Below are positions 1 through 36,616 of a stretch of DNA of 36,616 bases, in pieces (within the stretch, counting starts at the first letter, position 1; the number at the start of each line of letters is the position of its first letter). This stretch comes from a virus. The stretch covers positions 1-36,616 of the IMG/VR virus record IMGVR_UViG_3300046787_000429. One strand, written 5' to 3'. A program made the position numbers and the translations under genes. The notes below the pieces were generated by a model, which made no database searches, was not told the DNA's origin, and was given only the letters and a program-made list of their open reading frames with translations.

Positions 1-36
1 GTATTTGTCACAGGATGTTTATTATAATCGCAAAAT

Positions 37-70
37 CCAAATTTCCCATATTTTAAAACGAAATTTCCAT
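37..70. repeat. Short A+T-rich direct repeat at the left end
   Basis: Two similar blocks, CCAAATTTCCCAT (37-49) and CGAAATTTCCAT (59-70), lie about 20 bp apart in the gene-free left end. In Mu-like phages the left terminus carries several transposase-binding sites, so these are candidates for such sites. The A+T-rich composition makes chance similarity quite possible. The rest of bases 1-139 shows only the terminator at 91-118. Confidence 0.25.
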
Positions 71-90
71 TTTTTTAGCTGAAAAACTCA

Positions 91-118
91 AAAGCCAGTA
101 CTCAATATACTGGCTTTT
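91..118 (-). terminator. Rho-independent terminator after the TS-like gene
   Basis: A perfect 10-bp stem, AAAGCCAGTA (91-100) with TACTGGCTTT (108-117), closes a 7-nt loop. It lies about 20 bp past the stop codon of the leftward gene ending at 140. Read leftward, the stem is followed by T-rich sequence. It is the last transcription signal before the window's left end. Confidence 0.8.
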
Positions 119-139
119 TAAATACTTTTTAATTACCAA

Positions 140-778
140 TTAAACAACGTTTAAATTAAACTTAACCGAATCACCACCCAACAGCTCCTTAGTGCCGTCT
201 ATATTATTCTCATAAACATGCACATTACCCAGGAATAACGTGATACTCTTTAATGGCAGCGCAATCTGTTTGCTTATCAAATACAAGTGATAGATGTCTG
301 ACGGCAAGCCTAGATTAGCGTCAGAGCTACGTTGATACGCACTAACCACAAGCTTCCCGTTCTCAATCTGAAACTGAATCAAACTCAAACATGGCTGTTG
401 GTTACTCTCGGTATTGTTTGACCCCAGAAACAGCACATAATTCTTTGATGTTCGTTTCTCTTTGTTGATCTTCTCAAGCAGTTTAGGCAATTGCTCAAAG
501 TACGTAGGATAGCTATTGACCAATATCGGCCCACAATAATCCCACCACGTGACACCCACATCACGATAAGCCTCCGTAGAGCGTTCGCCAGCCATAAATA
601 GACCTAATTCATCTTTTAGCTTTTTTCGTGCCACAGCGTGCCCCTCAAACAGTTCCAAAAGGTCTAACGGCTTCAATTCTAGTGTTTGATTCAATAGATA
701 TGTTATTGAACCTTTTTTATTCTGTTGTAACTTACCTTTAGCGATAATTTTACTAAGGATTTGATGGTATTTATTCAT
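140..778 (-). CDS. Divergent thymidylate synthase / dCMP hydroxymethylase-family protein
   Basis: This 212-aa protein matches the thymidylate synthase fold across most of its length. The N-terminus YHQILSKIIAKG resembles the first helix of ThyA, and W79-W-D matches the IWDEW region. Q128-P-C130 with IQF is the active-site segment, with Cys130 as the nucleophile. QRSSDANLGLP (149-159) is the phosphate and dUMP loop, and H187-V-Y189 is the HxY motif. ThyA is about 264 aa, so the C-terminal ~40 residues are absent. The usual His after the catalytic Cys is Leu, and the partner-subunit Arg pair is not evident. Asp161 stands where ThyA has the uracil-specifying Asn, as in dCMP hydroxymethylases, which suggests a dCMP-type substrate. 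It lies alone beyond the tail genes, a usual place for accessory (moron) genes. Whether it is catalytic is uncertain. Confidence 0.75.
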   Translation of the reverse strand: MNKYHQILSKIIAKGKLQQNKKGSITYLLNQTLELKPLDLLELFEGHAVARKKLKDELGLFMAGERSTEAYRDVGVTWWDYCGPILVNSYPTYFEQLPKLLEKINKEKRTSKNYVLFLGSNNTESNQQPCLSLIQFQIENGKLVVSAYQRSSDANLGLPSDIYHLYLISKQIALPLKSITLFLGNVHVYENNIDGTKELLGGDSVKFNLNVV

Positions 779-784
779 TCGATT

Positions 785-814
785 TTTGATTGATGATTGA
801 TTATTCTATATTTG
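785..814 (+). promoter_or_regulatory. Candidate rightward promoter, TTTG-N18-TATATTTG
   Basis: TTTG at 785-788 and TATATTTG at 807-814 are separated by 18 nt. This fits the Bacteroidota/Flavobacterium sigma-A consensus TTTG-N17..23-TAnnTTTG exactly. The predicted start near 820 is the base of the long hairpin at 819-913. No protein gene follows on this strand, so the promoter would make a non-coding RNA. In A+T-rich DNA such matches also arise by chance. Confidence 0.45.
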
Positions 815-818
815 CAGC

Positions 819-922
819 TCTCACCCCTTAACGCAACGAAGCCCAAAAACTAAAGAAGACATTACAATATGTCCTCCGTAGCTTTTGGGCTCGTGTTTAA
901 AAAGGGGGTGAGATACTTTTTT
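819..922 (+). ncRNA. Long-hairpin small RNA candidate
   Basis: Bases 819-913 fold into one long imperfect hairpin. The outer stem is TCTCACCCC (819-827) with GGGGTGAGA (905-913). The inner stem is CGA-GCCCAAAA (837-848) with TTTTGGGC-TCG (883-893). It continues through CTA/TAG and GACAT/ATGTC to a 6-nt loop at 863-868. A CTTTTTT run ends near 922, as expected of an intrinsic terminator on this strand. A consensus promoter places the start at the first base of the outer stem. The same structure could instead act as a leftward terminator for the late operon ending at 962. Confidence 0.4.
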
Positions 923-927
923 AAAGC

Positions 928-955
928 GGAGGACTATTTTTACTTCCCGTCCTCC
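928..955. terminator. Hairpin between the late operon and the left-end region
   Basis: GGAGGAC (928-934) pairs with GTCCTCC (949-955) around a 14-nt loop, just past the stop codon of the leftward gene at 962. Read leftward it is followed by GCTTTAAAAAAG, a weak U-tract. It probably ends late transcription. GTCCTCC also occurs at 871-877 inside the neighbouring long hairpin, so the GGAGGAC arm has two possible partners. Confidence 0.45.
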
Positions 956-961
956 TGAGAA

Positions 962-1303
962 CTATTCCCTTGCCTTTTCTTGCACTTTATACATATAAGC
1001 GATGAATTTAGGCAAACCCCAACCAATACCCAAAGAGTAAAACATCGTGATTTGAACCCCTGCGTACTCTACCGAGAAACGCAAAGCCAAGAAAATCGCC
1101 AACAACGAAAACACAATCTCCACAAGATTGTCCTGCGTAAAAAAACGCCAAGAAAAATCATAAGGCGTGTTCTTTGAAAATTCGTTGCGCTTAGACACCT
1201 TGCCTTTATAGTAAAAAGCAAGCCCAATCAAGGCGAAAACTAGTCCCGCCATGTACGTAGGCACATCCGTTGTGCCTAGAATTAAGTTTAAAAATTTATT
1301 CAT
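962..1303 (-). CDS. Small three-helix membrane protein, possible holin
   Basis: This 113-aa protein has three hydrophobic stretches, near residues 16-33, 60-78 and 85-104, joined by basic or polar loops. No enzymatic motif is visible. It is the last gene of the leftward late operon, 13 bp after the fibre gene. A small polytopic membrane protein in a late operon could be a holin. The endolysin and spanin, however, lie 13 kb upstream with another membrane protein beside them. A lysogen membrane or exclusion function is the alternative. Confidence 0.6.
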   Translation of the reverse strand: MNKFLNLILGTTDVPTYMAGLVFALIGLAFYYKGKVSKRNEFSKNTPYDFSWRFFTQDNLVEIVFSLLAIFLALRFSVEYAGVQITMFYSLGIGWGLPKFIAYMYKVQEKARE

Positions 1304-1316
1304 ATTTCTGTTTTTA

Positions 1317-4097
1317 TTAATTATATACTCTGATTTCGATAGGTGTTTTATTCAATAAATCATCCAACCTTCCTGATGAATCAATTGTCGAAAATGTTTC
1401 AACAACAACACTATTTGCATTTGCAGGATGAGAGTTGGTAACAGCTGTGCCAACCCAACCATTAGAGATGATTGAGATTGTCTTATCTAAAGTAAGTATT
1501 GAACCTGTAACTGTCAATGTGTATTGCCCAATCTGATTTCTGCTCCACGTTGGAGTTTGCCCTAATGTATTTTCTAAAACAATTGCAGTAGGTGCTGATG
1601 TTCCTGATTGATTCAAGATTGCGGTATACACCTTGTAAGGTCTTGAGTCAGTAATGTAAGAAGAATAGTTACCCGAATCTAATACGGTTTTCGTTCCTAA
1701 TTTCAGCGTGATGTCACTTGCTCCTGCAAATGATTGTCCAGTTGCATTATTAGCAATCTGATCTATTACAATTTCATGGGCGTTAGATGGACTACCTCCA
1801 AATCCCCAGTAAGCAGATCCTGCCCAATTACCTGTCACTGCTGGACCAGAATTTGGCATAGAAAAAGCTTTAGCTGTCACGCCCCCTAAAGCATCAACAT
1901 TTCCATTATCATATATAGTTAATAATAATTTTGGACTTGTGTTTTCTGCACCTCCATAAAATCTATGAGGCATATTTGCTTCAGTTTGGTTAGCCATATA
2001 TTGAAGGCCTCCTTGTGAACCATTAACTCCGATGCCATACGCGGTAGTTCCTGAATTATACATCCTATAGGATGTGTTGCCGTCAACTGTTCCGATTGCC
2101 CCTGTAAGATTAGAAATAATACTACCAGTTACAATACCGCCTGTTAAGGGCAAATAAGCAGTAGAAGTATAAGCATTTGAACCTAAGCCAAGCCAAGATT
2201 TAATCTGAGAAGAACTTGACCAATGCTGTACACCATCTCCGCTATATCCTACTATCATTTTATCAATACTACCAGTATCAGTACTTTTATTGAGCCTTAT
2301 CTCAGGCACTATAATTTCAGAAGCTGTTACAGTAGAAGGGAATGTTGCTGCTCCTGTACCTTTAATATTAAAAAGACTTGTAAAAACCCCTGCCCCTGCA
2401 TTTGCTTCTCTATAATCAATACTAAATAGACTATTTGAAGGAGTTATTACATTTTTAAATTTTATTCTCCAAGAGTCTCTACCGTCACCATTAAACTCTG
2501 TACCATTGATATTGTAATAATTATTACCTAAAAAAGTCTCGTCAGGTGATGAATTTCCAGAAAGAGACAATCCTCCTGTACCAAGACTCGTACCTATTAA
2601 TCCAGAAACTACACCACCCGTCAATGGTAAATATAACCCCCCATGATTCCCCCAGCCATACGCTGTCTGCCCGTTTAAAATTCTTGAATCATTACCCTCA
2701 GCCACCGTACCAGCCGTAGTCCCAAAATTCTTGTTGAAAGCCGTGTTTTTGGCAAAAGCTGGCTCGTAACTTCCTGCTGCTTGTTTACCGTTGAGAGCCG
2801 TTTGTGTAGCTGTGGAAATCGGCTTGTTTAAATCGGTTGTGTTATCTACATTCCCAAGTCCCACGGCTGTCTTATCCAATGTTTGCCAAGTGTTGTCTCC
2901 TCTTCTGTATTGCGCTGTCGTTCCTGCCGTAATGGTCGCTTGTTTAGCATTCAATTGCGTTTGAATCGAACTCGTAGCATCATTGAACGTATTTTGATTG
3001 GCAGTCTGGAACTTCCTGTTTGCCGTTTCGGTAATCTGGTCTGCGGTGTAATCCCCAGTTTGAGCTGTAACCGCACCATTTCTTCCAAAAACAGTCGTCA
3101 CGGCACTCGTTGGTGTTAACAATTCTTGCCAGTCAGCAAGTACGGCTGGATTTACTCCTTTTAAAATAAAAGATTTATTCAAGTCGGTTCTAACTGCCAC
3201 GTCTCCCGTTTCGGCTACCAAAGCCAACATCGCAGCTTGCGAAGCCGTAACGAAAGTATCCGATATGGTGATAGATGGTAATTGTGAAGAAATCAGTTTT
3301 CCGTCACTTCCCAAACCAGCATAACCGTTGGCGGTGTTTTTTTCTGATGTGTTTTGTTTAGCGTTCAAATCCCCAACCAGTCCAGTCACTTGGCTTTCTG
3401 CAATATTTCCCGTGATAGTCGAAGCCGTTCCTGTTGTGTTTTGGTTCAGCGTAGGAATGTCGCTTGCTATCAAACTCGTTCCGCCTGTCACCAGCCCTTT
3501 TGAGTCGTATGTTATTTTGGTGTTTGTCGCTGCCGTTATTGGGGCGTTTTTTACCACCAGCCCGCTAAGGTCTTGGTCACCCGTGTTTGTTCCTGATTGG
3601 TTGGATAGCTTAGTAATTTCAGCAGCGTTAATAAGCCTTTCACCCGCCACTTTATCCACTTTAGTATCTAAAGCAGTTTGCAAACCAGTAACGGTTGAGA
3701 TTAGCTGTTCGCCTGTATGATTAGTTCTTGCCAATAAATAATCATCGGTTTGATTGGCCGTGGCTCCCGTTGCTATGCCATCCAGTTTCGATTTGTCGTT
3801 TGGGCTTTGCAAACCCGCATTGGTAGCTGTTGCCAATGGCAAGACAGCATCATTCCCCGCACTAGAGAAAACGGTTCCGCCTGTTGGCGTTGCTAGGTAA
3901 TCCAAGTTCGTGATGGTCTTGAGTTGGGACACGGGCAGGTGTTTTACAATTTTGTCCGCCCCGCGAACCAAGATGCTGTCATTAGCCACGCCTTTTACAA
4001 CATTGGTCAACTTCAACGGTTTCTCGATGGTTTGTGCAGTTTGTGCAAACAATGCCATTTGCAGAAATAAAGCAATGAATAATAGTGTTTTTTTCAT
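1317..4097 (-). CDS. Large tail fibre protein with an N-terminal signal-like segment
   Basis: This 926-aa protein is rich in Gly, Ser, Thr, Asn and Ala, and contains fibre-type repeats such as ALDTKVDK, LNAKQ, ALNGKQAAGSYEPA and YLPLTGGxVxG (twice, near residues 490 and 650). Such repeats are typical of phage side-tail fibres. The gene lies after the collar protein at the end of the tail operon, the place of the Mu fibre gene S. The N-terminus MKKTLLFIALFLQMALFAQ looks like a Sec signal peptide with a cleavage site, which is odd for a virion protein assembled in the cytoplasm. The C-terminus probably binds the host surface. No chaperone domain or DGR variable repeat is seen in it. Confidence 0.8.
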   Translation of the reverse strand: MKKTLLFIALFLQMALFAQTAQTIEKPLKLTNVVKGVANDSILVRGADKIVKHLPVSQLKTITNLDYLATPTGGTVFSSAGNDAVLPLATATNAGLQSPNDKSKLDGIATGATANQTDDYLLARTNHTGEQLISTVTGLQTALDTKVDKVAGERLINAAEITKLSNQSGTNTGDQDLSGLVVKNAPITAATNTKITYDSKGLVTGGTSLIASDIPTLNQNTTGTASTITGNIAESQVTGLVGDLNAKQNTSEKNTANGYAGLGSDGKLISSQLPSITISDTFVTASQAAMLALVAETGDVAVRTDLNKSFILKGVNPAVLADWQELLTPTSAVTTVFGRNGAVTAQTGDYTADQITETANRKFQTANQNTFNDATSSIQTQLNAKQATITAGTTAQYRRGDNTWQTLDKTAVGLGNVDNTTDLNKPISTATQTALNGKQAAGSYEPAFAKNTAFNKNFGTTAGTVAEGNDSRILNGQTAYGWGNHGGLYLPLTGGVVSGLIGTSLGTGGLSLSGNSSPDETFLGNNYYNINGTEFNGDGRDSWRIKFKNVITPSNSLFSIDYREANAGAGVFTSLFNIKGTGAATFPSTVTASEIIVPEIRLNKSTDTGSIDKMIVGYSGDGVQHWSSSSQIKSWLGLGSNAYTSTAYLPLTGGIVTGSIISNLTGAIGTVDGNTSYRMYNSGTTAYGIGVNGSQGGLQYMANQTEANMPHRFYGGAENTSPKLLLTIYDNGNVDALGGVTAKAFSMPNSGPAVTGNWAGSAYWGFGGSPSNAHEIVIDQIANNATGQSFAGASDITLKLGTKTVLDSGNYSSYITDSRPYKVYTAILNQSGTSAPTAIVLENTLGQTPTWSRNQIGQYTLTVTGSILTLDKTISIISNGWVGTAVTNSHPANANSVVVETFSTIDSSGRLDDLLNKTPIEIRVYN

Positions 4098-4107
4098 GGT
4101 TTATAAT

Positions 4108-4515
4108 TTAAAATTCAATTTGGTTAATAATGTCAAAACTCGTAAGTATCGTTGGGTCACCACCTAGATAAATGGCTTCTATTCGTATTCCCGAAACAAT
4201 CCCTATCACAAAATCGTTAATCTCTAAAACGGCGTAATTTGCGTTTGTCTCTCTTTTAAAAATCAACAATTGCCCCGGAGCGTAAATCTTTGCTTTCACA
4301 AACAAAGCAGTATGAGCCGTTTCATCCGTCTTATGCGCATTAAACTGGTCGTTTTCAGCCTTGGCCGCAAGAACTGTCGTAAGATTGGCGATACTGCTTT
4401 GCGGTATCTGTTCGTCTTTGTGCCAAAAGGATTGCCACGAAGCCCAAAATTGATCCTGCGTTGGTTTAAAACCGGTTTTAAACCAATTTAAAATGGTATT
4501 GATGTTTGTTGCCAT
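4108..4515 (-). CDS. Fibre-associated tail protein (hypothetical)
   Basis: The 135-aa protein begins MATNINTILNWFKTGFKPTQDQFWASWQSFWHK, an N-terminus common in small tail proteins of Bacteroidota phages. The remainder is predicted beta-rich. It lies between the collar protein and the large fibre, separated by 4 bp and 10 bp. A role as fibre adaptor or attachment protein fits this place. The exact function is not known. Confidence 0.6.
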   Translation of the reverse strand: MATNINTILNWFKTGFKPTQDQFWASWQSFWHKDEQIPQSSIANLTTVLAAKAENDQFNAHKTDETAHTALFVKAKIYAPGQLLIFKRETNANYAVLEINDFVIGIVSGIRIEAIYLGGDPTILTSFDIINQIEF

Positions 4516-4519
4516 AATG

Positions 4520-5302
4520 TCATCCTATATATTCAATAAATAATACTACACGGTAAGGGTTCAATAATGAGAATTCTTGACCGCCTCCTTGTGAATCTGT
4601 AATGTGATCTCTTGAGCCTGCGTATGATTTAGGATGATTTTCATCACCGCCACTACCACCGCCTGAATTCCTTCTAGCGTTCCCTATTGCGTGGCTGTGT
4701 GATGGCATTTCGGCTATAGAAAGCGTTTTGTTTTTTGCCCCGCCCGTTTTCCCCATTGTGTTAAATTCGCCTTGCGTATTATCAAAACCAACGGGCATCC
4801 TACCACGCCAGTCAACCACTTCCTGCCAACCCGTAGGAATATCAATAGCCGGTTTGTTCCACAACACCATACCACCTCCGGACTGAAATACAGCCGTTTT
4901 TTTCTCCAAGGTATCAAGGCGGAGCATCAATTGAGTAACCGGATCCAAACGCTTAAAAGCCGTCCAAGCCCACGAAGTGTCAGCCGTGCCAAACGTGGCG
5001 TAGCGTATGGTGTAAACCGTTTTAATTTCAGCATTTTCAAACTCTCGGTTTACGGGTTGTTCAACAATAATAACGGTTGAGCTTTCCGTTACGGTTCCCT
5101 CCCTAAATTCCAAGAGTTCCTCGTTTATGTAAACAAAGCCGTTTCCAATGGTAGTTCCCACCAACTCACAACCGGATATAATGGTCAGGTTACCCGCCAT
5201 CGCCCCAAGTGAGTTAAAAATAGAGTACGCCGTTTGCAGTTCTTGCAGACGTTCACTCTTCAGGGGAAACCCTCCTGTTTGTGTAAAATTTGTTATGTTC
5301 AT
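4520..5302 (-). CDS. Tail collar domain protein
   Basis: This 260-aa protein contains a phage tail-collar domain near residues 143-195. GGGMVLWNKPAIDIPTGW is followed by WRGRMPVGFD, then GKTGGAKNKTLSIAEMPSHSHAIG. The order GWxxxxDxRGRxPVG then MPxHxH is the family signature. The N-terminal half (residues 1-130) probably attaches to the baseplate. The gene overlaps the upstream tail gene by 4 nt, suggesting coupled translation. Gly-rich and His-containing C-termini in such proteins often bind metal in the fibre tip. Confidence 0.85.
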   Translation of the reverse strand: MNITNFTQTGGFPLKSERLQELQTAYSIFNSLGAMAGNLTIISGCELVGTTIGNGFVYINEELLEFREGTVTESSTVIIVEQPVNREFENAEIKTVYTIRYATFGTADTSWAWTAFKRLDPVTQLMLRLDTLEKKTAVFQSGGGMVLWNKPAIDIPTGWQEVVDWRGRMPVGFDNTQGEFNTMGKTGGAKNKTLSIAEMPSHSHAIGNARRNSGGGSGGDENHPKSYAGSRDHITDSQGGGQEFSLLNPYRVVLFIEYIG

Positions 5303-5781
5303 ATTTCAAAAATTGAATATCTTTTTCCGCCTGCTTTATAAAAATCAACATGCGCTCTCAACGCATAAATCTGTGAGGCAACAATTGCCTTTGGTGCAAA
5401 AACAATAAAGTCCAGTCCCGTGTCGGCCGTCTCGCTCTCGGTTCTAAGCCATATCGTAGGCTCCTCACCTTCGGTATATACATTCCGCTTTTGTGCCTCC
5501 GCCTCGGTATAGATATACGTTGTGTCATAAAACTGACCGTCACCTATATAAATCCGCCTTTCTATCGGGTCAAACTTGTCATTCAAAGAACCTCGCAATG
5601 AGCAAACTTGTCCCGTATGCTCAATCTTGTAAAGGTTATCGATGCGCCAGTTGTACCATTTGTAATACAAAGAATTGATAGGCTTAAGCAATAGTTGGGC
5701 AAAAGCCGACAAATCAGGTTTACGCAGGGTATCGGGCAGGTTTTGGAGTACCAGAATATTCCAGTTTATTTTATACCACAT
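5299..5781 (-). CDS. Baseplate-to-fibre tail protein (Mu gp48 position)
   Basis: This 160-aa protein starts MWYKINWNILVLQNLPDTLRKP. Its N-terminal part (APFAQLLLKPI-type helix, residues 24-40) resembles tail proteins next to the J-like baseplate protein. It overlaps the end of the J-like gene by 11 nt and the collar gene by 4 nt. In Mu, gp48 (tail protein I-like) occupies this place and links baseplate to fibres. The assignment rests mainly on position. Confidence 0.55.
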   Translation of the reverse strand: MWYKINWNILVLQNLPDTLRKPDLSAFAQLLLKPINSLYYKWYNWRIDNLYKIEHTGQVCSLRGSLNDKFDPIERRIYIGDGQFYDTTYIYTEAEAQKRNVYTEGEEPTIWLRTESETADTGLDFIVFAPKAIVASQIYALRAHVDFYKAGGKRYSIFEI

Positions 5782-6640
5782 AGCTTATAGTATCAAAAGT
5801 CACCACCTCAAAATAACCACTTACAGGAATCTTCGAAATAAATATTGGCTGGGGCAAATCGTACCCACTTATACTAGGATTAATCCACGCACTTTGCGCA
5901 CTTAAAATCGTAGCATCCAAAACGCCCGGTACTTTTTGCAGCTTATCCACCAATGCCGAAAGCCTCAATTCACCATCAAAAGGTAATTCTTTCATAAACT
6001 CCTGAATAGCATCGTTAACAGGATAATTAGCGTTGAGAATACTCATACCGCTACTGGACAAAACCAAGGCATCTCTTTTAATTTGAATTGTCAAATACAG
6101 TTTGTCCGGTAAATAATTGATTACGGTTGTATCAACCCCTGCCCATTTTATTTCCTTGATATAAGCCTCAAAAGCTGTTTTTTGTTCTAATGAAATTGGC
6201 AAAAGCAAGCCGCCTGTCTCTCCGGCTATTTTAATAACAATTCGACTCTCATCGTCTGACTCGTCAACAGCGGCATACTTTACAATTTTTGAAACTGCGA
6301 TTTGTTCAGCCGTGGCAGTTCCATTATTAAAATAATCTTGATCGGTAACCAAGTCAAAGCCATATTGAAACCGCAAAGCCATTGTTTTATACCAGGGCAA
6401 TCGGCCTGACTTTTGATTGGCTAATTTTTCGTCTACCTCTTTATTGTGTTGATCAAAGAAAAGTTCGTGAAGGAATATAGCAAGTGCTACAATTTCAAAA
6501 ATGATATTCTCTATACTTACTTTCGAAAACTCCGCATCAAACGAAGCACCCACCGCATAGCCATATTTGGCTGCAAGTGATTCATTAGCCATAAATGGCG
6601 TCGTGATTTCCGACTTAATTTGTGTTTGCGTTCTTCCCAT
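5771..6640 (-). CDS. Baseplate J-like protein (Mu gp47-like)
   Basis: This 289-aa protein has features of the J/gp47 baseplate wedge family. The N-terminal helical region spans residues 20-70 (FDAEFSKVSIENIIFEIVALAIFLHELFFDQHNKEV). It is followed by WYKTMALRFQYG and a C-terminal repeat-like region of beta-strands. YPVNDAIQEFMKELPFDGELRLSALVDKLQKVPGVLDA near 205-245 is the region that resembles the PGV-type end of J proteins. The gene sits between gp46-like and gp48-like genes, as in Mu. It is shorter than Mu gp47 (about 360 aa). Confidence 0.75.
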   Translation of the reverse strand: MGRTQTQIKSEITTPFMANESLAAKYGYAVGASFDAEFSKVSIENIIFEIVALAIFLHELFFDQHNKEVDEKLANQKSGRLPWYKTMALRFQYGFDLVTDQDYFNNGTATAEQIAVSKIVKYAAVDESDDESRIVIKIAGETGGLLLPISLEQKTAFEAYIKEIKWAGVDTTVINYLPDKLYLTIQIKRDALVLSSSGMSILNANYPVNDAIQEFMKELPFDGELRLSALVDKLQKVPGVLDATILSAQSAWINPSISGYDLPQPIFISKIPVSGYFEVVTFDTISYVV

Positions 6641-6933
6641 TATCTTATTATAAATGTGTCATTAATTACCATTGCTCCAATGCCTTCATCGGCTACAATC
6701 AGCTCATAATTTTTACTCGTGATAGCTGATGCAGGTTTATTAAATTCATTAAAAAAATTAACTACCGTCTGATTGGTTATGGGTACCGTTTTCAATTCGT
6801 TGCCTATTACCAGCTCATCAGTTATAGAAGCTCCATTCAATACTGCCATTGCAAAAACATTTTCAATGCTGCCCGTATTTTCCAAAACCTTATCGATAAA
6901 GCTTTGGCCTTGGTAAACTATTTTACTGTTCAT
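6640..6933 (-). CDS. LysM-like tail protein
   Basis: This 97-aa protein has YQGQSFIDKVLENTGSIENVFAMAVLNGASITDELVIGNEL at residues 7-47. That is a LysM-like pattern seen in small tail proteins of Bacteroidota contractile-tail phages. The C-terminus is short beta-strands. It overlaps its upstream neighbour by 11 nt and touches the J-like gene. A role in the baseplate hub or wedge is likely. LysM similarity does not prove peptidoglycan binding here. Confidence 0.55.
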   Translation of the reverse strand: MNSKIVYQGQSFIDKVLENTGSIENVFAMAVLNGASITDELVIGNELKTVPITNQTVVNFFNEFNKPASAITSKNYELIVADEGIGAMVINDTFIIR

Positions 6934-7264
6934 ACGATGCCTGGATTATCAATGGTTTATTTTCTGCCAGTTGTATACTCTCTGTTTTTAAGCCATCCTT
7001 TTTAAAATGGTCTCTAATCCTATGGCGAAACCGCAAAAAGTCATGATCCAAAAGCAACCCGTCAATAGCAACGCCTAATGTTGGGCTAAACTTAAATTCG
7101 CCGGGATTAGATACTAATATCAAAGCCTGATTCTGATTCATAGTATTGCCTATAACCATTCCTTGGGTAATTAGTCCGTCAGAATCTCGGGCAACTTCAA
7201 TTCTCAAGTCAATCCCTTGTAATTCGTTAGTTCCGTCCGTTAGTTGAATTGCTCTGTCTTTCAT
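6923..7264 (-). CDS. Baseplate wedge protein, gp25/W family (Mu gp46-like)
   Basis: This 113-aa protein fits the small gp25/W family of contractile tails. The central region NPGEFKFSPTLGVAIDGLL (around 53-71) matches the GE-containing motif followed by a turn. LRFRHRIRDHFKKDGL then gives the conserved helix. The size is typical (100-130 aa). Its place between the spike and the J-like protein agrees with Mu gene order. It joins wedge subunits around the hub. Confidence 0.75.
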   Translation of the reverse strand: MKDRAIQLTDGTNELQGIDLRIEVARDSDGLITQGMVIGNTMNQNQALILVSNPGEFKFSPTLGVAIDGLLLDHDFLRFRHRIRDHFKKDGLKTESIQLAENKPLIIQASYEQ

Positions 7265-7265
7265 A

Positions 7266-7475
7266 TTAACTTATTGTTCCGGTTCCCGTTCCTGTTTGTG
7301 CCGTTGCCGTTCCAGTTGTACTCACGCTCACGCTAACCGTACCCGTTTTTACAAATACATCAATGGCATCACTTAATCGTGTGGCAAATTCTTCAATAGA
7401 ATTTTCCTCTTTGGTTAGCATTTCTGTAAGCAGTGCTACTATAGTCGTTTTTAATACTGTCTTATTTAATGCCAT
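7266..7475 (-). CDS. Small tail-operon protein, Ser/Thr/Gly-rich C-terminus
   Basis: This 69-aa protein has an N-terminal helix (ALNKTVLKTTIVALLTEMLTKEE) and a low-complexity tail with repeated TGTxTAQTGTGTG. It is tightly packed between the spike and gp25-like genes with 1-bp spacings. Small proteins of this form may be PAAR-like tips or spike-associated factors, but no PAAR motif is visible. Function is unknown. Confidence 0.5.
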   Translation of the reverse strand: MALNKTVLKTTIVALLTEMLTKEENSIEEFATRLSDAIDVFVKTGTVSVSVSTTGTATAQTGTGTGTIS

Positions 7476-7476
7476 T

Positions 7477-7983
7477 TTAATTATTGTTTAAAAGTGTTTT
7501 AAACTTAGTGTCCAATGCCGTCAACTTCGTTTTAGTAGTTGGAGCAATTTGCCCAGGACCCGCAGGTGTCAAAATAATTGCATTCTGAATCTCCGTTATC
7601 AAACTGGAAACTAAAGCCCCTAAATTTGCTCCATCCTTTTTTAAGGTGACCTTCTTAGTTGTACCGTCAACAATAAACTCAAAGTCCGCCCTTTTATAAG
7701 TTATTCTTTCAATGCTGTCAATCTTTACAACCATAAGCCCGCTTAATTCGCCCGTTTGGCTCATAAGGACAACCTCACTACCTATTTTTGGAATAATCAG
7801 GAACGTATCTGTATCATCCGAAATAGTTGCTTTCAGCCTCACGTCCGACAAAACCAATTCACTCAACAGCCTTACCGTACACGTATCATTTTCAATCGAT
7901 ACAATAGTGGCAGTAATCGGCAGGTTCGGGTTTGCGCTAAAAGCCGTAATCAATGCCCTTTTTATTTCTGCTGCTGTATCCAT
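7477..7983 (-). CDS. Baseplate spike protein, gpV/gp45-like
   Basis: This 168-aa protein carries an OB-fold-like N-terminal region (residues 20-85: TATIVSIENDTCTVRL...IIPKIGSEVVLMSQTG), which is characteristic of gpV/Mu gp45 central spikes. Strands GTTKKVTLKKDGANLGALV follow, consistent with a beta-helical needle. It lies directly after the gpD-like hub gene with 0-bp spacing, as in Mu (gp44-gp45). The spike pierces the outer membrane. A metal-binding tip motif (HxH) is not visible. Confidence 0.7.
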   Translation of the reverse strand: MDTAAEIKRALITAFSANPNLPITATIVSIENDTCTVRLLSELVLSDVRLKATISDDTDTFLIIPKIGSEVVLMSQTGELSGLMVVKIDSIERITYKRADFEFIVDGTTKKVTLKKDGANLGALVSSLITEIQNAIILTPAGPGQIAPTTKTKLTALDTKFKTLLNNN

Positions 7984-8955
7984 TTATACACTGAGTTTTA
8001 TGCCTAATTTCACGGTGCGTTTTCCGCCCGCTTCGCTGATTGAGGTGTTAACCCCAGTCACATAATATTTTCCGTCCTTTTCAGGGTAATCTTCATCTTT
8101 TATTTTTGCTGAGTAAGTCGGTTGCACAAATGGAACCAACCAAGTGTCAATACTTCCCTCGTACATATCGGCACTCCTGCGCAGCAATTCTGCATTGGCT
8201 ATTTTTGGCAAGTCTCCCGCACTGATTGAGCCTACTTTCAACGTTACTTTTTCGCCTCCTGTTGTTCCGGCGGTAAAGCTTTCGACCGTGCCTTTTATAT
8301 TGGTGCTTTCAACAACAACCTCTACTTTACGGTCAATAGCTTTTTTATATTCCAAAGACGATTTCTCAATATTCACCTGCATCGAGTAAATAACTTCACC
8401 GCCTTTCTCCAAATAAGGAGCGTGTATGTGTAGTTCCTTTTTTTCGGTATTGAAATAAACATTGGCTTTGGTTTCCTCGGCCAGCTTTTTCAAAACATCA
8501 TAACCTGTGGCTTGATGTATAACAAACTTTTCATAAGCAATGTCATAATCACACACCAGTTTGAAATTTGGGTTTATCTGGTCAACGACCGTTTGGGCGA
8601 TTTTCCCCAATGTGGTAGGTTTCAGCTCCACATCTTTAACTCCTTTTCTAAAAAGGAAAAGAGCATCTTCACACAATATTTTCAAAGAGCTGTCATTCGT
8701 TACAATATCCTGGACAAAACCGACAAACTCGGTTTCTAATGTATTGTCGTATCCCGCCTTTATGATTACTTCCGTACCCCTACCTATTTTATCACTTATA
8801 TTTAATACTTGGTTCATTACCGCTTCTGGAAGCGTAATAGTGGCCGTGTCGGCAAGGTTGTCAACTGAGCAATCAATGTCGATGCTTGCTACCATTCCTA
8901 GATTGTAATTAGCTACATTAGTTTTGAATTTTATATCCCAATTAATATCAAACAT
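7984..8955 (-). CDS. Baseplate hub protein, late control D / Mu gp44-like
   Basis: This 323-aa protein has the layout of the gpD/gp44 hub family. A first beta domain is followed by VEFVGFVQDIVTNDS-type strands. Then comes a linker with GYDVLKKLAEETKANVYFN (near 152-170), the conserved helix of late-control D proteins. The second half carries strands and ends with YYVTGVNTSISEAGGKRTVKLGIKL. It overlaps the preceding gene by 8 nt and precedes the spike. The hub connects tail tube, spike and wedges. Confidence 0.75.
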   Translation of the reverse strand: MFDINWDIKFKTNVANYNLGMVASIDIDCSVDNLADTATITLPEAVMNQVLNISDKIGRGTEVIIKAGYDNTLETEFVGFVQDIVTNDSSLKILCEDALFLFRKGVKDVELKPTTLGKIAQTVVDQINPNFKLVCDYDIAYEKFVIHQATGYDVLKKLAEETKANVYFNTEKKELHIHAPYLEKGGEVIYSMQVNIEKSSLEYKKAIDRKVEVVVESTNIKGTVESFTAGTTGGEKVTLKVGSISAGDLPKIANAELLRRSADMYEGSIDTWLVPFVQPTYSAKIKDEDYPEKDGKYYVTGVNTSISEAGGKRTVKLGIKLSV

Positions 8956-9625
8956 TCTTCATAGGTTTAGATCCCTCATCGAGTAAATTATAACTATCAT
9001 CACTGGTTAACTTCAAATCATAAGCCTGAACACTCTCTCCTTTGGTAAATGGGAAATTGTAATCTTCAACTACCACTTTGGTAACTCCCAAAATTTCCAA
9101 CGGCGCACTGTAGATGTAAAACTCTTTGCTGTACTTTAAAAAATCAAACAGTTGCGCCATTTGCTTTTTAGGGAAACAATCCTCAGCAGATCCTTTTATC
9201 AAACTCCCCATTAAAACACCCGTAACCTGAAATTCAAAATCTTTACGACTCCATCGCTCTTTGATTGTTCCAATAAGCTTTTCGCCTTGTTTGGCAACAT
9301 TTCGTTTTACGATGTTGTTACCCGAACTTATGTTTATCATAGGCTCGTATGGAAATAGCCATTTTTGCCCACCTTCAGTAAAACTAAAAGACAGTGGAAA
9401 AAACTGTTCTTGTTCCGACTTTATATCATCAGCCTGATTAATTCTAAAGCTGGCATTAACAGAGCCTTGAACTACCTTGTTTTCATTGGGCAAGGGCAAA
9501 AAAGGAATCTTGGGCAAAACGTGTTTGCTTAATTCATTTTGTACAATCTGGGTGCGTTGGTATGTTCCAACGGAATCAGACCCCATCAAGCTCAAAAAAA
9601 CAATATCTTTATTTGTCAGTTCCAT
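8948..9625 (-). CDS. DUF6046-like tail protein (Mu N/gp43 position)
   Basis: This 225-aa protein has no obvious enzymatic motif. It shows conserved-looking blocks YQRTQIVQNELSKHVLPKI, IKERWSRKDFEFQVTGVL and VEDYNFPFTKGESVQAYDLKLTSDD, typical of a tail family of Bacteroidota phages that I believe is DUF6046. It sits between the tape measure and the hub gene, where Mu has gp43. A tail-hub connector function is inferred from place only. The family name is from memory. Confidence 0.55.
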   Translation of the reverse strand: MELTNKDIVFLSLMGSDSVGTYQRTQIVQNELSKHVLPKIPFLPLPNENKVVQGSVNASFRINQADDIKSEQEQFFPLSFSFTEGGQKWLFPYEPMINISSGNNIVKRNVAKQGEKLIGTIKERWSRKDFEFQVTGVLMGSLIKGSAEDCFPKKQMAQLFDFLKYSKEFYIYSAPLEILGVTKVVVEDYNFPFTKGESVQAYDLKLTSDDSYNLLDEGSKPMKNV

Positions 9626-9645
9626 TTTTCTTCTTTATCTGTTTT

Positions 9646-9679
9646 AGCCCCCTCTCCTTTGGAGAGAGTTGGGGTGAGG
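9646..9679. repeat. Flavobacterial-type intergenic palindrome
   Basis: Between the tape measure and the next gene lies a hairpin with stem CTCTCC-TTT-GGAGAG (9652-9666) flanked by CCCC and GGGG arms, ending in GGGGTGAGG. The form CCCCTCTCC-TTT-GGAGAG...GGGGTGAGG resembles a repeat scattered between genes in many Bacteroidota genomes. Here it could also act as an attenuator in the tail operon. Confidence 0.5.
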
Positions 9680-9681
9680 AA

Positions 9682-11670
9682 TTAGCCAGTTGCCGTAGCC
9701 GCCATGGCTAGGATTCTCATTAATTCGTCTGCCACTTCACTTCCTGCTTTATTACTGGCATCTTTACCGCCTGTTATACTTTCTGTTTTGATTCCTATTA
9801 ATTCTTTTAAGTTAATAGTGATATAGGTGTGTTTTGTACCGCCTGTAGCCACCGCCTCATTAGATTTTTTAGCACTGGCAGAACCCCCACCAGCACCGGA
9901 ACCACTTGCGCCACCTTTGCCAAAATCTGTTCCCGCTACTTCTGGTCCTGCAATGCCGTTTTGGTCTTTTTGTTTGGCCTCTTTTTTCCATTTCACAGAA
10001 TCAAAAGCGGCCTTAAATTCCATTCCCGCGCTAACCGCTGTTGAAGCTGCCTTTTTATAGCCGTTTTTAATGGCTTCTTTCCTGGATTCAACATCAGAGT
10101 TAAGCTTGGTTATTTCGGCAGTATTGGCGTTTTTATTACCAATGCCAACCATATTTTTAAACTTGTACCAGGCAATTTGTATTTTATCAATACCAATCAT
10201 AAAACCGTTAACGACTGTGCCAAATTGTGCTTTTATCGTATCGACATAAGCCGTAAACAAAAGGCGGGCACCATTAATGGTATGTTTCCAAGCTTGACCC
10301 CAACCTTCTGTTTTTGAAACAACCCAAGTGATAGCGGCAATTAATGCTATAACCCCCATAACTATCCATACAATTGGATTCATCGCCATAATAGCATTAA
10401 AAGCAAGTTGCACACCGCTCCATGCTTTAGTTGCCCCCGATACTGTAGAAGTCCAAAAGGCTTGTAATTTTGTTGAGCTACTCAAAGTTGAAATAACAGT
10501 ACCGGCACCTTGAAAAATTGGCATTAGATTACTAAAATCTCTAGTGGTATTACCTATTACATTGGCATAACCTATCCAGCCATTAGTACCATTAAACAAT
10601 GAAATTTTAAAATCATCAATTTGAGCCTGTAACCGTTTATTTTTTTCTAATGGGGATTCCATTATTATTGCCGCCTGCTCGTAGGCTGTTTTCGTGTTTT
10701 GAACGGCTCCTGTCAAACGCCCCATTTCAGTTGTCCCGGAAATAAGAGATATGGCAGCGGCATTATTTTCTTTTCCAAACAACTTAGTAACCAGGGCTTG
10801 GTCACCCATTATTTTCTTTAATGGCTCTAAACGCTCTTTTAAAGTTTTAGAACGATCCCCCAGCGCGTTAATATCAATACCCGCAGCCGTCAATTCTTTT
10901 TTGACATCTTTTGGTAAAAATCTGCCCTCTGAAAGTGTGGCCAATACGTTACGCAAAGCAACACCTCCTTCAGCTCCTTTTTTTCCGCTCTTGTCAAGCA
11001 CCTGGATAGCTGCATTTGTTTCAGCAAAACTCACATTTGCAGTTTTGGCCGCTAAACCGGATTGTTCTAAAGCGGATTTAATTTGTGGTAACTCTGCCGA
11101 ACCCTCTTTAGCAGATGCCGCCATGATATTCATCATAGAAGACATATCCTTTGAGGCTCTTATTGGGTCTTCAAGCGAAACCTGGTATTGGTTCATGGCC
11201 GTAGTTAGAACCTCCGTTGCCGCTACAGTATCGCCGCCCATTGTTTTAGACAATGTAGAGACAGAATTCCCCATAGCCTGCAATGCTTTTGGCTGTTTGG
11301 CTATCTCAGGGGTTAATTGCGAAAGGATTAATTTATAAGCCTCGACACCCTCAGCAGCAGAACCTCCAAAAGTTTTAGCGTTTTGTCTGGCATAGCCCTC
11401 AATCTCTTTAAGTTTATCTCCCGTTGCCCCCGTAATTGCCGAAAGGTCGGCAAGATTGGAGCTTAGTTTTATTCCAGGATCATTCAATGAGGTCAAACCG
11501 TCTGCAGCCGAACTAATGTTTTGGATTAAATTGTTCAATCGCAAACCATTCAACTGCTTTTGTACTTTGTCAATTCCCGTATGAACGTTGTTCTGAAACT
11601 TATTAAATGAGGAATTTACCTTATCAAAGTTTTCATTAATCTGTATGATATATGATAAGGTGTTGCTCAT
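9682..11670 (-). CDS. Tail tape measure protein
   Basis: This 662-aa protein is the longest tail protein. It has an N-terminal coiled region, then a TP901-type core (residues 70-320: LKEIEGYARQNAKTFGGSA, ALEQSGLAAKTANVSFAETNAAIQVLDKSGKKGAEGGVALR). A hydrophobic segment lies around 425-455 (PIVWIVMGVIALIAAITWVVS) and the C-terminus is Gly/Ala-rich. Such proteins set tail length and leave the tail at DNA injection. The gene follows the two tail chaperone frames, as in most tailed phages. The contractile tail is correspondingly short for a Mu relative. Confidence 0.9.
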   Translation of the reverse strand: MSNTLSYIIQINENFDKVNSSFNKFQNNVHTGIDKVQKQLNGLRLNNLIQNISSAADGLTSLNDPGIKLSSNLADLSAITGATGDKLKEIEGYARQNAKTFGGSAAEGVEAYKLILSQLTPEIAKQPKALQAMGNSVSTLSKTMGGDTVAATEVLTTAMNQYQVSLEDPIRASKDMSSMMNIMAASAKEGSAELPQIKSALEQSGLAAKTANVSFAETNAAIQVLDKSGKKGAEGGVALRNVLATLSEGRFLPKDVKKELTAAGIDINALGDRSKTLKERLEPLKKIMGDQALVTKLFGKENNAAAISLISGTTEMGRLTGAVQNTKTAYEQAAIIMESPLEKNKRLQAQIDDFKISLFNGTNGWIGYANVIGNTTRDFSNLMPIFQGAGTVISTLSSSTKLQAFWTSTVSGATKAWSGVQLAFNAIMAMNPIVWIVMGVIALIAAITWVVSKTEGWGQAWKHTINGARLLFTAYVDTIKAQFGTVVNGFMIGIDKIQIAWYKFKNMVGIGNKNANTAEITKLNSDVESRKEAIKNGYKKAASTAVSAGMEFKAAFDSVKWKKEAKQKDQNGIAGPEVAGTDFGKGGASGSGAGGGSASAKKSNEAVATGGTKHTYITINLKELIGIKTESITGGKDASNKAGSEVADELMRILAMAATATG

Positions 11671-11671
11671 T

Positions 11672-11842
11672 TTATTGGTTCTCTTTTTGTCTTATGTATT
11701 CAAGTTCTTTATAGTGTTGTGCCCATTGCCCGTCTGTCAGGTCATCAGGATTGGCTATGTGCATATAATAGCGCAATTGGGCGTTAGCAATACGCAACCA
11801 GTCGTTGTCGTCTACTACTGATGACTCTAGTACTTTACCAGT
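11672..11842 (-). CDS. Second tail assembly chaperone frame, no ATG start (frameshift product)
   Basis: An open frame of 56 residues overlaps the end of the upstream chaperone gene in the -1 frame and runs to 1 bp before the tape-measure start. It contains DDNDWLRIANAQLRYYMHIA and ends HYKELEYIRQKENQ. The frame is open only after a TGA at 11843-11845 and has no ATG before residue 27. In lambda, Mu and most tailed phages, two chaperones here are joined by programmed frameshifting. The shift would need to occur in the last five sense codons of the upstream gene. A classical slippery heptamer is not obvious. Confidence 0.6.
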   Translation of the reverse strand, partial: TGKVLESSVVDDNDWLRIANAQLRYYMHIANPDDLTDGQWAQHYKELEYIRQKENQ

Positions 11843-12144
11843 TCAGCCTTTTTAAATTCAATTACCTGGTCTAATTTTGAAGACACGGCAAGAAAATAGC
11901 TGTCATTGGTTTGCATTTCTAAGTCACCGCCCAGCCAGCAATTTTTTAGAATTACCTCATTAAACTTCATTGGATCATTTCCAACTTGTGAAGCAAAGCT
12001 CAAGGTTTTACGGTCGGGCTTTTTTAAGTAGCAAATTTTATCCTCCACTTCAATGTGAAAAAATTCGCCATGTTCTGCTTTCCATTGAGCTATTTGCTCA
12101 GGGGTTGCCATGTTTTGTGATACTGTGTTTTCTTCTAAATTCAT
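11827..12144 (-). CDS. Tail assembly chaperone (Mu gp41-like)
   Basis: This 105-aa protein lies between the tail tube and the tape measure, the conserved place of the tail chaperone (lambda gpG, Mu gp41). Residues 15-45 read PEQIAQWKAEHGEFFHIEVEDKICYLKKPDR, and a predicted alpha/beta fold follows. Its stop codon is embedded in a second frame open to the tape measure, suggesting a G/GT-type pair. An alternative start is Met12 (12111). It would bind the tape measure protein during tail assembly and not enter the virion. Confidence 0.7.
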   Translation of the reverse strand: MNLEENTVSQNMATPEQIAQWKAEHGEFFHIEVEDKICYLKKPDRKTLSFASQVGNDPMKFNEVILKNCWLGGDLEMQTNDSYFLAVSSKLDQVIEFKKAELVKY

Positions 12145-12164
12145 TTTGATTGTTGTTTTTATTA

Positions 12165-12192
12165 AAATAATCCCGATTGCTCGGGATTATTT
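12165..12192 (-). terminator. Attenuator/terminator between tail tube and chaperone
   Basis: AAATAATCCCGA (12165-12176), loop TTGC, then TCGGGATTATTT (12181-12192) form a perfect 12-bp stem. Leftward it is followed by TAATAAAAAC. It lies directly after the tube gene and before the chaperone gene. It should lower chaperone and tape-measure expression relative to the sheath and tube, which are needed in many copies. Confidence 0.7.
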
Positions 12193-12200
12193 ACTTGTTT

Positions 12201-12614
12201 TTATACATTCTTTTTGATTCCCGTTGCCAAGAAAGGTAAAGTCACTGGCATAAACTTGTCACCTTGTTTGGCCGCGCTTTCGCTCTCGCCAATACTAATG
12301 TTAACCACCTTATCTGTTCTTATGGCGTCCCCATTTGCAGGATTACCATAAGAAATTAAAAGGTCAGCTCTCAAGTCTGTAATATCTCCACCCGCTGCGT
12401 CTTCCAGTGCATCAAACCCAGACTTTAGCAATTCAAGTTCTCCCTCATAAGAGGAGTTCCCTTTTTGAATTGCAAACGGCTCACTGCCTTTTGCATAGAT
12501 TGCCTCTTGCTCTCTTTTCTTTTTATACTTTACTGCACGAATGCTTAATAAGTCAACTCCTCCTACGACAACAGTAATGTCTGCCCACTCGTATTCTCTA
12601 CTATTAAAACTCAT
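12201..12614 (-). CDS. Tail tube protein
   Basis: This 137-aa protein starts MSFNSREYEWADITVVVGGVDL. It contains a predicted beta-sandwich with VKYKKKREQEAIYAKGSEPFAIQKGNSSYEGELELLKSGFDAL. The motif AKGxxPxAIQxGNxxYxGxxxLL is typical of the tail tube family in Bacteroidota contractile phages. It follows the sheath by 17 bp and is separated from the chaperone by a terminator, the expected order for Mu gpM. It forms the inner tube through which DNA passes. Confidence 0.8.
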   Translation of the reverse strand: MSFNSREYEWADITVVVGGVDLLSIRAVKYKKKREQEAIYAKGSEPFAIQKGNSSYEGELELLKSGFDALEDAAGGDITDLRADLLISYGNPANGDAIRTDKVVNISIGESESAAKQGDKFMPVTLPFLATGIKKNV

Positions 12615-12631
12615 ATCTTTTTAATTAAGCG

Positions 12632-13816
12632 TTAAAGGGTATAGCCAATGGTAAACTCTAAATATCTACCGTAGCCTTTTGGTTTTACTTTTACCTTTCC
12701 GTTAATAATTCCAGTCGATGCAACATTGTTTGTTGTGTCAACCAAAACCTCTACACCGGTATCGTTTGCTTTTGTTGAATCAACAGAAAGCTCTCCTTTT
12801 ACAGTCATTTCTTGAGCAATTACTCTCACGATTTCAGCCTCGATGGTTCTGGCATCAATTGGAGACAGCTTACCGCCATCCAACAAATTGAAATCATCCA
12901 AAATATAATTCGTCAATGTGGCATTGGCCAAAACAAAAGCTTTGTCAATTACACGTCTGCGAGTGATATAGTGGTAATCGTCCTCAATGGTACAGGCCAA
13001 ATGATCGTCCACAAAGTAGTATCCTGATTTTCCCACGTGAGTACGTGTGGTAATAAATCCTTTGTCATACAGGGCGTCAATATTGACTTGCTCTACTGGT
13101 GTGTCCAGGATATAAAATTCCAATGGTTTCAAAGTCCCATCTTTCACGCGTCCAATATTAACATGTACCTGATTTTTAGCTAATCTACCTCCAATAACTC
13201 CCACGGCTGCACCTTTAGAAGCTGTTGAACCCGTACGGGTTTCTGTATCGCCAATTAGTACCGCCACACGGTTATAAGTTGTAGCAGAAAAACCAATAAG
13301 ATCCCCTGGAACGCCAGAATAATTATAACCTTCAATAATGAAAATTACCGGATGTATTTTGTTTGCCGTGAAGTCTTCAGCAATAGCTTGAGCCGCTGCT
13401 AATGTTGCAGGAAAACCCGTCCTGATTCCTGCCGTGATTACAGTCTCGGCAACCGATGGTGCATACTTCAAAATCACAAAACGAATACGTCTGTTAGATG
13501 CGGTCAAAAGGGTTGTGCTATCTTCTACTAATTGGTCTAAGGTGCGGGTTTTAGCCACTCCGTAAATCCAAAGTTCGGTACCATCGCCAGCCTCGGCATA
13601 AAACTCCTTAATGGTTTTATGCAATTCATAATTAGCAATCCCGGCAATAATGCCCAATGTCTCGGCTTCTTTCAAATTAAACACTGAATAAACAGTATTT
13701 AAAGCAAAAGAACCGTTGTCTGTAGCACTTGCCACAATTCCGCAAACACCGTCGGGGTTTGTGGCGACAACACCAAGGTTGCCGTTCTCAAAGCCTATAT
13801 TTACTCTTGGTTTCAT
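12632..13816 (-). CDS. Tail sheath protein (DUF2586-like)
   Basis: This 394-aa protein is the contractile sheath by position, directly before the tube. Its content is typical of the Bacteroidota family DUF2586: MKPRVNIGFENGNLGVVATNPDGVCGIVASA at the N-terminus, KEFYAEAGDGTELWIYGVA (about 70-88), then a middle domain with AVLIGD. The C-terminal region DARTIEAEIVRVIAQEM...VKVKPKGYGRYLEFTIGY provides the strands exchanged between sheath subunits. A sheath shows the phage is a myovirus-type Mu relative. Confidence 0.8.
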   Translation of the reverse strand: MKPRVNIGFENGNLGVVATNPDGVCGIVASATDNGSFALNTVYSVFNLKEAETLGIIAGIANYELHKTIKEFYAEAGDGTELWIYGVAKTRTLDQLVEDSTTLLTASNRRIRFVILKYAPSVAETVITAGIRTGFPATLAAAQAIAEDFTANKIHPVIFIIEGYNYSGVPGDLIGFSATTYNRVAVLIGDTETRTGSTASKGAAVGVIGGRLAKNQVHVNIGRVKDGTLKPLEFYILDTPVEQVNIDALYDKGFITTRTHVGKSGYYFVDDHLACTIEDDYHYITRRRVIDKAFVLANATLTNYILDDFNLLDGGKLSPIDARTIEAEIVRVIAQEMTVKGELSVDSTKANDTGVEVLVDTTNNVASTGIINGKVKVKPKGYGRYLEFTIGYTL

Positions 13817-13818
13817 AA

Positions 13819-14283
13819 TTATACTTGAGGGTTATTTTCTTCTTGCGCCTTAGCCTTTGCAGCTACAAGTACAGGATAGATGTCTTCTTTTTTGTTGGTT
13901 TCGGCAACTAAGCCCAATCCTTTAAACAATTTAATTGCAGCAGCGTATTCGGCTGTCTCTGGGTCAAATTCGGCTAATGCTTTTGCCAATTCAGCTTTGT
14001 CATCGGCGGCCTTTTGTTCGGCTGCTTCTTTCTCGGATTGCTCTTGTGCCTTTGCCTCTTTTTCTCTTTCCTCGGCTTCAAATGCCGCCATTTCTTTTTC
14101 CGCTTCGGTCAGTTCCTCAGCATCAACTACCTGTAATTCTTTCTCGTTAAAAACAGGTTCTACCGTTTTGTCCTTTAAAGTTTTGGCGTGGTTTTTAGCG
14201 TCATTCTCCTGGTAGAACGGTGTTCCATCCGAAGTGATGTAGCATTTTTTTAAGCCTGGATTCGTTTCAAAAATTTCGTGCAT
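13819..14283 (-). CDS. Charged coiled-coil hypothetical protein
   Basis: This 154-aa protein begins MHEIFETNPGLKKCYITSDGTPFYQENDAKNHAK, a small beta module. A long Glu/Ala/Lys-rich helix covers residues 55-105, and a helical end follows (FKGLGLVAETNKKEDIYPVLVAA). It lies 2 bp before the sheath gene. Similar proteins lie at the head-tail boundary of Bacteroidota Mu-like phages. The place suggests a structural or assembly role, perhaps a connector or chaperone. Function is not known. Confidence 0.6.
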   Translation of the reverse strand: MHEIFETNPGLKKCYITSDGTPFYQENDAKNHAKTLKDKTVEPVFNEKELQVVDAEELTEAEKEMAAFEAEEREKEAKAQEQSEKEAAEQKAADDKAELAKALAEFDPETAEYAAAIKLFKGLGLVAETNKKEDIYPVLVAAKAKAQEENNPQV

Positions 14284-14288
14284 GATTC

Positions 14289-14765
14289 TTATATTTTAGA
14301 TTTTACAAATAGCCAAACCGCAAAAATCAGCGTGAGAATGGCATAGATTCGAAATAGTATAATTTGGGTTTTTTGCCACCAAGTGAGTTTGTTTACTTCA
14401 AATGGTACTTTTACAACCGCGTCACTAGTCTGATGTGTATTGATATAATGGGCTAGTAACTCTTGCGCTTTGGCTTCACAGTCTATTTTTAACTGGTTGT
14501 TATCTAACCGAACCGTTGGGCTTTTTAACGTGCGCCCTGGTTCGGCTTGAATAACATTTTTGATAACCACTTTGCCTTTTTGGCACTCTAATAGTGCCAG
14601 ATAAGAACTGCTGTCTTTTTCTATCCTAAAAACAGTATCGTGTACCGTTTCTTTTAGGGTGATAATTTGTGTTTTGTTTTCGGTCATGGCGGGCTTCGAG
14701 CTTCCACAAGAAGCCAGTACCATGAGAGAAAAAAACAACAACACAATGTGTTTTAAATGTTTCAT
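14289..14765 (-). CDS. Unimolecular spanin candidate (lipoprotein with C-terminal membrane anchor)
   Basis: This 158-aa protein has a lipoprotein signal peptide ending LASC20 (residues 1-20), a periplasmic stretch of about 110 residues, and a hydrophobic C-terminal segment (about 132-154, IILFRIYAILTLIFAVWLF) with a basic end. An outer-membrane lipid anchor at one end and an inner-membrane helix at the other is the defining layout of u-spanins (T1 gp11), which fuse the two membranes at lysis. It overlaps the endolysin gene by 4 nt, which supports a lysis role. A non-lytic envelope protein is the alternative. Confidence 0.65.
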   Translation of the reverse strand: MKHLKHIVLLFFSLMVLASCGSSKPAMTENKTQIITLKETVHDTVFRIEKDSSSYLALLECQKGKVVIKNVIQAEPGRTLKSPTVRLDNNQLKIDCEAKAQELLAHYINTHQTSDAVVKVPFEVNKLTWWQKTQIILFRIYAILTLIFAVWLFVKSKI

Positions 14766-15217
14766 AATCTTAAAAATGCTTTAATAGTGTTTGTTTTTCG
14801 TTGTCTTCTACATACTTCGTAACCCTCTCGGCTACCCTCATCGTTGGTGTTTCCTTCAATGGTATGAACGGTGTCTTTTACAACTTTTTCTACAATTCCG
14901 GTATGTCCTTGACCTTTACCAAAATCCATTATAAAAAGGTCTCCCGGTTGTGGTTTCGTAACTACTAAGTTTTTTTCAGCGTTGTACATCGCTAAAACCC
15001 CCGCGGTTTTTGTGAGTGGGTTTGTGACTCCTAATTGTATCGAAGCTTCTTTTGTACACCAGTACATAAATGCCATACACCAGGAATAACCTTTACCCAA
15101 TCCAACAGATTTTAAGTACTTTTCAACTGCTGGGCCTGCATTACTGTTTTTAGGAATTTCTCGAACTCCCAGTTGGGTAATGGCAACCTCAAGTGTTTTC
15201 TTTCCTAATGTGTTCAC
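14762..15217 (-). CDS. CHAP-type endolysin
   Basis: This 151-aa protein matches the CHAP amidase/peptidase family. Cys47 lies in YSWCMAFMYWC, His105 in KGQGHTGIVEKV, and Glu121 with Asn123 in HTIEGNT, the Cys-His-Asn/Glu set. The order is as in family members. It has no signal peptide, so it needs a holin. It overlaps both neighbours by 4 nt (spanin downstream, small membrane protein upstream), making a compact lysis cassette. It cuts host peptidoglycan. Confidence 0.85.
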   Translation of the reverse strand: MNTLGKKTLEVAITQLGVREIPKNSNAGPAVEKYLKSVGLGKGYSWCMAFMYWCTKEASIQLGVTNPLTKTAGVLAMYNAEKNLVVTKPQPGDLFIMDFGKGQGHTGIVEKVVKDTVHTIEGNTNDEGSREGYEVCRRQRKTNTIKAFLRL

Positions 15218-15510
15218 TCTGTTTTTCCGTTTAACTGTTTGTACTTTCTGATTTCAATAGTCAAGGTTTCAATTTCTAACATCAAGGTTTTAATCTTCAC
15301 ATCTTGAACTTTTATAGTGTCAATTGCCTCGTTTAGCCTTCTTGTGGCGTCGTCAAGCAATCCTCTGTAAAAGTCTGCCGACTTTATCTCTGCATCAATT
15401 TCTGCTGACTTTGCCTCTGCGTTAGTTTTACGTCTGGCAAAAAACCAAGTAATAGCAGCGGTAAACAAGCCTGTTAATAAGGACGGTAAGAGTGATATAA
15501 TTTCCTGCAC
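15214..15510 (-). CDS. Single-TM coiled-coil membrane protein, possible holin
   Basis: This 98-aa protein has one hydrophobic helix (residues 4-25, IISLLPSLLTGLFTAAITWFF) followed by an ARRK positive cluster. A long coiled coil covers residues 30-92. It is the first gene of the lysis cassette and overlaps the endolysin by 4 nt. Holins with a single N-terminal helix and cytoplasmic coiled tail exist, so a holin or holin-regulator role is plausible. No direct family match is recognised. Confidence 0.6.
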   Translation of the reverse strand: MQEIISLLPSLLTGLFTAAITWFFARRKTNAEAKSAEIDAEIKSADFYRGLLDDATRRLNEAIDTIKVQDVKIKTLMLEIETLTIEIRKYKQLNGKTE

Positions 15511-15527
15511 AATGATAGTTTTTTAAA

Positions 15528-15561
15528 AAAAGGCTACTGACTAATGTATCAGTAGCCTTTT
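15528..15561 (-). terminator. Strong terminator after the capsid gene
   Basis: AAAAGGCTACTGA (15528-15540) and TCAGTAGCCTTTT (15549-15561) form a 13-bp perfect stem with an 8-nt loop. Leftward it runs into a T-rich tract (TTTTTTT). It lies 23 bp past the capsid stop codon. It separates abundant capsid transcription from the lysis and tail genes, which then need read-through or their own promoter. Confidence 0.85.
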
Positions 15562-15583
15562 GTTTATAATCTAGTTTTGGTTA

Positions 15584-16492
15584 CTAGTAGATTGCTCCAA
15601 TTCTTTTAGCGTCGAATGGCATTGCAATAAAGTAATGTCTGTAATTCAACAAATTGGTTTGAGCCTCTGGGTCGTTTTTAGCTTCTTTGAAGTATTGCTT
15701 AGTCAATCCCGTTTTCTTAGCAATTTGTCCTGTCCAGAATGCGAAAGAACCTTGACGGTCTCCGGCAGCTTTCACGGCTCCAAATGCTTTTTTAACTCCT
15801 GCACTAGTGTATAATGGGTTACCATTATATTGGAACAATTCAAATCCCGCGATAACTGGTGCTGGCATACCGGTATTATAATTAACCAATTTGTCACCGA
15901 AGTTTTTACGGTCAACTAATAAATCATTCCAGTGTGCAGTTGACAATACCAAACGTCTTCCTTCAACAGGAACTTCCGCAGCGTCTAAGGCATCTTTCAA
16001 GTTTACCAAATCATCATAAATTAATGATGCTGGACCACCTGAAATTCTTGCAGTTCCAGTAGCGGCAATTACAGGGGTGTCCGTTGCTGCTGATGCCGGA
16101 GCAATAGAGTAAGCCGCTTTGGCGTATTTCTTAGCATTAATTGCTACAGTGTGCGATTTTGTCGCAGGATCAATAACCGCATACGAAGCCCCGATGATTT
16201 TATCGTCAGAGATTGACGTTGGTTTAGTCTGATACTTATCCAATGAAACAACAGTCTCATCGTCAGTATAAGCCTGTACCGCCAATGGGTACGCTGTGTT
16301 ATTGATTAATACATCAGGGTTGAATGATGTACGTGGAATGTGAATCACGTTCAATTCTGACGCGTCACCTGAACCCATTTCCAACACATTGGTGTCAAGT
16401 TCTGGAATTCCGTCCAACCACGGAGCTACATCTTGTGTGGTTAAATTTTGGCGAACCCTGTTCAACCAAACGTCTGCAAAATTTGCTGGCAT
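15584..16492 (-). CDS. Major capsid protein (Mu gpT-like)
   Basis: This 302-aa protein starts MPANFADVWLNRVRQNLTTQDVAPWLDGIPELDTNVLEMG. The central part shows KPTSISDDKIIGASYAVIDPATKSH. The end is KTGLTKQYFKEAKNDPEAQTNLLNYRHYFIAMPFDAKRIGAIY, typical of HK97-fold capsids of Bacteroidota Mu-like phages. It follows the protease/scaffold gene by 32 bp and ends in a strong terminator. Size and position match Mu gpT. Confidence 0.85.
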   Translation of the reverse strand: MPANFADVWLNRVRQNLTTQDVAPWLDGIPELDTNVLEMGSGDASELNVIHIPRTSFNPDVLINNTAYPLAVQAYTDDETVVSLDKYQTKPTSISDDKIIGASYAVIDPATKSHTVAINAKKYAKAAYSIAPASAATDTPVIAATGTARISGGPASLIYDDLVNLKDALDAAEVPVEGRRLVLSTAHWNDLLVDRKNFGDKLVNYNTGMPAPVIAGFELFQYNGNPLYTSAGVKKAFGAVKAAGDRQGSFAFWTGQIAKKTGLTKQYFKEAKNDPEAQTNLLNYRHYFIAMPFDAKRIGAIY

Positions 16493-16524
16493 ATTTTTAT
16501 AATTTTAGATTAATGATGACTGAT

Positions 16525-17004
16525 TTACGAAAACAGTTTTTTGTACTCTTCCGGATTGTCATTTTTGAATGACAATTGCGCCTCAAAGGACAACTTTTGG
16601 AAATCCTCCATCGTCGCAACTGTTGCGCCTCCGTTTCCGGCTGGTATTTTCACGTCTGCACCAAAGTTTTGTTTGGCTGGTATAGAGTCCAAAGTCGTTT
16701 CCAAAACTTCTTGAGAACTGATTCCAAGTTGCACGAATGCCTCTTTTTTATCCGCAGGGATTTTACCTTGGGTAATAGCCAAATCAACTTTTTTGGTTAC
16801 GGCTAGTTTTACTGCGGCTTCCTGAGCTTCTTTTGCAGTTTGTGCAGCTAACTTTAATCCGTTGTTTTCATTGGTCAAAGTTTCCACCTGACTTGACAGC
16901 CCTAGTACTTTGGCTTCAACATCAGCAACATCCAGTCCGTCTGATGGCTGATCCTTATAGCCTAAAGCCATAAGTGTGGCCATGCTTAAAATGATTTTTT
17001 TCAT
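16525..17004 (-). CDS. Possible nested scaffold start inside the protease gene
   Basis: An in-frame ATG (Met171, MKKIILSMATLMALGYKD) lies just at the change from protease to scaffold sequence. Translation from it would give a 159-aa scaffold protein. In phage Mu, scaffold Z is translated from an internal start of protease I, so the same design is likely here. The hydrophobic stretch after this Met is unusual for a linker. Confidence 0.4.
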   Translation of the reverse strand: MKKIILSMATLMALGYKDQPSDGLDVADVEAKVLGLSSQVETLTNENNGLKLAAQTAKEAQEAAVKLAVTKKVDLAITQGKIPADKKEAFVQLGISSQEVLETTLDSIPAKQNFGADVKIPAGNGGATVATMEDFQKLSFEAQLSFKNDNPEEYKKLFS

Positions 17005-17514
17005 ATCTAATATTGGGTTTAAATTTTCGGGAATTTCGTTTAGCCTCTCGCTAACCGATAAACAAAGAGATTTAACATCCTCTTCTTTTAATATTTCTGA
17101 TCCGTCAGGGCTATAGATGGCAACGGCGCCTTTATTGGACGGTACCGGAATAATTGAACCCTCTGCGAGTTCACATTCCATCATGATTAAGCGATCGCCT
17201 ACCTTTTGAATGCTGTCCCAGTTGGGTATAATACCCATTGAACAGCCCTTTAAATAGCCACGGTCTACTTTACCGGCTACATCTTTGCCTAGATTGGTTT
17301 CTTCATCGAAATGGGGTTTTAGTTTTAACAACCCGCCCTCTTTTAAAGCATCAGACCAGTTTCCAATAACATTCTCGGTGCTGTTTATGTGATTGTTCAG
17401 CATGACAGGATTCTCTTTGAAGCGATCCATTTTAATACCGAGTGTATTAATGTAAAACCCGTATGAGTTTTTTACATTTTCGTCATTAAATACAAAAAAT
17501 TGAGGTCTTGGCAT
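16525..17514 (-). CDS. Prohead protease with C-terminal scaffold domain (Mu I/Z-like)
   Basis: This 329-aa protein combines a protease and a scaffold. In the N-terminal half, MLNNHINSTENVIGNW (38-53) gives His42 and GYLKGCSMGIIP (87-97) gives Ser92, the His/Ser pair expected of HK97/Mu-type prohead proteases. PVPSN (123-127) is the usual later motif. Residues 195-330 are coiled-coil and Ala/Lys/Gln-rich, typical of scaffold. An internal ATG at 17004 could give the scaffold alone, as Mu gpZ is made inside gpI. It is the first gene of the leftward head-tail block. Confidence 0.8.
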   Translation of the reverse strand: MPRPQFFVFNDENVKNSYGFYINTLGIKMDRFKENPVMLNNHINSTENVIGNWSDALKEGGLLKLKPHFDEETNLGKDVAGKVDRGYLKGCSMGIIPNWDSIQKVGDRLIMMECELAEGSIIPVPSNKGAVAIYSPDGSEILKEEDVKSLCLSVSERLNEIPENLNPILDMKKIILSMATLMALGYKDQPSDGLDVADVEAKVLGLSSQVETLTNENNGLKLAAQTAKEAQEAAVKLAVTKKVDLAITQGKIPADKKEAFVQLGISSQEVLETTLDSIPAKQNFGADVKIPAGNGGATVATMEDFQKLSFEAQLSFKNDNPEEYKKLFS

Positions 17515-17710
17515 CAGCTATCTTTTTAAAAATTGGTCGGCAGTTCTTGCCTTTAGTGATGACAAAGATTAGCCGAATGCGATTCTTAAAAAAACAAATG
17601 CACAGCGTGCGAACACTTATGTTTAAAGAACTTACACAGTTGTAAAGCAAGTAAACAGGAATTTTTTTGACCTATAAGTTTCGTTCAACTTTGCTATAAA
17701 TAATAGTAGT
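17515..17710. promoter_or_regulatory. Divergent late promoter region
   Basis: This 196-bp gap separates the leftward head-tail operon from the rightward packaging operon, so both promoters must lie here. Rightward, TTTG (17666-17669) and the near-consensus CAACTTTG (17687-17694) are 17 nt apart. Leftward, an AATCTTTG box (complement of about 17565-17572) differs from TAnnTTTG at one base. The dyad GCACAGCGTGC (17600-17610) is a candidate site for a late activator of the Mu C type. No open frame is seen. Confidence 0.5.
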
Positions 17711-18265
17711 ATGGGCGTTAAAAAACAGGTAGAAAAAGACTTTGCCAAAATCCTTTTTGTGAATGAAAACATCTCGCAAAAAGAAATTGCATTGCGCTTG
17801 AATGTTACCGAAAAAACAATTGGCAAGTGGGCAAAAGACGATAATTGGGATAGCCTGAAAGTATCTATGTTGGTGACTAAGGACAACCAACTTACTTCAT
17901 TATACAAACAACTGGAAACTATTAACCATGAAATCACTACTAGGCCAATTGTCTATGATGTTCCAACCTTCCTATTAAAGCCCGTTAAACTTAAAAATGG
18001 TGATGGTAGCGAATCGTTAGAGTTTCCAAAATTCGAAGAAAAGGACTATCCCATAAAAATTGGTAATGTGGCCACTTCAAAAGATGCCGACATTATCTCA
18101 AAAATAACTACAGCAATCAAACGACTGGAAACCGAAACCAATATTGGCGAAACGGTGGAAGTTGCTAAACAACTTATCCAGTTTATAGGTAGTCAGGATA
18201 TGGTATTTGCCAATCAGTTGACCAAATATTGCGATGCTTTTATTACCTCTAAAATGAAAAAATAA
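17711..18265 (+). CDS. Terminase small subunit-like HTH protein (Mu gp27 position)
   Basis: This 184-aa protein has an N-terminal helix-turn-helix, ISQKEIALRLNVTEKTIGKWAKDDNW (residues 21-46), as in small terminases and DUF1804-type proteins. The rest is predicted helical with charged stretches (ADIISKITTAIKRLETETNIGE, 116-137). It overlaps the large terminase start by 1 nt and opens the packaging operon. It probably recognises phage DNA and loads the large subunit. In Mu packaging starts at the left end (pac), so specificity lies in this partner. Confidence 0.75.
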   Translation: MGVKKQVEKDFAKILFVNENISQKEIALRLNVTEKTIGKWAKDDNWDSLKVSMLVTKDNQLTSLYKQLETINHEITTRPIVYDVPTFLLKPVKLKNGDGSESLEFPKFEEKDYPIKIGNVATSKDADIISKITTAIKRLETETNIGETVEVAKQLIQFIGSQDMVFANQLTKYCDAFITSKMKK

Positions 18266-19785
18266 TGGGTATTAAAAGCGACAAAAACTATTTAGCCCAA
18301 TGGCAGGAATTTAGGGATAATACTCTAAAGGCAACACCTATTGATCTAAACGAAACAGCAGCGCAAAAAGCAAACCGAATCAAACATCTTGAAGCCAATG
18401 ACGAGGAATGGTTTAAATACTACTTTCCAAACTTCTACACTTCTGAACCTGCCAATTTTCATAAAAAGGCAACCAAGCGTGTAATGTCGAAAATGGAATT
18501 ATTCGAGGTTCGCTCCTGGGCGCGTGAGTTATCAAAGTCGGGACGAACGATGATGGAGCAGTTGAAACTGACTTTAACCGGAAAAAAGAAAAACGTCATC
18601 ATGGCATCGTCAACCTATGATAATGCGTGCCGTTTGCTATTGCCTTACAAATCGATATTAGAGGCCAACAATAGAATCATAAACGATTATGGAGAGCAGG
18701 AAAGTATTGGTAATTGGGAAGCCGGAGAGTTTACCACTCGCAAGGGAGTTAGTTTTAGAGCTCTCGGGGCGGGGCAAAGTCCACGTGGTACACGTAAAGA
18801 CGAAGTTAGACCCGATGTTATCCTCATCGACGATATTGACACCGACGAAGAATGCCGTAATCCCGAAAGGATTAAGCAGAAAGTCAAATGGATTGAGGAG
18901 GCATTAATACCAACACGTTCCATATCCGGGCATTTGCAGATCATTGTTTGCGGTAACATCATTGCGAAGTATTGTTGCGTGACCGAACTAGCCAAAAAAG
19001 CCGACCACCATGACATTGTAAACATTCGAGACAAAGAAGGCAAAAGCACTTGGCCAAACAAAAATACCGAGGAATCCATCGATAGGGTTTTAAATACTAT
19101 TTCGTTTAACTCGGGTCAAAAGGAATACTTCAACAACCCGATTGCCGAGGGTGATATTTTCAAGGAGCTGACCTATGGCAAATGTCCGCCTCTTTCGTAT
19201 TGTGAGGATGTGGTTGTTTATGCTGACCCCTCAACCTCCAACAAGGACAAAGGGAACGCCTCTACCAAAGCCATTGCTATTGTGGGTTATAGGCAACAAA
19301 AATTCTATGTGTATAAAATGTGGGTAGACCAAATGAGTAATTCCAAGTTTGTGGACTGCCTGTATGAAGCCTACAAACATTTGACGGTAAACAGAGTTGA
19401 TACGAAACGCATTTACATCGAAAATAACTCACTGCAAGATCCTTTCTATGAACAGGTGCTTTTGCCTTTGATTTATCAGCGTGCCTCAACAAATGGTTTT
19501 ACAATACCAATTACCCCCGACAGCAGAAAAAAACCCGATAAGTTTTTTAGGATTGAGGGAACACTGGAACCGATCAACCGTTTAGGCAATTTGGTTTTTA
19601 ATGCAGCCCAAAAAGAAGAACCTAATATGGGTAGGACACACGACCAAATGCTGGCCGTATCACCAACCACCAAAATAATGGATGCGCCCGATGCCATTGA
19701 GGGTGCGTGTTGGTTGATTCAAAACCGAGTGGTCAAAAAGAATAGCACGTATTCATCCGGGCAAAGAAGCTCACGAAAATATTAA
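18265..19785 (+). CDS. Terminase large subunit (Mu gp28-like)
   Basis: This 506-aa protein has both motor and nuclease regions. RELSKSGRTM (87-96) lies where the variant Walker A is expected, and VILIDDID (185-192) is Walker B with catalytic acid. In the C-terminal RNase H-type nuclease, Asp321 (VVYADPS), Glu386 (RIYIENNSL) and Asp476 (MDAPDAIEG) are the likely metal ligands. The size is typical. The enzyme drives headful packaging and cuts the DNA, taking host flanks as in Mu. It is coupled to the small subunit by a 1-nt overlap. Confidence 0.9.
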   Translation: MGIKSDKNYLAQWQEFRDNTLKATPIDLNETAAQKANRIKHLEANDEEWFKYYFPNFYTSEPANFHKKATKRVMSKMELFEVRSWARELSKSGRTMMEQLKLTLTGKKKNVIMASSTYDNACRLLLPYKSILEANNRIINDYGEQESIGNWEAGEFTTRKGVSFRALGAGQSPRGTRKDEVRPDVILIDDIDTDEECRNPERIKQKVKWIEEALIPTRSISGHLQIIVCGNIIAKYCCVTELAKKADHHDIVNIRDKEGKSTWPNKNTEESIDRVLNTISFNSGQKEYFNNPIAEGDIFKELTYGKCPPLSYCEDVVVYADPSTSNKDKGNASTKAIAIVGYRQQKFYVYKMWVDQMSNSKFVDCLYEAYKHLTVNRVDTKRIYIENNSLQDPFYEQVLLPLIYQRASTNGFTIPITPDSRKKPDKFFRIEGTLEPINRLGNLVFNAAQKEEPNMGRTHDQMLAVSPTTKIMDAPDAIEGACWLIQNRVVKKNSTYSSGQRSSRKY

Positions 19786-19788
19786 GAT

Positions 19789-19941
19789 ATGATTGTAGAA
19801 TATCAAATAGGAGTAGATGTATTAGGCTTTCCAATATATGTAAGACATGAAATATACAAAGGTGAAACCAATCAAAACAAGTTTTGTCCAAAACCTAAAC
19901 GATGGCTTAAAGTCATTGAATCATTTATAAAACAACATTAA
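19789..19941 (+). CDS. 50-aa hypothetical protein
   Basis: A short frame (MIVEYQIGVDVLGFPIYVRH...KRWLKVIESFIKQH) fits exactly between the large terminase and the gp36-like gene, with 3 bp and 1 bp spacing. Tight packing with the operon's reading direction supports it being real. There is a single Cys and a basic C-terminus. No function can be assigned. Confidence 0.55.
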   Translation: MIVEYQIGVDVLGFPIYVRHEIYKGETNQNKFCPKPKRWLKVIESFIKQH

Positions 19942-19942
19942 T

Positions 19943-20401
19943 ATGTTTTTAGCAAAAGCAGACTTAGGGAGCGTTATTTACGCCTACCAAATAGAACAAA
20001 TCACGGAGGGCAATGACGATCTAGTGGCACAAGCTTTAGCAGCTGCCGAAGAAGAGGCTAAGAGTTATTTAACGCCAAACATCAATAAACTGGAAGCTTT
20101 GGACGGGCGCATCCTGTATGATACTGAAACGATATTCAGCGCCACCGGACTAGACAGAAACGCATTGATTTTACAGCATTGCTTGACTTTGGCAAAATTC
20201 CACATTGCCACTTTATGCAATGCCGATTTTATCTACGAGCAAGCCAAAGAGCGCTACGACAGAGCCATCGATTGGTTTACCAAATTATCTAAAGGCACGG
20301 TGGTTTTAACTACTTTGCCACGAATTACACTAGACGATACCAACAGTGACCGAAACCCTTTTAGTTCCGGTTCTCGCACTAAATTTAACCATGATTATTA
20401 A
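19943..20401 (+). CDS. gp36-like head-tail connector (DUF1320)
   Basis: This 152-aa protein is mostly alpha-helical. It shows the DUF1320/Mu gp36 pattern: ADLGSVIYAYQIEQITEGND at the N-terminus, an AEEEAKSYL(T) helix and LILQHCLTLAKFHIATLCNADFIYEQAKERYDRAIDWFTKLSKG. The family end with a short acidic/Ser-rich tail also fits. It sits between terminase and portal here, whereas in Mu it lies after the capsid. It probably adapts the portal to the tail. Confidence 0.75.
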   Translation: MFLAKADLGSVIYAYQIEQITEGNDDLVAQALAAAEEEAKSYLTPNINKLEALDGRILYDTETIFSATGLDRNALILQHCLTLAKFHIATLCNADFIYEQAKERYDRAIDWFTKLSKGTVVLTTLPRITLDDTNSDRNPFSSGSRTKFNHDY

Positions 20402-20403
20402 TT

Positions 20404-21621
20404 ATGAGTACAGTACCATTATTTGAATTAGCCGACAAGTCAGGGCAGTGGAAAGTAAAAAAAGGCACAAGCTATGTTCCAACCATTGCACCAAAAACAA
20501 TATCACGTACCCGTCAGGACATTAAGAACTGGAACGATGCGCTGAATATGGCCAACAATGTGGACCAACCAAAACGTTTTCCATTGTACAACCTCTATGA
20601 CAATATTTTAATTGATTTGCACTTACAGTCACAAATCAATAATCGTATGCTCAAGAGTTTGGCACAGCCGTTTATTATGAAAGACTTGAACGGAAAGCTA
20701 AACCAAGACTTAACCGATTTATTGCAAAATAAAAAGTGGGTATACCAAATCAATAAAGCACTATTACAAACCATTTTTTATGGTCATTCTCTTGGGGAGT
20801 TCGACTATGTAAACGGGGAGTTGGTGTTTAACTTAATACCTCGACAAAATGTTGATCCGGTAAGCGGTTGCATTTATACCGATTACACCGAAGACAAAAA
20901 ATTAATGTACCGTCAGCAAAAAGAATACGGTTCCTGGTTAATTGAATTTGGTGACAATAAAGACTTTGGTTTGCTCAATGGGTGTGTACCACACGTGTTA
21001 ATGAAACGATTTGCACAAAGTTGTTATTCTGAATTATGCGAGATTTACGGCATACCGCCACGAGTGTTAAAAACCAATACTCAAGACCGAACTATGGTAA
21101 GCCGTGGTGAAAAGATGCTTAAGGACATGGGTAGTGCTGCTTGGTTTATCATTGACGAAAATGAAAGCTTCCAGTTTGCCCAAGGTGTTTCTACCAATGG
21201 AGATGTGTACAAAGGATTACTATCCGTGTGCAACAACGAGATGTCAATGGGTATCTCTGGAACCGTCGTAGGTCAGGACACCAAGAATGGTTCCAACTCC
21301 AAAGAAAAAACCTCCATCGGAATCTTGCAGGATTTGGTTGATAGTGACTTGTCATTGATTGAGCAAGCATGGAACGCAACGGTTATTCCTGCTTTGAAAG
21401 CACTAGGTATCATTACAACAGACGCTGTTTATGCTTACCCGCCTGCGGAGGATTTGGATAAACTTTGGAAAATGACCGTGGAAGCCTCCGGCTTTAATGA
21501 AATTGATTCCGTTTGGGTAAAAGATACTTTTGGTATTCAAACTGTAGGCGCAAAAAAACAATCAACTCCAACACCAGGAACAAAATTAAGTTTAGAAGAC
21601 TACGAGCGTTTTTTCGTCTAA
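20404..21621 (+). CDS. Portal protein (Mu gp29-like, DUF935)
   Basis: This 405-aa protein matches DUF935 portals. RTRQDIKNWNDALNMANN is followed by PLYNLYDNILIDLHLQSQINNRMLKSLAQPF (about 60-91), the conserved first helices. LGEFDYVNGELVFNLIPRQNVDP (about 136-158) and YGIPPRVLKTNTQDRTMVSRGEKMLKDMGSAAWFIIDENESFQF (about 218-261) follow. The family is usually about 450-500 aa, so this one is slightly short. Twelve copies form the DNA entry vertex. It is separated by 2 bp from the gp36-like gene. Confidence 0.85.
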   Translation: MSTVPLFELADKSGQWKVKKGTSYVPTIAPKTISRTRQDIKNWNDALNMANNVDQPKRFPLYNLYDNILIDLHLQSQINNRMLKSLAQPFIMKDLNGKLNQDLTDLLQNKKWVYQINKALLQTIFYGHSLGEFDYVNGELVFNLIPRQNVDPVSGCIYTDYTEDKKLMYRQQKEYGSWLIEFGDNKDFGLLNGCVPHVLMKRFAQSCYSELCEIYGIPPRVLKTNTQDRTMVSRGEKMLKDMGSAAWFIIDENESFQFAQGVSTNGDVYKGLLSVCNNEMSMGISGTVVGQDTKNGSNSKEKTSIGILQDLVDSDLSLIEQAWNATVIPALKALGIITTDAVYAYPPAEDLDKLWKMTVEASGFNEIDSVWVKDTFGIQTVGAKKQSTPTPGTKLSLEDYERFFV

Positions 21622-21653
21622 GCCCTGAATATTTCGGGGCTTTTCATTCGCGA

Positions 21654-23162
21654 ATGACCAGCTTGTATGAATGTGGGTGTGATGATTGTAAAGACAAAGC
21701 CGGGCAATTAAATTTATCCATTGGTAGCCAATTTAAACAACTTTTAAACATCGGTGAAAAAGCCTTTAAACGTCTGCATGAAAAAGGGAGCTATAACCCA
21801 AAGGATTTACAAACCGAAAAAACGTATAAGGATTTAATCAATCAAACCTATGACGTTTTCAACTTTGCGATTACCGATAATGATATGCCGGATGATATGC
21901 GAACGGCATTACAAGACGATGCCCGATTGTTTGGAGGTCTAAAAACTCACGCACAACTTTTTGAAGCTTCAAAGTTGCTATTGGATGATAGTGGAAACTT
22001 AAAGCCGTTCAGTCAGCTATCACACGAATACGACAAGCTAAACATTGCCTATAACAAAAACTATTTGGAGGCTGAATACGAGTTTGCCGTTGGTTCGTCA
22101 CAAATGGCCGCTAAATGGAATGAGTTCGCAGATAATGACCGCTATGAATTGCAGTACAGGACGGCTGGCGATAACCGAGTGCGGGAGGAACACGCCGCGC
22201 TCAATACTATAACATTGCCAAAGTCCGACCCGTTTTGGATGCACTACACCCCTCCAAACGGATGGAACTGCCGTTGTACCGTCGTGGAAGTTTTAAAGGA
22301 CAAGTTCCCAACCAGTGACAGCGAAAAATCCATTAAAGCGGGTGAAGCCGCCACCACGCAAATAGGCAAGGACGGCAAGAACCGTTTGGAAATATTCAGG
22401 TTTAATCCTGGTGCGCAAAAAGTGGTTTTCCCTCCGGCGCATCCTTATACGAAAGTGGCGGGAGCGAAAGCAGTAGAGAAAATAATTAAGAACTCTGATT
22501 CCATAAATCTAAATGATTACATCAAGGGAGAATTCCCAACGAATAAAGAGATCAAAGCCATATTAACAAAATATGGAGAAATCTCACCAGAAGACTTTAG
22601 AAACGGTTTGGATGATGTGAAGTTTTTAAAATCAAAATCATATATGATGCAACACTCTATGTCTTATAATCCAAGGACAGGAGACTGGGTGGGAGGTTCT
22701 AAAATTTCAATAAGCAGCCACGAATTTTCAAGTATAAAATTTAATCCTTTAGAAGAGTTTAGGGGCGGTTTGGCAGCCATCAAAAAAGGGGAAAGAATGA
22801 CCTTCAACCAGGAATATTCTTTTGAATCGATGTGGCACGAAATATTACATGCTAAAACCAAAACAATTCCGACTAGGTTATCTCAATTAGGCACTAAAAA
22901 CATGGAGGTCGTGAATCAATTTTGCGCCCGACATACTTACCCTGACTTTATAAAGAAATTTGGAGGCGAAGCAATACACCAAAGCGAAATCCTTGACAAA
23001 GGATATGGATACCAAGGTTGGATTAATGAGTTTAGAGCAAAGCTGAAAAACTTTGATATAGATGAAAAAAAAGCAGTAAAAGAGTTAATGCCTAGTCTAA
23101 TGGAAGATTACGGCAGTATAGGCAGAAAAGTAAATGAGTTTTTTATTGCGAATACTAAATAG
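21654..23162 (+). CDS. MuF-type head protein fused to a C-terminal HEILH (zincin-like) domain
   Basis: From the Met at 21654 the protein is 502 aa. The frame opens upstream at 21513 inside the portal gene, but that part (MGKRYFWYSN...) is a basic non-homologous shadow. Residues 1-210 are a MuF/gp30 domain, ending with the typical YRTAGDNRVREEHAALN...WMHYTPPNGWNCRCTV. After about residue 285 comes a separate domain with FESMWHEILHAKTK, where HEILH is residues 395-399, the metallopeptidase motif. MuF proteins often carry variable toxin or effector domains. This domain may be injected with the DNA or act in the capsid. The third metal ligand is not certain. Confidence 0.75.
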   Translation: MTSLYECGCDDCKDKAGQLNLSIGSQFKQLLNIGEKAFKRLHEKGSYNPKDLQTEKTYKDLINQTYDVFNFAITDNDMPDDMRTALQDDARLFGGLKTHAQLFEASKLLLDDSGNLKPFSQLSHEYDKLNIAYNKNYLEAEYEFAVGSSQMAAKWNEFADNDRYELQYRTAGDNRVREEHAALNTITLPKSDPFWMHYTPPNGWNCRCTVVEVLKDKFPTSDSEKSIKAGEAATTQIGKDGKNRLEIFRFNPGAQKVVFPPAHPYTKVAGAKAVEKIIKNSDSINLNDYIKGEFPTNKEIKAILTKYGEISPEDFRNGLDDVKFLKSKSYMMQHSMSYNPRTGDWVGGSKISISSHEFSSIKFNPLEEFRGGLAAIKKGERMTFNQEYSFESMWHEILHAKTKTIPTRLSQLGTKNMEVVNQFCARHTYPDFIKKFGGEAIHQSEILDKGYGYQGWINEFRAKLKNFDIDEKKAVKELMPSLMEDYGSIGRKVNEFFIANTK

Positions 23163-23433
23163 CAACGTTGGCACAATCATAGCCTAAACCGTTCAATTGC
23201 ATGTCCTTTGGAAGTTTGTTCCAGTATTCATCAGCTTTAGTTTGATCGTCTCTAAATTCAAAAAGACACGCTAAATCATAATAAGCATTGTCTTGAGAAA
23301 CGAGCTCTTTGTAAAGCTCTGGCGTGAGTGTTTTGGTGGTTTCGATACCAAATTTAAGACACAACGAAAGAGCATCAAAACGAATATCGCTGAGCTCTTG
23401 AGGGGTTGGGTTATAGTCAAAAATGGTTTTCAT
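23155..23433 (-). CDS. Small protein opposite the MuF gene, immunity candidate
   Basis: This 92-aa protein is encoded against the operon, and its 3' end overlaps the MuF gene end by 8 bp. It is acidic and helical (PTPQELSDIRFDALSLCLKFG...FRDDQTKADEYWNKLPKDMQLNGLGYD). A TATTTTTG box (complement of 23479-23486) fits TAnnTTTG and could drive it, though the -33 element is poor. It is the only leftward gene in the packaging block, so it is probably expressed apart from it, as expected for an immunity protein kept on in the lysogen. The link with the HEILH domain is inferred. Confidence 0.55.
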   Translation of the reverse strand: MKTIFDYNPTPQELSDIRFDALSLCLKFGIETTKTLTPELYKELVSQDNAYYDLACLFEFRDDQTKADEYWNKLPKDMQLNGLGYDCANVAI

Positions 23434-23489
23434 AACAACAAAATTAATGAATGTTATTTGAATAGCAACGATTTAAGCCAAAAATATAC

Positions 23490-24017
23490 ATGAAAGACTT
23501 CATAAAAAACATTTTAGCAGACTTACGCGTGGACTTAACCGATGAGTTCGACAAGAATTTTGAGCGCAAGGCATTCTTTGATAAAGCATGGGAAAACACC
23601 AAACTACCCAACCATCGTGGAAGTATAATGATGCGTTCGGGAAAATTACGTCGTTCTATTCGAGCAAAAGAAACCAATAATCAAATCTCCTGGACAAGTT
23701 CATTGCCTTATGCCAGTTTGCAAAACGAGGGCGGTGAAATCATTGTAACCGAACGAATGAAGCGTTTTTTTTGGGCGATGTTTTATAAAGCAAACGGTGC
23801 GGTTACAAAGTCCGGTAAAGGGGAAAGAAACAAACGACTATCCGTTGAAGCGCAAATGTGGAAATCATTAGCCCTACAAAAAACAGGCTCTAAAATGAAA
23901 ATTAAACAACGCCAGTTCATTGGTGACCATCCAATAGTAAGACAGCGAATTGAACATGTAGTTGATCGCAACATGGCAGCATTAGAAAAGGAAATTTTTA
24001 ACAAACTCAAACGATAA
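23490..24017 (+). CDS. Virion morphogenesis protein (Mu gpG-like)
   Basis: This 175-aa protein has the gpG family layout: an N-terminal helix, then RKAFFDKAWENTKLPNHRGSIMMRSGKLRRSIRAKETNNQISWTSSLPYASLQNEGGEI (27-85). The motif SGxLRRSI...YAxxxNEGGxI is the family hallmark. The C-terminal segment KQRQFIGDHPIVRQRIEHVVDRNM resembles the RxFxG end. It follows the MuF gene across the convergent small gene. It works in head-tail joining. Confidence 0.8.
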   Translation: MKDFIKNILADLRVDLTDEFDKNFERKAFFDKAWENTKLPNHRGSIMMRSGKLRRSIRAKETNNQISWTSSLPYASLQNEGGEIIVTERMKRFFWAMFYKANGAVTKSGKGERNKRLSVEAQMWKSLALQKTGSKMKIKQRQFIGDHPIVRQRIEHVVDRNMAALEKEIFNKLKR

Positions 24018-24019
24018 TC

Positions 24020-24475
24020 ATGAGTAAATTAGTTTTAAAAGGTATTCAAGACCTAATAGATACAATACCCGGAATCGCTTATAATGATGAAGACTGGGGG
24101 CAACTGGACGATTATTCACCACACCCACCAACTCAATTTCCTTTGACGTTGATTGATATTGGTAATTTGCAATTTACTGACATAGGGAAAGACAGAAGCG
24201 CAACGCCTCAAAATAGACAAATGGCAACTGGTACAGTTGTGATTAGTATTGCTAATTTGAGACTAACCAATTCGAGTGCCAGAACACCCCAAGCACAAAA
24301 AAACAAAGCTTGGGCTATTTGGGATATTGTTGAGGCCGTACATGGAAAGTTACATGGTGTAAAAGTAGTTGGTTCTGCCGGTGCGATGATGCGTACGGCT
24401 ATGAGAAAAGTAAAGCGTGATGATGGTATTCAGGAGTATGAGGTAACTTATACCATTGGTATGAGTAATGTTTAG
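24020..24475 (+). CDS. gp37-like tail completion protein (DUF1834-like)
   Basis: This 151-aa protein contains PPTQFPLTLIDIGNLQFTDIGKDRSATPQNRQMATGTVVISIANLR and a helix after it (QKNKAWAIWDIVEAVHGKLHG). It ends with a strand-rich EVTYTIGMSN. The pattern 'P..lidi....f.D......Q.....v.I.v' is found in Mu gp37-type tail terminators. It is the last gene of the packaging block. It probably caps the tail or joins head and tail. Assignment is moderate. Confidence 0.65.
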   Translation: MSKLVLKGIQDLIDTIPGIAYNDEDWGQLDDYSPHPPTQFPLTLIDIGNLQFTDIGKDRSATPQNRQMATGTVVISIANLRLTNSSARTPQAQKNKAWAIWDIVEAVHGKLHGVKVVGSAGAMMRTAMRKVKRDDGIQEYEVTYTIGMSNV

Positions 24476-24720
24476 TCAAACAATTTGGTTTGAATAGCAA
24501 TGGCATCCTCAATCTTTTTGAGTTCGGAAGTAACCGGAGTACAAAGTACCTCATAAAGGGTGGTGCGTGAAATAGGGTAAACCGGGCAAATGTATTTTCG
24601 CCAAACAACGGTTGTAGGAATGTCCTCGGTCTTGTGCTTTTGGTACAGCTCTTTGATAAGCCTGTAACGTAACAGCTTATTGCGTTGAATACCAAGACTA
24701 CGATTTAGAGATATAGACAT
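24472..24720 (-). CDS. Small basic protein, possible DNA-binding regulator
   Basis: From Met24720 the protein has 82 aa (MSISLNRSLGIQRNKLLRYRLIKELYQKHKTEDIPTTVVWRKYI...). Longer upstream starts run into the terminator hairpin, so this start is preferred. It is basic and helical, and ISRTTLYEVLCTPV (about 49-62) resembles the second half of a helix-turn-helix. The gene stands alone between the packaging-operon end and a bidirectional terminator. A TACTTTTG box (complement of 24726-24733) lies so close that the mRNA could be nearly leaderless. A late-gene regulator (Mor/C-like) role is speculative. Confidence 0.5.
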   Translation of the reverse strand: MSISLNRSLGIQRNKLLRYRLIKELYQKHKTEDIPTTVVWRKYICPVYPISRTTLYEVLCTPVTSELKKIEDAIAIQTKLFD

Positions 24721-24752
24721 ATAAACAAAAGTAGTAAAGTTTTTATAATAAA

Positions 24753-24780
24753 AAAACCCACTTTTTTTAGAGTGGGTTTT
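24753..24780. terminator. Bidirectional terminator at the end of the early operon
   Basis: AAAACCCACT (24753-24762) and AGTGGGTTTT (24771-24780) form a 10-bp stem with an 8-nt loop, with T-tracts on both strands. It ends the leftward early operon after the lipoprotein gene at 24799. It can also stop rightward read-through from the packaging block. Confidence 0.85.
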
Positions 24781-24798
24781 TATAGGATTTAGCATTTA

Positions 24799-25122
24799 TC
24801 ATCTTTCTACAAATTGTATATCAATAAGACTATAACTTTCAATCTCTGAGGGATCACCCCCAAGCCATTTAACTTTTACGGTTACATTATTGGCTATAGA
24901 ACCACCAAAACCATTTGTTGCATTAACCGTTTCTTTATATTCAAATATATTATCTCCTAAATCATTAAAAATTTCATTATGATGAAATTTAACAGAGTTA
25001 AGATCTTTTAAGTTTCGTAAAATTACGGTTCTGGCTACATCTTTAATATCTGATTCATCGGGAGTAGAATTTCCACAACTAATTATAGCTAAGAAACTGA
25101 GTAATAAAATATTTTTTTTCAT
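24799..25122 (-). CDS. Small lipoprotein
   Basis: This 107-aa protein has a lipoprotein signal ending AIISC16 (MKKNILLLSFLAIISC). The mature part is about 90 residues with DSVKF-type strands: LNSVKFHHNEIFNDLGDNIFEYKETVNATNGFGGSIANNVTVKVKWLGG. It is the last gene of the early operon, downstream of the DGR. Small lipoproteins in early or lysogenic phage regions can block superinfection. The fold resembles small envelope lipoproteins; no specific role can be read. Confidence 0.65.
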   Translation of the reverse strand: MKKNILLLSFLAIISCGNSTPDESDIKDVARTVILRNLKDLNSVKFHHNEIFNDLGDNIFEYKETVNATNGFGGSIANNVTVKVKWLGGDPSEIESYSLIDIQFVER

Positions 25123-25161
25123 AGTGTGTGTTTTTAAGGTGTTCCAAATGTATGAATATTA

Positions 25162-25458
25162 TTAAGTAAATTCTAAATGTTCTGATTCTTTTACTATTGT
25201 TGTTTTGAATGGAAATTTGTCTTCAGGGACTTGTTTTATCATTTGCATTAATATTGTAGAACCGGTAAATAAAACGTGCTTTGTACCTGATTTTTCCAGT
25301 TGAAGTATCAGGAGTTTTGTTCCTTGTTTTACTTTCGAGTCTTCAATCTTATAGGCCAGTACTGATATTTCGGCATTTAATAATCGATCTACTTTTATTT
25401 TATCACCTGTAAAAGTGGATAATTCGGGTTTTATTTTAAAATCCTTAAAATTGTTCAT
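25162..25458 (-). CDS. 98-aa protein coupled to the DGR reverse transcriptase, OB-fold-like
   Basis: The gene overlaps the end of the reverse transcriptase gene by 14 nt, so the two are probably translated together. The protein is beta-rich (LNAEISVLAYKIEDSKVKQGTKLLILQLEKSGTKHVLFTGSTILMQMIKQVPEDKFPFKTTIVKESEHLEFT). LxLQxxxxGxxxxxFTGS followed by PFxTTI is a pattern of small single-strand-binding-like phage proteins, as I recall. A DGR normally needs an accessory protein (Avd), and no Avd-like gene lies next to the RT. This protein is therefore a candidate accessory factor or cDNA-binding protein. The alternative is a general early protein. Confidence 0.6.
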   Translation of the reverse strand: MNNFKDFKIKPELSTFTGDKIKVDRLLNAEISVLAYKIEDSKVKQGTKLLILQLEKSGTKHVLFTGSTILMQMIKQVPEDKFPFKTTIVKESEHLEFT

Positions 25459-26407
25459 TGGGTAGTATTTTTTTTAATAAGTGTTTGGTGTCTGCATGTT
25501 TTGCCCAGCCATTATATGCGGCTATTGTTGCCTTGTTTTTTGTTTTGGATACTGCTTTGGCAAATCTTTTTTTGATGGATTTTCGAAGCAATGTGTGCGT
25601 GTGGTAGAACTTGTAACCTACGAAATCAATCCCACGGGATTCAACCGGGAATACTTGATAGTTGTGTTTGACTTCCAGTTTTAAATTATCGTTTAAATAC
25701 TGTTTAATGGCAGATAAAACCTCATGTAAATGGGGTTTGTTGTTGGATAGAATTACGATGTCATCGGCGTATCTGAAGTAATATTTTATTTCCTTTTGTT
25801 CTTTAATCCAATGGTCAAAATAAGTAAGGTAGAAGTTGGCGAAGTATTGACTTAAATAATTGCCAATTGGTAAACCGTCGGCACTGTCTATAATTTCATC
25901 CAGTAACCAAAGTAAATCCTGATCTTTGAATTTCCTACGAAGTAACGCTTTTAGTATATCGTGATCTACATTAGGATAGAACTTGACAATATCCAACTTC
26001 AAACAGTATTTTGTGTTCTCCTGGTCCTGCAATGCTGTTTTGATATTATTGGCCGCTGCATGGATGCCTTTCCCTTTAATACAGGCATAACTGTCATTTG
26101 TAAAAACCTTTACGAATATGGATTCTAAAACATTCATTACTGCGTGGTGGGTAATTCGGTCAGGAAAGTAAGGAAGGCGAAAAACAAGCCTTTCTTTGGG
26201 TTCAAAAACGGTGAAGGTTGTGTATTGAGATGTTTTGTATCCTTTGTTCAAAAGCATTTCGTGAAGTTTGAAAATATTGCTTTCGGGTTCTTTGTCAAAA
26301 ATTTTGACACCGTATTGGTTGGACTTACCTTTTCTCGCTTTGGATTCGGCAATCCTTAAATTATCAATAGATATGATTTGCTGATAGATATTGTTTAATC
26401 TTTTCAT
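25445..26407 (-). CDS. DGR-type reverse transcriptase
   Basis: This 320-aa protein has all core RT motifs. KLDIVKFYPNVDHD (137-150) gives Asp139, GLPIGNYLSQYFANFYL (178-194) is the motif-4 form typical of DGR enzymes (IGNxxSQ in place of QG), and YFRYADDIVIL (210-220) is the catalytic YADD. GIDFVGYKF (259-267) and AYNGWAKHADTKHL (297-310) form the C-terminal thumb and the DGR-like 'GWxxH' end. Group II-type and retron-specific extra domains are absent, and the length is right. A template repeat lies 104 bp before its start and two variable repeats lie beyond, completing a DGR. Confidence 0.93.
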   Translation of the reverse strand: MKRLNNIYQQIISIDNLRIAESKARKGKSNQYGVKIFDKEPESNIFKLHEMLLNKGYKTSQYTTFTVFEPKERLVFRLPYFPDRITHHAVMNVLESIFVKVFTNDSYACIKGKGIHAAANNIKTALQDQENTKYCLKLDIVKFYPNVDHDILKALLRRKFKDQDLLWLLDEIIDSADGLPIGNYLSQYFANFYLTYFDHWIKEQKEIKYYFRYADDIVILSNNKPHLHEVLSAIKQYLNDNLKLEVKHNYQVFPVESRGIDFVGYKFYHTHTLLRKSIKKRFAKAVSKTKNKATIAAYNGWAKHADTKHLLKKILPNEQF

Positions 26408-26510
26408 GGCTTTGCTTTGATTGGCTCGCTTTCGATTGCTCTACTAACGAACCTATTAAGAATGTGATTTTTTGCCCTGTTGGCAAGGTCTGTGGTGTTT
26501 TATATATTAA

Positions 26511-26590
26511 GCTCAGGTGCGAGCTGACATTCGAATTCGTGTTCCAATTATCGTAGTCGTTGTACGAAAAACTGCCACCTGAAGGAGAAC
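26511..26590 (-). repeat. DGR template repeat (TR)
   Basis: An 80-bp segment upstream of the RT start matches both variable repeats without gaps. On the RT strand it holds 20 adenines, many in AAC/AAT codons if read in the target frame. Of the 12 differences to VR1, 11 fall at these adenines, and of the 14 to VR2, 12. Its first bases (GTTCTCC...) and the last part (AGCTCGCACCTGAGC) mark the repeat ends. The 3' part is the IMH* region and differs at fixed bases from the IMH in both VRs. A short frame (26364-26609) reads through it but is not likely to be a gene. Confidence 0.93.
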
Positions 26591-26621
26591 TACAGCAACG
26601 ACACCACACAACCCTAATTCT

Positions 26622-26996
26622 TTATGCTTTTACAAAATAGCTTTTGTATAAATCTTCAAATTGTTTCCCCGCATATTTAGCCTTTTCCCTTGTCTCAAAG
26701 CAAAGGCGCGAGCCGACAATCGAAATCGTGTACCAAATAACGTAGTCGTAGTACGAAAAACCGCCACCAGAAGGAGAACCCATCTCGAACCAAGGATAGT
26801 ATTTGTATTGATCCCAGTTATTCCAGTCCGGTACCCAATTGCCGTTTATGGCTCTGGCTATGATTACTAATTTGGCGTGAGCTATCATTGCCTCTCTATC
26901 TGATTCCGGAAATAATGAGAAGTCTGGAATAATTGTGGTTGAATCAAGGCTTATCACTTGGCAAGCGTCTTCGAATGTTTTAATTTCTGTATACAT
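26622..26996 (-). CDS. DGR target protein 1
   Basis: This 124-aa protein contains VR1 as residues 73-99. The region before it, NGNWVPDWNNWDQYKYYPWFEMGSPSGGG, is shared with target 2, and VGSRLCFETREKAKYAGKQFEDLYKSYF after it is the conserved end. This PDW...YPWF...SGGxS...VGSRLCF form occurs in small hypothetical proteins of Bacteroidota phages. The variable residues lie between SYxDY and VGSRLCF, so diversity is concentrated in one loop, while 25 residues follow it. Most known targets have the VR at the very end. No signal peptide or tail domain is present. The ligand is unknown. Confidence 0.8.
   Translation of the reverse strand: MYTEIKTFEDACQVISLDSTTIIPDFSLFPESDREAMIAHAKLVIIARAINGNWVPDWNNWDQYKYYPWFEMGSPSGGGFSYYDYVIWYTISIVGSRLCFETREKAKYAGKQFEDLYKSYFVKA
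26700..26779 (-). repeat. DGR variable repeat VR1
   Basis: The 80 bp align gap-free to the template repeat at 26511-26590. There are 12 mismatches, 11 of them at template adenines (RT strand), changing to T, G or C. The one exception lies in the 3' initiation (IMH) region, where both VRs agree against the template. The end GGCTCGCGCC is the likely IMH. Confidence 0.92.
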
Positions 26997-27006
26997 TTTT
27001 GTTGTT

Positions 27007-27483
27007 TTATAGGGTTAAAAAATCTTTGTAAATACTCTCAAATAATTGTCCGGCATGTTTGGCTAAATCAGCCGATTTGAAGCAAAGGCGCGAGCCGACA
27101 GTCGAACCCGCGTCCCAATTATCGCAGTCGTCGTACGACAAACCGCCACCCGAAGGAGAACCCATCTTAAACCAAGGATAATATTTGTATTGACTTGAAT
27201 CTGTCCAGTCTGGTACCCAACCTTCATTAAAGGCCTTTACAATTTCTTTGACTTGTTTGTAAGCCACTTCATCTTTGGTTAAGCCATCACAAGACTTTTC
27301 GAAGTCGGATTTTTTAATTCCGGTTTCTCTCAATACATCATCGAATGTTTTAATGCGTTCCTTGATTTCGAGTTGAAAGGTTTTGATTCCGAAAAGGTTT
27401 TCTAACATTACTTTTCTTGGAGATTTGGCTTTAGAATAAGCCGCTAATACTTTGTCCTTTGGGACGGTTAATGTTTCACTCAT
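27007..27483 (-). CDS. DGR target protein 2
   Basis: From the Met at 27483 the protein has 158 aa. A longer start at 27519 would overlap the upstream gene, and the 27483 start is preceded by TATAAAA, as in other genes here. Residues 1-85 are an unshared helical N-terminus (MSETLTVPKDKVLAAYSKA...). Residues 86-158 are homologous to target 1 (GWVPDWTDSSQYKYYPWFKMGSPSGGG...VGSRLCFKSADLAKHAGQLFESIYKDFL). VR2 covers residues 108-134. The different N-terminus suggests two ligand-binding modules attached to different effector or partner domains. It precedes target 1 in the same operon. Confidence 0.8.
   Translation of the reverse strand: MSETLTVPKDKVLAAYSKAKSPRKVMLENLFGIKTFQLEIKERIKTFDDVLRETGIKKSDFEKSCDGLTKDEVAYKQVKEIVKAFNEGWVPDWTDSSQYKYYPWFKMGSPSGGGLSYDDCDNWDAGSTVGSRLCFKSADLAKHAGQLFESIYKDFLTL
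27082..27161 (-). repeat. DGR variable repeat VR2
   Basis: The 80 bp align gap-free to the template. There are 14 mismatches, 12 of them at template adenines. One exception is shared with VR1 in the IMH region and one is private (T to G on the coding strand, Phe to Leu). VR1 and VR2 differ from each other at 11 positions, so both have been rewritten independently. Confidence 0.92.
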
Positions 27484-27505
27484 TTTTATAGTTGTTTTTA
27501 AATTA

Positions 27506-27943
27506 TTAATACTCATCATTGTATCTCTTTTGATTCAGCCATGTGACTAAATGTGCTTTTGCTTGTCCTGTTTTAACTAGGTCGGCTTCGTATTTTGGTA
27601 ATACATTAAATATTTTTATCTTGGTTGGTAAGTCTAGTTTTTCGTATGCTTTTTTGGCTAAATCGCCTTTCCTTTTTAATCCATACTTATTATAAAGGGC
27701 TTCGAAACTATAATCGTTTAGCTTGAGTTCGATGGTGACGATGTGTTTGTACTTACTCCATTCTTCTATCATTGCTACCGTTTCCGGAAAAGTTCTTTTT
27801 TTGAACAGGTTTAAAATCCCTATTCCTTTTGGATCATTAAAAAAAGCGTGCAGGTTGCCGTCTGATTTTCTGTATTGAAAAATCCACTTTTCTTTGGTTT
27901 CTATAAAGGTAACTTCGTAGGTTACATATTTCTCTTCTTCCAT
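27506..27943 (-). CDS. Hypothetical early protein
   Basis: This 145-aa protein begins with beta-strands (KYVTYEVTFIETKEKWIFQYRKSDGNLHAFFNDPKG). A helical half follows (FPETVAMIEEWSKYKHIVTIEL...GDLAKKAYEKLDLPTKIKIFNVLPKYEADLVK). It lies just before the DGR target genes. No known family is recognised with confidence. It is not Avd-like, since it is mixed alpha/beta. A DNA-related early role is possible only by context. Confidence 0.6.
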   Translation of the reverse strand: MEEEKYVTYEVTFIETKEKWIFQYRKSDGNLHAFFNDPKGIGILNLFKKRTFPETVAMIEEWSKYKHIVTIELKLNDYSFEALYNKYGLKRKGDLAKKAYEKLDLPTKIKIFNVLPKYEADLVKTGQAKAHLVTWLNQKRYNDEY

Positions 27944-27949
27944 TTAAGT

Positions 27950-28090
27950 CTATTTTAAAAGGTATTTAATGGGTTTTGTATGAACGAAATTCTTTGAAAT
28001 TGCTATTGCTTCTTCCCGTAATCGCTTTTCCGTTTCAAAAATGCGTTCGGTTTTTGTAATTGGTTTTGGGCGTTTTTTATTCAGATGCAT
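27950..28090 (-). CDS. 46-aa basic protein
   Basis: A short frame (MHLNKKRPKPITKTERIFETEKRLREEAIAISKNF...) starts within TGATG, sharing one base with the stop of the upstream gene, so translation is probably coupled. It is strongly basic with a central helix, and ends 6 bp before the next start. The tight fit supports it as a gene. Function is unknown. Confidence 0.5.
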   Translation of the reverse strand: MHLNKKRPKPITKTERIFETEKRLREEAIAISKNFVHTKPIKYLLK

Positions 28091-28437
28091 CAGGCTAGTT
28101 TTTGGCGTAAAAAATCGTGAACAGTTTGTAAATCAAATTTTGGCTTTTCGGCATTTACTGTGCCTAATAAATCAAAAATGATTCTTTGTAAGGCTAGCTC
28201 CTCGTGATATTTCAACTTCATTTTATGTCGCTTTTTATCTTCAAAAAGGTTATGATTTTTGATGAGCTGTTTACGCTTAGAACTAAATTTTTCCTCTAAA
28301 TCAAAAGCAATAGACCGTGTTGCTTTTTGGTCAAAAGTAGTGGCCGGGTACAAGTTGTAGACTTGCTCTAAAAGTTTTGCAACGGCAAAAATTTGGTCAG
28401 CTGTGTATGGTTCTAGTGTTTTAGCTATTTTTTTCAT
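28090..28437 (-). CDS. All-helical early protein
   Basis: This 115-aa protein is predicted wholly alpha-helical, with helices about 12-30, 38-60, 66-92 and 100-115 (ADQIFAVAKLLEQVYNLYP, KATRSIAFDLEEKFSSKRKQLIKN, HKMKLKYHEELALQRIIFDLLG). It is basic. Size and helices are reminiscent of DGR Avd accessory proteins, which are four-helix bundles, but it is separated from the DGR by two genes. Specific Avd residues are not recognised, so this is only a possibility. It directly follows the zinc-finger-like gene. Confidence 0.55.
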   Translation of the reverse strand: MKKIAKTLEPYTADQIFAVAKLLEQVYNLYPATTFDQKATRSIAFDLEEKFSSKRKQLIKNHNLFEDKKRHKMKLKYHEELALQRIIFDLLGTVNAEKPKFDLQTVHDFLRQKLA

Positions 28438-28635
28438 TTAACATTCGGTTTTTGGTTCGGTTAGTGTTTTGCCACAATTATTGCATCGTAGGGCTGTTTT
28501 TTCACAGGTTACAGTTACTTCTATTACTATTAAGCTTGTGTGTTTATGGTCGCAACCTTTGCACTCATCAGAATGGCAATAGTCGTTTTCTGGTCGTAAG
28601 CAATAACCATCTTCGGTGTGTTTGCAAGGCTTCAT
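28438..28635 (-). CDS. Cys-rich zinc-binding small protein
   Basis: This 65-aa protein has nine cysteines. CKHTEDGYC, YCHSDECKGCDHKH and LRCNNCGK provide two probable zinc sites, the last being a CxxC knuckle. Such small zinc proteins in early phage operons often bind nucleic acids. It overlaps the GemA-like gene by 4 nt. The precise role is unknown. Confidence 0.6.
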   Translation of the reverse strand: MKPCKHTEDGYCLRPENDYCHSDECKGCDHKHTSLIVIEVTVTCEKTALRCNNCGKTLTEPKTEC

Positions 28636-29081
28636 TTGTAACGATGTTTAACAATTCCGCTTAATGCTTTAATCAGTTTTTCGAGTTCCTGTGGTTCCAT
28701 ATCCTTGAGCTTCTTTTTAACGGGAGATTTATCACTTTGTAAAAAGGCACTCAATCGGTCGAGGTCTGGAACTTCGCCCCACTTTTCGGAAGGCTTAACC
28801 CACTGCATCTGATAAAGTAACGAAAGGATTACTTTGTGCTTTGAGTTGGTTTTGTCAAAAACTGCCCAGTTTTCCGTTGGTTCGTTTATTAGTTTGCTAC
28901 CCGTTTGAGCCAGCATTATTTTGACGGCTTGGTCGTGGGTGATGCTTTTTAAGCTCGTGCAGCTCGTATCGCCAGTAACCCATTGTACCCACTCGTTTTT
29001 GGTTTCTATTTGGTAAGCGCAATTTTGCATGATACGCTTGATTTGAAACGGAGTGATTGGTTTTTCTTTAGTTGCTGTCAT
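28632..29081 (-). CDS. GemA/gp16-like protein (DUF1018)
   Basis: This 149-aa protein has ITPFQIKRIMQNCAYQIETKNEWVQWVTGDTSCTSLKSITHDQAVKIMLAQTG (9-61) and a later QMQWVKPSEKWGEVPDLDRLSAFLQS...KKLKDMEPQELEKLIKALSGIVK. This matches the gp16/GemA family of Mu early genes: an N-terminal helical domain, a 'W....g...d...l..fl' link and a C-terminal helix. In Mu, GemA affects host gene expression and DNA topology. It overlaps the lipoprotein gene end by 14 nt. Confidence 0.75.
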   Translation of the reverse strand: MTATKEKPITPFQIKRIMQNCAYQIETKNEWVQWVTGDTSCTSLKSITHDQAVKIMLAQTGSKLINEPTENWAVFDKTNSKHKVILSLLYQMQWVKPSEKWGEVPDLDRLSAFLQSDKSPVKKKLKDMEPQELEKLIKALSGIVKHRYK

Positions 29082-29292
29082 TTTTTAAACGGTTTTTTTC
29101 TTCTAAAATCAATGAGTCAATTAGATGCTGTCTTTGTTGAAGGCTTAATCCTTCTTTAACATCCATTAGGTCTTTTAAGTAGCCTAATTTTGCTTTTCTT
29201 AAATCATACTGTTCGATTTCAAGTTCTACGTTTGACTTTTTACAACTAATCAAAGTCAATGCTAGTACTAGGGTCAATAATGCTTTTTTCAT
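29068..29292 (-). CDS. Small lipoprotein in the early operon
   Basis: This 74-aa protein has a lipoprotein signal ending LISC17 (MKKALLTLVLALTLISC). A charged helical tail follows (KKSNVELEIEQYDLRKAKLGYLKDLMDVKEGLSLQQRQHLIDSLILEEKNRL). It follows the first tRNA-like element by 22 bp. An outer-membrane coiled-coil lipoprotein in an early operon might block superinfection or alter the envelope. Confidence 0.6.
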   Translation of the reverse strand: MKKALLTLVLALTLISCKKSNVELEIEQYDLRKAKLGYLKDLMDVKEGLSLQQRQHLIDSLILEEKNRLKNDSN

Positions 29293-29314
29293 TTGTCGTT
29301 TGTTTTAAAATTAG

Positions 29315-29359
29315 CTCCCGAGGCGGGATTCGAACCCGCAAGAACCTTCATGCTCGGGA
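29315..29359 (-). ncRNA. tRNA-like minihelix A
   Basis: A perfect 7-bp acceptor-like stem, TCCCGAG (29359-29353) with CTCGGGA (29322-29316), is stacked on a perfect 5-bp T-stem, GCGGG (29339-29335) with CCCGC (29327-29323). The loop TTCGAAT is the standard T-loop. A 13-nt linker replaces D-arm, anticodon arm and variable loop. A discriminator G (29315) follows and no CCA is encoded. It lies between two early genes on their strand. It is no normal tRNA, since no anticodon stem can be drawn. The acceptor plus T-arm is the minimal RNase P substrate. Confidence 0.6.
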
Positions 29360-29379
29360 TACCGAACTAACTCAACCTA

Positions 29380-29580
29380 TTATCCTTTATACGTTGCTTT
29401 CGTGTGTTTTTTGAATCTTGGGTTTTCGATCACCTGCCTTTTGTAGGTTCTGAAAGCCCGGTTTTCGGCATCGGATAAATCCTGTTTGTCTATCCAATTC
29501 CCGTTTGCATCTTTGTAAACTTCCTTTCCGTTCACCTCGTAGCTTTCATGGTCTGTTACCGGTATTATTGTTACGCTCAT
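29380..29580 (-). CDS. 66-aa hypothetical early protein
   Basis: This small protein (MSVTIIPVTDHESYEVNGKEVYKDANGNWIDKQDLSDAENRAFRTYKRQVIENPRFKKHTKATYKG) has a beta-hairpin start and a basic helical end. Proteins of this form occur in early regions of Bacteroidota phages. It ends 20 bp before tRNA-like element A. No function is known. Confidence 0.6.
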   Translation of the reverse strand: MSVTIIPVTDHESYEVNGKEVYKDANGNWIDKQDLSDAENRAFRTYKRQVIENPRFKKHTKATYKG

Positions 29581-29707
29581 TTTCTAGCTGTTTGAAATAG
29601 GTTGTTATTTTGAATCTTAGCCAAAAAACATAGTTTATTATGGCTTTTCCGTTAAGCACTATTAGCAGGATGGCTAATAGTGCTGTGGTGGCGTTACTCG
29701 ATTGCAT
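29546..29707 (-). CDS. Possible small membrane protein
   Basis: From Met29707 this is a 53-aa frame with one or two hydrophobic segments (TTALLAILLIVLNGKAIINYVFWLRF) and a polar end. It overlaps the DUF3164-like gene by 14 nt and the next gene by 35 nt. Such long overlaps lower confidence, but no other gene fills the gap between the two. It may be a small inner-membrane protein. Confidence 0.4.
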   Translation of the reverse strand: MQSSNATTALLAILLIVLNGKAIINYVFWLRFKITTYFKQLENERNNNTGNRP

Positions 29708-30404
29708 CTTCTGGCAGGGTTGGTTCATTGTAAAATTCAAATTTGTACCCCTTAGAGAAGTCGACTGCGCTTAAGGATAACGGTATCGACGTTTTTGAGC
29801 CGTCATCATTAATTAGGGAGGCATCGACAAACCAAACTGATTTTAACGGCTTGTAGGCTTTGGAAATGATGTCCACGCCATCGGTAAACTCTTCGTTGTT
29901 AAATTCCTTGGTTAGTTTTTGAAGCTCCAAAACTCGGCTCCCTTTCAGGTTCCCTTTGGCATCTTTCTTCAACAAACCAAAAACCATACTTACCAATGCC
30001 GCCGTAGCTTCATCTTTTGCTAATGAACTGATGAACTGCTCCACTTTGGCAATTCCGGCATTTACCGTGTCATCCCATCCGTCATTGATGCGGTACCCTA
30101 TAGTGATTTCGCTTTTTTCGCAGGAAAACGTATGAGTCATTTGTTTTTCTTTGATGCCATAAGCCTCGGCTTTCAATTTCAGGATGTCCTCAAAATATTG
30201 GAATGCCTCGGTTTTGGCGTTCGACAAGGCTTCGGATGCCAGGCAAAGTTTGAATACGGCCTTTGGCACCGTTTGCTCCACCAGTTCCTTGTAAGCGGTG
30301 CGGTCGTCCTCTTTTTTAGCTTCTACTTGCGCCAATGCCGCTTTCAGTTGTGCGGGTGAAAATGCGGTTAAATCAATTGGTTTTTCTAGTGTTTCTGTGA
30401 TCAT
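29694..30404 (-). CDS. DUF3164-like early protein
   Basis: This 236-aa protein has an N-terminal helical half (PAQLKAALAQVEAKKEDDRTAYKELVEQTVPKAVFKLCLASEALSNAKTEAFQYFEDILKLKAEAYG). The family-typical stretch HTFSCEKSEITIGYRINDGWDDTVNAGIAKVEQFI and LLKKDAKGNLKGSRVLELQKLTKEFN follow. DUF3164 proteins are frequent in the early regions of Mu-like phages, before GemA. The function is not established; coiled-coil content suggests a DNA-protection role like Gam, but this is only a guess. Confidence 0.7.
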   Translation of the reverse strand: MITETLEKPIDLTAFSPAQLKAALAQVEAKKEDDRTAYKELVEQTVPKAVFKLCLASEALSNAKTEAFQYFEDILKLKAEAYGIKEKQMTHTFSCEKSEITIGYRINDGWDDTVNAGIAKVEQFISSLAKDEATAALVSMVFGLLKKDAKGNLKGSRVLELQKLTKEFNNEEFTDGVDIISKAYKPLKSVWFVDASLINDDGSKTSIPLSLSAVDFSKGYKFEFYNEPTLPEDAIE

Positions 30405-30424
30405 GATTATTTATATATTAGGTT

Positions 30425-30721
30425 TTATTTTAAAATTTTGTCGCTTGAAAATCCGCCCCAACCTGTGGCTTGTATCTTTTCAAGGGTAAACTTGATTTTT
30501 GCCTCGATGGCGGGAGACACTTTGTAAGCCCTGACCTCATGGCTGAACACTTCGTTATTAGCGTGTGATAATTGGCTGAATAGTGCGCCCCGTTCCTGAT
30601 TGATGCAGATGCGTTCCCCGACTTTAAACACATGTATTCTTCCGTCTTTTTGCACATCCGAGCAATAAAAAAGAACGTTGTGTAAATCTTCTAGGCGTTG
30701 GTAGGTGTCTTGGTTACTCAT
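30425..30721 (-). CDS. 98-aa hypothetical early protein
   Basis: This protein (MSNQDTYQRLEDLHNVLFYCSDVQKDGRIHVFKVGERICINQERGALFSQLSHANNEVFSHEV...) has a helix, then beta-strands, and ends with a short helix. It overlaps the preceding small gene by ATGA, suggesting coupled translation. No family is recognised. Confidence 0.6.
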   Translation of the reverse strand: MSNQDTYQRLEDLHNVLFYCSDVQKDGRIHVFKVGERICINQERGALFSQLSHANNEVFSHEVRAYKVSPAIEAKIKFTLEKIQATGWGGFSSDKILK

Positions 30722-30897
30722 TGGTTATGGAAATTATGTTCACTAAGATCGAAAGTGTCCCGCTCGTAGGTTCTGCCTTGATCAGTCTCTTTTAGCTTTC
30801 GCAAATCGGTTTCTATTGTGGTTCGGTTCGGGTGGTTGGGATTGTCCCTTAGCCATTGCTCTAGCTCGGCTATCTTGTTTTGATGCTGTGGGGTCAT
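30718..30897 (-). CDS. 59-aa hypothetical early protein
   Basis: A short frame (MTPQHQNKIAELEQWLRDNPNHPNRTTIETDLRKLKETDQGRTYERDTFDLSEHNFHNQ) fills the gap between two genes exactly. Its ATG shares one base with the stop of the upstream gene (TAATG), and its stop overlaps the next ATG (ATGA). It is helical and charged, with no known motif. The overlaps strongly support it. Confidence 0.7.
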   Translation of the reverse strand: MTPQHQNKIAELEQWLRDNPNHPNRTTIETDLRKLKETDQGRTYERDTFDLSEHNFHNQ

Positions 30898-31262
30898 TAA
30901 TTTTGGTTTATGGCGTTAAACATTTTGATTCCTGGTACTCGTGGGTTATTGACGTTTGGTGTTTTTTTGATAGCCTCTAATAGAGCCGTTGGGCGAATGT
31001 TGAACATGCGAAACGTGCAGTCGTTGTAGCATCTTTTATAATCCTGTGCGGTCAGGTTCTCATACCTTCCAGTTAGCTGTTGAAACTCTGCTTCGCATTT
31101 GGCATATTCAATTAAGTACCATTTATTGACGGCTGAGTTTGCTATTACTTTTTGAAACTCTCTAGCGTTGATGGTAACGCTTTCGCACCAGCGGGCATAC
31201 GCACCAAATAACATATTCTCGTATTCGGCTGGGGTTAATTTTAGTTTTTGGGTTGATGTCAT
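30897..31262 (-). CDS. 121-aa hypothetical early protein
   Basis: The protein (TPAEYENMLFGAYARWCESVTINAREFQKVIANSAVNKWYLIEYAKCEAEFQQLTGRYENLTAQDYKRCYNDC) is mostly helical. Cys and Trp residues are spaced through it. It follows the second ATPase gene by 14 bp. Similar proteins accompany MuB in Bacteroidota transposable phages as I recall, but no function is known. Confidence 0.6.
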   Translation of the reverse strand: MTSTQKLKLTPAEYENMLFGAYARWCESVTINAREFQKVIANSAVNKWYLIEYAKCEAEFQQLTGRYENLTAQDYKRCYNDCTFRMFNIRPTALLEAIKKTPNVNNPRVPGIKMFNAINQN

Positions 31263-31276
31263 TGTTGCTGTTTTTT

Positions 31277-31909
31277 TTAGTTGCTTTCCGCTCCTCTTAA
31301 TTTTTCAAATCCTTCTTGCCAAATGATGTAGGTTCCACCATTGGGTCCGATTGTCCTTCCTTTGCACGCTGCGAGGTATCCTGTAATGAATACCTTTTGT
31401 TTAGCGTCAAACATTATTGATTTTTCAAGCTCTGAACGCGGGTTGTTACCTTGTGCGTGACCCGAAATCACTATAATTTTCTTTCTATACTTCTTTTTGA
31501 ACTCGAGATATTGCTCGAAGCTTTTAAAGAAGTAAACACCACTATCAATAAATACTACATGGGGAGAGTTGCGTTTGTCGAGATAAGCACATAGCTGATC
31601 ATAGTTATAACTTCCCGCCCAAAAATTCTCTTTTACATCTGATGTTCCCACAATTCTATTTCTTTCAATAAAATCGGAATCATCCGTTTCCTCTTCCAGT
31701 AAGTTGTAGAACGTGCTTAAATTTTGTGCAAACTCTTTGGCCAGTTGTAATAAGAAAGTTGATTTTCCTGACCCGGAACTCCCCCAAGCGAACCAAACAC
31801 CTCTGTTTTGAGGATGGCGGAACGCTTGATAAAATGCTCCTGTAAATTCAACTCTTTCAATTTTTTGGTTAAGTATATTGGCAACTGTTAAGGCTTTTTT
31901 TATTACCAT
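31277..31909 (-). CDS. Second P-loop ATPase of the transposition module
   Basis: This 210-aa protein has a Walker A motif GSSGSGKST (43-51) and a Walker B-like strand HVVFIDSG (117-124). It has an N-terminal RxGVWFAWGS strand and a later YRKKIIVISGHAQGN. It overlaps MuB by 7 nt, so both are made together. Phage Mu has only one ATPase here. A paired ATPase next to MuB suggests an added role in target choice, replication or partner removal. It resembles RecA/AAA-type single-domain ATPases. Confidence 0.75.
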   Translation of the reverse strand: MVIKKALTVANILNQKIERVEFTGAFYQAFRHPQNRGVWFAWGSSGSGKSTFLLQLAKEFAQNLSTFYNLLEEETDDSDFIERNRIVGTSDVKENFWAGSYNYDQLCAYLDKRNSPHVVFIDSGVYFFKSFEQYLEFKKKYRKKIIVISGHAQGNNPRSELEKSIMFDAKQKVFITGYLAACKGRTIGPNGGTYIIWQEGFEKLRGAESN

Positions 31910-32862
31910 AAGAGATCGCCGTCAGGGAGATTTAACAATCTTCGAACTAATCCCATACTCAGAGGTTCGTTCATTCTTTCTGCTTCACGGGTTGCAGGGA
32001 CAATAATGTCGTGCAATTCGCCGTAGTTGTTGCAGTTTCTAAGAAGGAACTTTTTGAGTTCGCGGTCTTCAATATCGTTCACAAACAAAAGGTAACCTCT
32101 ATCAATGTTTGGCAACAGTTTCAAACCCATTTTAATCCTGCGATGAAATTGTGGGATGCCGGATTGATCTCTACGTTTTAGCTTTTCGATATTGGCAACC
32201 AACTGATGCGTTCCCACAAGTGTAATCGAGCAATATTTATTTACATAATCAAATATTTCCTTTATGGCACAAAGGGCAGGTTGTTTCAAATATTCGGACT
32301 CGTCGATGATGAGCATCGGTTTATAATTTTGAAATGTCAAGGAGCGTAATTTTGTCGCGATGCTTCTAATTTTGGCAGACTTTGATTTCACGCCATCATT
32401 TACATTCAAAACTCGAAGCGTTTTGTCAAGTAAATCGACAAGAGAGTCACTAGAACCTGCTGTGATAATAAAAGTGTCCATTGGATTTTTAGAGGCAAAT
32501 AAACCAGCTGTAAATGACTTTCCGCAACCAGTCTCACCAATCAAAACAATAGGAGTGTGATGTTGTTTTGCGGTTTCAAGATGGGCAAGAATAGCATTAG
32601 TTTGAGCTGTAGGTTGGGTTTGCCAATACACCTTTTCAGTTTTAAAACCGCACAGATCAGCAAGAGCATTGAAATGTTTTACGGGTATAAAACCTTGAGA
32701 TCCACCAGCATCATACATAAAATTACTATCAGGCTTTAGAATCATTGACACATACTCTTTGCGAACTCCTGTTTTAGAGGCTACATCGGCTTGTGACATT
32801 TTGTGTTCTGCCATATAAGCAGTAAGAGCGTTTATAATTTCAATTTTGGTAAGGTGTTCCAT
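31903..32862 (-). CDS. MuB-like AAA+ ATPase, transposition target protein
   Basis: This 319-aa protein combines an N-terminal HTH (MSQADVASKTGVRKEYVSMIL, 22-42) with an AAA+ domain. Walker A is GETGCGKS (109-116), Walker B is MLIIDESE (183-190), and TLVGTHQL follows as sensor 1. This is the layout of MuB, which binds target DNA, activates the transposase and prevents insertion near Mu itself. It lies directly after the transposase (0-bp spacing). Confidence 0.88.
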   Translation of the reverse strand: MEHLTKIEIINALTAYMAEHKMSQADVASKTGVRKEYVSMILKPDSNFMYDAGGSQGFIPVKHFNALADLCGFKTEKVYWQTQPTAQTNAILAHLETAKQHHTPIVLIGETGCGKSFTAGLFASKNPMDTFIITAGSSDSLVDLLDKTLRVLNVNDGVKSKSAKIRSIATKLRSLTFQNYKPMLIIDESEYLKQPALCAIKEIFDYVNKYCSITLVGTHQLVANIEKLKRRDQSGIPQFHRRIKMGLKLLPNIDRGYLLFVNDIEDRELKKFLLRNCNNYGELHDIIVPATREAERMNEPLSMGLVRRLLNLPDGDLLW

Positions 32863-34965
32863 TTATAAATAGTTGTTTATGTTAGTTCTTGATTTATTAT
32901 AGTCGTCTTGTTCTTGGTTCCAGTTGGTAGTGAGTTGTTTTTTTTCTTTGATAACTTGAACTTCGATAAGTTCTTGAGTTTTCGTTTGGAGACGGTTTTC
33001 GCTTTTTCGGTCTTTGTGTTGACCTCGGGAATCCGTCAGTAAATGCTTGGCCAGTGTGTCATTCAAAAGTGGGTTGGTAAACAAAGCCTCCAAAGATTGA
33101 ATGTTACTTTGTCGTTCCTCCGTGATATACTGCATCACGTTTGAATTGTAGTTTTTAACCTCTGAAAGTTTGAGCGCATCGCCTTCGGTACGTTCTGCGA
33201 GTGCCATTGGCTGGATGTGCTTTTGTTCCAATAGAAATTCGTAGGTTCCTACGACATCAACCAGTTTACCGTTGCGGGAATTGGCATTGGTAACCAAAAC
33301 CTTTGACAAATCTTGTGGATCATATTGCACTGCCCAGTCCAGGTGCGCCAATTTTCTAAAATTCAAATCAAATGAATCATAAGCCAATGTTTGACCGTTA
33401 ATCGTTGGTGTTAATCCTTGACCCTGTAGTCGATTGGTGTAATTTGTGGTTTCACCCAAATATTTTAAGTACATTGGCAAGGTTAATTCGCTTTTAAACT
33501 CCGTTGAAACGGCTTCCCATTGCGAAACATAGGCGTGGCGTTTTTTGGCTCGGTCGGCTTCTACTGCCGCGATCAATTGTTGACGACAACCTTGCTCGTC
33601 AGGAAATTGATTTTTGATTTTATTCATATACTCACTGTTAGGCTGTGAACTGCTTCCGGAATTCACGTTATGTCCTGACCAGTTGTCAAACATTTGGCAA
33701 TACTCTTTGTTGAAGCGGTTAAAAAACGGCTCAATGATCTTGGCTTTGGCATTCTTAACCTTTGCAGGCGTGTAGTGAACAGAACAAGCCTCATAAAGTG
33801 GTTTTAACGTTGTCTTTGCATAATTATCCGATTGCAATTGATAAGGGCGGTAATAAGCTCCAAATAACTCCTGTGAATGTTGAAAAGCGTTACGCATTGC
33901 TTCCTTAATCAAAGCCGGTGTTTCATGGGTTCCTATGGCGTAGCCAATGGGGTATTTATTGAATGGATCAACTACCATAACAATCGTCAAGCGGTTGTGA
34001 TAGGAAGTGGTTGAGTACCCTGCTTTGTTGGTTTCTGTTTTTTGGTATAATAATTCTGCATCCCAACCGTCAAGCGTCCAATACAACATTGGTTTAGTCG
34101 GAGCGGTTCTTTTGTTTTGCATCAGCACATTGTTCGAAAGAGCATTCGAACCTTTTCGACCCGCAAAGACTATGAGGTTACTTTTTTCTTTCCTGTTGGC
34201 AACAGTCTGGGCTGTGATTGTTGACCAGTTAATCCGTTCTGCTACCATGTTGTATAAGTTAGCTACTTGTGTGTTGTCAAGGTTGGTGTGTTTGGCTAGG
34301 AGTTCGTCAATAAGTGCCATTTGATCGTTATCTTTTACCTTCGCCGCGTTTTGGTTTTGAAGTCTTCCAGAGATCAATCCGGCATAACTGTACTTTTGAT
34401 ATTCCGCTAAACGAATGCGTAAACCTCTTGAGGTAGTTGGCAGTTTATGAGCTACATCACGAAAAGCGTTCACATCATTCGTTAGGCTTTGCCAAATATC
34501 AATTTGGGTTGCTCCAAGTGCTTTGGCGTATGCTTTACGGTTGGCTTTGATTTTGATAACAGTATTCAGAACCGAGGCGTTATAGGTGTACGTTTCAATC
34601 AAATCTAAATCGAGCTTGCGGTTGTCCTCACCATAGGTGTAAGCGGCGTAAAAATCAAATGCTTTGCGGTCGGCTTCATAATGTTCAGCAAACCAAGAGC
34701 GTTTTATTTCAGTTTTTGGTGACCCAAACTTTACGGTTAGTTTATCTCTCCAGTCTTGGGATAGGGAAGAGAATAGCACAAGGGCATCGTAATTTAGAGA
34801 GGCGCGGCGAAGTTGAGTTTCGGTGCAGGTTTTTGAATTAACCCTACCATTCAAAGCTTTATAGCTAATCACCCTCAAAGATTCAGGATGTGGGTTACGG
34901 TCAAAAGTCAAAAAGCTGATTTTCACGCCAAGCTTGTTATTGTAATATTCGAATGGTGTTTCCAT
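32863..34965 (-). CDS. DDE transposase (MuA-like)
   Basis: This 700-aa protein has a retroviral-integrase-type core in the middle. Asp299 lies in LYWTLDGWDAELL, Asp380 in YQLQSDNYAK and Glu412 in AKIIEPFFNRFNKEYC, the DDE triad. Between them are VVDPFNKYPIGYAIG strands. The N-terminal third is helical and basic (site-recognition region), and the C-terminus after 600 is Gln/Lys-rich, probably the MuB-contact tail. Size and neighbours match MuA. It cuts and joins phage ends for integration and replicative transposition. Confidence 0.92.
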   Translation of the reverse strand: METPFEYYNNKLGVKISFLTFDRNPHPESLRVISYKALNGRVNSKTCTETQLRRASLNYDALVLFSSLSQDWRDKLTVKFGSPKTEIKRSWFAEHYEADRKAFDFYAAYTYGEDNRKLDLDLIETYTYNASVLNTVIKIKANRKAYAKALGATQIDIWQSLTNDVNAFRDVAHKLPTTSRGLRIRLAEYQKYSYAGLISGRLQNQNAAKVKDNDQMALIDELLAKHTNLDNTQVANLYNMVAERINWSTITAQTVANRKEKSNLIVFAGRKGSNALSNNVLMQNKRTAPTKPMLYWTLDGWDAELLYQKTETNKAGYSTTSYHNRLTIVMVVDPFNKYPIGYAIGTHETPALIKEAMRNAFQHSQELFGAYYRPYQLQSDNYAKTTLKPLYEACSVHYTPAKVKNAKAKIIEPFFNRFNKEYCQMFDNWSGHNVNSGSSSQPNSEYMNKIKNQFPDEQGCRQQLIAAVEADRAKKRHAYVSQWEAVSTEFKSELTLPMYLKYLGETTNYTNRLQGQGLTPTINGQTLAYDSFDLNFRKLAHLDWAVQYDPQDLSKVLVTNANSRNGKLVDVVGTYEFLLEQKHIQPMALAERTEGDALKLSEVKNYNSNVMQYITEERQSNIQSLEALFTNPLLNDTLAKHLLTDSRGQHKDRKSENRLQTKTQELIEVQVIKEKKQLTTNWNQEQDDYNKSRTNINNYL

Positions 34966-34981
34966 TTGGGTTTATTATTTG

Positions 34982-35022
34982 TTCCCGACCAGGACTCGAA
35001 CCTGTAAGTATGCCACTCGGGA
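34982..35022 (-). ncRNA. tRNA-like minihelix B
   Basis: TCCCGA (35022-35017) pairs with TCGGGA (34988-34983), stacked on a T-arm CAGG/CCTG (35004-35001, 34993-34990) with the standard loop TTCGAGT. A 12-nt linker replaces the rest of a tRNA. It lies 16 bp before the transposase start, on its strand. It shares the 5' stem TCCCGAG and the layout with element A, 5.7 kb away. Pairing is less perfect than in A. Confidence 0.55.
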
Positions 35023-35046
35023 GGAATTACTATATTTACCGTCTCA

Positions 35047-35166
35047 CTAAAGTTTTTGAGGTTCGCTAAACGTGATACTTACTATTTTCCCGCCTTTTAG
35101 GGTTATAGTTTCGATTACTTCTGTCGTGAAATCTTCGTTCACGTGGTGGATGATCTGTGTTTTCAT
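35047..35166 (-). CDS. 39-aa hypothetical early protein
   Basis: The frame MKTQIIHHVNEDFTTEVIETITLKGGKIVSITFSEPQKL lies 3 bp after the Ner-like gene and 24 bp before tRNA-like element B. It is predicted as beta-strands (TEVIETITLKGGKIVSITF). The operon position supports it, but no family is known. Confidence 0.5.
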   Translation of the reverse strand: MKTQIIHHVNEDFTTEVIETITLKGGKIVSITFSEPQKL

Positions 35167-35169
35167 AAT

Positions 35170-35361
35170 TTATTCGGTTTTAGGTTCTGTCTCAATTTTA
35201 TTCGCCTCTGCTATAAGCAGTTCTTTGGCGCGCTGTCTGATGGCAATTGCTTTTTCTGAAGCAAACACGCCATCTATACTCATGGTGACTGTTACGTAGC
35301 TTACTTTGAACTCTTTTTGCAATTGCTTCTTTAAATCTGGGTGGACTAATATTTTTTTCAT
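35170..35361 (-). CDS. Ner-like small HTH regulator, first early gene
   Basis: This 63-aa protein (MKKILVHPDLKKQLQKEFKVSYVTVTMSIDG...SEKAIAIRQRAKELL) has a helix-turn-helix at about 11-33, with LKKQLQKEFKVSYVTVTMSIDG as the two helices. Small proteins with this MKKIxVHPDLKKxL start are common in Bacteroidota phages. As first gene of the early operon, divergent from the repressor, it takes the place of Mu Ner, which lowers early and repressor transcription. It probably binds the switch region at 35377-35433. Confidence 0.7.
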   Translation of the reverse strand: MKKILVHPDLKKQLQKEFKVSYVTVTMSIDGVFASEKAIAIRQRAKELLIAEANKIETEPKTE

Positions 35362-35376
35362 TACTTTGTTTTATTA

Positions 35377-35399
35377 ATTGTTCTATTTAAATGAACAAT
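35377..35399. promoter_or_regulatory. Operator dyad of the lysogeny switch
   Basis: ATTGTTC (35377-35383) and GAACAAT (35393-35399) are perfect 7-bp inverted arms around TATTTAAAT. The site covers the predicted start of the early transcript, so a bound repressor or Ner would block it. A second palindrome, CTAAATTTAG (35413-35422), lies in the promoter spacer. Two sites would allow graded repression. Confidence 0.65.
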
Positions 35400-35400
35400 G

Positions 35401-35433
35401 CAAATATAAAGACTAAATTTAGACCTAAACAAA
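35401..35433 (-). promoter_or_regulatory. Early promoter
   Basis: On the leftward strand, TTTG (complement of 35430-35433) and TATATTTG (complement of 35401-35408) are 21 nt apart, an exact fit to the Bacteroidota consensus. The start would fall near 35394, about 33 nt before the first early gene. It is flanked and overlapped by two palindromes. It is the likely equivalent of Mu Pe. Confidence 0.65.
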
Positions 35434-35438
35434 TAATT

Positions 35439-36101
35439 ATGGACAAAATTTCAACCATAAAAGAAAATATATTATATTTTATTGAAAAACAATGTGTTAG
35501 TAAAGTTAGTTTTTATGAAAAGACAGGTATAAGTGCGTCTAATTTTAAAGGTACTGGGTTGAAAAGTGAAATTGGAGGGGATAAAATAGTCAAAATACTG
35601 ACCTATTATCCTGAAATAAGTCCTGAATGGCTTTTAACTGGAAAAGGATCTATGTTAAGGAGTGAACTTCCTATTGCTTTACCTATTCAAGAATCAGACG
35701 CAGGCATCCCTTTTGTTTCAGTAACAGCAATAGGAGGATTTGGTAGTGTTGATTTTGCAATTCAGCAGGAAGACATTAAGGAATATTATGTAATACCAAA
35801 ATTCAAACATAAAAAGATTGATTTTATGATTGAAGTGGAAGGATCCAGTATGTATCCTAAATACAATAGTGGTGATGTGGTTGCTTGTACTGTTATCAAG
35901 GAAAGTAGTTTTATTCAATGGAATAAAACCCATGTTGTAGCCACAAAGGAGCAAGGAATCATAATAAAAAGATTAAAAAAATCAGATATCGAAGACAACT
36001 TAATAATGATATCAGACAATAAGAGCTACGAACCCTTTGAGGTAAATAAAAAGGATATTACAGGCATCGCTTTGGTAGTTGGGGTTATTCGTTTAGAGTA
36101 A
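35439..36101 (+). CDS. LexA/cI-type repressor with S24 peptidase domain
   Basis: From Met35439 (220 aa; an earlier in-frame Met at 35391 lies in the operator and is rejected) the protein has an N-terminal HTH region (KVSFYEKTGISASNF, 22-36). WLLTGKGSM is the usual end of this domain. The C-terminal S24 domain has VEGSSMYPKYNSGDVV with Ser137, and Lys177 in GIIIKRL as the catalytic pair. The cleavage site is probably Ala88-Gly89. It should keep the prophage silent and be lost by RecA-linked self-cleavage after DNA damage. Mu c itself is Clp-controlled, so this is a different switch type. Confidence 0.88.
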   Translation: MDKISTIKENILYFIEKQCVSKVSFYEKTGISASNFKGTGLKSEIGGDKIVKILTYYPEISPEWLLTGKGSMLRSELPIALPIQESDAGIPFVSVTAIGGFGSVDFAIQQEDIKEYYVIPKFKHKKIDFMIEVEGSSMYPKYNSGDVVACTVIKESSFIQWNKTHVVATKEQGIIIKRLKKSDIEDNLIMISDNKSYEPFEVNKKDITGIALVVGVIRLE

Positions 36102-36153
36102 ATATCTAATAATCAGTTATTTATATATTTTTAATATGTTTTTTAATGCATTA

Positions 36154-36177
36154 GGGGGTATATTACCCCCATTTTTT
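36154..36177 (+). terminator. Terminator after the repressor gene
   Basis: GGGGGTA (36154-36160), a 3-nt loop and TACCCCC (36164-36170) form a perfect stem followed by ATTTTTT. It lies 50 bp past the repressor stop. The same GGGGGTATA word recurs about 40 bp further on. The stem could also bind a protein in duplex form. Confidence 0.7.
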
Positions 36178-36243
36178 ATGCTTTTTTACAAGTTGTTTTT
36201 GTTGTTTGGGGGTATAGTATCATTATTTTTTATGTTGTACTAA

Positions 36244-36279
36244 GGTTACCCATTAGGTTACCCATAGGGTTACCCAATA
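36244..36279. repeat. Three tandem 12-bp repeats
   Basis: GGTTACCCATTA, GGTTACCCATAG and GGTTACCCAATA follow each other with an exact 12-bp period. The core GGTTACCCA is invariant except for the preceding base. Spacing of about one helical turn suggests a protein array site: a transposition enhancer, end-binding site or replication site near the right end. No gene lies here. Confidence 0.75.
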
Positions 36280-36334
36280 GCAAAAAAAGGGCTTTTGGCA
36301 CATTTCCATCCAACTTGATAAAATTCATAAAAAA

Positions 36335-36353
36335 AGCCTCCAAAAATGAGGCT
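36335..36353 (-). terminator. Terminator against leftward read-in from the right flank
   Basis: AGCCTC (36335-36340) and GAGGCT (36348-36353) form a stem with a 7-nt loop. On the leftward strand it ends in TTTTTTT. It would stop host transcription entering from the right end and so protect the repressor region and the repeats. Confidence 0.65.
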
Positions 36354-36616
36354 AAATAATGTTTAAATAGGCTTTAAATCCCTTTTAAATGGTGGTTTTA
36401 TAGGTGTTTGTATGCTGTTGTGGTAGTTCGTGGCTTATAGCGGTAATTTAAGGCTAATTCAACGGTAGCATAATGGTAGTTAACAGAAGCAAAAGGAAGT
36501 ATTGTTTTTATTCTGTTTTCGACCTTTTTTCCTGTGAAGTATTGGTTTTGTTGGCTTTTTCGACCTTTTTTATATTAGTTACTTTGGTATTATTGTTTTA
36601 TAGCCCATATCTTTAC
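36354..36616. other. Gene-free right end
   Basis: No credible open frame is seen here. There are three TTTAAAT words (36362-36392), repeats of the GGTAGTT and CGGTA type around 36420-36480, and the TTTTCGACC pair. The segment looks like a transposition end. The exact phage end and target duplication could not be recognised. Confidence 0.4.
36516..36571. repeat. Direct repeat at the right end, candidate transposase sites
   Basis: TTTTCGACCTTTTTT occurs at 36516-36530 and 36557-36571, a 15-bp identical pair at 41-bp spacing. Mu-like right ends carry several transposase-binding sites of about 20 bp at such spacing. The word CGACC is rare in this A+T-rich stretch. It is the best candidate for end-binding sites in the window. 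Confidence 0.5.

Follow-up and report, generated by a model that had tools for sequence, protein, structure and literature searches.

In the early operons of Mu-like phages of Bacteroidota, a family of tRNA-like elements occupies a conserved slot, and one member of this family, element A, is present in the viral DNA analyzed here (36,616 nt in total, called the window). Element A is real and lies on the minus strand at 29359-29316, where a 7-bp acceptor stem and a 5-bp T-arm are formed with 12/12 Watson-Crick pairs. We infer that it is a non-decoding tRNA mimic within the early polycistronic mRNA and serves there as a cis-acting signal for processing, and give this reading a probability of roughly 0.6. 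An earlier note on this DNA had described the 7-bp acceptor stem, the 5-bp T-arm, the TTCGAAT loop, a 13-nt linker and the Watson-Crick nature of all 12 pairs, and this description holds when the element is read on the minus strand.

Element A and its position in the early operon

The window is a Mu-like phage of Bacteroidota, encoding a MuA-like transposase (phrog_310), a MuB-like protein (phrog_296), a DUF3164 protein, an S24-type repressor, a terminase and a portal protein. Element A is situated between genes of 66 and 74 aa and has the same orientation as the early operon. It thus has the position, between co-directional genes, at which tRNA punctuation would release an mRNA by processing. 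The features are listed below.

29380..29580, minus strand: 66-aa gene upstream of element A (cluster c10; gene map)
29360..29375, minus strand: 5' leader of element A, member of the conserved block GTTAGTTAATTCGGTT (alignment and element list)
29353..29359, minus strand: 5' acceptor strand TCCCGAG (N1-N7; sequence, pairs covary in relatives)
29340..29352, minus strand: 13-nt linker CATGAAGGTTCTT, replacing D-arm, anticodon arm and variable loop (same linker in L130 and L133)
29323..29339, minus strand: T-arm GCGGG-TTCGAAT-CCCGC, 5 bp plus loop (sequence, covariation)
29316..29322, minus strand: 3' acceptor strand CTCGGGA (N66-N72; both acceptor strands present and covarying)
29314..29315, minus strand: discriminator G73 (29315) and C74 (29314), then T and A (host pre-tRNA 3' signature, CCA not encoded)
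29293..29314, minus strand: A-rich 22-nt leader from C74 to the next ATG (N73-to-ATG distances across elements)
29068..29292, minus strand: 74-aa gene downstream of element A, with a lipoprotein-like start, in a hypervariable slot (gene map)
34983..35022, minus strand: element B, TCCCGA-GTGGCATACTT-ACAGG-TTCGAGT-CCTGG-TCGGGA, then A73 (34982) and C74 (34981) (sequence)
32863..34965, minus strand: MuA-like transposase gene, with its ATG 16 nt past N73 of element B (phrog_310, E 4e-30)

Of the canonical tRNA features, element A displays the 7-bp acceptor stem, the 5-bp T-arm with its T-loop and a host-like 3' end. Sequence and predicted fold also contain the feature of minihelix-type RNase P substrates, a coaxial 12-bp acceptor/T stack with a T-loop. 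The anticodon loop (7 nt on a 5-bp stem) is absent and only the 13-nt linker is found, therefore element A was rejected as a working tRNA. At element A, no tRNA was reported by ARAGORN, and Rfam gave no family at gathering score in the window, including RF00005. For the 74-aa gene, no match was obtained in Pfam or PHROGs. Within the leader block GTTAGTTAATTCGGTT (29360-29375, minus strand), stop codons are present in two frames together with a GG at -4/-3, and the block overlaps the -8 to -3 region contacted by the RNase P protein (PMC11143913).

No perfect element of the A kind occurred in 150 simulated double-strand windows, while the real window has one; its tRNA-like set comprises solely element A and the imperfect element B. 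Folded alone, the 47-nt element A RNA adopts exactly the acceptor/T-arm structure (-19.0 kcal/mol). The shuffle z-score of this fold is only -1.57, and due to this modest value the fold energy alone is not convincing. When 111 nt of surrounding sequence are included, the 5' acceptor strand pairs with the leader in the minimum-energy fold. This predicted competing hairpin means that energy does not settle the fold of element A; the comparison with relatives does settle it, and in the relatives the hairpin of the window is not kept. A role of this hairpin as a switch is disfavored as well, since the leader TTCGG stays unchanged where the acceptor turns into CCTGAG.

Element B, located before the transposase gene, has a 6-bp acceptor stem, and its T-arm forms 4/5 pairs. 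Among the B-type elements, 94/99 cells are paired, with double changes (counted by script). Directly upstream of element B, a conserved block GTAAATATAGTAAT is found (window 35023-35070, minus strand), which is also present in L123, L127, L134, L137 and L139 and is preceded by ATTACTAT in most relatives. By eye, the inverted words ATTACTAT/ATAGTAAT resemble an operator or early promoter. In L139, a further B-type element (9083-9127), perfectly paired over 6 + 5 bp, is located farther upstream of the transposase gene and before another small gene. Near the right end of the window (36450-36490, plus strand), CAACGGTAGCATAATGGTAG looks D-loop-like by eye and may be due to chance.

Conservation of the fold among related phages

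The related loci (n=22) comprise 20 viral loci obtained by transposase searches, which are blind to the element, L130 from a MuB search and the window. A tRNA-like element in the same slot and on the same strand is carried by 17/22. Strict A-type elements in the slot that follows the DUF3164 gene are present in 16/22, four of these loci (L137 and L139-L141) being mutually close relatives, and L129 has a tRNA-Lys-like form in the A slot. Counting the A slot or the position just before the transposase gene, 19/22 loci have an element; the window has both, and L134 and L144 have the B-type element only. Among the 22, no element was found in L138, L142 and L143, the contig of L143 barely reaching the B slot, and this absence from 3/22 loci indicates that the element is not essential. 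A pattern scan added ten more contigs with the element, an eleventh match (L207) being the contig of L135. Less closely related members occur in the Elizabethkingia phage TCUEAP3, in Porphyromonas phages and in hankyphage p00, and the prophages L199 and L202 probably carry members too. In the Winogradskyella phage Peternella_1 no clear element was seen, none was found in MT835523 (L146), and a match in L151 was dismissed as chance.

With 19 elements aligned without their linkers, 97.8% of the cells are paired; other alignments misplaced some rows, and the shifted row of L129 was counted as is. The covariation score is 0.682 in comparison to 0.204 in shuffles (0/500 reach it) and 0.12-0.17 when slid, a comparison that favors pairing since the 5' strand was picked as the best-pairing 7-mer. 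The enrichment test makes the same best-7-mer choice on shuffled loci. Here, 20 strict elements were found in 28 loci (415 kb) against 0.9 expected, with a maximum of 3 in 40 shuffles. For linkers of up to 15 nt, the same loci contain 6 elements against 0.025 expected. Enrichment and covariation together rule out a chance hairpin. The acceptor/T-arm fold is, judged from the aligned sequences, under selection; the earlier note had proposed this on the basis of pairing and had named covariation among its checks, and compensatory changes turned out to be abundant, with 10/12 pairs changed on both sides.

A minihelix model gives 66-77 bits on the A elements, which are its training set, and 33.5 bits on element B of the window, which lies outside the training set. 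In 100 unrelated viral contigs, drawn from a wide T-arm pattern scan that was itself uninformative, it stays at or below 31 bits. Across 395 genomes of the class, the sole strong match is the L130 prophage and the remainder are genuine tRNA ends. A chromosomal tRNA-like family was rejected, the weak genome matches being genuine tRNA-Leu or tRNA-Pro ends.

The only constant part across the elements is the acceptor/T stack. The middle part differs between members, some having a linker of just 12 nt and others a complete tRNA-like form, and linker lengths span 12 to 102 nt. In the fuller forms a D-arm is present and a normal 7-nt anticodon loop is absent. For hankyphage p00, a hairpin replaces the anticodon loop, and its two lineages differ without loss of pairing. 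A long hairpin is found in L128, the Porphyromonas phages have a 3-nt loop, and in L123 U33 is lost. Matches to RF00005 at gathering score were obtained for L123, L128, L129, L147 and L148. Almost none of the family is able to decode. A working tRNA as the general explanation would be suggested by L129, the form nearest to one, which is called tRNA-Lys(UUU) by ARAGORN and also matches in Rfam. The missing anticodon of element A and the lack of a normal 7-nt anticodon loop in the fuller forms contradict this explanation, whose probability is close to nil.

A GG is present in 13/13 short linkers, which are not all independent (permutation mean 6.5; 0 of 20,000 permutations reach 13). The GG in the linker of element A (29346-29345) may dock on the T-loop and form contacts like those of G18/G19 in the tRNA elbow, which is recognized by RNase P, RNase Z and others (PMC4810234, PMC4919913).

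At the 3' end, C74 is present in 30/30 elements tallied and an encoded CCA in 0/30; the lack of an encoded CCA after N73 is a feature of RNase Z substrates. In the tRNA genes of three Bacteroidota genomes (L164-L186, L214-L243; 60 distinct tRNAs), C74 is found in 60/60 and CCA in 4/60. Judged by sequence, the elements copy the host pre-tRNAs at their 3' end. Between N73 and the ATG, the median distance is 21.5 nt (IQR 21-22) over the 26/30 elements with a called ATG within 60 nt, and it is constant although the downstream genes belong to many families. The gene right after the A slot (29068-29292 in the window; 24 related loci) is a small accessory gene which differs among phages, although a few families recur; searches on the families of these downstream genes gave nothing informative. 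Given this variation between phages, the element marks a gene-exchange slot.

A proposed processing signal and competing explanations

In the proposed mechanism, the linker GG would dock on the T-loop and build the elbow. RNase P would cut at N1, where the acceptor stem begins, and RNase Z after N73. The downstream mRNA would then open with a short leader that is A-rich and unstructured, and a CCA-tailed tRNA-like structure would form the end of the excised minihelix or, with a slow RNase P, of the upstream RNA. Element B might act likewise just upstream of the transposase gene. The acceptor/T stack is the part bound and measured by RNase P (PMC4919913), its elbow is recognized by RNase Z (PMC4810234), and the known targets of RNase P cleavage include certain mRNAs as well as the M3 and C4 RNAs of phages (PMC11143913). 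In three host genomes, genes for the RNase P RNA (rnpB) and the nucleotidyltransferase are present in 3/3 and for RNase Z in 2/3; the genome in which no RNase Z match was found is a fragmented assembly.

The processing reading is supported by the covariation, the enrichment, the same slot and strand, C74 without CCA, the spacing, the linker GG and the host enzymes. It is weakened by the predicted competing hairpin, the 3/22 loci without an element, the one host genome without an RNase Z match and the imperfect T-arm of element B. The earlier note had regarded element A as a minimal substrate of RNase P and tRNA 3' enzymes; the N73-C74 signature, the linker GG and the host enzyme genes fit this proposal. 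The note had treated element A by itself, and its membership in a family at a conserved slot, with minihelices and full-length tRNA-like forms, emerged from the relatives. Of the three roles the note had offered, punctuation of the mRNA in cis is favored by the fixed 21-22 nt to the next ATG despite differing downstream genes, and competition for tRNA enzymes in trans is kept as a rival.

The same spacing would likewise suit an element that is never cut and hence also counts against the processing reading. Such an uncut mimic could work on translation or via a bound protein, either by insulating the start site against the gene upstream or by binding a host tRNA-binding protein or the ribosome near the start codon. 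At a constant 21-22 nt from the ATG, the element lies just beyond a ribosome footprint, the leader in between is A-rich and unstructured, and Bacteroidota make little use of Shine-Dalgarno pairing. However, plain insulation needs neither a T-loop nor C74 nor a host-like 3' end, and the constraint observed is tRNA-specific, which renders this explanation unlikely. Still less likely is that the excised RNA serves as a decoy in trans, occupying tRNA enzymes or absorbing a host defense toxin directed at tRNA acceptor ends. Phage tRNAs are known in counter-defense and the element is plausibly a substrate for tRNA 3' enzymes, but an RNA acting in trans could be encoded anywhere, and the fixed ATG spacing as well as the two operon positions would be left unexplained.

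The range of forms from near-complete tRNA to minihelix and the hypervariable downstream gene would also fit captured tRNA genes in decay, or DNA conserved as a boundary for recombination at the gene-exchange slot, as would the conservation of leader and trailer between phages with different flanking genes. Under decay, however, neither the upkeep of 12 pairs by compensatory changes nor C74 in 30/30 elements would be expected, and DNA homology would not covary as RNA does; this origin is considered very improbable. For the processing reading, a more general statement can be put forward tentatively, at somewhat less than even odds: a whole lineage of DNA phages would use minimal non-decoding minihelices as portable punctuation, which RNase P and RNase Z of the host would excise, so that every early gene downstream would obtain a processed mRNA with a constant leader of ~22 nt and a CCA-tailed tRNA-like RNA would be left over.

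Known systems and biological meaning

The closest parallel in function is the tRNA punctuation of animal mitochondria, where tRNA structures between genes are excised by the 5' and 3' tRNA enzymes and thereby free the mRNAs (PMC8601606). In contrast to the working tRNAs used there, the phage elements are non-decoding, belong to a bacterial DNA phage, and their cleavage is presumed. The M3 RNA and the C4 antisense RNA of P1/P7 are likewise phage-encoded non-tRNA substrates of the host RNase P (PMC11143913). C4 is an antisense RNA of the immunity region, whereas the elements described here precede start codons, possess a T-arm and come from another group of phages; the P1/P7 C4 RNA family gave no Rfam match in the window at gathering score. 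The tRNA-like structures of viral and long noncoding RNAs also recruit tRNA enzymes, by mimicry of the acceptor/T stack and the elbow (PMC4810234). These structures represent 3' ends of RNA viruses or eukaryotic RNAs, in contrast to the phage elements, which are internal to mRNAs and go down to a 44-nt minihelix.

Integration-derived tRNA gene fragments are partial tRNAs as well and show a T-arm and an acceptor strand in the vicinity of mobile DNA (PMC9897764). They are by-products and usually contain one acceptor strand, whereas both strands of element A covary and the phage has a transposase and not a tRNA-targeting integrase. An origin of element A as an integration-derived 3' tRNA fragment was rejected because both acceptor strands are present and covarying.

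In the papers on hankyphage (PMC12135933) and Flavobacterium prophages (PMC7761591), tRNA is not mentioned, and in that on Porphyromonas phages (PMC10367356) tRNAs are named as prophage insertion sites. A search of open-licence papers revealed no description of such elements. Hence, tRNA mimicry and tRNA punctuation are already known, and the minihelix form in the setting of a phage operon is, as far as found, new.

If the processing reading is true, tRNA punctuation would extend from organelles to phage operons, and the elements would show which part of a tRNA is retained by evolution once decoding is irrelevant. As a graded natural set, with full tRNA-like forms at one end and 44-nt minihelices at the other, the elements would be suited to study the in vivo requirements of bacterial RNase P and RNase Z. 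The family would represent an overlooked class of RNA, mostly missed by ARAGORN, in widespread gut, oral and environmental phages such as hankyphage and the Porphyromonas and Elizabethkingia phages. Within these phages, the element would flag the slot at which accessory early genes are exchanged.
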